Below are positions 1-41,725 of a stretch of 41,725 nt of DNA, piece by piece. Origin of the DNA: Pseudomonadota bacterium. GTDB lineage: Bacteria; Pseudomonadota; Alphaproteobacteria; SP197. A program made the position numbers and the translations under genes. Every line of letters begins with the position of its first letter. Within the stretch, counting starts at the first letter, position 1. The notes under the pieces are model-generated. The model ran no database searches. It was not told the DNA's origin and worked only from the letters and a program-made list of their open reading frames with translations. The DNA is taken from positions 1 to 41,725 of the forward strand of contig JBCCIS010000045.1 in the NCBI GenBank assembly GCA_039028155.1. The letters run 5' to 3'.

Positions 1-607
1 AGACGGAGAGCGCGCGCAGCGCCTCGACACTGCGGGCGGCCGGGAAGGGCGGGATCTGACTGCCGTAGCAGGCCAGCGCCTCAAGCTTGGTGTCGATGGT
101 CTCGGTGATGTCGACGACCCAGTTGGGCGTGAAGTTGGGCTGAATGTGGGGTGCGTTCCAGTGTGTCTCCGACAGCGTCTCGAAGGCGGCGTCCAGTGTG
201 ATGCCGGCGCCCGCGCCGACCGGGCGCGTCGCGACCATGACGGCGTCGAAGATGACGCGGTGGTCGACATGGCGGTCGGGGTAACAGCACAACACGGCGG
301 CCGGGTTGACCTCCTTCACCGCGTTCATGATGGCGCCGTTCAGTTCCGGCACCGGCTGGTCGCGCACGTAGACCGCCGGAATGTCCAGGAACCGTGATTC
401 CGCGACGCCCAGGATGGCGTGTGCCTGCTTGGCCTCGCTGATCGTCTGCTGGTGAACCTCTTCGCTGTAGAGCGGCGGCATGTGCGCGGCGACGGTCAGG
501 ACCGTCACCTTGTGGCCCGCCTTGGCGCAGCGCGCCATGGTGCCGCCGGCGCCCAGCGTCTCGTCGTCGGGGTGGGGCGCGATGACCAGGACGCCTTGGG
601 CGCTCAT
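1..607 (-). CDS. PIG-L/LmbE family deacetylase (C-terminus outside window)
   Basis: The protein starts at 607 on the minus strand and runs off the left edge; 202 residues are visible. The N-terminus reads MSAQGVLVIAPHPDDETLGA, carrying the HPDDE zinc-binding motif of the PIG-L/LmbE fold (GlcNAc-PI, mycothiol and bacillithiol deacetylases). A second metal-binding segment, PDRHVDHR, lies near residue 120. Members are Zn-dependent amidohydrolases that remove N-acetyl groups from sugars. Its start codon overlaps the stop of the upstream carbamoyltransferase gene (ATGA, 604-607), so the two are probably translationally coupled and act on the same sugar or glycoside; that is inference. The natural substrate is unknown. 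Confidence 0.9.
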   Translation of the reverse strand, partial: MSAQGVLVIAPHPDDETLGAGGTMARCAKAGHKVTVLTVAAHMPPLYSEEVHQQTISEAKQAHAILGVAESRFLDIPAVYVRDQPVPELNGAIMNAVKEVNPAAVLCCYPDRHVDHRVIFDAVMVATRPVGAGAGITLDAAFETLSETHWNAPHIQPNFTPNWVVDITETIDTKLEALACYGSQIPPFPAARSVEALRALSV

Positions 608-2364
608 GACGTCACCACGCTTTCCTTCGGCTTCCTCAACAGGAAGCTGCCGGCGGCAAGCGTATCCATGCCGGTCGCGAAGAACGTGCGCAGCGCGTCA
701 TGGATCGTGCAGACCACCGGTTCGCCTTTGACGTTGAATGACGTGTTGAGCAAGGCGGCGACCCCCGTGCGTGCCTCGAAGCAGCTGATCAGGCGATGAT
801 AGAGCGGCAGCACGTCCTTGTGCACCATCTGGACGCGCGCGGTGCCGTCGACATGGACGATGGCCGGCGCGTCCTCTTTCAGCGCCTCGGTCGCGTCGAA
901 GGCGATGATCATGAACGGCGCGTCGTCATAGGACGTCAGGTAACGTTCCGCCGACTCCGCGGTGATCGAGGGACAGAACGGTCGCCAGTATTCGCGGTAC
1001 TTGATGACCGCGTTGACCCGGTCGCGCGCCTCGACCTTGCGCGGGTCGGCCAGGATGCTGCGCTGACCGAGCGCGCGCGGTCCCGCCTCCATGCGGCCCT
1101 GGAACCAGCCGACGACGCGGCCGGCGACCAGGTCGTCGGCCACCGCCTCGGCAATGTCGTCGGGCTTTTCGTAAGCGAGACCGCACAGCTTCAGCGTCGC
1201 TTCGATTTCGCCATCGGTGTTTTCCGGCCCCGTCGCCAGCAGCCGTAGCGGCTCGGGATGGGCACCGGTCTTTTGCCAGCACGCGGCGAGCGCGGCGCCG
1301 GCGGCAGCCCCGCCGTCGCTGCACAAGGGTTGCGCGAAGACGTGCTCGACCTCGGGCAGGGCGTGCAGGCGCGTGTTCATCTTGACGTTCAGGCCGACGC
1401 CGCCGCCGATGCACAGATTGCCGGTGCCGGCCTCCTTCAGCGCCCAGCGCGCCAGCGGCTCGACCGCCTGCTCAAGCGCGCTCTGCACGGCGAAGGCGAC
1501 ATCCTGGTGCCAGTCCTCGATCGGTTCGTTCTTCAGACGTGGCGCGCGGCCGAAGAGCTCGGGCAGATGATCGGTGAAACGGTCCGACCAGTTGCGCGGT
1601 CCATAGTGGATGAAGCTTGGATCGAGCCGGTATTCGATTCCGTCATCATCGGGATGCAGGATCGTGGCGACCTTGGCCGCCAGATCGTTGTCGGGGCGGC
1701 CATAGGCGGCGAGCCCCATGACCTTGTATTCGCCGTCATAGGCCTCGAACCCCAGGTACTCGGTGAACGCCGCATAGAACCAGCCAAGCGAATGCGGCAT
1801 GACGATCTCGCGCATCGGCGTGATCGTCTCGCCGTCGCAACGCCAGACAACCGTGCAGTGCTGATCGCCCGACCCGTCGATGGTCAGGCATACCGCCTTG
1901 TCGAACGGCGATTGCAGATAGCTGTGGGCGGCATGGGTGAAGTGGTGGGGTATGGCGACCAGCTCCGGCATCGGGACCGATCCGAACGCGGACCGCCAGG
2001 CGCGTGCGTGGCGCCCCGTCATGGCATCGGGATTGAAGTTGGCGAGCATGCCGCGCTGCCAGCCCTTGGTCGCGGGGTCGAGCGGCCAGGCCGCTGCCAT
2101 CTCGTCGAAGAACGCCGCCATGCGGCCGTCGCCATAGGCCTCGACATCCCAGTTGATGCCTATGCCCGCGACATCGCCGGGACCAATGCCGGCTGCCTCC
2201 AGGCAATAGGCGAGGGACCGCGCGGGATAGACGCGATAGGCGTGCTTGTTGCGGATGAAGCGTTCTTCCTCCGCATAGGCGATCAGACGGCCGTCGCGCA
2301 CGATGGCGACGGCGGGATCGAAATGGCCCTCGAAGATGCCGAGGTAATGCTGGGGCTGAGCCAT
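604..2364 (-). CDS. NodU/CmcH-type O-carbamoyltransferase
   Basis: A full-length protein of 586 residues. The N-terminal half has the Kae1/YrdC-associated ASKHA-like fold seen in carbamoyltransferases: an opening YLGIFEGHFDPAVAIVRDG, HHFTHAAHSY near residue 140, TIDGSGDQH near 160, and GEYKVMGLAAYG near 210. A GGVGLNVKMN segment follows around 320. The C-terminal half carries GRMEAGPRALGQRSILADPR near 425 and LNTSFNVKGEP near 540, which are hallmarks of NodU, CmcH and TobZ. These enzymes use carbamoyl phosphate and ATP to carbamoylate a hydroxyl of a sugar or antibiotic. It overlaps the deacetylase gene by 4 nt. No strong Shine-Dalgarno precedes the ATG. The acceptor is unknown; Nod-factor synthesis is not supported by neighbours. 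Confidence 0.93.
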   Translation of the reverse strand: MAQPQHYLGIFEGHFDPAVAIVRDGRLIAYAEEERFIRNKHAYRVYPARSLAYCLEAAGIGPGDVAGIGINWDVEAYGDGRMAAFFDEMAAAWPLDPATKGWQRGMLANFNPDAMTGRHARAWRSAFGSVPMPELVAIPHHFTHAAHSYLQSPFDKAVCLTIDGSGDQHCTVVWRCDGETITPMREIVMPHSLGWFYAAFTEYLGFEAYDGEYKVMGLAAYGRPDNDLAAKVATILHPDDDGIEYRLDPSFIHYGPRNWSDRFTDHLPELFGRAPRLKNEPIEDWHQDVAFAVQSALEQAVEPLARWALKEAGTGNLCIGGGVGLNVKMNTRLHALPEVEHVFAQPLCSDGGAAAGAALAACWQKTGAHPEPLRLLATGPENTDGEIEATLKLCGLAYEKPDDIAEAVADDLVAGRVVGWFQGRMEAGPRALGQRSILADPRKVEARDRVNAVIKYREYWRPFCPSITAESAERYLTSYDDAPFMIIAFDATEALKEDAPAIVHVDGTARVQMVHKDVLPLYHRLISCFEARTGVAALLNTSFNVKGEPVVCTIHDALRTFFATGMDTLAAGSFLLRKPKESVVTS

Positions 2365-2489
2365 CGCGCCGGGATCAGGACGCGCCGCTCAGGATAACGC
2401 GATCAAGGTGCGCCATGCTGTGCCGGTCTAGGTGAAACGTCGTCCGGCTACTGATACGGGACCGCGCGCTCTCCCGCAATGGCGCGGGT

Positions 2490-2879
2490 TCAGTCGATGC
2501 CCAGCACCGTGGCGACGACCTGCTTTTCCCAGCCGCCGTGCATGGTGCGGGGCAGGTCGTCGCTGGCGAACCAAGCGGCCTCCGGGCCGCCGCTGGGGTT
2601 GCCCGTCGCGGTGACATCATAGTGGAAGACCAGATGCCAGCCGCGCCGGCCGCGGAAGGATTCGACGTGGTTCAGCTTCGGCGCGCCGGCGTCCAGGCCG
2701 GGCAGATCGGCCAGCGTTTTGGCGGCGGTGTCGTCGGGGTGGGTGAACGGCTCGACATCGTTACCGGGCAGCCACCACTTCTCGTTTTCGGGATCGTAGC
2801 GCACGAAGAGCACGCGGCCTTGGTCGTCACGCACCACTAGGTTGGCAATGATCTGGGTGTCCACCGGCTTATCGTTCAT
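2490..2879 (-). CDS. Nudix-fold-like protein with degenerate Nudix box
   Basis: 129 residues. The opening IANLVVRDDQGRVLFVRYD and WWLPGNDVEPFTHP match the first strands of a Nudix hydrolase (…W.LPGG.ve.GE…). The catalytic box GX5EX7REUXEEXGU is not preserved: after PGNDVEP the expected REVxEE helix reads DDTAAKTLADLPG, without the glutamates that bind Mg. It may be a non-catalytic ligand-binding member or a divergent hydrolase. It is co-transcribed with the PadR gene (ATGA overlap 2876-2879), which suggests that it processes or senses the signal that PadR answers; this is inference. Confidence 0.72.
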   Translation of the reverse strand: MNDKPVDTQIIANLVVRDDQGRVLFVRYDPENEKWWLPGNDVEPFTHPDDTAAKTLADLPGLDAGAPKLNHVESFRGRRGWHLVFHYDVTATGNPSGGPEAAWFASDDLPRTMHGGWEKQVVATVLGID

Positions 2880-3403
2880 GGTCTTGCTCCCACGTTTGTC
2901 GTTGTTAGATCGGCAATCTCTTGCTCGGCCCAGGCAATCTCGGCGTCCAGCAGGGCGGCCTCGCGCCGCGCTAGGAAGGGGCTGGGTGCTCGCAATGACA
3001 AGACATCGAGGCGTTCGCGCCGGGCCGACAAGGCACTGAGGCGGGCCTTGAGGCCGTCACAAAGCTCATAGGGTTCGAACTCATCGCGCGCTGCCAGGAC
3101 CGCGTGAATGGGCCGGCCGTTCTCAGTGACGCCACCCCAGGCGTTCGCCAGTTCGGCGGCCAGTGCAGCGCGGCCTTGGGGCGTAATCTTGTAAAGCGTC
3201 CGGCTGGGCCGTTTGCCGACCCGTTCTTCGCCGGCGACACGCGCCAGTCCCTGCTTCGTCAGGGAGCGCAGCATGGCGTAGATCGAGGCGTCCTCTATCG
3301 GAAACCAAAACGCCAGCCCGGGATCGGTCAGGATCGACTTGATCTGATAGCCGTGGCGCGGGTGTTCGCTGAGCAGCCAGAGAATGAGCAAGCGTGTCGT
3401 CAT
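2876..3403 (-). CDS. PadR family transcriptional regulator
   Basis: 175 residues. Residues 1-90 form a PadR winged helix: TTRLLILWLLSEHPRHGYQI, then DASIYAMLRSLTKQGLARVA and a basic wing ending SRTLYKITPQGRAAL. The C-terminal part is a helical, charged dimerisation arm (about 105-170), which is the longer PadR subclass. PadR proteins are usually repressors that sense phenolics or small toxic compounds and control themselves plus an adjacent gene. Here the adjacent gene is the overlapping Nudix-like ORF. A perfect inverted repeat abuts the start codon, as expected for autorepression. Confidence 0.92.
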   Translation of the reverse strand: MTTRLLILWLLSEHPRHGYQIKSILTDPGLAFWFPIEDASIYAMLRSLTKQGLARVAGEERVGKRPSRTLYKITPQGRAALAAELANAWGGVTENGRPIHAVLAARDEFEPYELCDGLKARLSALSARRERLDVLSLRAPSPFLARREAALLDAEIAWAEQEIADLTTTNVGARP

Positions 3404-3408
3404 GACAG

Positions 3409-3434
3409 CAATATACTAAAGTTTTAGTATATTG
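3409..3434 (-). promoter_or_regulatory. Probable PadR operator / promoter (12-2-12 inverted repeat)
   Basis: Arms CAATATACTAAA (3409-3420) and TTTAGTATATTG (3423-3434) are exact reverse complements around a GT spacer. The repeat ends only 5 nt before the PadR ATG (3401-3403 on the minus strand). The AT-rich arms supply TATACT- and TATATT-like -10 hexamers, and there is no room for a Shine-Dalgarno between a -10 placed in the proximal arm and the ATG. A leaderless transcript repressed by its own product is the simplest reading. Confidence 0.8.
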
Positions 3435-3698
3435 ATCAAGCTAATCTGTGATGGCCGTACAGGTGTCATGTCCAATGGGTCGGAATGCGCAGTACTCTGC
3501 GGGTTTCATGTGATCGACGTGGGCCTTTGGGCCCATGTCCCGACAGTGCTGCGCAGATTTGTGCGGCCGGTCACTCTCATTGCGGGCAAAATGATCCAAT
3601 CTGATCCAGGGACAAGATGACCAAGGGGACGTGGGGGCTAAAAGGCAGCGGCGCGACGCGCCATGTCGGGCCCGCCGCGGCGAAGCAGGAGACTGGTA

Positions 3699-4178
3699 AT
3701 GTCGTTTGGACGACGCGAACGAGACGACAGAAGGCGCGAACCGCGCCGCGAGGTATTAAGCCAGGCGGCGATCTATTTTGGCGAGACGTCGCAACGCGCG
3801 ACCGGCCTGGTCCGCAACATATCGCGCACCGGCGCTAACTTCTTCGTCGACTTTCCTCTGGATCTGCCGCGCGACGTCGTCCTGCAGTTCTGCAACGGCG
3901 ATGAGTTCGACTGCGAGGTCGTGCGTGATGTCGGGGGCACCGAGTTCGGCCTGCACTTCAAGGACACGAACGAGTTCGAGAAATCGCAGACCAAGGACTG
4001 CGTCGACTCCGTGCACAGCTTCACCAAGAGCCAGTCGCCGCGCGAGCTCTATCAGCTGATGGAAAAGGTCGGTTTCTTCGGTGACGAGGAAATCGAGTCG
4101 ATCATGAAGGGCTTCATCGCTTCCTATGATCAGGTCGTGAAAATCTACAGCGACCGCATTCTGCCGGAGCAGTCCTAG
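3699..4178 (+). CDS. PilZ-domain protein A (159 residues)
   Basis: I chose ATG 3699 because AGGAGA (3687-3692) lies 6 nt upstream and because the paralogue at 5543 then aligns from residue 1 without gaps. The PilZ signature is present: an arginine cluster R11-R17 (RxxxR) and N40-I-S42-R-T-G45 (the D/NxSxxG motif), which together bind cyclic di-GMP in this family. The beta-barrel runs to about residue 88 (TEFGLHF). Residues 95-159 are a helical extension with FGDEEIES at 127-134 and a DRILP tail, shared only with the paralogue in this window. It is a likely soluble c-di-GMP effector; the partner is unknown. A strong terminator follows about 100 nt downstream. Confidence 0.88.
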   Translation: MSFGRRERDDRRREPRREVLSQAAIYFGETSQRATGLVRNISRTGANFFVDFPLDLPRDVVLQFCNGDEFDCEVVRDVGGTEFGLHFKDTNEFEKSQTKDCVDSVHSFTKSQSPRELYQLMEKVGFFGDEEIESIMKGFIASYDQVVKIYSDRILPEQS

Positions 4179-4278
4179 TTGCCGCGTGACGATTCCGCCG
4201 TTCGCGGGCCCTGATCCTAGCTGAACTCCAGATCACATCGGTCAGGTCGTCACGTGCTTAGACGACATAGAAAGAAAA

Positions 4279-4314
4279 GGCGGCGTTCCCTCGATGCGGA
4301 ACGCCGCCTTTTTT
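4279..4314. terminator. Bidirectional rho-independent terminator
   Basis: GGCGGCGTTCC (4279-4289) and GGAACGCCGCC (4298-4308) form a perfect 11-bp stem with an 8-nt loop, followed by six T on the plus strand. The left flank AAAGAAAA gives a T-rich tail on the minus strand. It can end transcription from PilZ A and from the convergent small gene whose stop is at 4356. Confidence 0.93.
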
Positions 4315-4355
4315 CGGATCTGGTTTGTGGTGCCGACCGGTCGAGCAGGTCCGCT

Positions 4356-4646
4356 CTAGCTAGGCCGAGACATCGCGGCGTGTGCGGGGAACGGCCGGCG
4401 CATTCTGCCGGGATCGATCTCAAAGATTCGGTCCGTCTGTCTCATCTCGCGCGGTGCGACGCCGACCACGACATCGCCCTTGTCGCGCGTGATCTCAACG
4501 GGTTCGCTAACGATTGCAAGGGGGGTGCGTTCCTGCTGAAGGCAGAGCCTTCCGTTCTCGTCGACGACAAAGAAGTCGCCGGGTTTGACATGCAGCGTGA
4601 ACGCCTGACCGCCGACTTCCCAGATTTCATTGGACTTGCCAGCCAT
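4356..4646 (-). CDS. Small conserved-looking hypothetical protein (96 residues)
   Basis: I place the start at ATG 4646 because GGAG precedes it by 7 nt on the minus strand; the frame stays open upstream to 4760 but those codons have no ribosome site. The product begins MAGKSNEIWEVGGQAFTLHV and continues with short beta-like segments (KPGDFFVVDENGRLCL, PLAIVSEPVEI), ending in a basic tail. I do not recognise a family. It has no signal peptide or membrane segment. It is convergent with PilZ A and shares its terminator. Confidence 0.6.
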   Translation of the reverse strand: MAGKSNEIWEVGGQAFTLHVKPGDFFVVDENGRLCLQQERTPLAIVSEPVEITRDKGDVVVGVAPREMRQTDRIFEIDPGRMRRPFPAHAAMSRPS

Positions 4647-4953
4647 GGGTGTCTCCGAAGGTTTTGTGTCTCCTGTTTCCAATGTCTGATCCCCATGTCG
4701 AGCTAGGCTCTGTGACAAATATTGGTATAGGGGCTGGCGAATGTCTGTGTTCGCCGTCATGAATTACAACTAAAGAAGTAAATATAAATGAGAGAGTAAA
4801 TAAAACCTTACCAAATCATTGACGAGACCGTGCTTTGGTTAACGGTCTATTAATTTTCCGACCGCATGTCTCTACCGGTTCTGCCCTTTTACCGCCTCAA
4901 TTGTGCGGTCAACAGGTGTCACGATTCGCAGGGGTCGCAGAGTGGGGAAAGCG
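4647..4953. promoter_or_regulatory. AT-rich divergent intergenic region with inverted repeat
   Basis: This 307-base gap separates divergent small genes. Bases 4765-4860 are clearly AT-rich against the GC-rich background. An inverted repeat AGACCGT (4825-4831) / ACGGTCT (4842-4848) with a 10-base spacer lies in it and could be an operator. No promoter hexamer pair with standard spacing is convincing. Confidence 0.4.
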
Positions 4954-5259
4954 ATGAAGTTTTTTGGATGGTTGCTGATGATCGTCGGCATTGCCGCGGC
5001 GGTGTCCGGCGTCTTGATGACCGGCATGGCGCCAGGTGGTCAATCACCTGAGATCGATCGATTGGTGGCAAAGGTCACGCTGGTGCTGTTCGGCGCCGGA
5101 CTTGGCCTCGCCGGCTGCGTTTTCGTGGTTGGCGCGGAACTGCGTTTGTGGCTCTCGGCTATCTATGACGAGGTCGGCGCTGGTCAAACCGGCAGAGACG
5201 CAATCCCGGAACCGGAACCGACAACGGGCCGGGTGCGCGCCGAACCCGTCATTCTCTAG
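4954..5259 (+). CDS. Small two-helix membrane protein
   Basis: Start ATG 4954 follows GGGGA with about 5 nt spacing; the product has 101 residues. The first hydrophobic segment, about residues 4-26 (FFGWLLMIVGIAAAVSGVLM), could be a membrane anchor, and a second runs about 42-66 (TLVLFGAGLGLAGCVFVVGA). The tail is hydrophilic and rich in proline and glutamate. I do not recognise a family. It lies between the two PilZ genes, but no operon link is evident. Confidence 0.6.
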   Translation: MKFFGWLLMIVGIAAAVSGVLMTGMAPGGQSPEIDRLVAKVTLVLFGAGLGLAGCVFVVGAELRLWLSAIYDEVGAGQTGRDAIPEPEPTTGRVRAEPVIL

Positions 5260-5542
5260 AACGTCACCACGTTGGGTTAACGATCCCCAACGGGTTTGCA
5301 TACTCCCGCCGGTTCGACAGTGTTTTGCGTGCCGTTGACGTATCGAAAGGTGTATCCTTTTCAGCGTAGCGGCCGTAACCCACTGTGGCGGCGTTTTTCG
5401 CGCGTTCAGCGCCTAAGCGCATGATTTGACAGGCGGAATACGCTTGGGTGTGGACAATTCGGTATGATGCCACCAATTCTCGGTGGTGAGGAGCCGAGCT
5501 GCAGGACACCCTAGATGGGCTTGTGAGCCAGGAGTATGTGTC

Positions 5543-6022
5543 GTGACGTTTGGACAACGTGAGAGTTTTAACCGCCGAACCGACGAGCGCCGCAAATCAC
5601 TGAAACGCGCGGATCTCGTATTCAACAACCGCGCCTCAAGCGTGAGCGGGCTGGTCAGGAACATTTCTGACAACGGCGCCAAGTTTGTCATCGAAGCGCC
5701 GGTCGACATTCCCGATCGGGTCTCGCTGCGCTTCAGCAATGGCGAGGAGTTTCAGTGCGACGTCGTTTGGAAAAGCAGCGGCACTGAGTTCGGCCTGAAA
5801 TTCTGCGACGGCATCGAGTTCGATCTCTCCAAGACCAAGCAGGGCCTGAACGCGATCTACCAGATGGCCCGCAATCTCTCGCCGACGGAGATCCTCAAGC
5901 TCATGGAAACAGCCGAGTACTTCGGCGACGAGGAGATCGAGAGCGCGGTCAAGGCGTATGTCGACGCCTATAACGACATGGTCGGTGTGCTCCACGACAG
6001 GATCCTGCCCAAACAGCATTAG
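5543..6022 (+). CDS. PilZ-domain protein B (159 residues, paralogue of A)
   Basis: GTG 5543 is chosen because AGGAG (5530-5534) sits 8 nt upstream and the N-terminus VTFGQRESFNRR then matches MSFGRRERDDRR of protein A. The two proteins have exactly the same length and align with no gap; I count 70 of 159 identical positions. Key PilZ positions are kept (R12, R16, N40, S42, G45), as is the C-terminal FGDEEIES helix and DRILP end. A local duplication is likely, with about 1.4 kb of unrelated sequence between the copies. A role as a cyclic di-GMP effector is family knowledge; the output is unknown. Confidence 0.87.
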   Translation: MTFGQRESFNRRTDERRKSLKRADLVFNNRASSVSGLVRNISDNGAKFVIEAPVDIPDRVSLRFSNGEEFQCDVVWKSSGTEFGLKFCDGIEFDLSKTKQGLNAIYQMARNLSPTEILKLMETAEYFGDEEIESAVKAYVDAYNDMVGVLHDRILPKQH

Positions 6023-6327
6023 AACAGTTCGACGTAGCGCGTTCGCGTGATGCGGTCTGAACCACGCAACATTCGGACCGTCGGCGGGCAAATCCACCGA
6101 ACTGTGATCGCGCACACGCGCTGAGAGCGCGATTTCTCCTCACTTCGTCGCCCACCATTGCTCATATCGAACCGGTGCGTGCCGATAGCGCGATGCACAG
6201 ACTCCTTGCGGGATTGAGCAGCAACCGGCGACGTCCAACCCCATACCTAACAGGCAGAGCGCAGGTAAGCGGCGCCAAGGTTCGGATTGTTCCAATCCCA
6301 ATCGGTCCGCAGTGGGGAGATAAGGGT
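6023..6327. other. Intergenic region, weak hairpin only
   Basis: The 305 bases between PilZ B and the receiver-like gene contain no convincing ORF. One short hairpin, CGCGCT-GAG-AGCGCG at 6117-6131 followed by ATTTCT, could be a weak terminator about 100 nt after PilZ B. Nothing else stands out. Confidence 0.4.
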
Positions 6328-6717
6328 ATGTCGGTACCACCGTGTGCATTTATCGTCGGTATGAGCGATGAGGTCCGTGGCGAACTGATCGGGTTGCTAG
6401 AGCAGACCGGCTACGACGTCACCCAGCCGGCGCTCCATCCAAGTCGCGGCGGTCCCCAGGGCGAACGTCGACACGATAGCGGCATGGTTTTGATCGATGC
6501 CGGTGACGGTACGCATGCGGCGGCTGTCGAAGAGGGCGTCGCGCGGGATGACACACCGGGCACGACAGTGGTGCTGATCAGCGAAAACGCCAGTGTGGCG
6601 CTTCCCATCGGTGCGCTTCCCGATGGTGCCTGGGCGCTTGTCCGCAAAGGGACTAGCACCAAGTCGATTATCGACCTGATCGCCTTCCTTACGGGAACCA
6701 CCCACGCCATCCACTAG
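6328..6717 (+). CDS. Degenerate receiver-domain-like protein
   Basis: ATG 6328 follows GGAGA with 7 nt spacing; the product has 129 residues. The pattern follows a stand-alone response-regulator receiver: AFIVGMSDEVRGELIGLLEQ and GYDV for beta1-alpha1-beta2, MVLIDAGDG with D57 at the phospho-acceptor position, TTVVLISEN with S85, and ALVRKG with K107. The acidic pair that binds Mg at the end of beta1 (normally DD or ED) is replaced by GM. It is therefore a divergent or pseudo-receiver. It sits 276 bases before an Hpt gene and close to a large hybrid kinase, so a scaffold or sink role in that relay is plausible. The family assignment rests on pattern only. Confidence 0.55.
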   Translation: MSVPPCAFIVGMSDEVRGELIGLLEQTGYDVTQPALHPSRGGPQGERRHDSGMVLIDAGDGTHAAAVEEGVARDDTPGTTVVLISENASVALPIGALPDGAWALVRKGTSTKSIIDLIAFLTGTTHAIH

Positions 6718-6993
6718 GGAAGCTCCCGTTTGGATGGCGAGCTTCGCGACTCCATCAATACCGGCGAGGCTGCTCTAGGCCCGGTGCCGCCGCGGGGTTT
6801 CTTCACTGTAAACATCGATTGTTGTTCGGCGCCGCTGCGATGGATGCAGCGGTGACCGGGTTCGCATGGCCGTCACAGGTCTTGCCACGACGCCGCGAAG
6901 GCACTGATGTGTTGTTGAGTGTTTGAAATCGTCAACCTGTGATGATCAGATGGTCGGTGAGCGCGGTAAGGTTCAGCGATTGGGATCGCGGCC

Positions 6994-7368
6994 ATGCCTG
7001 AGGATACGGAACCAACACTCGACACGTCAGTTCTGGAGGAGATTCATCGCTCCACCAGCGAAGGTGATTTTATCGAACTGATCAGCGAGTTTGTGGAAGC
7101 GGTCGAGCGGCTTGCCGGCGAAGTCGCGGCCGCCCAAAAGGCTGTCGACATCGATCGCCTGGAACGGGCCGCGCATGAAATGGCCGGTATGGTGACGACA
7201 TTCGGCGCCATGCGCCTGGGTAAGGCGGCGCGCAGCATCATGCTGGACTGTCGCGGTGACGAGACTGATCGGGCCCTGGCGCAGACGTCCGAGCTTCACG
7301 GCATGATTGATGAGGCGCTGGCCGCTCTCAGCGAGCGGTTTCCAGGCGTGGTGGTCAGCAAGGCTTGA
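6994..7368 (+). CDS. Histidine phosphotransfer (Hpt) protein
   Basis: 124 residues, almost entirely helical. The segment RAAHEMAGMVTTFGAMRL places H61 in the HxxxG context of Hpt domains, although the usual lysine (HxxKG) is alanine here. Hpt proteins shuttle phosphoryl groups between a hybrid kinase receiver and a final response regulator. The convergent gene 20 bases downstream encodes a hybrid kinase whose terminal receiver lacks its own Hpt domain, so this is its likely partner. No strong Shine-Dalgarno precedes the ATG. Confidence 0.82.
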   Translation: MPEDTEPTLDTSVLEEIHRSTSEGDFIELISEFVEAVERLAGEVAAAQKAVDIDRLERAAHEMAGMVTTFGAMRLGKAARSIMLDCRGDETDRALAQTSELHGMIDEALAALSERFPGVVVSKA

Positions 7369-7388
7369 GTCTGTCCGAGAAGCTCGGC

Positions 7389-10300
7389 CTATTGGGTGTT
7401 GGGCCGGTTGTGCTCGCTTGCCGGTTGGGGCGGCAGCCAACGCGCGATGGCCGCCAACAACTCCGGCTTCCGCACCGGTTTGGCTAGATGGTCGGACATG
7501 CCGGCCTCCAGATAACGCGCTCTGTCGCCCCGCAGCGCATCGGCTGTCAGCGCGATAATCGGGATATCGGCGAAGCTGTTGCCCAGGCGGCGCATCCGCC
7601 GGGTCGCTTCGATACCATCCATTTCCGGCATGCTGGAATCCATCAAGACGAGGTCGTAGGGCTGCTTGCGTGCGGCATCCAGCGCTTCCAGGCCGTTATT
7701 GGCGATATCGACGCGATAACCGGCTGATTCGAGAATCTTGACCGTCACCATTTGGTTGACCCGGTTGTCTTCGGCCAACAGGAGGCGGCGTCCCTTGCCG
7801 GGCTGTGCGGTGTCGCTTGCCTTGGCTTGTGATCGCGCTTGTTTGGTGGCGGCACTGTCGGTGCCCAGAATGGCGGGAACCAAATCGCGCTGATGAACGG
7901 GTACCTGGACAAAGCCATCGGCGCCGTCTTGCGACGAGACGTTGACGCCGATGGGCACCGCGCTGACGAGCCGAGCGCTGTCATGATCCGTCATGGCGCT
8001 GACGCGCCGCACCTCGCCGGCGACGTCGGCGTTGGCGGCAAGGTGACCGATCAGGATGGCGCTGTGGCCGCTACCTCCCATACCGATCTTGTCGACGGTC
8101 CCGGACCGCGCCACGTCGACGCTGGCGCCTGCCGTTCCGAGCTGGCGTTTGATCAGCGCACTGCCGACGTCGGTGTCGTCAATCAGCAGCACCTGCCACT
8201 CGGCAAGTGGCTTGTCCTTTGGTGATGAAGCGCCAGCGACCGTGTCGAACTTGGCGGTGAACCAGAACGTCGAACCTTTCTGTGGCGTCGAATCAAAACC
8301 GATATCGCCGTGCATCATACTGACCAGGCGTTGCGATATCGCCAACCCCAGCCCGGTACCGCCGCGCGAGCGTCCGGAGGACGGATCGATTTGGGTGAAC
8401 ATGTCGAACAGGCGTTCGCGCGCGTCATCGGGAATACCGATGCCGGTGTCGGCGACGGTAAACCGCAGCATGCGGCTAGCGCCATCGCCGCCATTGCAGG
8501 TCGACACATCCACGGTTACGCCGCCACTCTCGGTGAACTTTAGCGCGTTGCCGAGCAGGTTGAGCAGGATTTGACGAACCCTGCCCGCATCACCCGACAG
8601 CATCGCCGGGACGTCGGCGGCGACATGCGCGCCGATCACCAGGTCTTTTGCCGATGCGATGGGATAGAGCAGGTCAATGACGCTGGTGACCGTATCCTCC
8701 AGCTCGAACGCGGCAATCTCCAAATCCATCTTGCCGGCTTCGATCTTGGACAGGTCGAGGATGTCGTTGATGATCGTCAGCAGCGCTTCGGCCGACTGGC
8801 GCATGTTGCTGACGTAACGCGCGTGTTCGCGGTCGAGGTCGGCCTCCGATAACAAGTTCGCCATGCCCAGAATACCATTCATGGGCGTGCGGATTTCGTG
8901 GCTCATGGTCGCCAGGAAACGCGACTTCGCGTCATTCGCCGCCTCGGCCTGCTCTTTCAAATCGCGCAATGTCTGCTCGATCTGCTTGCGTGCGGTTATG
9001 TCCTGGATGGTCGAGATCTCCCGGTTTGTTCGCCGGCCGTCCTGCTCCAGGCGATGCACGACCTCGTTCACATAACAAACTTGCCCGTCGGGACGGATCA
9101 TCCGGTATTCGATGTCGAGGGGCTTACCGGTTGCTTCACCGCGTCGATAGGCTGCGGCCACATAGTCGCGATCGTCGGGATGTACATACAGACGAAGTTC
9201 GTCCTCCCACGGTAGCAGCATGTCTTCGCGCTCGACGCCGACGATTTCGGCGGCGACATCGGAGCAGTCCACCGCCCGGTCGAGGTCGAGGTCGTAGATC
9301 ACATGGCCGACCCGTGCGACGCTTTGCGCGACGGCCAGAACCGTCCGTTGTTCCTCAAGGTCCCGCTGGGTCCGACGGATATCGGTCAGGTCGAGAACCG
9401 CGCCGATGCCTCGCTGCGCGGTCTCACCGTCGCCAGCGATCGTCTCGCCCATTTCACGAACCCACCTGACCTCGCCGTTGGGTCTGACGATGCGATACTC
9501 CAGGTCATAGGGTTCGCGCGACACCTGCGCAGCTTCGATAACGTCCTTCGCGTGGTCGCGGTCGTCGGGATGGGCAAGCGAATACTCGGTGCCGTCGTAA
9601 GAAAGCAATTCGTCTTCGGACCGACCGTAAATCTCGGCGAACTCTGGCGACACGTGAACGAAGCGGTTCGCGACGTCATCGAAGACGAACGTGCCCATCT
9701 GGGCGATGCGCTGGGCCGTCGCCAGTATCATGGCCGTCTCTCGAAGCTGTTCAGCCGCTTCGCGATCCCGTGTCACGTCGATGACCGCGCTGACGATGCG
9801 CGCCGGTTTGCCCGGACCGGCATCCAGAACCGCGCTGATATCGCGAACGTGAACGTGGCGCCCATCCTTGCAGATCAGCCGATACTCGACCTCGCCCTGG
9901 GAGCCCTCTGCGACAATTCGGTCAAATGTCCGCATGACGTCGTCGACATCGTCTTCATGCACGACCGTCGCGAAACCCTTTCCGAAGGCGTTGAGTTCGT
10001 CGACCGTATAACCGGCTATCTCCATCATGCTCTTCGACACATACGTAAAGCGGTCGCTTTCGAGGTCGTAAACGTAGTGGCCGAAACGGGCCACTTGCTG
10101 CGCAAAGGCCAAGGTAAGGCGGTTGTCTTGCAGCTCCTGTTCGGCGACGCGAATGTCGGTCAAGTCGATTAGGGTACCGATCGATCGCGCCGTCGCCTGA
10201 CCGTCTTTGATGACGTATTCGCCGGATTCGCGAACGTGGCGCACCTCGCCGTCGGGACGAAGAAGGCGGAACTCGATCGTATAGGGGCGCCGTTCGTCGG

Positions 10301-11204
10301 CGGCGGCTTGAAACTCGAGGGTGACAGCGTTGCGATCGTCGGGATGCACGAGCGACATGGTGTGTTGCCACGGTGCCATGGCTTCGTCCGGTGAAACACC
10401 GGCGATGTCGACATAGGCGTCTGAGCATGACACGACGCGGTCAAGATCGTCATCGTAGACGTAGTGACCGAACCGGGCGATGCGCTGCGCTGTTGCCAGA
10501 ACGGTTTGGTTTTCACTCAGCGCCGCTTCGCGCTCCTGAAAATCCGTGATGTCCATGATGGAGCCGATCGAACGGTCGGTTGTTTTGCCGTCGCGCGTCA
10601 GATAGCGGCTGGACTCACGCACATAACGAACCGTCCCGTCGGGATGAACGACGCGAAAGTCGATGTTGTAGGGCTCACGGGTCTCGACGAACCGCTCGAA
10701 CACCTTGTCCATCCGGTCGCGATCGTCGGGGTGTACGAAGGACAGGTCGTCGTCCCATGCTAGCGGCAGGGTTTCGCGCGTGTAGCCATGGATCTTGGCG
10801 AACTCGTCGGATACTTCTTCGTAGCGCTCCGTCTTTTCGTTGAATGTGTAGTAACCGACGCCGGCAAGCTCGGCGGCGTCTTGGAGCAGCGCGTTGGCCT
10901 CGGCGAGCCGGCGCTTGTCCGCATAATGAATGTCGAGACGGCGGGCCAGGATGATGACGACGGCGAAGGTCGCGATGGCCGCGAGCAGGGCGGCGACGTC
11001 GCCGGCGATCATCCAGTCGAGCCAAACCGAAAGATTGGTCTGGAACTGGGATTGCAGCAGGTGGACAACGGACTGCAGCGTAACGAAGCCGATCAGCGCG
11101 AACAGCGCCGACGTCAGAAGGCTGCGGTGCCGCCACACGATAACGCCGGCCACCGCAAGGGAAGCGAGCAACAGGGCTGTGGAGACAATCAGAAAGCCGC
11201 TCAT
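7389..11204 (-). CDS. Membrane hybrid sensor histidine kinase with five PAS domains
   Basis: 1271 residues. Three membrane helices lie at about 4-24, 29-51 and 65-88, with no large periplasmic loop. Five PAS/PAC units follow at about 105-222, 231-352, 361-481, 491-611 and 621-739; equivalent residues recur every 129 positions. HisKA covers about 758-825 with phospho-acceptor H769 in FLATMSHEIRTPMNGI. The HATPase domain covers about 870-987 with N886, DTGIGIP and GGTGLGL. A pseudo-receiver (about 1003-1115) keeps the DD pair at 1009-1010 but reads ILIGH where the aspartate should be. A canonical receiver (about 1138-1257) has E1145, D1146, D1189 and K1242. It probably passes phosphate to the adjacent Hpt protein. 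The signal is unknown; the PAS units show no obvious haem-binding motif. Confidence 0.95.
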   Translation of the reverse strand: MSGFLIVSTALLLASLAVAGVIVWRHRSLLTSALFALIGFVTLQSVVHLLQSQFQTNLSVWLDWMIAGDVAALLAAIATFAVVIILARRLDIHYADKRRLAEANALLQDAAELAGVGYYTFNEKTERYEEVSDEFAKIHGYTRETLPLAWDDDLSFVHPDDRDRMDKVFERFVETREPYNIDFRVVHPDGTVRYVRESSRYLTRDGKTTDRSIGSIMDITDFQEREAALSENQTVLATAQRIARFGHYVYDDDLDRVVSCSDAYVDIAGVSPDEAMAPWQHTMSLVHPDDRNAVTLEFQAAADERRPYTIEFRLLRPDGEVRHVRESGEYVIKDGQATARSIGTLIDLTDIRVAEQELQDNRLTLAFAQQVARFGHYVYDLESDRFTYVSKSMMEIAGYTVDELNAFGKGFATVVHEDDVDDVMRTFDRIVAEGSQGEVEYRLICKDGRHVHVRDISAVLDAGPGKPARIVSAVIDVTRDREAAEQLRETAMILATAQRIAQMGTFVFDDVANRFVHVSPEFAEIYGRSEDELLSYDGTEYSLAHPDDRDHAKDVIEAAQVSREPYDLEYRIVRPNGEVRWVREMGETIAGDGETAQRGIGAVLDLTDIRRTQRDLEEQRTVLAVAQSVARVGHVIYDLDLDRAVDCSDVAAEIVGVEREDMLLPWEDELRLYVHPDDRDYVAAAYRRGEATGKPLDIEYRMIRPDGQVCYVNEVVHRLEQDGRRTNREISTIQDITARKQIEQTLRDLKEQAEAANDAKSRFLATMSHEIRTPMNGILGMANLLSEADLDREHARYVSNMRQSAEALLTIINDILDLSKIEAGKMDLEIAAFELEDTVTSVIDLLYPIASAKDLVIGAHVAADVPAMLSGDAGRVRQILLNLLGNALKFTESGGVTVDVSTCNGGDGASRMLRFTVADTGIGIPDDARERLFDMFTQIDPSSGRSRGGTGLGLAISQRLVSMMHGDIGFDSTPQKGSTFWFTAKFDTVAGASSPKDKPLAEWQVLLIDDTDVGSALIKRQLGTAGASVDVARSGTVDKIGMGGSGHSAILIGHLAANADVAGEVRRVSAMTDHDSARLVSAVPIGVNVSSQDGADGFVQVPVHQRDLVPAILGTDSAATKQARSQAKASDTAQPGKGRRLLLAEDNRVNQMVTVKILESAGYRVDIANNGLEALDAARKQPYDLVLMDSSMPEMDGIEATRRMRRLGNSFADIPIIALTADALRGDRARYLEAGMSDHLAKPVRKPELLAAIARWLPPQPASEHNRPNTQ

Positions 11205-11335
11205 GACGCCTTTCTAGCCACAAGCATCGCCCGTGTGAGGTTGCAAACCAAGGCGAACCATGATGCCTCAGATTACTATCTTTTGGTGTAGGTGAACAGG
11301 ATTTGCGCCCTGATCATGCGCTGCCCGCCGCGCCC

Positions 11336-11366
11336 GCGCGCCTGGGCCCGTTAGGGCCCTGCGCGC
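11336..11366. terminator. GC-rich hairpin between kinase and small ORF
   Basis: GCGCGC-CT-GGGCCC (11336-11349), loop GTTA, GGGCCC-T-GCGCGC (11354-11366). The two 6-bp stems are perfect with a small internal bulge. It follows the 40-codon minus-strand ORF by about 20 bases. There is no U-tract, so factor-dependent termination or 3'-end protection is more likely than classic intrinsic termination. Confidence 0.5.
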
Positions 11367-11385
11367 CGGTAGCGTCAATTCGGGC

Positions 11386-11508
11386 TCAGTAGAGCTGCAG
11401 CACAAAAGCGCCGACGGCCATGAAGGGGCTCGACATGACGAGGCCCGCGGCCACGACGGTCGCCGTTCCGGCTACTTGACGCACGCTGTATGTGTTGATC
11501 TTGGTCAT
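11386..11508 (-). CDS. 40-residue small membrane protein
   Basis: ATG at 11508 on the minus strand is preceded by AGGGGGA with about 6 nt spacing, one of the best ribosome sites in the window. The product begins MTKINTYSVRQVAGTATVVA and continues with a hydrophobic stretch to the end (residues about 13-38), so it is a single-helix peptide. A TGTGGGC/GCCCACA inverted repeat (11521-11540) sits in its probable leader. It is divergent from the FNR-controlled hemerythrin gene. I do not recognise it. It could accompany the micro-oxic respiratory genes, but this rests on position only. Confidence 0.6.
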   Translation of the reverse strand: MTKINTYSVRQVAGTATVVAAGLVMSSPFMAVGAFVLQLY

Positions 11509-11590
11509 CTTGTTTCCCCCTGTGGGCCATGGCGCCCACATCCATAGAAAGCATGTGGCGCGCGCATGGTTGGGATGCGACCTCGTTTGC

Positions 11591-11606
11591 TGTGACACCG
11601 GTCACG
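11591..11606. promoter_or_regulatory. CRP-like palindrome TGTGA-N6-TCAC
   Basis: TGTGACACCGGTCACG matches the CRP consensus TGTGA-N6-TCACA at all but the last base. It lies about 90 bases upstream of the 40-codon ORF and 39 bases from the FNR box of the hemerythrin gene. Which CRP/FNR-family regulator would bind it, and which gene it serves, cannot be told from sequence. Confidence 0.45.
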
Positions 11607-11644
11607 TTCGGTCCTGTTCGCCCTGAACTGGTCCTCACGCGCGC

Positions 11645-11658
11645 TTGACTCAGGTCAA
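11645..11658 (+). promoter_or_regulatory. FNR box upstream of hemerythrin-FNT operon
   Basis: TTGACTCAGGTCAA has perfect TTGAC/GTCAA half sites with the 4-base spacing of FNR/FixK boxes. Its centre is 11651.5. A CATGCT hexamer (11682-11687) lies about 33 bases downstream, the spacing expected for a class II site at -41.5, giving a start near 11693. The local regulator FnrL keeps the E-x-x-S-R recognition helix that reads TTGA. Confidence 0.82.
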
Positions 11659-11716
11659 TGCGCCGACCGCCGCGCCGGCGTCATGCTTTCCGGGCAAGAC
11701 GGTAGGGGGACATCAG

Positions 11717-12274
11717 ATGGTCCGAACCACCGACAAACTGGCCCCCAGCCCCGAAGGGCTTGGCGTGCTGCGGATATCGGATCCCATAGAATTTCTATAT
11801 GGCGAGCATGACCGCCAACTGGTGATCTGTGCGGCCTTGGATCACTTGGCCTCCGAGCCGGGGGCACCAGACGCGCGCGAAACCGCCGAACTTATTCTCA
11901 ACTATGCCGATATCGACATGCCGCTTCATTTGCGTGATGAGGAAGAAGACCTGTTTCCACGCCTTCTGGAGCGCTGCGAGCCCGAGGACGGCCTTGAGAA
12001 CCTTGTTGATCAGCTTGAACACGAGCATGAGACCGACAGTGTGCTCTACCAGCGCTTCAAGGACGCTCTTCACGCCATCGCGAACGGTCGCCTTCTTGAC
12101 CATGCCGACGTGTTCAAGAGCGATGCGGAAGCGTTTGCCACGCTGCAGCGACGCCATCTCAACTGGGAAAACGGCACGGTCTTGCCCCTGGCGCGTCAGC
12201 GGCTGACCCCGGAGGATCTGGAGGAGATGCGGGTCTCCATGGCCGCGCGACGCCACGGGACAACGGTCGACTGA
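11717..12274 (+). CDS. Hemerythrin-like (HHE) di-iron protein
   Basis: Start ATG 11717 follows AGGGGGA (11704-11710); 185 residues. The histidine/acidic pattern of bacterial hemerythrins is visible: H31 in LYGEHDRQ, H71 and E75-E76 in PLHLRDEEEDLFP, H102/H104 in LEHEHE, and H147 with E151 in RRHLNWEN. It is a four-helix bundle expected to bind O2, NO or iron through a di-iron site. It is the first gene behind an FNR box and its stop is one base from the FNT start, so the two form an operon induced at low oxygen. Oxygen or NO sensing/detoxification is the likely role; a repair-type RIC function cannot be excluded. Confidence 0.85.
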   Translation: MVRTTDKLAPSPEGLGVLRISDPIEFLYGEHDRQLVICAALDHLASEPGAPDARETAELILNYADIDMPLHLRDEEEDLFPRLLERCEPEDGLENLVDQLEHEHETDSVLYQRFKDALHAIANGRLLDHADVFKSDAEAFATLQRRHLNWENGTVLPLARQRLTPEDLEEMRVSMAARRHGTTVD

Positions 12275-12275
12275 C

Positions 12276-13202
12276 ATGAAAGAGGGCGGTCAACCCGACC
12301 GGGCGCCAAAGGCGGCCGTGACACTCGACGCCCTGCTGCCGTCCGCCATCGCCCGAAAGGCCGAGGACGTCGGCGTTGCCAAGGCGGGCATGGACGCCCT
12401 GTCGCTGCTGGTTTTGGCGATTCTGGCCGGCGCCTTTATCGGTCTGGGGGCCATGGCAGCCACCATCATGTGGACCGGTGTCGCGCCGGATCTATCGTTC
12501 GGCGTTGCGCGGATGCTGGGTGGCCTCGTCTTCGCGCTGGGCCTCATCCTGGTGGTCTTGGGCGGCGCGGAGCTTTTCACCGGCAACAATCTGATGGTGA
12601 TCGCGGCGGCCAGCCGCCGGATCGGCCTTGGCGCCCTGCTTCGCGCATGGACGATCGTCTTTATCGGCAACATGATCGGCGCCATCGGGACGGCCGTTCT
12701 GGTGTTCCTGGCCGGTCAGCACACGCTGGCCGACGGCGGTGTCGGCCAGACCATGCTGGCGATCGGCAACGCCAAGGCTGAACTGCCGTTCGCCCAGGCC
12801 TTCTTTCTGGGCATTCTGTGCAACGTGCTGGTCTGCTTGGCGGTCTGGCTGTGCTACGGCGCCCATACGACGACCGACAAGCTGCTGGCGATCCTGTTTC
12901 CGATCGCCGCATTCGTCGCGGCGGGTTTCGAGCATTCGGTCGCCAACATGTACTTCATCCCGCTCGCCATGATCGTCAAAACCGTTGCTGGGGATGCCTT
13001 TTGGGCCCAGATCGGCGCGGCACCGGACGCCTTTCCCGCTGTCTCCGTGGTCGGGCTGATGCGCAACCTGGTACCGGTCACCCTTGGAAACATCCTGGGC
13101 GGCGGGGTCCTGGTCGGGTTGGTCTACTGGTTCGTCTATCTCAGACGTGCAGGGCCGGTTGATTCAGATCAATGCTGCATCTGCGAACGAACCGGAAAAT
13201 GA
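12276..13202 (+). CDS. Formate/nitrite transporter (FNT) family channel
   Basis: 308 residues with six predicted membrane helices between about 40 and 290. Family features include the first-helix AGAFIGLGAMA, the GGAELFTGNNL segment after helix 2, LGILCNVLVCLAVW in the middle, and GFEHSVANMYFIPLA near helix 5, which carries the FNT central histidine. The family moves formate, nitrite or hydrosulfide. FNR control and a hemerythrin partner favour nitrite or formate under micro-oxic conditions, but no formate lyase or nitrite reductase gene is in the window. The last codons overlap the FNR box of the cco operon. Confidence 0.93.
   Translation: MKEGGQPDRAPKAAVTLDALLPSAIARKAEDVGVAKAGMDALSLLVLAILAGAFIGLGAMAATIMWTGVAPDLSFGVARMLGGLVFALGLILVVLGGAELFTGNNLMVIAAASRRIGLGALLRAWTIVFIGNMIGAIGTAVLVFLAGQHTLADGGVGQTMLAIGNAKAELPFAQAFFLGILCNVLVCLAVWLCYGAHTTTDKLLAILFPIAAFVAAGFEHSVANMYFIPLAMIVKTVAGDAFWAQIGAAPDAFPAVSVVGLMRNLVPVTLGNILGGGVLVGLVYWFVYLRRAGPVDSDQCCICERTGK
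13159..13172 (+). promoter_or_regulatory. FNR box of the cco operon, inside the FNT gene
   Basis: TTGATTCAGATCAA is a perfect TTGAT-N4-ATCAA FNR site. It lies within the last 15 codons of the FNT reading frame. Its centre is 13165.5; the -10 position 32 bases on is a weak GAAAAT (13195-13200), predicting a start near 13207 and a leader of about 78 nt before ccoN. Confidence 0.85.
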
Positions 13203-13284
13203 CAGCCGAATCCTGACGAGGCGGCCATTTCTGGGAAGGCCGGCCAACAACATGGCGTGTCAATTCCGCTGGGGGGAATGACGA

Positions 13285-14766
13285 ATGGCCGAGACAGCGC
13301 TGGCCGGCGATACCGCCGTTTCCAAAGACACCGTGACCTATAACGATGCGGTCATACGCCGGTTCGCCATCGCGACCATGGTCTGGGGTGTCGTGGCGTT
13401 TCTGGCAGGCGTCTACATCGCGCTGCAATTGGCGTTTCCGATTTTCAACCTGGATCTGCCGTGGACGACCTTCGGACGGCTCAGGCCGGTCCATACCTCC
13501 GCCGCGATCTTTGCCTTCGGTGGTAACGCGCTCTTCGCCACGTCGCTCTACTGCGTGCAGCGGACCTGCCGGACATCACTGTTCGGCGGCGCGCACGCGG
13601 GCAATTTCCTGTTCTGGGGCTACAACTTCTTCATCGTCATCGCGGCCTGGGGCTACGTCACCGGCGTGACGCAAAGCCGCGAGTACGCCGAACCCGAATG
13701 GATGGCGGATCTGTGGCTGACCGTGGTTTGGGTCGTCTACCTGGTTGTCTTTGTCGGCACGATCATGAAGCGGCGCGAGCCGCACATTTATGTCGCCAAC
13801 TGGTTCTTCCTGGCCTTCATCGTCACCGTGGCGATGTTGCACATCGTCAACAACCTGGCGATCCCCGTCGACTGGACGGGTGCGAAGAGCTATTCGCTGT
13901 TCTCTGGCGTCCAGGACGCGCTGACCCAGTGGTGGTACGCCCATAACGCGGTGGGCTTTTTCCTGACCGCGGGCTTCCTGGGCATCATGTACTACTTCGT
14001 GCCCAAGCAGGCGGAGCGGCCGGTCTATTCCTACCGGCTCTCCATCGTTCACTTTTGGTCGCTGATCTTCCTCTATATCTGGGCCGGGCCCCATCACCTG
14101 CATTACACGTCGCTGCCCGACTGGGCGCAGACGCTGGGCATGACGTTCTCAGTGATGCTGTGGATGCCGTCATGGGGCGGCATGATCAACGGCATCATGA
14201 CGCTGTCGGGCGCGTGGTACAAACTCAGGACCGATCCGGTTCTGCGCATGATGGTGGTCTCGATCGGCTTCTACGGTATGTCGACTTTCGAGGGCCCGGT
14301 CATGTCGATCAAGGCGGTCAATGCCTTGAGCCACTACACCGACTGGACCATCGGCCACGTGCATTCCGGCGCGCTGGGTTGGGTCGCCTATATCAGCTTC
14401 GGCGCGATCTACTATCTGTTTCCGAAACTGTGGGGGCGCGAGCGACTCTATTCGCTGAAGCTGGTGAACTGGCACTTCTGGATTTCGACCGTCGGCATCC
14501 TGCTTTACATCATCGCGATGTGGATCTCCGGCATCATGCAGGGCCTGATGTGGCGGACCTACGATACGCTGGGTTTCCTTCAGTACTCTTTCGTCGAAAC
14601 CGTCGTCGCCATGCACCCGTTCTATGTCGTGCGCGCGATGGGCGGCGCCCTGTTCCTGATCGGTGCATTGATCATGGTTTACAATCTGTGGCGCACGGTG
14701 CGCGGTGACGTTCGTGATGAAGCGGTCGCCAGACCGCCGCAAGCCGCCACGCAGCCGGCGGAATAG
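13285..14766 (+). CDS. ccoN: cbb3-type cytochrome c oxidase subunit I
   Basis: 493 residues, about 12 membrane helices. Haem and CuB ligands are visible: [15 protein letters not shown] near residue 72, [11 protein letters not shown] near 220, [10 protein letters not shown] near 270, and [14 protein letters not shown] near 355. The tyrosine of [13 protein letters not shown] is the helix VII residue that cross-links to histidine in cbb3 enzymes. It reduces O2 to water with high affinity and pumps protons. First gene of ccoNOQP, with GGGGGGA before the ATG and an FNR box upstream. Confidence 0.98.
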
Positions 14767-14777
14767 GGGACGGAACC

Positions 14778-15512
14778 ATGGCCTCGTTCATCAAACATGA
14801 CCGCATCGAACGCAACGTCACGCTGATGATGGTTCTGACCCTGATCACCGTTGCCATCGGCGGCCTGGTGGAGATCGTGCCGCTCTATGTGGTCGACACG
14901 ACGATCGAGCGTGTCGAAGGCGTTAGACCCTATTCGCCCTTGGAGCAGCGCGGCCGCGACATCTACATCCGCGAAGGCTGCTATGTCTGCCATAGCCAGC
15001 AGATCCGCCCGTTCCGCGACGAGGTCGAGCGTTATGGCCACTACAGCCTGGCGGCCGAGAGCATGTATGACCATCCGTTCCAGTGGGGCTCCAAGCGCAC
15101 GGGCCCGGACCTGGCGCGGGTCGGTGGCAAATTCTCCAACGAATGGCACGTCGCGCATTTCCTGAACCCGCGCGAGATCGTGCCGGAATCGATCATGCCG
15201 GGTTATGCGTTCCTCGCCGATCGCAAGTTGGAGACTGAGGATATCGTCGCGCGTTTGGATGCGCTGATCGCGGTCGGCGTGCCTTATGACGAGATGATGG
15301 TCGAGAACGCTTATGCCGATCTGGTGGCCCAGGCCGACCCCGATGCGGATCACAGCGGTCTTCTGGAGCGTTACCCCAACGCCATGGTCGGTGATTTCGA
15401 CGGCAATGATCGTGAGCTCACCGAGCTCGACGCACTGATTGCGTACATGCAGATCCTCGGCCGCATGGTCGACTTCGCCGACATCGATGCCGGCGATGTG
15501 GTGCAGCAATAG
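14778..15512 (+). CDS. ccoO: cbb3-type oxidase subunit II (monohaem cytochrome c)
   Basis: 244 residues. One N-terminal membrane anchor (about 13-38) is followed by a periplasmic domain with a single CxxCH haem site, CYVCH at residues 68-72, in the CcoO context [21 protein letters not shown]. The distal methionine is probably in the PESIMPGY segment. It passes electrons from CcoP to CcoN. It starts 11 bases after ccoN behind GGACGGA. Confidence 0.97.
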
Positions 15513-15520
15513 GTGCTGTG

Positions 15521-15682
15521 ATGTCGCTCCAGGAAATCTCGGATATCGCGCGTGAACTCTGGGTCGTTTGGCTGATCGTGCTGTTCGTCGGCATCATCAT
15601 TTGGGCCTACCGGCCGCGCAGCAAAAAGAGTTTTGAGGAACAGGGCAAGATCCCGTTCAAAGACGACAACGGGGAGGCTTGA
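15521..15682 (+). CDS. ccoQ: cbb3-type oxidase subunit IV / CcoQ
   Basis: 53 residues, beginning MSLQEISDIARELWVVWLIV, with one membrane helix at about 13-29 and a basic/acidic cytoplasmic tail (YRPRSKKSFEEQGKIPFKDD). Size, composition and position between ccoO and ccoP identify it. CcoQ stabilises the complex. The next start lies four bases after its stop. Confidence 0.95.
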   Translation: MSLQEISDIARELWVVWLIVLFVGIIIWAYRPRSKKSFEEQGKIPFKDDNGEA

Positions 15683-15686
15683 GCCG

Positions 15687-16538
15687 ATGCCGACCAAGAT
15701 CGAAAAGGATGCTGTCACCGGCCAGGATACGACCGGCCACGAATGGGACGGCATCAAGGAACTGAACAACCCGTTGCCGAAGTGGTGGCTCTACATTCTG
15801 TGGGCGACCGTCATCTGGTCGATCGGCTATTACTTCTGGTCGTCGCCGATCCCCGGTGTCGAAGGTTTTCAGGAACCGGCGCGCGAGCGTTTGGAACAGA
15901 CCATGGCGACGGCGCGGGAACAGCAGTCTGTATTCTTGGAGAAGATTGCGGCGGCTCAGCTCGAAGAAATTCGTGACGATCCCGAACTCTTGAACTTCGC
16001 CATGGCCGGCGGCGGTTCGGCGTTCGCCGACAACTGCGCGCCCTGCCACGGTCAAGGCGGCGCCGGCGCGCCGGGTTTCCCGACGCTGGCCGACGACGCC
16101 TGGATCTGGGGCGGAACGCTCGAGGCGATCCATGAGACGATCCTGCACGGCGTCAGAACCGACGACATCCAGTCGCGCTACTCCGAGATGATGGCGTTCG
16201 GCGACGGCATCCTGGACCGGTCCCAGGTCTCCGATGTCGCCGACTACGTGCTGTCGCTGAGCGGACAGTCTGTCGACCGCGATGCCGCGGCGCGTGGTGA
16301 GGTGCTGTTCGAAGAAAACTGTGTTGCCTGCCATGCCGAGGGCGGGGTCGGCGATATGGAACAGGGCGCGCCTGCGCTCAACAACCAAGTCTGGCTCTAT
16401 GGTGGCACGAAAGCCGATATCGAAGCCCAGATCTGGCGGCCGCAGCACGGCGTGATGCCGGGATGGGTCGATCGCTTGGACCCGGAGACCATCAAAATGC
16501 TGACGGTCTATGTGCACACGCTGGGCGGCGGCCAGTAG
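15687..16538 (+). CDS. ccoP: cbb3-type oxidase subunit III (dihaem cytochrome c)
   Basis: I set the start at ATG 15687, 9 nt after GGGGAGG; 283 residues. The N-terminus has ELNNPLPKWWLYILWATVIW, the typical CcoP membrane anchor (about 33-52). Two cytochrome c sites follow: CAPCH at 117-121 and CVACH at 212-216. It accepts electrons from the bc1 complex or soluble cytochrome c and feeds CcoO. Confidence 0.97.
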   Translation: MPTKIEKDAVTGQDTTGHEWDGIKELNNPLPKWWLYILWATVIWSIGYYFWSSPIPGVEGFQEPARERLEQTMATAREQQSVFLEKIAAAQLEEIRDDPELLNFAMAGGGSAFADNCAPCHGQGGAGAPGFPTLADDAWIWGGTLEAIHETILHGVRTDDIQSRYSEMMAFGDGILDRSQVSDVADYVLSLSGQSVDRDAAARGEVLFEENCVACHAEGGVGDMEQGAPALNNQVWLYGGTKADIEAQIWRPQHGVMPGWVDRLDPETIKMLTVYVHTLGGGQ

Positions 16539-16575
16539 GACAGTACGGTAAGGCGATACAACAAGACGATAGACC

Positions 16576-16608
16576 ACGGTCGCGCGCCGCTAAGAAGCGC
16601 GTCACCGT
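16576..16608. other. Imperfect hairpin between ccoP and ccoG
   Basis: ACGGTCGCGCGC (16576-16587) pairs with GCGCGTCACCGT (16597-16608) with two mismatches and a 9-base loop. It lies in the 105-base gap separating the structural genes from the assembly genes and could attenuate or protect the ccoNOQP message. There is no U-tract. Confidence 0.4.
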
Positions 16609-16643
16609 AACAACAACAGGACGCGAGGTCACAGTAAGGCGCC

Positions 16644-18101
16644 ATGGTTGATATCTATGGCAACGCGGACGCCCAATCGCGCCAAGAACAAAAGCATGAG
16701 AGCCTCTACCAGAACCGGGTCAAGGTGTACCCGAAGAAGGTGGCGGGCACGTTCCGGCGCTTGAAATGGACGGTTCTCATCGTCCTGCTGGGCATCTACT
16801 ACATCGCGCCGTGGATCCGCTGGGATCGCGGACCGAACGCCCCCGATCAGGCGTTTCTGATCGATATGCCGCACCGGCGTGCCTACTTCCTGTGGATCGA
16901 GATCTGGCCGCAGGAAATCTATTACCTCGCCGGCATTCTCCTGTTGGGCGCCGTCGGCCTGATTTTCGTGACCAGTCTGTTCGGCCGCGTGTGGTGCGGC
17001 TACACCTGTCCGCAGACGGTCTGGACCGATCTCTTCATGTGGGTCGAACGCCTGATCGAAGGCGACCGTACCAAACGCATGCGGTTCGACAAGGCGCCGG
17101 CGTCGTCCTCAAAACTCACGAAGAAGGCCGCCAAGCACGGTGTCTGGCTGATCATTGCCGCGCTGACCGGTGGCGCTTGGATCATGTACTTCAACGACGC
17201 GCCGACCGTCGTGGTGAACATCCTGACCGGCCAGGCCTCACTCAAGGTGTACGGCTTCTTCGCGCTGTTCACGGCGACGACCTATCTGTTGGCCGGCTGG
17301 GCGCGCGAACAGGTCTGCGTCTACATGTGCCCGTGGCCGCGTTTCCAATCCGCCATGTTCGACGAGGACACGATGATCGTGACCTACGAGAGCTGGCGCG
17401 GCGAGCCACGCGGCAAGCACAAGAAGGGCACCAGCTGGGAAGGCCGCGGACACTGCGTCGACTGCAAACAATGCGTCGCCGCCTGTCCGACCGGTATCGA
17501 TATCCGCGACGGCGTTCAGCTTGAGTGCATCGGCTGCGCGCTTTGTATTGATGCCTGCAACGAAATCATGGGTCGCCTTGATCTGCCCAGGGGCCTGATC
17601 AGCTATGACACCGACCGCAACCTCGCCAACAAGGCCGAAGGTAAGCCGCTGAGATACCGGCTGATCCGCCCACGGACCATTATCTACTCTGTCCTGCTGG
17701 TTGTCGTCGCCACGGTCATGGTCTGGAGTCTGGCGACCCGTGCGCAGGTCGACATCAATGTCCTGCACGACCGCAACCCGCTCTTTGTAACGCTATCGGA
17801 TGGCAGCATCCGCAACGGCTATACGATCAAAATCCTCAACATGACGCGCGAGGAGAAGGCTTACAAACTCGCGTTCGAGGGATTGGGGTATGCCGAGATG
17901 ACCGTTGTCGGCCAAGAGGACTCGGCAAGTCAGAACATTGCCCGCCTGACCGCCGGTTCCGACACGGTCGCGACCTATCGTGTTTTCATGGTCGTCCCGG
18001 CGGACCTGGTTCAAGGTGAGGTTCAAGACTTCAACTTCGTGCTGACCGAACTTCAGTCATCCGAAACGGTGCGGCGTGGCACTGTCTTTAGAGGGCCCTG
18101 A
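16644..18101 (+). CDS. ccoG: cbb3 oxidase assembly protein CcoG (FixG), Fe-S membrane protein
   Basis: 485 residues. Membrane helices occur near 38-55, 88-110, 165-185, 200-218 and 345-365. Cysteine motifs include WCGYTCPQTVW, CVYMCPWPRF, and a double 4Fe-4S ferredoxin set CVDCKQCVAACPTG and CIGCALCIDACNE. The C-terminus is an immunoglobulin-like periplasmic domain. CcoG is thought to reduce copper for cbb3 maturation. First of the ccoGHIS block; its stop is followed one base later by ccoH. Confidence 0.96.
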   Translation: MVDIYGNADAQSRQEQKHESLYQNRVKVYPKKVAGTFRRLKWTVLIVLLGIYYIAPWIRWDRGPNAPDQAFLIDMPHRRAYFLWIEIWPQEIYYLAGILLLGAVGLIFVTSLFGRVWCGYTCPQTVWTDLFMWVERLIEGDRTKRMRFDKAPASSSKLTKKAAKHGVWLIIAALTGGAWIMYFNDAPTVVVNILTGQASLKVYGFFALFTATTYLLAGWAREQVCVYMCPWPRFQSAMFDEDTMIVTYESWRGEPRGKHKKGTSWEGRGHCVDCKQCVAACPTGIDIRDGVQLECIGCALCIDACNEIMGRLDLPRGLISYDTDRNLANKAEGKPLRYRLIRPRTIIYSVLLVVVATVMVWSLATRAQVDINVLHDRNPLFVTLSDGSIRNGYTIKILNMTREEKAYKLAFEGLGYAEMTVVGQEDSASQNIARLTAGSDTVATYRVFMVVPADLVQGEVQDFNFVLTELQSSETVRRGTVFRGP

Positions 18102-18102
18102 G

Positions 18103-18597
18103 ATGATGGGTGCAAAAGCCTGGTTGATGCGCGGCGACCGATGGATTCCCGGTCTGATCGTGCTGGGCTTTGTCGTTGTCGTCATCGCCAACGGCACGAT
18201 GATCTGGATCGCGTTGGGTACATGGACCGGCCTGACCACGGGCGAGTCCTATAACCGGGGTCTGGCCTATAACGAGACGATCGCCCAGGTCGAGGCACGC
18301 GACGCGCTGGGGTGGACGGTTGACATCGCGACGAACACGACCGCCGACGGTCATGAGGCCGAGCTTGTCCTTGCCGACGCCAACGGCGCACCGATCGACG
18401 GTGCGGTCATCGTCGGCAGGTTCGTCCGACCGACCCATGAAGGCTACGACTTCGACGTCAGCTTCAGTCAAGTTGGCGCCGGGCGCTATCGCACGACGTT
18501 TCTGGCGCCGCTCTCTGGTCAATGGGATCTACGGTTCGAGATCGCAAAGGGTGGCGACATCTATCGCGCGGCCGAGCGGTTGCGGTTATCGCCATGA
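18103..18597 (+). CDS. ccoH: cbb3 oxidase assembly protein CcoH (FixH)
   Basis: 164 residues from ATG 18103 (a second ATG follows directly). One N-terminal membrane helix lies at about 15-40, then a periplasmic beta domain with the FixH features SYNRGLAYNETIAQV and a C-terminal GQWDLRFEIAKGGDIYRA. It is needed for a stable cbb3 complex. It overlaps ccoI by ATGA. Confidence 0.93.
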   Translation: MMGAKAWLMRGDRWIPGLIVLGFVVVVIANGTMIWIALGTWTGLTTGESYNRGLAYNETIAQVEARDALGWTVDIATNTTADGHEAELVLADANGAPIDGAVIVGRFVRPTHEGYDFDVSFSQVGAGRYRTTFLAPLSGQWDLRFEIAKGGDIYRAAERLRLSP

Positions 18598-20837
18598 GCG
18601 ACGTCGTCCACCTGAAGCCCGCCTCGTCGGCCGCGTCCGCGAATGTGGCCAACGACGCGGACGCGGTGGATTGCACGGACTTCATTCAAGACGCCGGTGA
18701 CGGCGGCCACCGCCTGCATCTTCTGGTCGAGGGCGCCCATTGCGGTGGCTGTGTGCGCAAGATCGAGGGCGCGCTCGCCGGGTTTGACGACGTCACCGAA
18801 GCACGCATGAACCTCAGCACCCGGCGCCTTGCCGTCGGCTGGCATGGCCAGGCCGCGCGCGCCAACACGTTTGCCCGCGCGGTCGCCGGGCTTGGCTTTC
18901 GCGTCATGCCCTACGATCCGATATCCGCGTCCGGAGCCTACGAACAAGACGGGCGCATGTTACTGCGCTGCATGGCGGTTGCCGGTTTTGCCGCCGCCAA
19001 CGTTATGCTGCTTTCGGTCTCCATCTGGTCGGGTCATGTGGAGGGCATGACTTCGGCGACGCGCGACCTGTTCCATTGGCTCTCGGCGCTTATCGCGCTG
19101 CCGGCCGTTGTTTATGCCGGGCGTCCGTTCTTCCGCTCCGCCATCGCGGCGTTGCGCAATCGACGCGCCAACATGGACGTGCCGATCTCGCTCGCTGTCA
19201 TCCTGGCGTCGGCCATGAGTTTAGCCGAGACCATGCGCGGCGCCGATCACGCCTATTTTGATTCAGCGGTCATGCTGCTGTTCTTCCTGCTGGTCGGCCG
19301 CTATCTCGATCACCGCGCGCGCGGCAAGGTGCGGTTTGCCGCCGAGCGACTTTTGGCCCTGGGCCAAGCGCCGGTGACGGTCATCAACCCGGACGGCACG
19401 CGCCAAGCCCGCCACCCCGCCAATGTTGACCTGGGCCAACATGTCCTGGTTGCGACCGGCGAACGCGTGGCGGTCGATGGCCAAGTCGTCGCCGGCGATG
19501 GCGAACTGGATACCAGTCTCATAACCGGCGAGACGATGCCGCGGCATATCCATGCCGGTGACGTCGTCCATGCCGGCATGCTGAACCTGGGCGCACCGTT
19601 GACGCTCGTTGTCAGCGCGACCGGCGAAGGCACGGTACTTGCCGACATCGTGCGGTTGATGGAAGCCGCTGAGCAGCGGCGCGCGGGGTATGTCGCACTC
19701 GCTGACCGGGTTGCGCGCTTCTATGCTCCTGTTGTTCATGGCTTGGCCGCCGGTGCCTTCTTCGGCTGGTTCGTGCTCGGCGGCATGGCCTGGCAGGATG
19801 CGCTGATGATCGCCATAGCGGTCCTGATTGTTACCTGCCCGTGCGCCCTGGGGCTCGCCGTGCCGGCGGTTCAGGTTATCGCCAGCGGACGGCTGATGCG
19901 CGGTGGCATCCTGCTGAAATCGGCGACCGCGCTGGAGCGCTTCGCCACGATCGACACGGTCGTGTTCGACAAGACGGGTACCTTGACCCAGGGCGAACCG
20001 GACCTGATCAACCGCGATGCCATCGCTGCCGCCGATCTGACGCTTGCCGCCTCGATCGCCGCGGCCAGCCGCCACCCCCTCGCCCGCGCCTTGGTTCGCG
20101 CGGCGCCGGTTGCGCCGCTGGCCGAGGATGTCAGGGAGGTGCCGGGTTCGGGTCTTGTCATGGTCCGAGACGGGGCCGAGGTGAAGCTCGGCAATCGCCC
20201 GTGGTGCGGCATCGAAACGAACAAGCAGGACGATCTGGACGGTCCGGAGTTGTGGCTCAGGCACGCCGACGGGACCACGGTTCGGTTCGCGTTCTCCGAT
20301 CGATTACGCGACGGCGCCCGCGACGTGGTCGCCGTGCTCAAGCGAAAGGGCCTGGCCGTCGAACTCCTGTCCGGCGATCGTGCCGGCGCTGTCGAAGCGG
20401 CCGCAACCGTTGCCGGCATCGAACACTGGCGCGCGGAGTGCCGGCCTGATGATAAGTGTGAGCGGCTGGCTGAGCTCGAACGGCAGGGACGGCGTGTGCT
20501 GATGGTTGGCGACGGATTGAACGATGCGCCGGCGCTTGCCGCGGCCCATGTCTCATTATCGCCAAGCAGCGCGGCGGACATCAGCCAGACCGCGGCCGAT
20601 GCGGTGTTCCAGGGCGGCCGGTTGGATGCGGTCTTGACCGTGTTGGACGTGGCCCGCCGCGCCAACCGGTTGGTGCGCCAGAACTTCGTCATGGCTGCCG
20701 GCTACAACATCATCACCGTGCCGCTCGCCATCATGGGTTTTGTGACACCCCTGGTCGCCGCGGCGGCGATGTCCAGTTCGTCCATTATCGTGGTTGGCAA
20801 CGCGCTGCGCCTTGCCGGCCGCAGAAAGCGGTTGTGA
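18594..20837 (+). CDS. ccoI: Copper-translocating P1B-type ATPase CcoI (FixI)
   Basis: I start it at ATG 18594, overlapping the ccoH stop; 747 residues. An N-terminal heavy-metal domain has C50 and C53 (AHCGGC, lacking the usual methionine). The ion-binding CPC motif is at 415-417 and the phosphorylated aspartate at 459 in DKTGTLT. A conserved ASRHPLA (HP motif) and GDGLNDAPAL hinge follow. It exports Cu(I) toward the periplasm for CuB of CcoN rather than for resistance, as judged from its place in ccoGHIS. Confidence 0.96.
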   Translation: MSDVVHLKPASSAASANVANDADAVDCTDFIQDAGDGGHRLHLLVEGAHCGGCVRKIEGALAGFDDVTEARMNLSTRRLAVGWHGQAARANTFARAVAGLGFRVMPYDPISASGAYEQDGRMLLRCMAVAGFAAANVMLLSVSIWSGHVEGMTSATRDLFHWLSALIALPAVVYAGRPFFRSAIAALRNRRANMDVPISLAVILASAMSLAETMRGADHAYFDSAVMLLFFLLVGRYLDHRARGKVRFAAERLLALGQAPVTVINPDGTRQARHPANVDLGQHVLVATGERVAVDGQVVAGDGELDTSLITGETMPRHIHAGDVVHAGMLNLGAPLTLVVSATGEGTVLADIVRLMEAAEQRRAGYVALADRVARFYAPVVHGLAAGAFFGWFVLGGMAWQDALMIAIAVLIVTCPCALGLAVPAVQVIASGRLMRGGILLKSATALERFATIDTVVFDKTGTLTQGEPDLINRDAIAAADLTLAASIAAASRHPLARALVRAAPVAPLAEDVREVPGSGLVMVRDGAEVKLGNRPWCGIETNKQDDLDGPELWLRHADGTTVRFAFSDRLRDGARDVVAVLKRKGLAVELLSGDRAGAVEAAATVAGIEHWRAECRPDDKCERLAELERQGRRVLMVGDGLNDAPALAAAHVSLSPSSAADISQTAADAVFQGGRLDAVLTVLDVARRANRLVRQNFVMAAGYNIITVPLAIMGFVTPLVAAAAMSSSSIIVVGNALRLAGRRKRL

Positions 20838-21004
20838 GCGGATTGCTGATCCTCATTCCGGCGGCCCTGCTGCTTGGGCTCGTCGGTCTTGTCGCGTTCC
20901 TATGGTCGTTGCGGAGCGGTCAGTACGACGACCTGGACGGTGCGGCCGAGCGCATCCTTTATGACGAAAACGATGAGACTGACCAGGACAAGAAAGGGCG
21001 TTAG
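20834..21004 (+). CDS. ccoS: cbb3 oxidase maturation protein CcoS
   Basis: GTG start overlapping the ccoI stop (GTGA, 20834-20837); 56 residues. One membrane helix (about 3-25) runs into WSLRSGQYDDLDGAAERILYD, the diagnostic CcoS motif, with an acidic C-terminal tail. It is required for cofactor insertion into cbb3. It ends the cco block, followed by a palindromic repeat. Confidence 0.95.
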   Translation: MSGLLILIPAALLLGLVGLVAFLWSLRSGQYDDLDGAAERILYDENDETDQDKKGR

Positions 21005-21030
21005 CTGCTCCTAAATGTTAGTTGGCATCG

Positions 21031-21099
21031 CCAGCCCACTTCCCCTCCCGACCACCCCAAGAGTACTGCCATGGGTGACCGGGAGGGGGAGTGGGCTGG
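21031..21099. repeat. Palindromic repeat, family 1, copy A
   Basis: CCAGCCCACTTCCCCTCCCG (21031-21050) is complementary at 19 of 20 positions to 21080-21099. The right part, 21066-21105, matches 22690-22729 at 36 of 40 positions. It lies between the convergent ends of ccoS and the FNR-type gene and could serve as a two-way terminator. Two related copies within 1.7 kb point to a dispersed REP-like family. Confidence 0.8.
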
Positions 21100-21127
21100 T
21101 GCCGACGCTGCGCCAGCGAGTCGACCG

Positions 21128-21874
21128 TTAGCTGCCTTCGGCGACTTCACGCAGACCGTCGAGATCACAGATCTCGACCTCGTGCGGCGTCGGCGTGGCG
21201 ATCAGGCCGTCGCGGCGCAGCTTGGTGAAGGTGCGGCTGACTGTCTCGACCGTCAGACCCAGATAGTCGCCCATGTCGGTGCGTGTCATGGGCAGACCGA
21301 TCATGTCACCCTTCATGCCGCGCGCTCGCAGGCGCTTCGTGAGATGAAGCAGGAACGAAGCGACCCGTTCGACCGCCGTCTTGCGGCCCAACAACAACAT
21401 CTGATCCTGGGCTGCGATCAATTCGTTGCCGGCGGTTTCCAGCAGCCGCGTCTCCAGCGCCGGAAGCTCAGCAAAAAGCGCCTCCAGCTTCTCGCGCGGG
21501 AAGCGGCAGATGACCGAGTCGGTGATGGTCTCAGCGCTGTAGGCATACCGCTTTTTCAGCGCGATGCCGACGAAGTCTGTGGCGAACAGGAAACCTGTGA
21601 TCTGCCGTCGGCCGTCAGGCATCAGTTTAAACAGGCGCAACGAACCATCGATGATGTTGTAGACGTGATCGGCGTCGTCGCCCTCCTGGAACAATGTCCG
21701 CCCGGCGGGCACGGGAATGCGGGTGACGATCTGGGCCATACGGTCGATCTCACGATCGCGCAAGGCATCGCAGATGGTCAGCTCACGGACGTCACAAGCC
21801 GCACACGGCATCAGCGCCGGCTGTTGTCCGCCCGTGTGCGCCACCGGCTGCGGCAGAATATCGAAACGTGCCAC
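21128..21874 (-). CDS. fnrL: FNR-type oxygen-responsive regulator (FnrL/FixK group)
   Basis: I use GTG 21874, preceded by GGAGGG with 5 nt spacing; 248 residues. Four cysteines fit an oxygen-labile 4Fe-4S cluster: C24, C27 and C35 (C-x2-C-x7-C) plus C123, close to the FNR pattern. A cyclic-nucleotide-binding fold spans about 45-160 and a Crp-type winged helix about 170-235, with the recognition helix E210-T-V-S213-R214. E-x-x-S-R is the FNR specificity set for TTGA half sites. Three such sites occur in this window, before the hemerythrin, cco and GNAT-like genes. It activates these genes when oxygen is low (family knowledge plus inference). Confidence 0.93.
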   Translation of the reverse strand: MARFDILPQPVAHTGGQQPALMPCAACDVRELTICDALRDREIDRMAQIVTRIPVPAGRTLFQEGDDADHVYNIIDGSLRLFKLMPDGRRQITGFLFATDFVGIALKKRYAYSAETITDSVICRFPREKLEALFAELPALETRLLETAGNELIAAQDQMLLLGRKTAVERVASFLLHLTKRLRARGMKGDMIGLPMTRTDMGDYLGLTVETVSRTFTKLRRDGLIATPTPHEVEICDLDGLREVAEGS

Positions 21875-21941
21875 CGGTACCCTCCAATCGGGTTCCCTGT
21901 CCCTTTATATATGAGGCTGGCAGGCGCACAAATCCAATGCG

Positions 21942-22039
21942 CTAGAGCGGATCGCGGTTAGTCAGAGCCGCTCAGCGGCTCTGGTTAGTCGCGTGAATCC
22001 ACTATCGATCGATAAGACGGCTAGTGCGATCTGCTCTAG
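21942..22039. repeat. Composite hairpin repeat, family 2, copy C
   Basis: Outer arms CTAGAGCGGATCGC (21942-21955) and GCGATCTGCTCTAG (22026-22039) are inverted with one mismatch. Inside is a perfect hairpin CAGAGCCGCT-C-AGCGGCTCTG (21963-21983). The flanks AGAGCGGATCGCGGTTA and GCGTGAATCCACTATC closely match the element at 30493, although the inner hairpins differ. It resembles REPIN-type palindromic elements. It lies in the gap between the divergent fnrL and GNAT-like genes, ending 3 bases before an FNR box. Confidence 0.75.
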
Positions 22040-22042
22040 GAC

Positions 22043-22083
22043 TTGACCTAGGTCAATTCACGCGCAGGCCCGACCGGTAAAAT
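22043..22083 (+). promoter_or_regulatory. FNR-dependent promoter (box + -10) of GNAT-like gene
   Basis: TTGACCTAGGTCAA (22043-22056) is a full 14-base palindrome and an ideal FNR/FixK site. TAAAAT (22078-22083) lies 31 bases from its centre, matching a class II promoter with a start near 22091, about 11 bases before the ATG at 22102. Confidence 0.85.
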
Positions 22084-22101
22084 GCTCTACCTTGGGGCAC
22101 G

Positions 22102-22599
22102 ATGCCGGTGGAAGGCGTGACTGACAACCTGCACGCAAGGCCATTAAAGTCGGATCAACTGGACAAGGCGTTTGCCCTGATCCAGCTCGCCTTTGAGGAC
22201 GTTTCCTTGGAGCGGTGGCGCCGCCATGTTCATGAGTCCGTCGACATGGACAACGACAACGCCGGCTGGATCGCGATCGAGGATGACAAGGACTATATCC
22301 ACGGTCTTATCGCCTATCACGTTCAGCCGGACCTGATGTGCGGCCGCACGCTTATCGGCCATGACATCATCATCGCGGGCGTCGCTTTGGGCCAGATCAC
22401 CAGCTGCGCGGTTGCGGGCCTATCCCAGATAGCCCGCCATGCCGGTTGCGATGCCGTCCACATCAATCGGATCGGCAGCGGCGGCGAGGCCTTCGATCGC
22501 GGTCACCAGGGCTTGCTCGACATTCTCTTGCAGTCAGGCTTCATCGACCGTGGGACGCATTTTTGTCTGCGGCGCGTCGGATCCTGTCCGCGATCCTAG
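22102..22599 (+). CDS. Small FNR-controlled protein, possibly GNAT acetyltransferase-like
   Basis: 165 residues. The start of the protein (LKSDQLDKAFALIQLAFEDV) and the strand-loop-strand GWIAIEDDKDYIHGLIAYHV resemble the first half of a GNAT fold; HDIIIAGVALGQ could be the next strand. The acetyl-CoA loop (Q/RxxGxG/A) is not evident, so function is uncertain. A near-ideal FNR promoter sits directly upstream and the gene stands alone, so it is probably made under low oxygen. I do not recognise a closer family. Confidence 0.6.
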   Translation: MPVEGVTDNLHARPLKSDQLDKAFALIQLAFEDVSLERWRRHVHESVDMDNDNAGWIAIEDDKDYIHGLIAYHVQPDLMCGRTLIGHDIIIAGVALGQITSCAVAGLSQIARHAGCDAVHINRIGSGGEAFDRGHQGLLDILLQSGFIDRGTHFCLRRVGSCPRS

Positions 22600-22628
22600 A
22601 GAGTTCACGACTGGATCGGCATCATCTG

Positions 22629-22729
22629 TCCGCTCCCCCTCTTCCAGGGCAAGCCGCCAAGTGGTGTTTTCGCCGAGCCCCCCAGGATGCTGCCATGGGT
22701 GGCCGGGAGGGTGAGCGGGCTGGCGCCGA
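22629..22729. repeat. Palindromic repeat, family 1, copy B
   Basis: Bases 22690-22729 match copy A (21066-21105) at 36 of 40 positions. A left arm CCGCTCCCCCTC (22630-22641) pairs with GAGGGTGAGCGG (22707-22718) with one mismatch. It fills much of the 246-base gap between the GNAT-like gene and opgD; the rest of that gap shows nothing else. Confidence 0.75.
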
Positions 22730-22845
22730 GTTAGGCCTAAGAGGGTCAGGTCCTGAATACTGTCGTCTCCTCAATTCCGCCAAATTGATCCGCATAAATC
22801 GCAGATAGTCGAGCGCACATCAGAACCGGGGAGTTACATCCGGGT

Positions 22846-24372
22846 ATGTTGTCGCGTCGTGCGTGTATGGGTTTGGGCACCGCTGCCTTGTTCTTGCCGC
22901 TGGGTCACCGCCCGGCGTCCGCGTCTGCGTTCAGTTTCGAGACCGTCAAGGCGATGGCCGCCGAGCGCGCGTCAAACCCGTTCGACGATTCCCATCCACC
23001 GCTGCCCGACTCGCTGCGCGATCTTGACTATGACGGGTATCGCAAGATCCGCTTCATGCCTAACGGCGCGCTATGGCAAGGCGACGGGCGCTTCAGCCTG
23101 CAGTTCTTTCACCTGGGCTTTCTGTTCAAGCGGCCGATCGCGATCAGTCTGGTCGAGAACGGGCAGTCGGCGCCGCTGGCCTACGACCGCGAGATGTTCG
23201 ATTTTGGCGGCAACGATCTCGGCGAGGGCCTGGCAGACGTCACCGGGTTTGCCGGTTTCCGCGTTCATTTCCCCCTGCACCAGCCCGACTATGACGACGA
23301 GATCGCGGTCTTTCTTGGCGCGTCTTATTTTCGCGTTCTCGGCCGCGAGCAGATCTATGGCATCTCGGCGCGCGCCTTGGCCATCGATACGGCGAGCGAG
23401 GCCGGTGAGGAGTTTCCGTTCTTCCGCGCCTTCTGGATCGAAAAGCCGGCCGCGGACGCTGATCACATCGTCATCAATGCGCTGCTGGACAGCCAGAGTG
23501 TCGCCGGCGCCTATCGCTTCACGATTACGCCCGGCACGGACACGGTTGTCGATGTCGAGAGTGTGATCTACCCGCGCCGCGACGTCGCCAAGCTGGGCGT
23601 CGCGCCGCTGACCAGCATGTATCTATTCGGCGAGAACGACCGGGTCGATGTCGACGACATTCGCCCGGAGGTTCATGATTCCGACGGCCTTGCCATCCAT
23701 CACGCCAACGGCGAATGGGTCTGGCGGCCCCTGGTCAATCGCGATGAACTGACCATTACGCCAATCGCGGCCGATCCGCCCCAGGGTTTTGGCCTGATGC
23801 AGCGCGATCGCGACTTCGAAAACTATCTGGACGTCGAGGCCGAGTACGAGCGCCGGCCGGATCTGTGGATCGAACCGCAAGGTCACTGGGGGGTGGGTCG
23901 TATCGAGCTTGTCGAAATTCCCAGTCAGCGCGAGATCCATGACAACATCGTCGCCTACTGGGTGCCCGACGAGCCGGTCGTCGCGGGCCAATCGCTTACC
24001 TTTAACTATCGCCTGACCGCGACGCTGGATAGCCGTACCGGTCAACCGCCCGGCGGACGTGTGACGGCGACCCGGGTCGGCAAGGCCAATCCCTGGCTGG
24101 AAGAAGACACCGGACCGGCGCGCCAATTCGTCATCGATTTCGCCGGCGGCGACCTCGACTTGTTGCGGCCCGAGCAGCAGGTGAGCGGTGACGTCGCCAT
24201 CAGCGCCGGCCGGGTCGAGCCCGTCGTTATCAAGGCCGTGCCGGAGATCGGCTGTTGGCGTGCCGCCTTCATTTATGAACCGGATGGCGCGCCGGCGGAT
24301 CTCAGATGTTTCCTGAAACTTGACGGCGAGATCCTGACCGAGACGTGGAGTTACCTATGGACGCCGGCCTGA
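22846..24372 (+). CDS. opgD: Periplasmic glucan biosynthesis protein, OpgD/OpgG family
   Basis: 508 residues. The N-terminus MLSRRACMGLGTAALFLPLG has twin arginines at 4-5, a hydrophobic core and a likely cleavage site after PASASA, i.e. a Tat signal as in OpgD rather than OpgG. The rest matches the MdoG/OpgG family: an N-terminal beta-sandwich (FSFETVKAMAAERASNPFDD, YDGYRKIRF, FFHLGFLFKRP), the central RDVAKLGVAPLTSMYLFGEN, and GEWVWRPL around residue 280. It shapes the glucose backbone of osmoregulated periplasmic glucans. It overlaps opgH by 16 bases, so both are made together. Confidence 0.92.
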   Translation: MLSRRACMGLGTAALFLPLGHRPASASAFSFETVKAMAAERASNPFDDSHPPLPDSLRDLDYDGYRKIRFMPNGALWQGDGRFSLQFFHLGFLFKRPIAISLVENGQSAPLAYDREMFDFGGNDLGEGLADVTGFAGFRVHFPLHQPDYDDEIAVFLGASYFRVLGREQIYGISARALAIDTASEAGEEFPFFRAFWIEKPAADADHIVINALLDSQSVAGAYRFTITPGTDTVVDVESVIYPRRDVAKLGVAPLTSMYLFGENDRVDVDDIRPEVHDSDGLAIHHANGEWVWRPLVNRDELTITPIAADPPQGFGLMQRDRDFENYLDVEAEYERRPDLWIEPQGHWGVGRIELVEIPSQREIHDNIVAYWVPDEPVVAGQSLTFNYRLTATLDSRTGQPPGGRVTATRVGKANPWLEEDTGPARQFVIDFAGGDLDLLRPEQQVSGDVAISAGRVEPVVIKAVPEIGCWRAAFIYEPDGAPADLRCFLKLDGEILTETWSYLWTPA

Positions 24373-26201
24373 AGCCGCCAATTTGGATATGGCGGCCGCT
24401 CATGTTCGCGATGCTGGTGCTAGCCAGCGTCGGCGTCGGCGGTTGGGTCATGACCACCATTCTGGCCAACGAGGGCCTGAACGAACTTGAGCTTGTGATC
24501 CTCGCGCTCTTCGTCGTGACGTTTGGGTGGATTGCGGTCTCGTTCTGGACGGCGGTTCTGGGCGGCGCGGTGATCGTGATCGCGCGCACCAGACATGTCT
24601 CGCCGGCGCGCATGGTGACGCCGCTCGTGTCGGGTGAACCGGATGCCGGTAGGGCGCGGGTGGCGCTGGTCATGCCGGTCTACCGCGAAGACGCCGACCG
24701 GGTTGTCGGCGGCCTGATGACCATGCACCGCGCGCTTGTCGCGCAGGGGCATCGACACCGCTTCGATTTTTTCATGTTGAGCGACACGCCCGATGGCGAG
24801 GGGGCCGCCTACGAGGCGGGTGCTTTCGCCGGTTTCGAGCGTCAGACACGAGGCGAGGGGCGCAGCATCTATCGACGTCGAACCGTCAATCACCGGCGCA
24901 AGGTCGGCAACATCGAAGACTTCTGCCGGCGTTGGGGCGCTGACTATGACTTCATGCTGGTACTGGATGCCGACAGCGTCATGGCCGGCTCAACCATGGT
25001 GCGTCTGGCCGCGTTGATGGAAGCCAACCCCGATGTTGGCCTGATCCAGTCGCAGCCCTTGCCGGTCGGCCAGCAGACGTTGTTCGGCCGGGTCCTGCAA
25101 TTCGCTAATCGGCTTGCCGGGCCCCTGATGGCGACCGGGCTCGCCTTCTGGCAAGGCCGGAACGGCAACTACTGGGGCCACAATGCCATCGTCCGGCTCG
25201 ATGCTTTCATGACCCATTGCGCCCTGCCGGATCTGCCTGGCAAACCGCCGCTGGGTGGCGAGATCCTGAGCCATGACTTTGTCGAGGCCGCGTTCCTGAC
25301 GCGCGCCGGTTATGCGGTCTGGCTGCTGCCGGAAACCGAAGGCAGTTACGAAGAACTGCCGGGCGATGTCATTGCATTCGCGACACGCGACCGTCGCTGG
25401 TGCCAAGGCAACTTGCAGCACCTGCGCCTGATCGGATTGCGTGGCCTGACACTGCTCAGCCGCCTGCATCTTGGCATGGGCGCGCTGGCTTACCTGTCGT
25501 CGCTGTTGTGGCTTGGCTTTCTGATCTTGTCGTTGGCGGACCTTGGCTACACGCGGATTGTCGGGCATGCCTATTTCCCTGAGGGCTACAGCCTGTTCCC
25601 CAACTGGCCTGAAGATCATACCGAAGAAACGTTGTCGCTGTTTGCCGTTACGATGGCGATGCTCGCGACGCCGCGTCTCCTCGCGCTCGTCCTGACACTC
25701 ACGGACAACTGTGCGCGTCGCGCCTTCGGCGGCGGCTGGCGCGTTTTGGTAAGCACGGTCCTGGAAATCGCCTTTTCTGCGCTTCTGGCGCCGATCATGA
25801 TGGTGCATCACGCGTTCTTTTCGGTCGCCGTTCTGGTCGGCAGCGCTGTTGGATGGAAAGCGCAACACCGCGGCGTCAACGCGCTGACCTGGGCCGATGC
25901 CGCGCGTCCACACGTTGCGGCGACGGTGATCGGCGTGTTGACAGGGCTCGGCGTGTGGCTGCTGGCGCCTGATTACATCTGGTGGCTGCTGCCGGTCGTC
26001 ATCGGTCTCGTGCTCTCCATTCCGTTCGTTTGGGTTACGGCGCGGCCAGATGTCGGCCTTGCCGCGCGCCGCCACGGACTTTTCGTGATCCCGGAGGAGG
26101 TCGCGCCGCCGCCTGAACTCTCCCATGTGATGGAAGCGGTTGCCGGCGGAGATCGACGCACAGCAACTGTTGATGTGACCGGGCTCGCCCAGCACGGCTG
26201 A
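24357..26201 (+). CDS. opgH: Membrane glucosyltransferase OpgH (MdoH), GT2
   Basis: ATG 24357 is preceded by GGAG with 6 nt spacing and lies inside the end of opgD; 614 residues. Two N-terminal membrane helices (about 14-36 and 44-75) precede the catalytic domain. GT2 motifs are DTPDGEG near 143, DADS at 204-207, and RRWCQGNLQHLRL near 345 (the Q/RxxRW site). Several C-terminal helices form the export channel. It polymerises UDP-glucose into beta-1,2-linked glucan and extrudes it. It is shorter than the E. coli protein (about 850), lacking the long cytoplasmic N-terminus. Confidence 0.93.
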   Translation: MDAGLKPPIWIWRPLMFAMLVLASVGVGGWVMTTILANEGLNELELVILALFVVTFGWIAVSFWTAVLGGAVIVIARTRHVSPARMVTPLVSGEPDAGRARVALVMPVYREDADRVVGGLMTMHRALVAQGHRHRFDFFMLSDTPDGEGAAYEAGAFAGFERQTRGEGRSIYRRRTVNHRRKVGNIEDFCRRWGADYDFMLVLDADSVMAGSTMVRLAALMEANPDVGLIQSQPLPVGQQTLFGRVLQFANRLAGPLMATGLAFWQGRNGNYWGHNAIVRLDAFMTHCALPDLPGKPPLGGEILSHDFVEAAFLTRAGYAVWLLPETEGSYEELPGDVIAFATRDRRWCQGNLQHLRLIGLRGLTLLSRLHLGMGALAYLSSLLWLGFLILSLADLGYTRIVGHAYFPEGYSLFPNWPEDHTEETLSLFAVTMAMLATPRLLALVLTLTDNCARRAFGGGWRVLVSTVLEIAFSALLAPIMMVHHAFFSVAVLVGSAVGWKAQHRGVNALTWADAARPHVAATVIGVLTGLGVWLLAPDYIWWLLPVVIGLVLSIPFVWVTARPDVGLAARRHGLFVIPEEVAPPPELSHVMEAVAGGDRRTATVDVTGLAQHG

Positions 26202-26267
26202 CCATCAAGGCGCTGGCCGACGCATCAGTCGGCGTCCTATCCTCTGGTCCAACCGACGGGAGGATCG

Positions 26268-27437
26268 ATGCCCCAGTTTGCCGCGTTTCCGGAGGCCGAG
26301 CATCGGCAGCGCCTGACAAGCGCTCGCCACGCGCTGCGCGAGGCCGGCTTCGAGATCGCCGTCATCATGGCGCCGGAGCACCTGTTCTACCTCGGCGGCT
26401 ATGACAGCTGGGTCGCGGTCAACAGTCCACAGGCGGTGATCTTCGGTCTGGCCGATGACGACGAACCGGTGATCGTCGTGCGCAATGTCGACCTCTCTCT
26501 GGTGACCGAGACGTCCTGGGTCCGGGACATCCGCACTTATCACCTTCATATGGATGACCCCGTGGCGATGATCGCGGCCGCCGCCGAGGAAAAGGGTCTG
26601 CGCGATGGTCCTGTCGCGATGGAAACACAGTCCTATGTGGCGACCCAGGCGCTTGCCGCTCGCTTGCAGGACGCGCTGTCGCCGGCGCCACTGCGCGACG
26701 CTACCGAAACGCTGGGCCGGCTTCGCTGGTTTAAGTCCGACCTTGAGATCGACGCATTGCATCGTGCCGCGCGCCATGCGGAGGCGGGCCTTGAAGCTGC
26801 CCGGCGCACGCTTCAGCCCGGCATCACCGAAATCACCCTGGCTGCCGAGATCGAGGCCGCGATGCGGCGTTCGGGCAGTGACTTCTGGGCGATCCCGACG
26901 GAGCTCACCTCCGGCAGCCGCAACGCCGGCGGTCACGGCACACCGAGGCCACGAGTCATCGAACCGGGCGACCTCGTCCATATGGAATTCGCCGGCGTCG
27001 ACCGGCGCTATCACGCGGTGGCGATCTCGACCATGGCGGCCGGCGAGCCGAACGCCGACGACCGCGAGCTCTATGACCTCACCCGCGCCTCGCTTGCCGC
27101 TGGCATGGCAGCGATCCGGCCCGGCGTACCGGTCGCCGAGGTGGAGGAGGCCTCGCTTCAGCCGCTACGTGGCGCCGGTCTGACTGAGGCGGCGATGATG
27201 CGGTTCGGCTACGGCATCGGCATCGCCTACCCACCGGTCTGGCTCGAGACCCTGCAGATCAGCCGGGGTATCGATCAGCGCCTGGAACCAGGCATGGTGT
27301 TTGTCCTCCACGCCTGCCTGGCGCTGCCCGGCCAGGGAAGGGGCACGATCCAGGGCGGCACCTGGATGTTGGGCGAAGCCGGTCTGGAGATGCTAGCCGG
27401 TCCCGGAGACGTTCCGCTGGAGGTCCTGGCGGGCTAG
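26268..27437 (+). CDS. M24-fold protein, creatinase/ectoine-hydrolase-like, without metal ligands
   Basis: 389 residues, GGGAGG before the ATG. The N-terminal creatinase-type domain (about 1-135) has APEHLFYLGGYDSW. The C-terminal pita-bread domain spans about 150-385. The five aminopeptidase metal ligands are mostly replaced: HMEFAGVDRRYHAV instead of the two aspartates, GYGIGIAYPPVWLE instead of GHGIG…HE, and LEPGMVFVLHACL instead of a terminal glutamate. The GY-x-IG-x-x-x-PP-x-W-x-E pattern resembles metal-independent creatinase/DoeA-type C-N hydrolases. It may hydrolyse a small cyclic or amidino compound. The nearby ligase and importer genes support an amine-related role by context only. 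Confidence 0.8.
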   Translation: MPQFAAFPEAEHRQRLTSARHALREAGFEIAVIMAPEHLFYLGGYDSWVAVNSPQAVIFGLADDDEPVIVVRNVDLSLVTETSWVRDIRTYHLHMDDPVAMIAAAAEEKGLRDGPVAMETQSYVATQALAARLQDALSPAPLRDATETLGRLRWFKSDLEIDALHRAARHAEAGLEAARRTLQPGITEITLAAEIEAAMRRSGSDFWAIPTELTSGSRNAGGHGTPRPRVIEPGDLVHMEFAGVDRRYHAVAISTMAAGEPNADDRELYDLTRASLAAGMAAIRPGVPVAEVEEASLQPLRGAGLTEAAMMRFGYGIGIAYPPVWLETLQISRGIDQRLEPGMVFVLHACLALPGQGRGTIQGGTWMLGEAGLEMLAGPGDVPLEVLAG

Positions 27438-27442
27438 ATCTG

Positions 27443-27460
27443 TGCTGCAGAAATGCAGCA
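27443..27460 (+). promoter_or_regulatory. Candidate activator site (7-4-7 inverted repeat)
   Basis: TGCTGCA (27443-27449) and TGCAGCA (27454-27460) are perfect inverted arms around GAAA. The centre lies about 138 bases before the start predicted from the sigma-54 promoter, a usual place for an enhancer-binding protein site. A second, weaker repeat, GGGCTGCAAACCCGTTGCCC, lies nearer the promoter (about 27500-27520). Confidence 0.55.
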
Positions 27461-27563
27461 ATTGCTGGCGATTCGCAGCGTTTGGATGGCGGTCCGATCT
27501 GGGCTGCAAACCCGTTGCCCACTAACATATTGATTTATCAGTAGAAAAATTTTCGTTTCCGAC

Positions 27564-27579
27564 TGGCATCGCCCTTGCA
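27564..27579 (+). promoter_or_regulatory. Sigma-54 promoter of the glutamine-synthetase-like genes
   Basis: TGGCATCGCCCTTGCA carries the invariant GG and GC at the correct 10-base separation and agrees with TGGCAY-N5-TTGCW at every defined position. The predicted start is near 27590, giving a leader of about 63 nt before GTG 27653. A sigma-54 activator gene lies in the same locus (32710-34155). Confidence 0.85.
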
Positions 27580-27652
27580 ACGATGGGGTCGGGACGCAAC
27601 ACCGCCAAGAGACCGATCAAGGCTTCCGGCGGAGAAGGGAACTGGGAGACAC

Positions 27653-29008
27653 GTGACGGGCGCCAACACGCCGACACCGGTCAGCGACGATCTGACCGCG
27701 CATCTCGCCGAACGCGGCGTGCGCACGGTGCACGTGGTGATTCCCGATCTTGACGGCAGCCTTCGGGAACGGCGGCTGGCTCCCGACGATCTCGCCGCCG
27801 TGTTCGGCGACGACGGCAGCTTCGTCAACGTCCTGCACAAGTGGGATACGGCCGATGCGGTCTATCGCGACGGCCCGTTTGTCGGCGAGACCATGCGGAT
27901 CGATCCGGTGTCGCTGCGCGACTATCCGTTTGAGGAGAACGCCGCCCTCGTCTTCGCCGACTATGCTGGCGTGTCGGCGCCGCTCAGCCCACGCGAAGTC
28001 CTGAAGACCCAGATCGCGCGCGCCGATGCCATGGGCTACGCCGTCAAGACGGCGCTGGAGTTCGAGTTCATCGTTATCGACGAGACCGGCGAAAGCCTGC
28101 GCGGCAAAGGCTGGGAGGGCTTCGACACCTACGCGGTCGACAACCGCTGCTGGTCCGCCCAGTCGGCAGCGATCTACGCCGATCTGGTCGCCGATCTCGA
28201 AGCCGTTCTGGAGCGCGCCGGTGTCGGCCTGTTCGGTTTGGGTCTGGAATTGGGCGCCGGCTGTTTCGAGGGCACCTTGCGCGCGACCGACCCCTTGCGC
28301 GCGGCTGACGACGCCGTTCTGTTCAAGACCTTCACCAAGGCGTTCGCGCGCCGCAACGGCCTGACGGCGAGTTTCATGGCTCAGCTCTCGGCCGACTTCC
28401 CGGGCTTGTCCGGCCACGTGCATCTGTCCCTGGCCGACAAGGAAAGCGGCCAGAACCTGTTCCACGACCCCGCCGACGGCGACGGCATGAGCGCTGTCAT
28501 GCGCCATGGCATCGCCGGTCTGGTCGACCTGACCCCCGACGCCTTGGCGCTCGCTGCCCATACCGTCAACGCATGGCGCCGTTTGACGCCGGGCAATTGG
28601 GCGCCGCGCACGGCGACCTGGGCGATCCAGAACTATGCCGTCGCGGTCCGTGCGGTGCCGGTACCGGAAGCTGCGGCCAGGCTCGAGTACCGCCTGCCGG
28701 CGGCCGACACCAATCCTTATCTGGCGATCGCGCTGACCTTGGGCGCCGCGCTCGATGGCATCGAGAACGCGACCGAGCTGCCCGCGCCGATGGCTGGCGG
28801 TGGGCCGGACGAGACGCCAGACGACATGCCTGGCCTGCCCCATGATCTCCTGGAGGCCGCCGACCGGCTGGACGCCAGCAAGAAGGCGCGCACGATCTTT
28901 GGCGACGCCTTCATCGATTACTTCGTTGCCAGCCGCCGCCGTGAAGAAGCGGTGCTGCGTCGCCATGTCAGCGCGTTCGAACGCGCACGTTATCTCGAGG
29001 CCGTCTAG
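27653..29008 (+). CDS. Glutamine synthetase family ligase 1
   Basis: GTG 27653 follows GGGAG (27644-27648); 451 residues. GS landmarks: E136 and E138 in ALEFEF, the ELGAGCFEGTL segment (199-209, in place of E.GPGQ.E), SGHVHLSL at 253-260, NAWRRL for NSYKRL, and a final LEYRLPAADTNPYLAIAL. It lacks the adenylylation loop of GlnA. It belongs to the GlnA-like group that condenses glutamate with amines (PuuA, IpuC, GMAS, GlnT) rather than ordinary GS. It is first in the unit behind the sigma-54 promoter; ligase 2 starts 19 bases after its stop. The substrate is unknown. Confidence 0.9.
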   Translation: MTGANTPTPVSDDLTAHLAERGVRTVHVVIPDLDGSLRERRLAPDDLAAVFGDDGSFVNVLHKWDTADAVYRDGPFVGETMRIDPVSLRDYPFEENAALVFADYAGVSAPLSPREVLKTQIARADAMGYAVKTALEFEFIVIDETGESLRGKGWEGFDTYAVDNRCWSAQSAAIYADLVADLEAVLERAGVGLFGLGLELGAGCFEGTLRATDPLRAADDAVLFKTFTKAFARRNGLTASFMAQLSADFPGLSGHVHLSLADKESGQNLFHDPADGDGMSAVMRHGIAGLVDLTPDALALAAHTVNAWRRLTPGNWAPRTATWAIQNYAVAVRAVPVPEAAARLEYRLPAADTNPYLAIALTLGAALDGIENATELPAPMAGGGPDETPDDMPGLPHDLLEAADRLDASKKARTIFGDAFIDYFVASRRREEAVLRRHVSAFERARYLEAV

Positions 29009-29027
29009 ATGTTGAGGAGACCGGTTC

Positions 29028-30494
29028 GTGCTTGATGTTGATGCCTATGTCCAAACCCCCGGCCGCGACGAACTGGTCGCCGAGGTCCGCGCCAAGATCA
29101 ACGACCTCGGGATCGACTTTATCTATTACCAGTACATCTCGATCACCGGGCGCATCATGGGCAAGGCCGCGCCCGCGCCGCACTGGGAGGCGATGGCCGA
29201 GAATGGCATCCAGACCTGGTATGGCGGCGTCACCAACGTCTTTGCGAACCGCGCCGGCGAACTGTTGGGTTTCCCGTCGAATGCCCACGAGCTGATCGCG
29301 ATCCCCGATCCCGACACCTTCTGCCAGTTGCCGTGGAACAAGCGCACCGCGCGCGTCTACTGCACGGTCTTCTATGGCCGCCAGCAGGAAGGCAAGCCGG
29401 GCGGTTTCATGGAAGAGGACGCGCGCGGCAATCTGCGCCGCGTCCACCAGCAGTTCATGGACGACCACGATGGTCTTCACCTGCGCCACGGCTGCGAGCC
29501 GGAGATGTGCTGGCTGAAGAAGGGCGAGGACGGCATGCCCGACGGCGGACCGACCAAACCCTACGCCTATCACATCGACCAGTTCGAGGAACTAAGCTCG
29601 GTCTACATGAAGGTGATCGACTACGGTCAGCAGATGGGTCTGGACATGATCCAGGGCGATCACGAGGACGCACCCGGCCAGCTTGAGCTTAACTTCATGT
29701 TCGACGAGGCGCTTCGCACGTGCGACCGCCTGACGACCTATCGCCAGATCTGCGCCCAGGTTGCGCGTGAGGAAGGCCTCATCGCCTGTTTCCTCGCCAA
29801 AGCCTTCATGGGCATGCCCGCCAACGGTTGCCATCACAACATGTCGTTGTGGCGCGGCGGCGATGAGGAGGTCGTGGCCCGTGTCGACGAACCGTTGCCG
29901 GGCGTGAAGGATGTGTTCCACCACCGCAAGGGCGGCGAGAACATGCTGTTGGGTGAGCCCGGCGACTGGATGCCCGGTCCCGTCGGCCGCCAGGCGATCG
30001 GCGGCATGATGGCGCACCTGCCGGCGCTGACCGCAATCGGTGCGTCGACGGTGAATTCTTATCGCCGCATGCTGGATCTGGGCATGTGGGCGCCGGTCTA
30101 TGCAGACTGGGGTTACCAGAACCGTACGACATCGTTGCGCGTCTCCGCACCCGGACGTTTTGAGTTCCGCGTGGTCGACTCCATGGTTAATCCCTATTTG
30201 ATGGCCGCCGCGTTGCTCAAGTCGTTCGATGACGGCATTCGAAACAACATCGACCCCGGCCAGCCGGAGCACCGAAACATCTATGAGGCCATGGAGGCCG
30301 GTAAGGAGGTCAAACGCCTGCCGCGCTACTTTGGCGAGGCGTTGGAGGCGCTTGCCGCCGATGAGGTGATCAAGTCGGCGCTGCCCGGCCGGCTCTACGA
30401 AATCTACATGGAGTACAAGACCGACGAGTGGGACAGGTTCAACGCCGAAGTCAGCGAATGGGACCTGAAGACCTATCTGGACTGCCTGCCTTAG
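29028..30494 (+). CDS. Glutamine synthetase family ligase 2
   Basis: GTG 29028 follows AGGAGA with 7 nt spacing; 488 residues. Metal and ATP sites: GCEPEM (E157, E159), EDAPGQLELNF near 213-223, ANGCHHNMSLW at 265-275, NSYRRM near 343, WGYQNRTTSLRV near 360 and RFEFRVVDSMVNPYL near 380. It differs strongly from ligase 1, so the pair is not a recent duplication; the two may form a hetero-complex or act on successive substrates. Its TAG stop is made by the first bases of a dispersed repeat, so the C-terminus may have been set by repeat insertion. Confidence 0.9.
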   Translation: MLDVDAYVQTPGRDELVAEVRAKINDLGIDFIYYQYISITGRIMGKAAPAPHWEAMAENGIQTWYGGVTNVFANRAGELLGFPSNAHELIAIPDPDTFCQLPWNKRTARVYCTVFYGRQQEGKPGGFMEEDARGNLRRVHQQFMDDHDGLHLRHGCEPEMCWLKKGEDGMPDGGPTKPYAYHIDQFEELSSVYMKVIDYGQQMGLDMIQGDHEDAPGQLELNFMFDEALRTCDRLTTYRQICAQVAREEGLIACFLAKAFMGMPANGCHHNMSLWRGGDEEVVARVDEPLPGVKDVFHHRKGGENMLLGEPGDWMPGPVGRQAIGGMMAHLPALTAIGASTVNSYRRMLDLGMWAPVYADWGYQNRTTSLRVSAPGRFEFRVVDSMVNPYLMAAALLKSFDDGIRNNIDPGQPEHRNIYEAMEAGKEVKRLPRYFGEALEALAADEVIKSALPGRLYEIYMEYKTDEWDRFNAEVSEWDLKTYLDCLP

Positions 30495-30631
30495 AGCGGG
30501 TCGTGGTTATGTGGAACCGGTCGACGGTTCCACATAACCACGTGAATCCGCTCTCACTCTATGAGTAGGGCAGATTCACCTTCATTGACGGAACCGCGAA
30601 GCGGTTCCATCAAAGCAGGATCTGCCCTAGA
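30493..30631. repeat. Composite double-hairpin repeat, family 2, copy D
   Basis: The first hairpin has perfect 18-bp arms, CGTGGTTATGTGGAACCG (30502-30519) and 30525-30542. The second has outer arms AGGGCAGAT (30567-30575) / ATCTGCCCT (30620-30628) and inner arms GGAACCGC (30590-30597) / GCGGTTCC (30601-30608). The ends AGAGCGGGTCGTGGTTA and ACGTGAATCCGCTCTC match copy C at 21942. It fills the whole gap between ligase 2 and the dioxygenase gene and may limit read-through. Confidence 0.82.
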
Positions 30632-30649
30632 GCCGTGACGGAGACCCCG

Positions 30650-31513
30650 ATGATCGAGCTTAGCCAAGATCAGATTGAACGATTCAACGAGGACGGCTTC
30701 CTGTTCGTCGACAAACTGCTCGACGAGGAGACGGTCGAAGATATCAAGCGGCACTTTGAGTTGATGTTCCGCGGCGAATTCGAAACAGGCATTCGCCCTG
30801 ACGAGGTGAACTGGCAAGAAAGCACCGGCGATCCCAGCCTGACGCGCCAGATCTGCAATGGCTGGAAGGGCGACCGCGCCGTTGCCCGCGTCGTCCTGCG
30901 CGAAGACATCGGACGCGCCTGTGCGACGCTAGGTGGCTGGCCCGGCGCGCGTATCAAGGTCGACAACGTCTTGTGGAAGCCGCCGGGCACGCGGCCCCTC
31001 GGCATGCATCAGGACTCGGCCTATCTCGCCTGGATCAACCCATCCGACATGATCAGTTGCTGGATCGCCTTGGACGACACCAGCGCCGAGAGCGGCACCA
31101 TGGAACTGGTTCGCGGCAGCCACAAATGGCGCCATAGCGAGCCGGAGGGCGAGTTCCATGGTCCTGAGGATTATCAGAAGTTCATGCGTCAGGCCGCGGC
31201 GGCCGAGGGTATCGACGAGCCGGAAGTCGTCCCCGTTGTGGCCAAGAAAGGTGGTGGATCGTTTCATCACGGCTGGACCTGGCACGGGTCCGGGTTCAAC
31301 CAGGCAACCGTCCCGCGCCGTTCGCTGGTCTCCCATTGCATCTCGTCGGAGGCGGAATACGTGCCTGAGAACATCGCTACCGGCACCGGCCCAATGTACG
31401 GCCGCTACATGCGTCACGGTGACCGCGTGATGGAAGAAGATTACTTCCCAATCCTGTGGACGCGCGATGGCCATCGCTCGGCCTGGATTGACGGTTGGCT
31501 TGGTACGGCCTGA
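30650..31513 (+). CDS. Phytanoyl-CoA dioxygenase (PhyH) family protein
   Basis: ATG 30650 lies 6 nt after GGAG; 287 residues. Iron(II)/2-oxoglutarate oxygenase features: GMHQDSAYLAW holds the HxD iron ligands, DDTSAESGTMELVRGSHKW is the typical PhyH middle segment, and FHHGWTWHGSGFNQATVPRR holds the distal histidine and 2-oxoglutarate-binding arginine. The family includes ectoine hydroxylase and many small-molecule hydroxylases. The gene is three bases before the PAS protein gene and shares the locus with the ligases, so it may oxidise the imported or ligated compound. Confidence 0.9.
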   Translation: MIELSQDQIERFNEDGFLFVDKLLDEETVEDIKRHFELMFRGEFETGIRPDEVNWQESTGDPSLTRQICNGWKGDRAVARVVLREDIGRACATLGGWPGARIKVDNVLWKPPGTRPLGMHQDSAYLAWINPSDMISCWIALDDTSAESGTMELVRGSHKWRHSEPEGEFHGPEDYQKFMRQAAAAEGIDEPEVVPVVAKKGGGSFHHGWTWHGSGFNQATVPRRSLVSHCISSEAEYVPENIATGTGPMYGRYMRHGDRVMEEDYFPILWTRDGHRSAWIDGWLGTA

Positions 31514-31516
31514 ACG

Positions 31517-32713
31517 ATGACGCAACGCACCGATCACGACACGCGGCGCGCGCTGTTCGACAGCGTGCCGATGATGTGTGACGTGATCGGCGCGGATGGA
31601 CGACTGGTTGCCGCCAATCGCTACCAGACCGATGCGTTGGGTTATGCGCCCGGCACGTTGGACGGCATGCCGCTGGCGAATGTCTATGCCGCATCGGCGA
31701 CCGACCTTCTTGCGCGTCAGCTTGAGGATGCAGCGGCCGGCGACCTGGGCACCGACGAGGGCGTGGCGTTACAGCTTCGTTGCCGCAACCGTTCGCTGAT
31801 CGACGTCATGGCCAATATCGCCCGTGACCGCAACGCGGCGGGCGCGCCGCTGCTGCGGCTGGCCAAGTCGCGGCCGAGTGAGACGACGTTGCGTGCCGAT
31901 TCCATGGCGCGTGAGAACACCGTGCTGCGCGGTATCGTCGGAACCGCAAGCGACGCCTGCTGGTGCATCGAGTACGCCGAACCGCTTGACCTCAGTGCGC
32001 CGGAGTCGGAGGTCTTGCGCCAGTTTTTCGAGAACGTCTCCTATTGGCGGCTGTGCAACGAGGCGATGGCGAAACTCTACAAACTGCCGGCCGACCTCGA
32101 CTTCAACGAACAGAGTGTGCGTTTTTACTTTCCGCACAGTCCGGCGAACGAGGAGTTCGTCAAGAACCTGATCGGCGCCGACTTCAACCTCGACAACGCC
32201 TTGTCGGTTGACCAGCGCCATGACGGCACGGCGATGTACGTCGAGAATGACGTGCGCGCCCACATTCGCGACAGCAAGCTTTATCGTCTTTGGGGAACCG
32301 CGCGTGATATCTCCGGCTACAAGCGCATGGAGCATGAACTGACGCGCCGCGTCGACGACATGGTTGATGTGTTGAGCGCCGTTCCCGATCCGATTTTGGT
32401 GCTCGATGCCGACGGCAGGCTGGAGGCGGCCAACCCGGCACTGGAAGCAGCGCTCGGCTGGTCGATCGATGCCGCGCTGGGGATGGGCGTCGACGGCATC
32501 GTCACATTCGACGGCGGGTTCGCGGCGATCGCCAGCCGCTTGAACACCGGGACCGACAGTGTGCGCCTTCAGGTTACGGTTGCCGATGCCGCCGGCGCGA
32601 CGCGCGCCTGCGACGTCAATCTGACGCGCATTGATGAGGGCGGCACAGCGCCGCGCTATGTCGCGACACTGCGTGGCCTAGAGGTCGATCTTGCCGCGGC
32701 GGGTGGTTCATGA
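31517..32713 (+). CDS. PAS-only sensor protein
   Basis: 398 residues with no output domain. PAS 1 covers about 8-118 (LFDSVPMMCDVIGADGRLVA). A middle PAS-like unit, about 135-270, opens CWCIEYAEPLDLSAPE and contains ENVSYWRLCNEAMAKLYKLP and LWGTARDISGYKRME. A short helical linker leads to PAS 3, about 283-395 (LSAVPDPILVLDADGRLEAA). No signal peptide or membrane helix. Its stop overlaps the start of the sigma-54 activator gene (ATGA), so it probably binds the activator and relays a ligand or redox signal to it; that is inference. Confidence 0.82.
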   Translation: MTQRTDHDTRRALFDSVPMMCDVIGADGRLVAANRYQTDALGYAPGTLDGMPLANVYAASATDLLARQLEDAAAGDLGTDEGVALQLRCRNRSLIDVMANIARDRNAAGAPLLRLAKSRPSETTLRADSMARENTVLRGIVGTASDACWCIEYAEPLDLSAPESEVLRQFFENVSYWRLCNEAMAKLYKLPADLDFNEQSVRFYFPHSPANEEFVKNLIGADFNLDNALSVDQRHDGTAMYVENDVRAHIRDSKLYRLWGTARDISGYKRMEHELTRRVDDMVDVLSAVPDPILVLDADGRLEAANPALEAALGWSIDAALGMGVDGIVTFDGGFAAIASRLNTGTDSVRLQVTVADAAGATRACDVNLTRIDEGGTAPRYVATLRGLEVDLAAAGGS

Positions 32714-34155
32714 GATTCCGCGCGTTCGATATCGGCCACACGCCGGACGGCACACCGCCTGCCGAATTGCTGGCCGCGCTCGGTGATACGGCGGTCGGCG
32801 CCATTGCGGACTCGATGCCCGATGCGTTGATGGCCGTCGACAGCGCGGGCATCATCGTGCTTGCCAACCGTGCCGCCGAGAGCATTCACGGTCTAAAGCG
32901 CGCCGACCTGATGGGCAGCAGCCTGGTCGACATGGCCGAGACCAGCACACTTGACTGCACGGAACTGGTCGACACCTATCACAACAACACGCGCGCCGAC
33001 CTCTATGCGACGACGGCGGATGGCCGCGCCATGCTGATTTCGGTCAGGCCCGTGCGTGATCGCCGGCGCGACACGGTCTTTACCCTCTTCGTGATGCGCG
33101 ATCTCGACGTTATCGATCACCAGCGCAACGCGGGCGCACCGCGGCCTGGGCAGGAGCGCTTCCGTTTCCGCAGCACCAAACTGACGGACGCGACGCCGGT
33201 CGATCACATGGTGACGAACCCGGCGTTGGAATCCGTCATCGCCTATGGCGAGCGGGCGATGGCCCGGCGCGCGCGCGTGCTGCTGACGGGCGAGTCCGGG
33301 ACCGGCAAGACCGAGATTGCCAAACATCTGCACAACCTTGTCTGCGGTGATGCCCGACCCTTCGTGCACGTGAACTGCGGCAGCATTCCCGAGAGCTTAT
33401 TTGAGTCGGAGATGTTCGGTTACGAGCGTGGCTCGTTCACCGGTGCGCTGCAGGGCGGTAAGAAGGGGCTGATCGAAAACGCCGGCGGCGGTACGCTGTT
33501 CCTCGATGAGGTCGGCGAAATTCCGCTCATCAGTCAGGCAAAGCTGCTGAAGTTTCTCGAGGACGGAACGGTTCAACGCATCGGTGCGGCGACCGCCAAG
33601 CGTGTCGATGTGCGCGTCATCGCGGCGACCAACCGGGACCTCGACTTGATGGTCGATGAGGGCCGCTTCCGCCGCGACCTTTACTTCCGACTCAGCGTGA
33701 TAGCGCTTGACGTGCCACCGCTTCGGGAATCGCGTGATTTGATCGGCGACTTGCTCGATCTGTTCGTCTCGCGCGTCAACAAACAGCGGGTGCCGCCCTT
33801 GCATCTGGGCGACGATTGTCGCGCCGCGCTGCTTGCACACGACTATCCGGGCAACATTCGCGAACTCGCCAACATCGTCGAACACCTCTCCGTGGTGGCC
33901 GAGGGCGACGCAGGTCCCCACGACTTGCCGGCGTCTGTCACGGACAAGGACGTGGCCGATTTTATTGATCCGACTCGCGCTGGACCGCCGCGCGGCTTCC
34001 CGAACATTTCGCTGAAAGAGGAAGTCCGGGCATACGAAACGCAACTTATCGGCGAAGCGATCAGGGTTCTCGGCAGTAAACGCAAGGCCGCGCGTGCATT
34101 GGGTGTCGATATTGGTACCGTGGTGCGCAAGACGCGGCGGGAGTCCGGGCGGTGA
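32710..34155 (+). CDS. PAS / sigma-54 interaction (AAA+) / Fis-type transcription activator
   Basis: 481 residues. A PAS domain spans about 30-135. The AAA+ domain spans about 162-400: Walker A GESGTGKT at 194-201, GSFTGA at 241-246 (alanine of the sigma-54-contacting GAFTGA changed to serine), Walker B LFLDEV at 263-268, and arginine fingers near FRRDLYFRL at 320-328. A Fis/TyrR-like helix-turn-helix lies at about 456-476 (KRKAARALGVDIGTVVRKTR). No receiver domain, so control is by ligand or by the overlapping PAS protein. The sigma-54 promoter at 27564 is the obvious target. Confidence 0.93.
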   Translation: MRFRAFDIGHTPDGTPPAELLAALGDTAVGAIADSMPDALMAVDSAGIIVLANRAAESIHGLKRADLMGSSLVDMAETSTLDCTELVDTYHNNTRADLYATTADGRAMLISVRPVRDRRRDTVFTLFVMRDLDVIDHQRNAGAPRPGQERFRFRSTKLTDATPVDHMVTNPALESVIAYGERAMARRARVLLTGESGTGKTEIAKHLHNLVCGDARPFVHVNCGSIPESLFESEMFGYERGSFTGALQGGKKGLIENAGGGTLFLDEVGEIPLISQAKLLKFLEDGTVQRIGAATAKRVDVRVIAATNRDLDLMVDEGRFRRDLYFRLSVIALDVPPLRESRDLIGDLLDLFVSRVNKQRVPPLHLGDDCRAALLAHDYPGNIRELANIVEHLSVVAEGDAGPHDLPASVTDKDVADFIDPTRAGPPRGFPNISLKEEVRAYETQLIGEAIRVLGSKRKAARALGVDIGTVVRKTRRESGR

Positions 34156-34177
34156 GTCGCCCCAGGAATGTGATGAC

Positions 34178-34199
34178 AGGCGGCCGAATGTGGTCGCCT
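34178..34199 (+). terminator. Possible weak terminator after the activator gene
   Basis: AGGCGGCC (34178-34185) and GGTCGCCT (34192-34199) form an 8-bp stem with one G-U pair and a 6-base loop, followed by only a few T. It lies 23 bases after the activator stop. The rest of the 211-base gap up to 34366 shows no clear promoter. Confidence 0.4.
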
Positions 34200-34366
34200 T
34201 CCCGGGTCTGTGACGCCCCGGTTGCTTCGGTGGAGCGTACAACGCGTCATTTCAACGCCGCCCGTTCGGCGCTACAAGTAACCACTCCGGTGCAAAGCGG
34301 GGAAAGCACCGGCCTTGACGGTCAACGCCGTTGGGCAACGACCAACATCCGCTAAGGAGGCTTTTC

Positions 34367-35437
34367 ATGAGGAACTTGTTATCTACCGTCGGCACCGCCA
34401 TCGCGGCGGCCTCGATCGCGATGACCGGCCTGGTGGCCGGAAGCGCCTGGGCCGAAGGCGAACTGAACGTCCTGACGTGGGAAGGCTACACCGATCCCAG
34501 CTTCGTCGAGGTGTTCGAACAGCAGACCGGCTGCAAGGTCACGCCGACCTATGTCGGGTCGAACGACGAGTACCCGGCGAAGCTTGCTGGCGGTGGCGGT
34601 GTCTATGACCTCGTTTCGCCGTCGGTCGATACCACGTCGATTCTGAGAAAGATGGGTGTGGTCGAAGAAATCGACATGTCGCGCATCGAAGGTTTCGAAG
34701 CTGTTTATCCCAGCTTCCGTGCCCATCCCGGCGTTACGTACGAAGATGCCGTTTATGGCATCCCGTTCACCTGGGGTTCGATCCCCTTCATGTATCGGGT
34801 CGACAGCTTCGATGCGCCGCCGACGGCGTTCGCCGATCTGTTCGATCCGTCGCTTCAGGGCAAGGTCAGCCTGTGGGACGACAAGACCAACATCTACATC
34901 GTCGCACGCATGATGTTCGGGCCGGATACGGACGTCTTCAATCTCTCCGGTGACCAGCTTGACCAGGTCCGCGACAAGCTGATCGAGATGAAGCCGCAGA
35001 TCCGCAAGTACTGGTCGACGGCCGGCGAACTGGTCAATCTCTATGCCAATGGCGAGGTCACCGTGTCCAACACCTGGGGCGGTTACCAGTCGGCATTGTT
35101 GGCCGAGCAGGACATCGAGATGGTCGAGTTCATCCCGACCGAGAACGCCGACGGCTGGGCCGACGCCTGGCAGATCGTCAAGGGCACGCCGAACGAGGAT
35201 TGCGCCTATCAGTGGCTCAACTTCGCACTCAGCGCTGACGGCCAGTGCGGCGTGGTCGGGATCACCGGGTACTCAGGTTCCAATCCGGAGGTTCTGAAGA
35301 CCTGTCTGTCGGACGAGATGTTCAACGCGTTGCACCAGGACGATTTCGATTACATCAACTCGCTGGCCCTGTGGCAGGAGCCAGGTGATGTCGGCGCCTA
35401 TATCGCGACGTGGAACGCGGTCAAGGCGGCTCAGTAA
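34367..35437 (+). CDS. Polyamine-type ABC transporter, periplasmic binding protein
   Basis: ATG 34367 follows AAGGAGG with 6 nt spacing; 356 residues. A Sec signal peptide ends at SAWA-EG (about residue 27). The mature start ELNVLTWEGYTDPSFVEVFE is typical of the PotD/PotF family, as are VYDLVSPSVDTTSILRKMG, PFTWGSIPFMY and the C-terminal ADAWQIVKGTPN. These proteins bind spermidine, putrescine or related amines and amino-acid derivatives; specificity cannot be read with confidence. First gene of a four-gene importer. Confidence 0.92.
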   Translation: MRNLLSTVGTAIAAASIAMTGLVAGSAWAEGELNVLTWEGYTDPSFVEVFEQQTGCKVTPTYVGSNDEYPAKLAGGGGVYDLVSPSVDTTSILRKMGVVEEIDMSRIEGFEAVYPSFRAHPGVTYEDAVYGIPFTWGSIPFMYRVDSFDAPPTAFADLFDPSLQGKVSLWDDKTNIYIVARMMFGPDTDVFNLSGDQLDQVRDKLIEMKPQIRKYWSTAGELVNLYANGEVTVSNTWGGYQSALLAEQDIEMVEFIPTENADGWADAWQIVKGTPNEDCAYQWLNFALSADGQCGVVGITGYSGSNPEVLKTCLSDEMFNALHQDDFDYINSLALWQEPGDVGAYIATWNAVKAAQ

Positions 35438-35456
35438 CCGTTTGAGTTAAGTCGGC

Positions 35457-35481
35457 GGGGTCCGGTGATCGGCCGGACCCC
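35457..35481 (+). other. Intercistronic hairpin within the ABC operon
   Basis: GGGGTCCGG (35457-35465) and CCGGACCCC (35473-35481) make a perfect 9-bp stem with a 7-base loop and no U-tract. It lies between the binding-protein gene and the ATPase gene. Such hairpins often protect the upstream message so that the binding protein is made in excess. Confidence 0.65.
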
Positions 35482-35553
35482 GTCCCAACCAAGATCAATT
35501 TGGATTCGCTGCGCCGGGCATTCTTGGGAGAGCGCACCGAACATGCGGAAGCG

Positions 35554-36681
35554 ATGGCGAATATTCTTGAACTGATCAACGTGACCAAGACCTTTCGTGG
35601 CGGCGTGGTCGCGGTCGACGACATCTCGCTGGACATCCCGGAAGGCGAGTTTCTAACCATGCTTGGCCCATCGGGCTGCGGCAAGACCACGACCCTGCGC
35701 ATGATTGGCGGCTTCGACTATCCCGATGCCGGATCGATCCTGCTCGACGGCCAGGACGTCACGGACGATCCGCCGTTCCGCAGACCGGTCAACATGATGT
35801 TCCAGGACTTCGCGCTTTTCCCGCACATGTCCGTCGCCGACAATATCGGTTACGGGCTGAAGATCGCTGGCGCGCCCAGAAACGAGATTCGAGAAAAGGT
35901 TGCGCGCATGCTCGACCTGATCGAGCTGCCGCAGATGGCCGGCCGTCTGCCTTCCCAGCTGTCGATCGGCCAGCGCCAACGCGTCGCCATGGCGCGCGCG
36001 CTGATCCGCGAGCCTCGTATCCTGCTGCTCGACGAACCAATGTCGGCGTTGGACGCAAAGTTGAAAGAAGCGATGCAGATCGAGCTGCGGCACATCCACG
36101 ATCGCATCGGCATCACCTTCATCATGGTGACCCACGACCAGAACGAGGCGATGATTATGTCCGACCGCATCATGGTGATGCATGCGGGCAGGATCGAGCA
36201 GGTCGGTTCGCCGACCGAACTCTACGATCACCCCGCGAGCGCCTATGTGGCGGAGTTCCTGGGCACGTCGAACATGCTGAAGGCGGCCGTCACCCGCGAT
36301 GGTGACGGCGTGGTCGCGCGCGCCGGCGCGATTACGGTGACGGTGCCGGGTGCTTCGCCCGGTATCGGCGACGACGTGACGAAGACACTGTTCCTGCGTC
36401 CCGAGAAGATCCGATTGGTCACCGGCTCTGCACCTGAAGGGATGGTCTCCTTCCAAGGCGTCGTGCGCGAGATGTTCTTCAGCGGCAGCGCAGTGCGCAT
36501 CGATCTGGACATCGGCGCCGACCGCTTGTTGATGGTGCATCATCAACTCGATACCGGCCTGTCGCAGGCCGGTCTGCCGGCGGCGGGAGACACGGTGACC
36601 TGCGCCATCAGGCCGGACGTCGTCGGCCTGTTCGACAGTGCCGAAGTGGCGGCGGTCGAGGCCGAGGAGGCCGCGGCATGA
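35554..36681 (+). CDS. Polyamine-type ABC transporter ATPase (PotA-like)
   Basis: I start at ATG 35554; the frame is open to an upstream TTG at 35500 but without a ribosome site. 375 residues. Walker A GPSGCGKTT at 38-46, Q-loop at MMFQDFALFP, signature LSIGQ at 136-140 (isoleucine for the usual glycine), Walker B ILLLDEP at 156-162, and H-loop in MVTHDQNEA. A C-terminal TOBE domain starts near 270. It drives uptake with the two permeases that follow; it overlaps the first by ATGA. Confidence 0.94.
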   Translation: MANILELINVTKTFRGGVVAVDDISLDIPEGEFLTMLGPSGCGKTTTLRMIGGFDYPDAGSILLDGQDVTDDPPFRRPVNMMFQDFALFPHMSVADNIGYGLKIAGAPRNEIREKVARMLDLIELPQMAGRLPSQLSIGQRQRVAMARALIREPRILLLDEPMSALDAKLKEAMQIELRHIHDRIGITFIMVTHDQNEAMIMSDRIMVMHAGRIEQVGSPTELYDHPASAYVAEFLGTSNMLKAAVTRDGDGVVARAGAITVTVPGASPGIGDDVTKTLFLRPEKIRLVTGSAPEGMVSFQGVVREMFFSGSAVRIDLDIGADRLLMVHHQLDTGLSQAGLPAAGDTVTCAIRPDVVGLFDSAEVAAVEAEEAAA

Positions 36682-37547
36682 ACAACCGCCTAAGACGCGT
36701 CGTCGGCTTCTGGGCGTTGTTCTCCGGGCCGGCGCTGTGGTGGGGGCTGGTCTTGCTGGTGCCCTATCTGATGATGCTGGCGATCAGTTTCTATACCCAG
36801 CAGTTCCCGTTTCACGTGCCGGACTTTCAACTAGGTAACTATCTGACATTAATAGGAGATTCCCAGTACTACGGGGTCCTCGGTCGCAGTGTCAAAGTGG
36901 CCCTTCTTGTCTCGGTTGCCGCGTTCTGCCTGAGTTATCCGTTGGCCTATTTCTTGGCCTTCAAGGTCCAGTCCAGCCGGCTGCGCATGTTCCTCTATAT
37001 CGCGACCATCGTGCCGCTATGGGTGAGCTATCTGCTGCGCGCTTACACCTGGAAAACGATCCTGGGGTCGGAAGGGATCTTGAACTCGTTCCTGATGTGG
37101 CTCGGCATCATCAACGAGCCCAGCACCATTTTTCTCTATAACGAGTTCGCGATGGTCATCACCATGGCCTATATCTTCACGCCGTTCATGGTGATGCCGA
37201 TCTATGCGTCGCTGGAGAAGATACCGCCCAGTCTGATGGAGGCGTCCAAGGATCTGGGCGCCGGGCGCTGGCGGACGTTCATCAAGATCACGCTGCCGCT
37301 GACCATGCCGGGCATCCTGGCCGGTTTCACCTTCACGTTCGGGCTGTCGGTCGGTGACTTTATCTCGCCGATTCTGGTTGGCGGCCCGTACTCCAACATG
37401 ATCGCCAATGTCGTTGCGACCCAGTTCGGCATCTCGATGAACTGGCCGCTCGGTTCGGCTCTCTCCGTCGTGCTGCTGTTTATCGTGCTCGGCATCATCA
37501 CCGCCTCCGACAAGCTTGAGCGTGTCGGCCGGCTGAACATGGGTTAG
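36678..37547 (+). CDS. Polyamine-type ABC transporter permease 1 (PotB-like)
   Basis: 289 residues with about six membrane helices. The EAA loop that contacts the ATPase is MEASKDLGAGRWRTFIKITLPLTMPG near residue 190. N-terminal MNNRLRRVVGFWALFSGPAL and the LRMFLYIATIVPLWVSYLLRAY segment are typical of PotB/PotH. ATGA overlap with the ATPase gene. Confidence 0.93.
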   Translation: MNNRLRRVVGFWALFSGPALWWGLVLLVPYLMMLAISFYTQQFPFHVPDFQLGNYLTLIGDSQYYGVLGRSVKVALLVSVAAFCLSYPLAYFLAFKVQSSRLRMFLYIATIVPLWVSYLLRAYTWKTILGSEGILNSFLMWLGIINEPSTIFLYNEFAMVITMAYIFTPFMVMPIYASLEKIPPSLMEASKDLGAGRWRTFIKITLPLTMPGILAGFTFTFGLSVGDFISPILVGGPYSNMIANVVATQFGISMNWPLGSALSVVLLFIVLGIITASDKLERVGRLNMG

Positions 37548-37557
37548 GGGGAGCAAG

Positions 37558-38409
37558 ATGGCTGTCTTAACCGCAGAAGGCACGACCGGTGCAACGCGTC
37601 GTCGTCGTCCTTTCGACATCTCGAATTCCACGCTGGCCGTTGCCGCGGCCTGTGTGTTGGCGTTCCTCTACGTCCCCATCGCCACCTTGATGGTGTTCAG
37701 CTTTAACTCCAATCCCGTGACCAAGTTACCGCTGACCGAGTTCACGTTCGCGTGGTACGAGAAGGCGCTCAGCAATCCCGACCTGATGGCGGCTGTCTGG
37801 AACAGCGTCGTCGTCGGCTTGTGCGCGGTCTGTATCTGCATTGCCATCGGCGTGCCGACGGCGCTGGCGCTGGATCGTTACAACTTCCCGGGCAAGACGG
37901 TGTTCCGCCGTCTGGTCATCCTGCCGATCACGTTGCCGGGTTTGATCACCGGCGTATCGATGCTGACCATGTTCCGATCCGCGGGCATAGAGCTCAGCCT
38001 GTTGACGGTCATCATCGGACACGGCACGGCGCTGACCGCGATTGTCGTCACCAACGTCTTCGCGCGGCTGCAGCGGTTCGACCGCCGGATCGAGGAAGCG
38101 TCCGCTGATCTCGGCGCGCGGCCGTTACAGACGTTCTGGTACGTGACCCTCCCCAACATCAAGTCGGCGCTGATCGGGTCGTCGCTCATCTCGTTCACCC
38201 TGTCGTTTGATGAGATACCGGTCACGTTCTTCCTGACGGGCCGCGACAACACCCTGCCGATGTATATCTGGTCGGTCATCCGGCGCGGCATCACGCCGGA
38301 GATCAACGCCATCGGCACGATCATCGTCGGTATCTCGATCATCCTTATCCTCGTCTCCGTCTTCATCATGCATGAGGACAACCAGCGCGCGGGGCCGGTA
38401 CGCAAGTAG
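37558..38409 (+). CDS. Polyamine-type ABC transporter permease 2 (PotC-like)
   Basis: 283 residues, six membrane helices. The EAA loop is EEASADLGARPLQTFWYVTLPNIKS near 185. YVPIATLMVFSFN and TEFTFAWYEKALSNP after helix 1 are typical PotC/PotI features. It starts 10 bases after permease 1 with GGGGGAG as ribosome site. Last gene of the importer; an 11-bp hairpin follows. Confidence 0.93.
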   Translation: MAVLTAEGTTGATRRRRPFDISNSTLAVAAACVLAFLYVPIATLMVFSFNSNPVTKLPLTEFTFAWYEKALSNPDLMAAVWNSVVVGLCAVCICIAIGVPTALALDRYNFPGKTVFRRLVILPITLPGLITGVSMLTMFRSAGIELSLLTVIIGHGTALTAIVVTNVFARLQRFDRRIEEASADLGARPLQTFWYVTLPNIKSALIGSSLISFTLSFDEIPVTFFLTGRDNTLPMYIWSVIRRGITPEINAIGTIIVGISIILILVSVFIMHEDNQRAGPVRK

Positions 38410-38428
38410 ACGGTTGCCGGTACCCGGT

Positions 38429-38456
38429 CGACCATGGTCTAACTCGACCATGGTCG
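38429..38456. terminator. Hairpin after the ABC importer
   Basis: CGACCATGGTC (38429-38439) and GACCATGGTCG (38446-38456) form a perfect 11-bp stem with a 6-base loop. Each arm contains the self-complementary decamer GACCATGGTC, so it could also bind a dimeric regulator twice. No U-tract. It lies before the monooxygenase start at 38484. Confidence 0.5.
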
Positions 38457-38483
38457 GTTGGTGGTGGTTGATTGGGATTGGCG

Positions 38484-40091
<1,608 letters not shown>

Positions 40092-40103
40092 GGAGGAGCA
40101 GAC

Positions 40104-41381
40104 GTGACGCGCCGACAACTCGACCCCGCGCCGCGCCGCTATACATCTGGCGTCATGCTTCGGCGACGGGGCGAAGCAAGGCCCGACGACGTTGCGCGGC
40201 TCGGCAAGCCGGACCTCGAGACATGGCTTCTAAACGAGGCAGCCGACGAAGACGACCTGCTCGCGCTGTTCCAGGCGTTTGCCTGGCGCATGGTCGCGGC
40301 GGGCCTGCCGGTCCAGCGGGTCGGCCTCAGCATCGGCACGCTGCATCCTCAACTCGTCGGTTATTCGTGGAACTGGAACAGCGCGGACGGGTTCTGCGAC
40401 GAGCTCGAGGTTGATGAGAGTGTCCTCGCGAGCGATGCCTATCGCCTCAACCCCATCTTTCAGGTCATCGACCGTGGCGAGCCGTTTCGCGCGCGCACCG
40501 ACATCGGCGACGGCGCCAACCAATCGCCGCTGCTGAAGGAACTCGCCGAACAGGGCATTGTCGAATACGCCGCCTTGCCGATGCCGGCCGGCAGCAACGT
40601 GCACAACGCGGTGACCATCGCGACGAAACAGCCCGGTGGGTTCACCGACGCTGAGTTCACGGCGATCAACCACTACCTCCGCCTGCTCGCGCTTCACGTC
40701 CAAAAGCACATCGCGTTGCGTATCTCCGAGAACATCGTGACGACCTATCTCGGTTCAGCCGCGGGCCGTCAGGTTCTGCACGGCTCAATCAAACACGGCT
40801 CCGGTCAACCGATCGACGCCATTATCTGGGCTTCGGATATGCGTGGGTTCACGGATTTGGCCGCGCGGTTGACGGAGCGCGACATGATCGCCGTCCTCGA
40901 TGCCTATTTCGACCGGTTGGCGGGCTCGGTGATGGCTGAGGGCGGCGAAGTCCTGAAGTTCATCGGCGACGGGCTTTTGGCCGTCTTTCCGTTCTCGCGT
41001 TTCGTCAGCGAAGGCGATGCCGCGAGTGCTGCCGTCTCCGCCGCGCAAGACGCGCTCAGCGTCCTCGAGCAATTGAACGAGGACGAAAGCCAGTTGTCCG
41101 ACGTCGACGGATGGCGGCCGCTGAAAACCGGCATTGCGCTCCATCGCGGCGAGGTCTTTTTCGGCAATGTCGGCGCGCCGGAACGCCTTGATTTCACGGT
41201 CATCGGCCGCGCAGTGAACGCGGTCAGCCGCGTCGAAGGTCTGTGCAAGTCTCTGGACAGGCCCATCCTGATTACGCAGCGCGTTGCCGATCTCATTGAC
41301 CTGCCGCTGGATGACCTGGGCGCCCACGCGCTGCGCGGCTTCGCCGAGCCGCTTGCGATCTATGCACCGCAGGCCCGTTAG
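40104..41381 (+). CDS. Class III adenylate/guanylate cyclase
   Basis: GTG 40104 follows AGGAGGAG; 425 residues, soluble. The N-terminal 200 residues are a sensor-like domain of unknown ligand (RVGLSIGTLHPQLVGYSW, PLLKELAEQGIVEYAALPMP). The catalytic domain spans about 236-410: metal aspartates D245 (ASDMRGFT) and D288 (FIGDGLLAVF), a lysine in VLKFIGD that favours ATP, and VIGRAVNAVSRVE with transition-state N and R. It probably makes cyclic AMP. It starts 12 bases after the monooxygenase stop, and its own stop overlaps the convergent gene by 4 bases. Confidence 0.92.
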   Translation: MTRRQLDPAPRRYTSGVMLRRRGEARPDDVARLGKPDLETWLLNEAADEDDLLALFQAFAWRMVAAGLPVQRVGLSIGTLHPQLVGYSWNWNSADGFCDELEVDESVLASDAYRLNPIFQVIDRGEPFRARTDIGDGANQSPLLKELAEQGIVEYAALPMPAGSNVHNAVTIATKQPGGFTDAEFTAINHYLRLLALHVQKHIALRISENIVTTYLGSAAGRQVLHGSIKHGSGQPIDAIIWASDMRGFTDLAARLTERDMIAVLDAYFDRLAGSVMAEGGEVLKFIGDGLLAVFPFSRFVSEGDAASAAVSAAQDALSVLEQLNEDESQLSDVDGWRPLKTGIALHRGEVFFGNVGAPERLDFTVIGRAVNAVSRVEGLCKSLDRPILITQRVADLIDLPLDDLGAHALRGFAEPLAIYAPQAR

Positions 41382-41725
41382 CTCATTTCATAGTAGCGCC
41401 TGAGCTCAAGATCGGTGACGGTCTCGCGGAAGATCGAGCACTCGTAGCGCGCGAGGTCGATCAGGTTGTCGACGAAAGCGGCCGGCAGGATCTCGCGAAT
41501 GGCCGGCGTGGCGTCGGCCAGGTCGGCCGCTTCCTCAAGACTGCGCGGCACGTGATCGAGACTGGCAACGTGATAAGCGTTGCCGTCGACCGGCGCGGGC
41601 AGGCGCAGCTTCTTCTCGACGCCACGCATGCCGGTGCCGAACAGAACGGCGAAGGCGGTATAGGGGTTAAGGTCGGCGCCGCCGACACGGTGTTCCAGCC
41701 GCGCCTTCTTGGCGCTGACATTGAT
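41378..41725 (-). CDS. Glutamine synthetase family protein 3 (C-terminal part)
   Basis: The gene enters from the right edge; the last 115 residues are visible. ARLEHRVGGADLNPYTAFAV is the conserved end of the GS catalytic domain (E.R..D...NPY), followed by the usual helical tail (MRGVEKKLRLPAP … LIDLARYECSIFRETVTDLE). It is a third GS-family protein in the locus, on the other strand. Tail-to-tail overlap with the cyclase gene is 4 bases (41378-41381). GS type cannot be decided from this fragment. Confidence 0.88.
   Translation of the reverse strand: MNVSAKKARLEHRVGGADLNPYTAFAVLFGTGMRGVEKKLRLPAPVDGNAYHVASLDHVPRSLEEAADLADATPAIREILPAAFVDNLIDLARYECSIFRETVTDLELRRYYEMS

Follow-up and report, generated by a model that had tools for sequence, protein, structure and literature searches.

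The kinase gene and its surroundings

The window, by which we mean the whole 41,725-nucleotide stretch of DNA analysed, carries on its reverse strand a hybrid histidine kinase gene of 1271 aa (7389..11204), recognized by its open reading frame and by Pfam matches to PAS_3 (five times), HisKA, HATPase_c and Response_reg. All kinase features given below are on this strand. The protein begins with a hydrophobic segment, read from the translation (residues 1–88, 10941..11204), which is a putative membrane anchor and for which the Pfam search of the protein listed no match. Five PAS units follow, matched by PAS_3 (PF08447) in five stretches, at 283.3 bits over the entire protein where the curated cut-off is 25.6 (E 5.7e-86). 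Units 1 to 4, delimited by self-comparison, Pfam and unit alignment, occupy residues 97–225 (10530..10916), 226–354 (10143..10529), 355–483 (9756..10142, with an HEDD variant of the HPDD motif) and 484–612 (9369..9755). Unit 5 (residues 613–742, 8979..9368), delimited by self-comparison, unit alignment and relatives, contains one inserted residue.

The assignment as a hybrid histidine kinase follows from a HisKA domain with an H-box, an HATPase_c domain and a C-terminal receiver with its Asp. HisKA (DHp; residues 759–824, 8733..8930; Pfam and motif) has SHEIRTPMNG at 768, in which the H-box histidine, H769, is 34 residues past D735 of the last DIT. HATPase_c (residues 871–986, 8247..8594; Pfam) has GGTGLGLAI at 948, and the receiver (residues 1142–1253, 7446..7781; Pfam and motif) has the expected phosphoacceptor D1189 in VLMDSSMPEMDG at 1186. 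Between these two domains, alignment to the middle domain of 6qrj located a degenerate receiver (about residues 1002–1120, 7845..8201). AILIGHLA stands at its expected phosphoacceptor Asp site, and GHL is kept in both relatives that were aligned. This region had no Pfam receiver match and, when compared alone with solved structures, gave chance matches only (E 0.3 and 0.42).

A gene for an HPt protein (6994..7368, forward strand; Pfam Hpt 2.3e-07) lies tail-to-tail with the kinase gene, and an HPt gene adjoins the kinase in the same tail-to-tail arrangement in all five relatives described below. The kinase has a formate/nitrite transporter gene and cbb3 oxidase genes as neighbors in the window, in G001 and in G003, and none were found within the 15–16 kb read around the kinase in G012 and G013; the kinase contig of G008 is only 8.5 kb. 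Given this distribution, any connection to oxygen or redox sensing is a guess.

Periodicity of the PAS array

The array is even, with a step of 129 residues. A landmark leucine recurs at 107, 236, 365, 494 and 623, all of them positions that had been quoted correctly in the earlier note, and the histidine of the HPDD, HPDD, HEDD, HPDD and HPDD motifs recurs at 158, 287, 416, 545 and 675, with one extra residue in unit 5 alone. The period was borne out by ungapped self-comparison of residues 95–745: among 430 lags tried, only 129, 258 and 387 gave positive BLOSUM62 scores (552, 449 and 324), and the next best lag per residue, 388, scored −53. At lag 129, 150 of 522 residues were identical. MAFFT alignment of the five units had a single internal gap column, Y673, just before the V-HPDD of unit 5. 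The inserted codon is thus best placed at 9186..9188, where four aligned relatives from outside the genus also have a gap. Pairs of units in the window are 27–44% identical, and six of the ten pairs have equal core length.

At the DNA level, a spacing that matches the 387-base unit of the earlier note was recovered among short motifs in diverged copies: read along the gene, two five-copy motif families had spacings of 387, 387, 387 and 390 bases. Tandem Repeats Finder detected no repeat in the array DNA, and the copies must therefore have diverged considerably.

We also predicted the structure of residues 88–830 with AlphaFold2 (monomer, eight rows). The model had a mean pLDDT of 78, falling to about 53–72 around the junctions, and a pTM of 0.32, so that the relative placement of the units is not interpretable and the model does not address stacking. 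By our own reading of the elements listed for the model, strands and helices succeed one another in every unit as they do in a PAS domain. One unbroken helix is predicted for each junction (model residues 133–156, 262–284, 391–413 and 520–543), a last helix runs from 650 to 699 into DHp, and from one helix start to the next there are 129, 129, 129 and 130 residues. Foldseek matches to the model include LOV-PAS-HK, DosP, tandem FixL PAS (8js5), PpsR, MmoS and NifL. Five 8js5 chains among the matches listed cover about two model units, with TM-scores of 0.60–0.73 by target length.

Orthologous kinases

Family-level and order-level searches covered the same 16 genomes. Some match to the array was present in ten of them, and the gene itself is carried by six: the window's genome, G001, G003, G008, G012 and G013. 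Its presence in the five relatives was judged by the degenerate receiver together with long kinase matches; the degenerate receiver of this kinase was found in these six of the 16 genomes only. The gene is split in two of the relatives, by an in-frame stop in G012 and a frameshift in G013, and assembly error is possible. The kinase of G001, which belongs to the same genus, is 90% identical to that of the window over 1271 aa and keeps all five core lengths (0/5 differ) and the four linkers.

The earlier note had held that the array resisted length change after it was formed, and the orthologues contradict this. The number of PAS units varies from three to five (five in the window and G001, four in G003, G012 and G013, three in G008). 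Outside the genus (G003, G008, G012 and G013), eight of 14 measurable orthologous cores differ in length from those of the window, by −7 to +2 residues. These are unit 2 in one of four cases, unit 3 in both of two, unit 4 in one of four and unit 5 in all four; because the window cores of units 1 and 2 are equal, the choice of counterpart between them is irrelevant. Spacings of 127, 128, 130 and 131 residues are present in these orthologues.

The segments that join the cores behave differently from the cores. Each linker helix of the window, identified by linker measurement and in the predicted structure, spans 18 steps from the D of DIT to the next landmark leucine: D218 to L236 (10497..10553), D347 to L365 (10110..10166), D476 to L494 (9723..9779) and D605 to L623 (9336..9392). 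Linker length is identical at these 4/4 junctions and at 13/13 measurable junctions of the five relatives. Orthologues with variable linkers, which the earlier note had named as evidence against its proposal, therefore did not occur. Between the last DIT and the H-box histidine the spacing is likewise constant, at 34 residues in all six family kinases. As linkers are constant while cores and PAS counts vary, geometry probably acts through the joining helix and not through the period. Thus, the suggestion that stacking geometry matters for signalling probably stands as far as the joining helix is concerned, but not as a property of the 129-residue period.

Control proteins and PAS-PAS linkers

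For comparison, a PAS-core model built without the linker was run on control loci and on the family. The control pool consisted of 222 loci that were the best matches to the window kinase or its array, with 40 regions hand-picked, mostly for long frames. A contig search with the whole kinase, which returned at least 80 loci matched mainly in the kinase part, was used in this pool only. Open frames of at least 250 aa were retained (1393 of 1437) and 15 near-copies were dropped; with the family excluded, 146 control proteins with a PAS core remained. A few members of the pool are other proteins from the same bacterial family. Because these loci were chosen by similarity and partly by hand, the pool is no random sample and the spacing figures are only a guide.

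Linkers of the window's length were found at 185 of 225 control PAS-PAS junctions (123 of 141 with the first model, and 29 of 34 by an alignment-free pattern search), and none of the 225 was off by 1 or 2 residues. The other 40 deviated by −4 (15 linkers), −7 (six), +7 (six), +32 (three), −5 (two), +3 (two) and, in one case each, −15, +4, +11, +14, +18 and +39. Multiples of seven account for 13 of these, giving 198 of 225 linkers in heptad phase. A strict heptad rule does not predict the remaining 27, 15 of which are shorter by 4. Core length among 361 control cores ranged from 89 to 116. Linkers held in helical register are expected to have a fixed length or to change by heptads, and this agrees with what we found for the PAS-PAS linkers. 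It may be, although we regard the case as evenly balanced, that PAS-PAS junctions in general are quantised in length, mostly of one length (185/225) and otherwise mostly shorter by 4 or 7 or longer by 7 (27/40), with cores drifting freely. Such quantisation would allow arrays to gain or lose whole PAS units, three to five here, with the helical register intact.

A register constraint on PAS-PAS linkers has already been published, and in this respect the find is largely ordinary. Heptad periodicity of tandem-PAS linkers and the importance of phasing of the NifL PAS1-PAS2 linker are described (PMC3466315), linker length in YF1 is described as acting in heptads and tandem PAS domains are called regularly spaced (PMC6798134), PpsR is described with helical PAS extensions and fused linkers (PMC3949515), and the S-helix is said to occur between PAS domains (PMC1592074).

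The size of the step is itself ordinary, since steps of 126–130 residues make up 121 of 191 adjacent control junctions; 128 is the commonest (37/191) and 129 accounts for 18/191. In a first table, 129 had come out as the commonest step (40/150), but the family's own arrays were counted there; once these and near-copies were taken out, 128 led. It is the equality of the spacings that is unusual. Of the control arrays with four or more units, 26 in all, none had identical spacings and one had a range of at most 1; none of the nine that have four or more steps showed four equal steps in a row. The window array is more regular than any of the 26. In an earlier, looser table with the family removed, equal spacings were seen in 0/19 arrays and a range of at most 1 in 3/19. 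Two of these three are a single array, with steps of 129, 129 and 130, in the window's genome (L093) and its counterpart in the genus (L094), and both are absent from the later set of 26. If spacings are drawn independently from the control distribution, four equal ones have a probability of about 0.002; this is no clean test, as the array had been selected out of a genome scan.

Origin of the units

Of 57 PAS units placed in one tree (25 from the family arrays and 32 controls, E under 1e-30), all 25 family units fell on one branch (99/98), together with three PAS units of other proteins from the same bacterial family. A second tree, with 34 units, again grouped the array units on a single branch. 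The five units would thus share an origin by old duplications, a view supported by these sequence comparisons. This fits the in-frame duplication put forward in the earlier note, but an original unit of 387 bp cannot be demonstrated at 27–44% identity. The three units from other proteins on the same branch show that units were exchanged between genes besides being duplicated. A recent source among paralogues in the window's own genome was considered and rejected: the next three matches to the array there are 27–33% identical over part of it, so that no recent donor is found in that genome.

Within the branch, units grouped by position in the array. In the 57-unit tree, these groups had values of 100/99 for unit 5, 92/91 for unit 4 and 92/90 for unit 3; the second tree was weaker (85/98, 91/88 and 59/68, respectively), and both trees gave a long-branch warning for unit 3. 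Holding units 1 and 2 together gave a p-AU of 0.377 in the 34-unit tree, by which a private duplication in the window's genus is neither backed nor rejected. Provided that the position groups hold, four units or more were already present in the array before the genera of the family parted, unit 3 is absent from G008, and the window's genus carries one extra N-terminal unit.

Explanations for the even spacing

In the earlier note, the whole 129-residue period was taken to be selected, with PAS domains stacking at a fixed repeat. The range of zero over four spacings, against 0/26 control arrays, would agree with this, as would the complete retention of core and linker lengths in G001. The orthologues outside the genus weaken it, since eight of 14 cores differ there, other spacings occur and the number of units changes; in the window itself, unit 5 is one residue longer. 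We regard selection on the period as very unlikely. It is hardly probable at all that ongoing recombination or gene conversion keeps the units alike. Similar tandem units within one gene and a changing unit number in the family are what such a process might produce, but window units 1–4 are closest to the unit in the same place in G001 (81–94% identity), the tree puts unit 5 next to its counterpart, units 3, 4 and 5 of the different family members cluster by position in both trees, and neither the motif search nor Tandem Repeats Finder revealed long DNA identity between units.

A third possibility is that the period is not under selection, and that four equal cores go back to a common unit and have stayed equal by chance. 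Among 484 within-protein PAS pairs of the controls, those with 35–45% identity had equal cores in 10 of 22 cases and differed by at most 1 residue in 91%, and below 25% identity only 14–15% were equal; the window pairs lie at 27–44% with six of ten equal. At intermediate identity, where four of the window pairs fall, control cores were equal in only 10/57 (25–30%) and 5/24 (30–35%), so that equality is somewhat more frequent among the window pairs than these rates would lead one to expect, and chance retention leaves the fixed linkers unexplained. We regard this reading as about as likely as not. Shared descent probably accounts for much of the equal spacing. The linker rule alone, in turn, leaves unexplained why the window is more regular than the 26 control arrays.

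Proposed mode of action

Taken as a whole, we consider it likely that the gene encodes a membrane-anchored hybrid kinase whose PAS array arose by old duplications, forms a helical spine and feeds an HPt phosphorelay. Each PAS domain ends in a D(I/L/V)T motif and would continue as one helix straight into the next PAS domain, and the helix after unit 5 would enter the dimerisation helix of the kinase. In a dimer, these helices may line up as a single coaxial spine, and the PAS domains would add or subtract twist along it and so set kinase activity. From H769, phosphate would be handed to D1189 in the last receiver, then to the neighboring HPt protein and to a response regulator. The 129-residue step would be made up of two parts, a linker of fixed phase (18 residues between the D of DIT and the landmark Leu that follows) and a PAS core, which in units 1–4 happens to have the same length. 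In a phosphorelay with its HPt neighbor, the kinase would most likely act as the membrane-anchored input, working via the helical spine.

The explanation of the even array thereby moves from the period to linker phase, a known principle. The family provides a small natural experiment, in which orthologous kinases have three, four or five PAS units, drifting cores and unchanging linkers. Its comparison separates period from linker phase, which is beyond the reach of a single protein, and favors helical register as the conserved quantity. It is also a test case for the tolerance of a kinase to gain or loss of a whole sensor unit.

Comparison with known systems

NifL PAS1-PAS2, FixL PAS-PAS and the engineered YF1/YHF likewise have PAS domains joined by a helix after DIT with constant linker phase; for FixL, the likeness is a fold match alone. 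What sets the window kinase apart is that five units of the same type follow one another at equal steps, and it gives no indication of haem, flavin or light sensing. The best NCBIfam matches of the protein were BarA and TorS (395 bits each, with the best stretches in the kinase part). Membership in either was rejected, as the scores are far below the cut-offs of 890 and 676.5.

Among solved chains, the kinase module and two receivers of the window are closest to 6qrj_A (E 9.5e-76), which is titled 'Hybrid kinase' and which we take to be ShkA. The ShkA-ShpA system comprises a kinase, a degenerate REC1, REC2 and an HPt partner, and the window kinase likewise has an HPt gene next door. According to PMC7010744, Tyr Y338 of ShkA REC1 is needed for c-di-GMP binding. 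By our own numbering of 6qrj, the site of this Tyr338 appears to be Phe in the window kinase, and the DDR linker motif of ShkA was not seen in the alignment to 6qrj; a ShkA-type kinase gated by c-di-GMP was rejected on these grounds. Compared with ShkA, the window kinase adds five PAS domains and a hydrophobic N-terminus.

Features of the kinase and its neighborhood

The degenerate receiver of the hybrid histidine kinase (7845-8201, minus strand), which has GHL at the expected phosphoacceptor site, was present in six of the 16 family genomes compared, and these were the genomes that have the kinase gene. GHL was conserved in both relatives that were aligned. Two of the kinase orthologs were interrupted, by a stop in genome G012 (locus L120, about position 7441) and by a frameshift in genome G013 (locus L122, about 6035-6172). 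Both breaks were located within, or just ahead of, the unit corresponding to PAS unit 3 of the window, and they may reflect assembly error or decay. Among control PAS-PAS linkers, those shorter by 4 residues formed a minority class (15 of 225, exemplified by control loci L134, L056, L034 and L109), perhaps with a different PAS type following.

Near the kinase are two PilZ-domain genes on the plus strand (3663-4178 and 5483-6022), a possible c-di-GMP context. Each showed 44% identity to the counterpart of the other PilZ gene in G001, a genome of the same genus. Past the kinase, at 11645-20837 (plus strand), are ccoN, ccoO and ccoG together with genes for a hemerythrin-like protein, a copper P-type ATPase and a FocA-like formate/nitrite transporter; in another family genome, G003, the transporter and oxidase genes are likewise next to the kinase.
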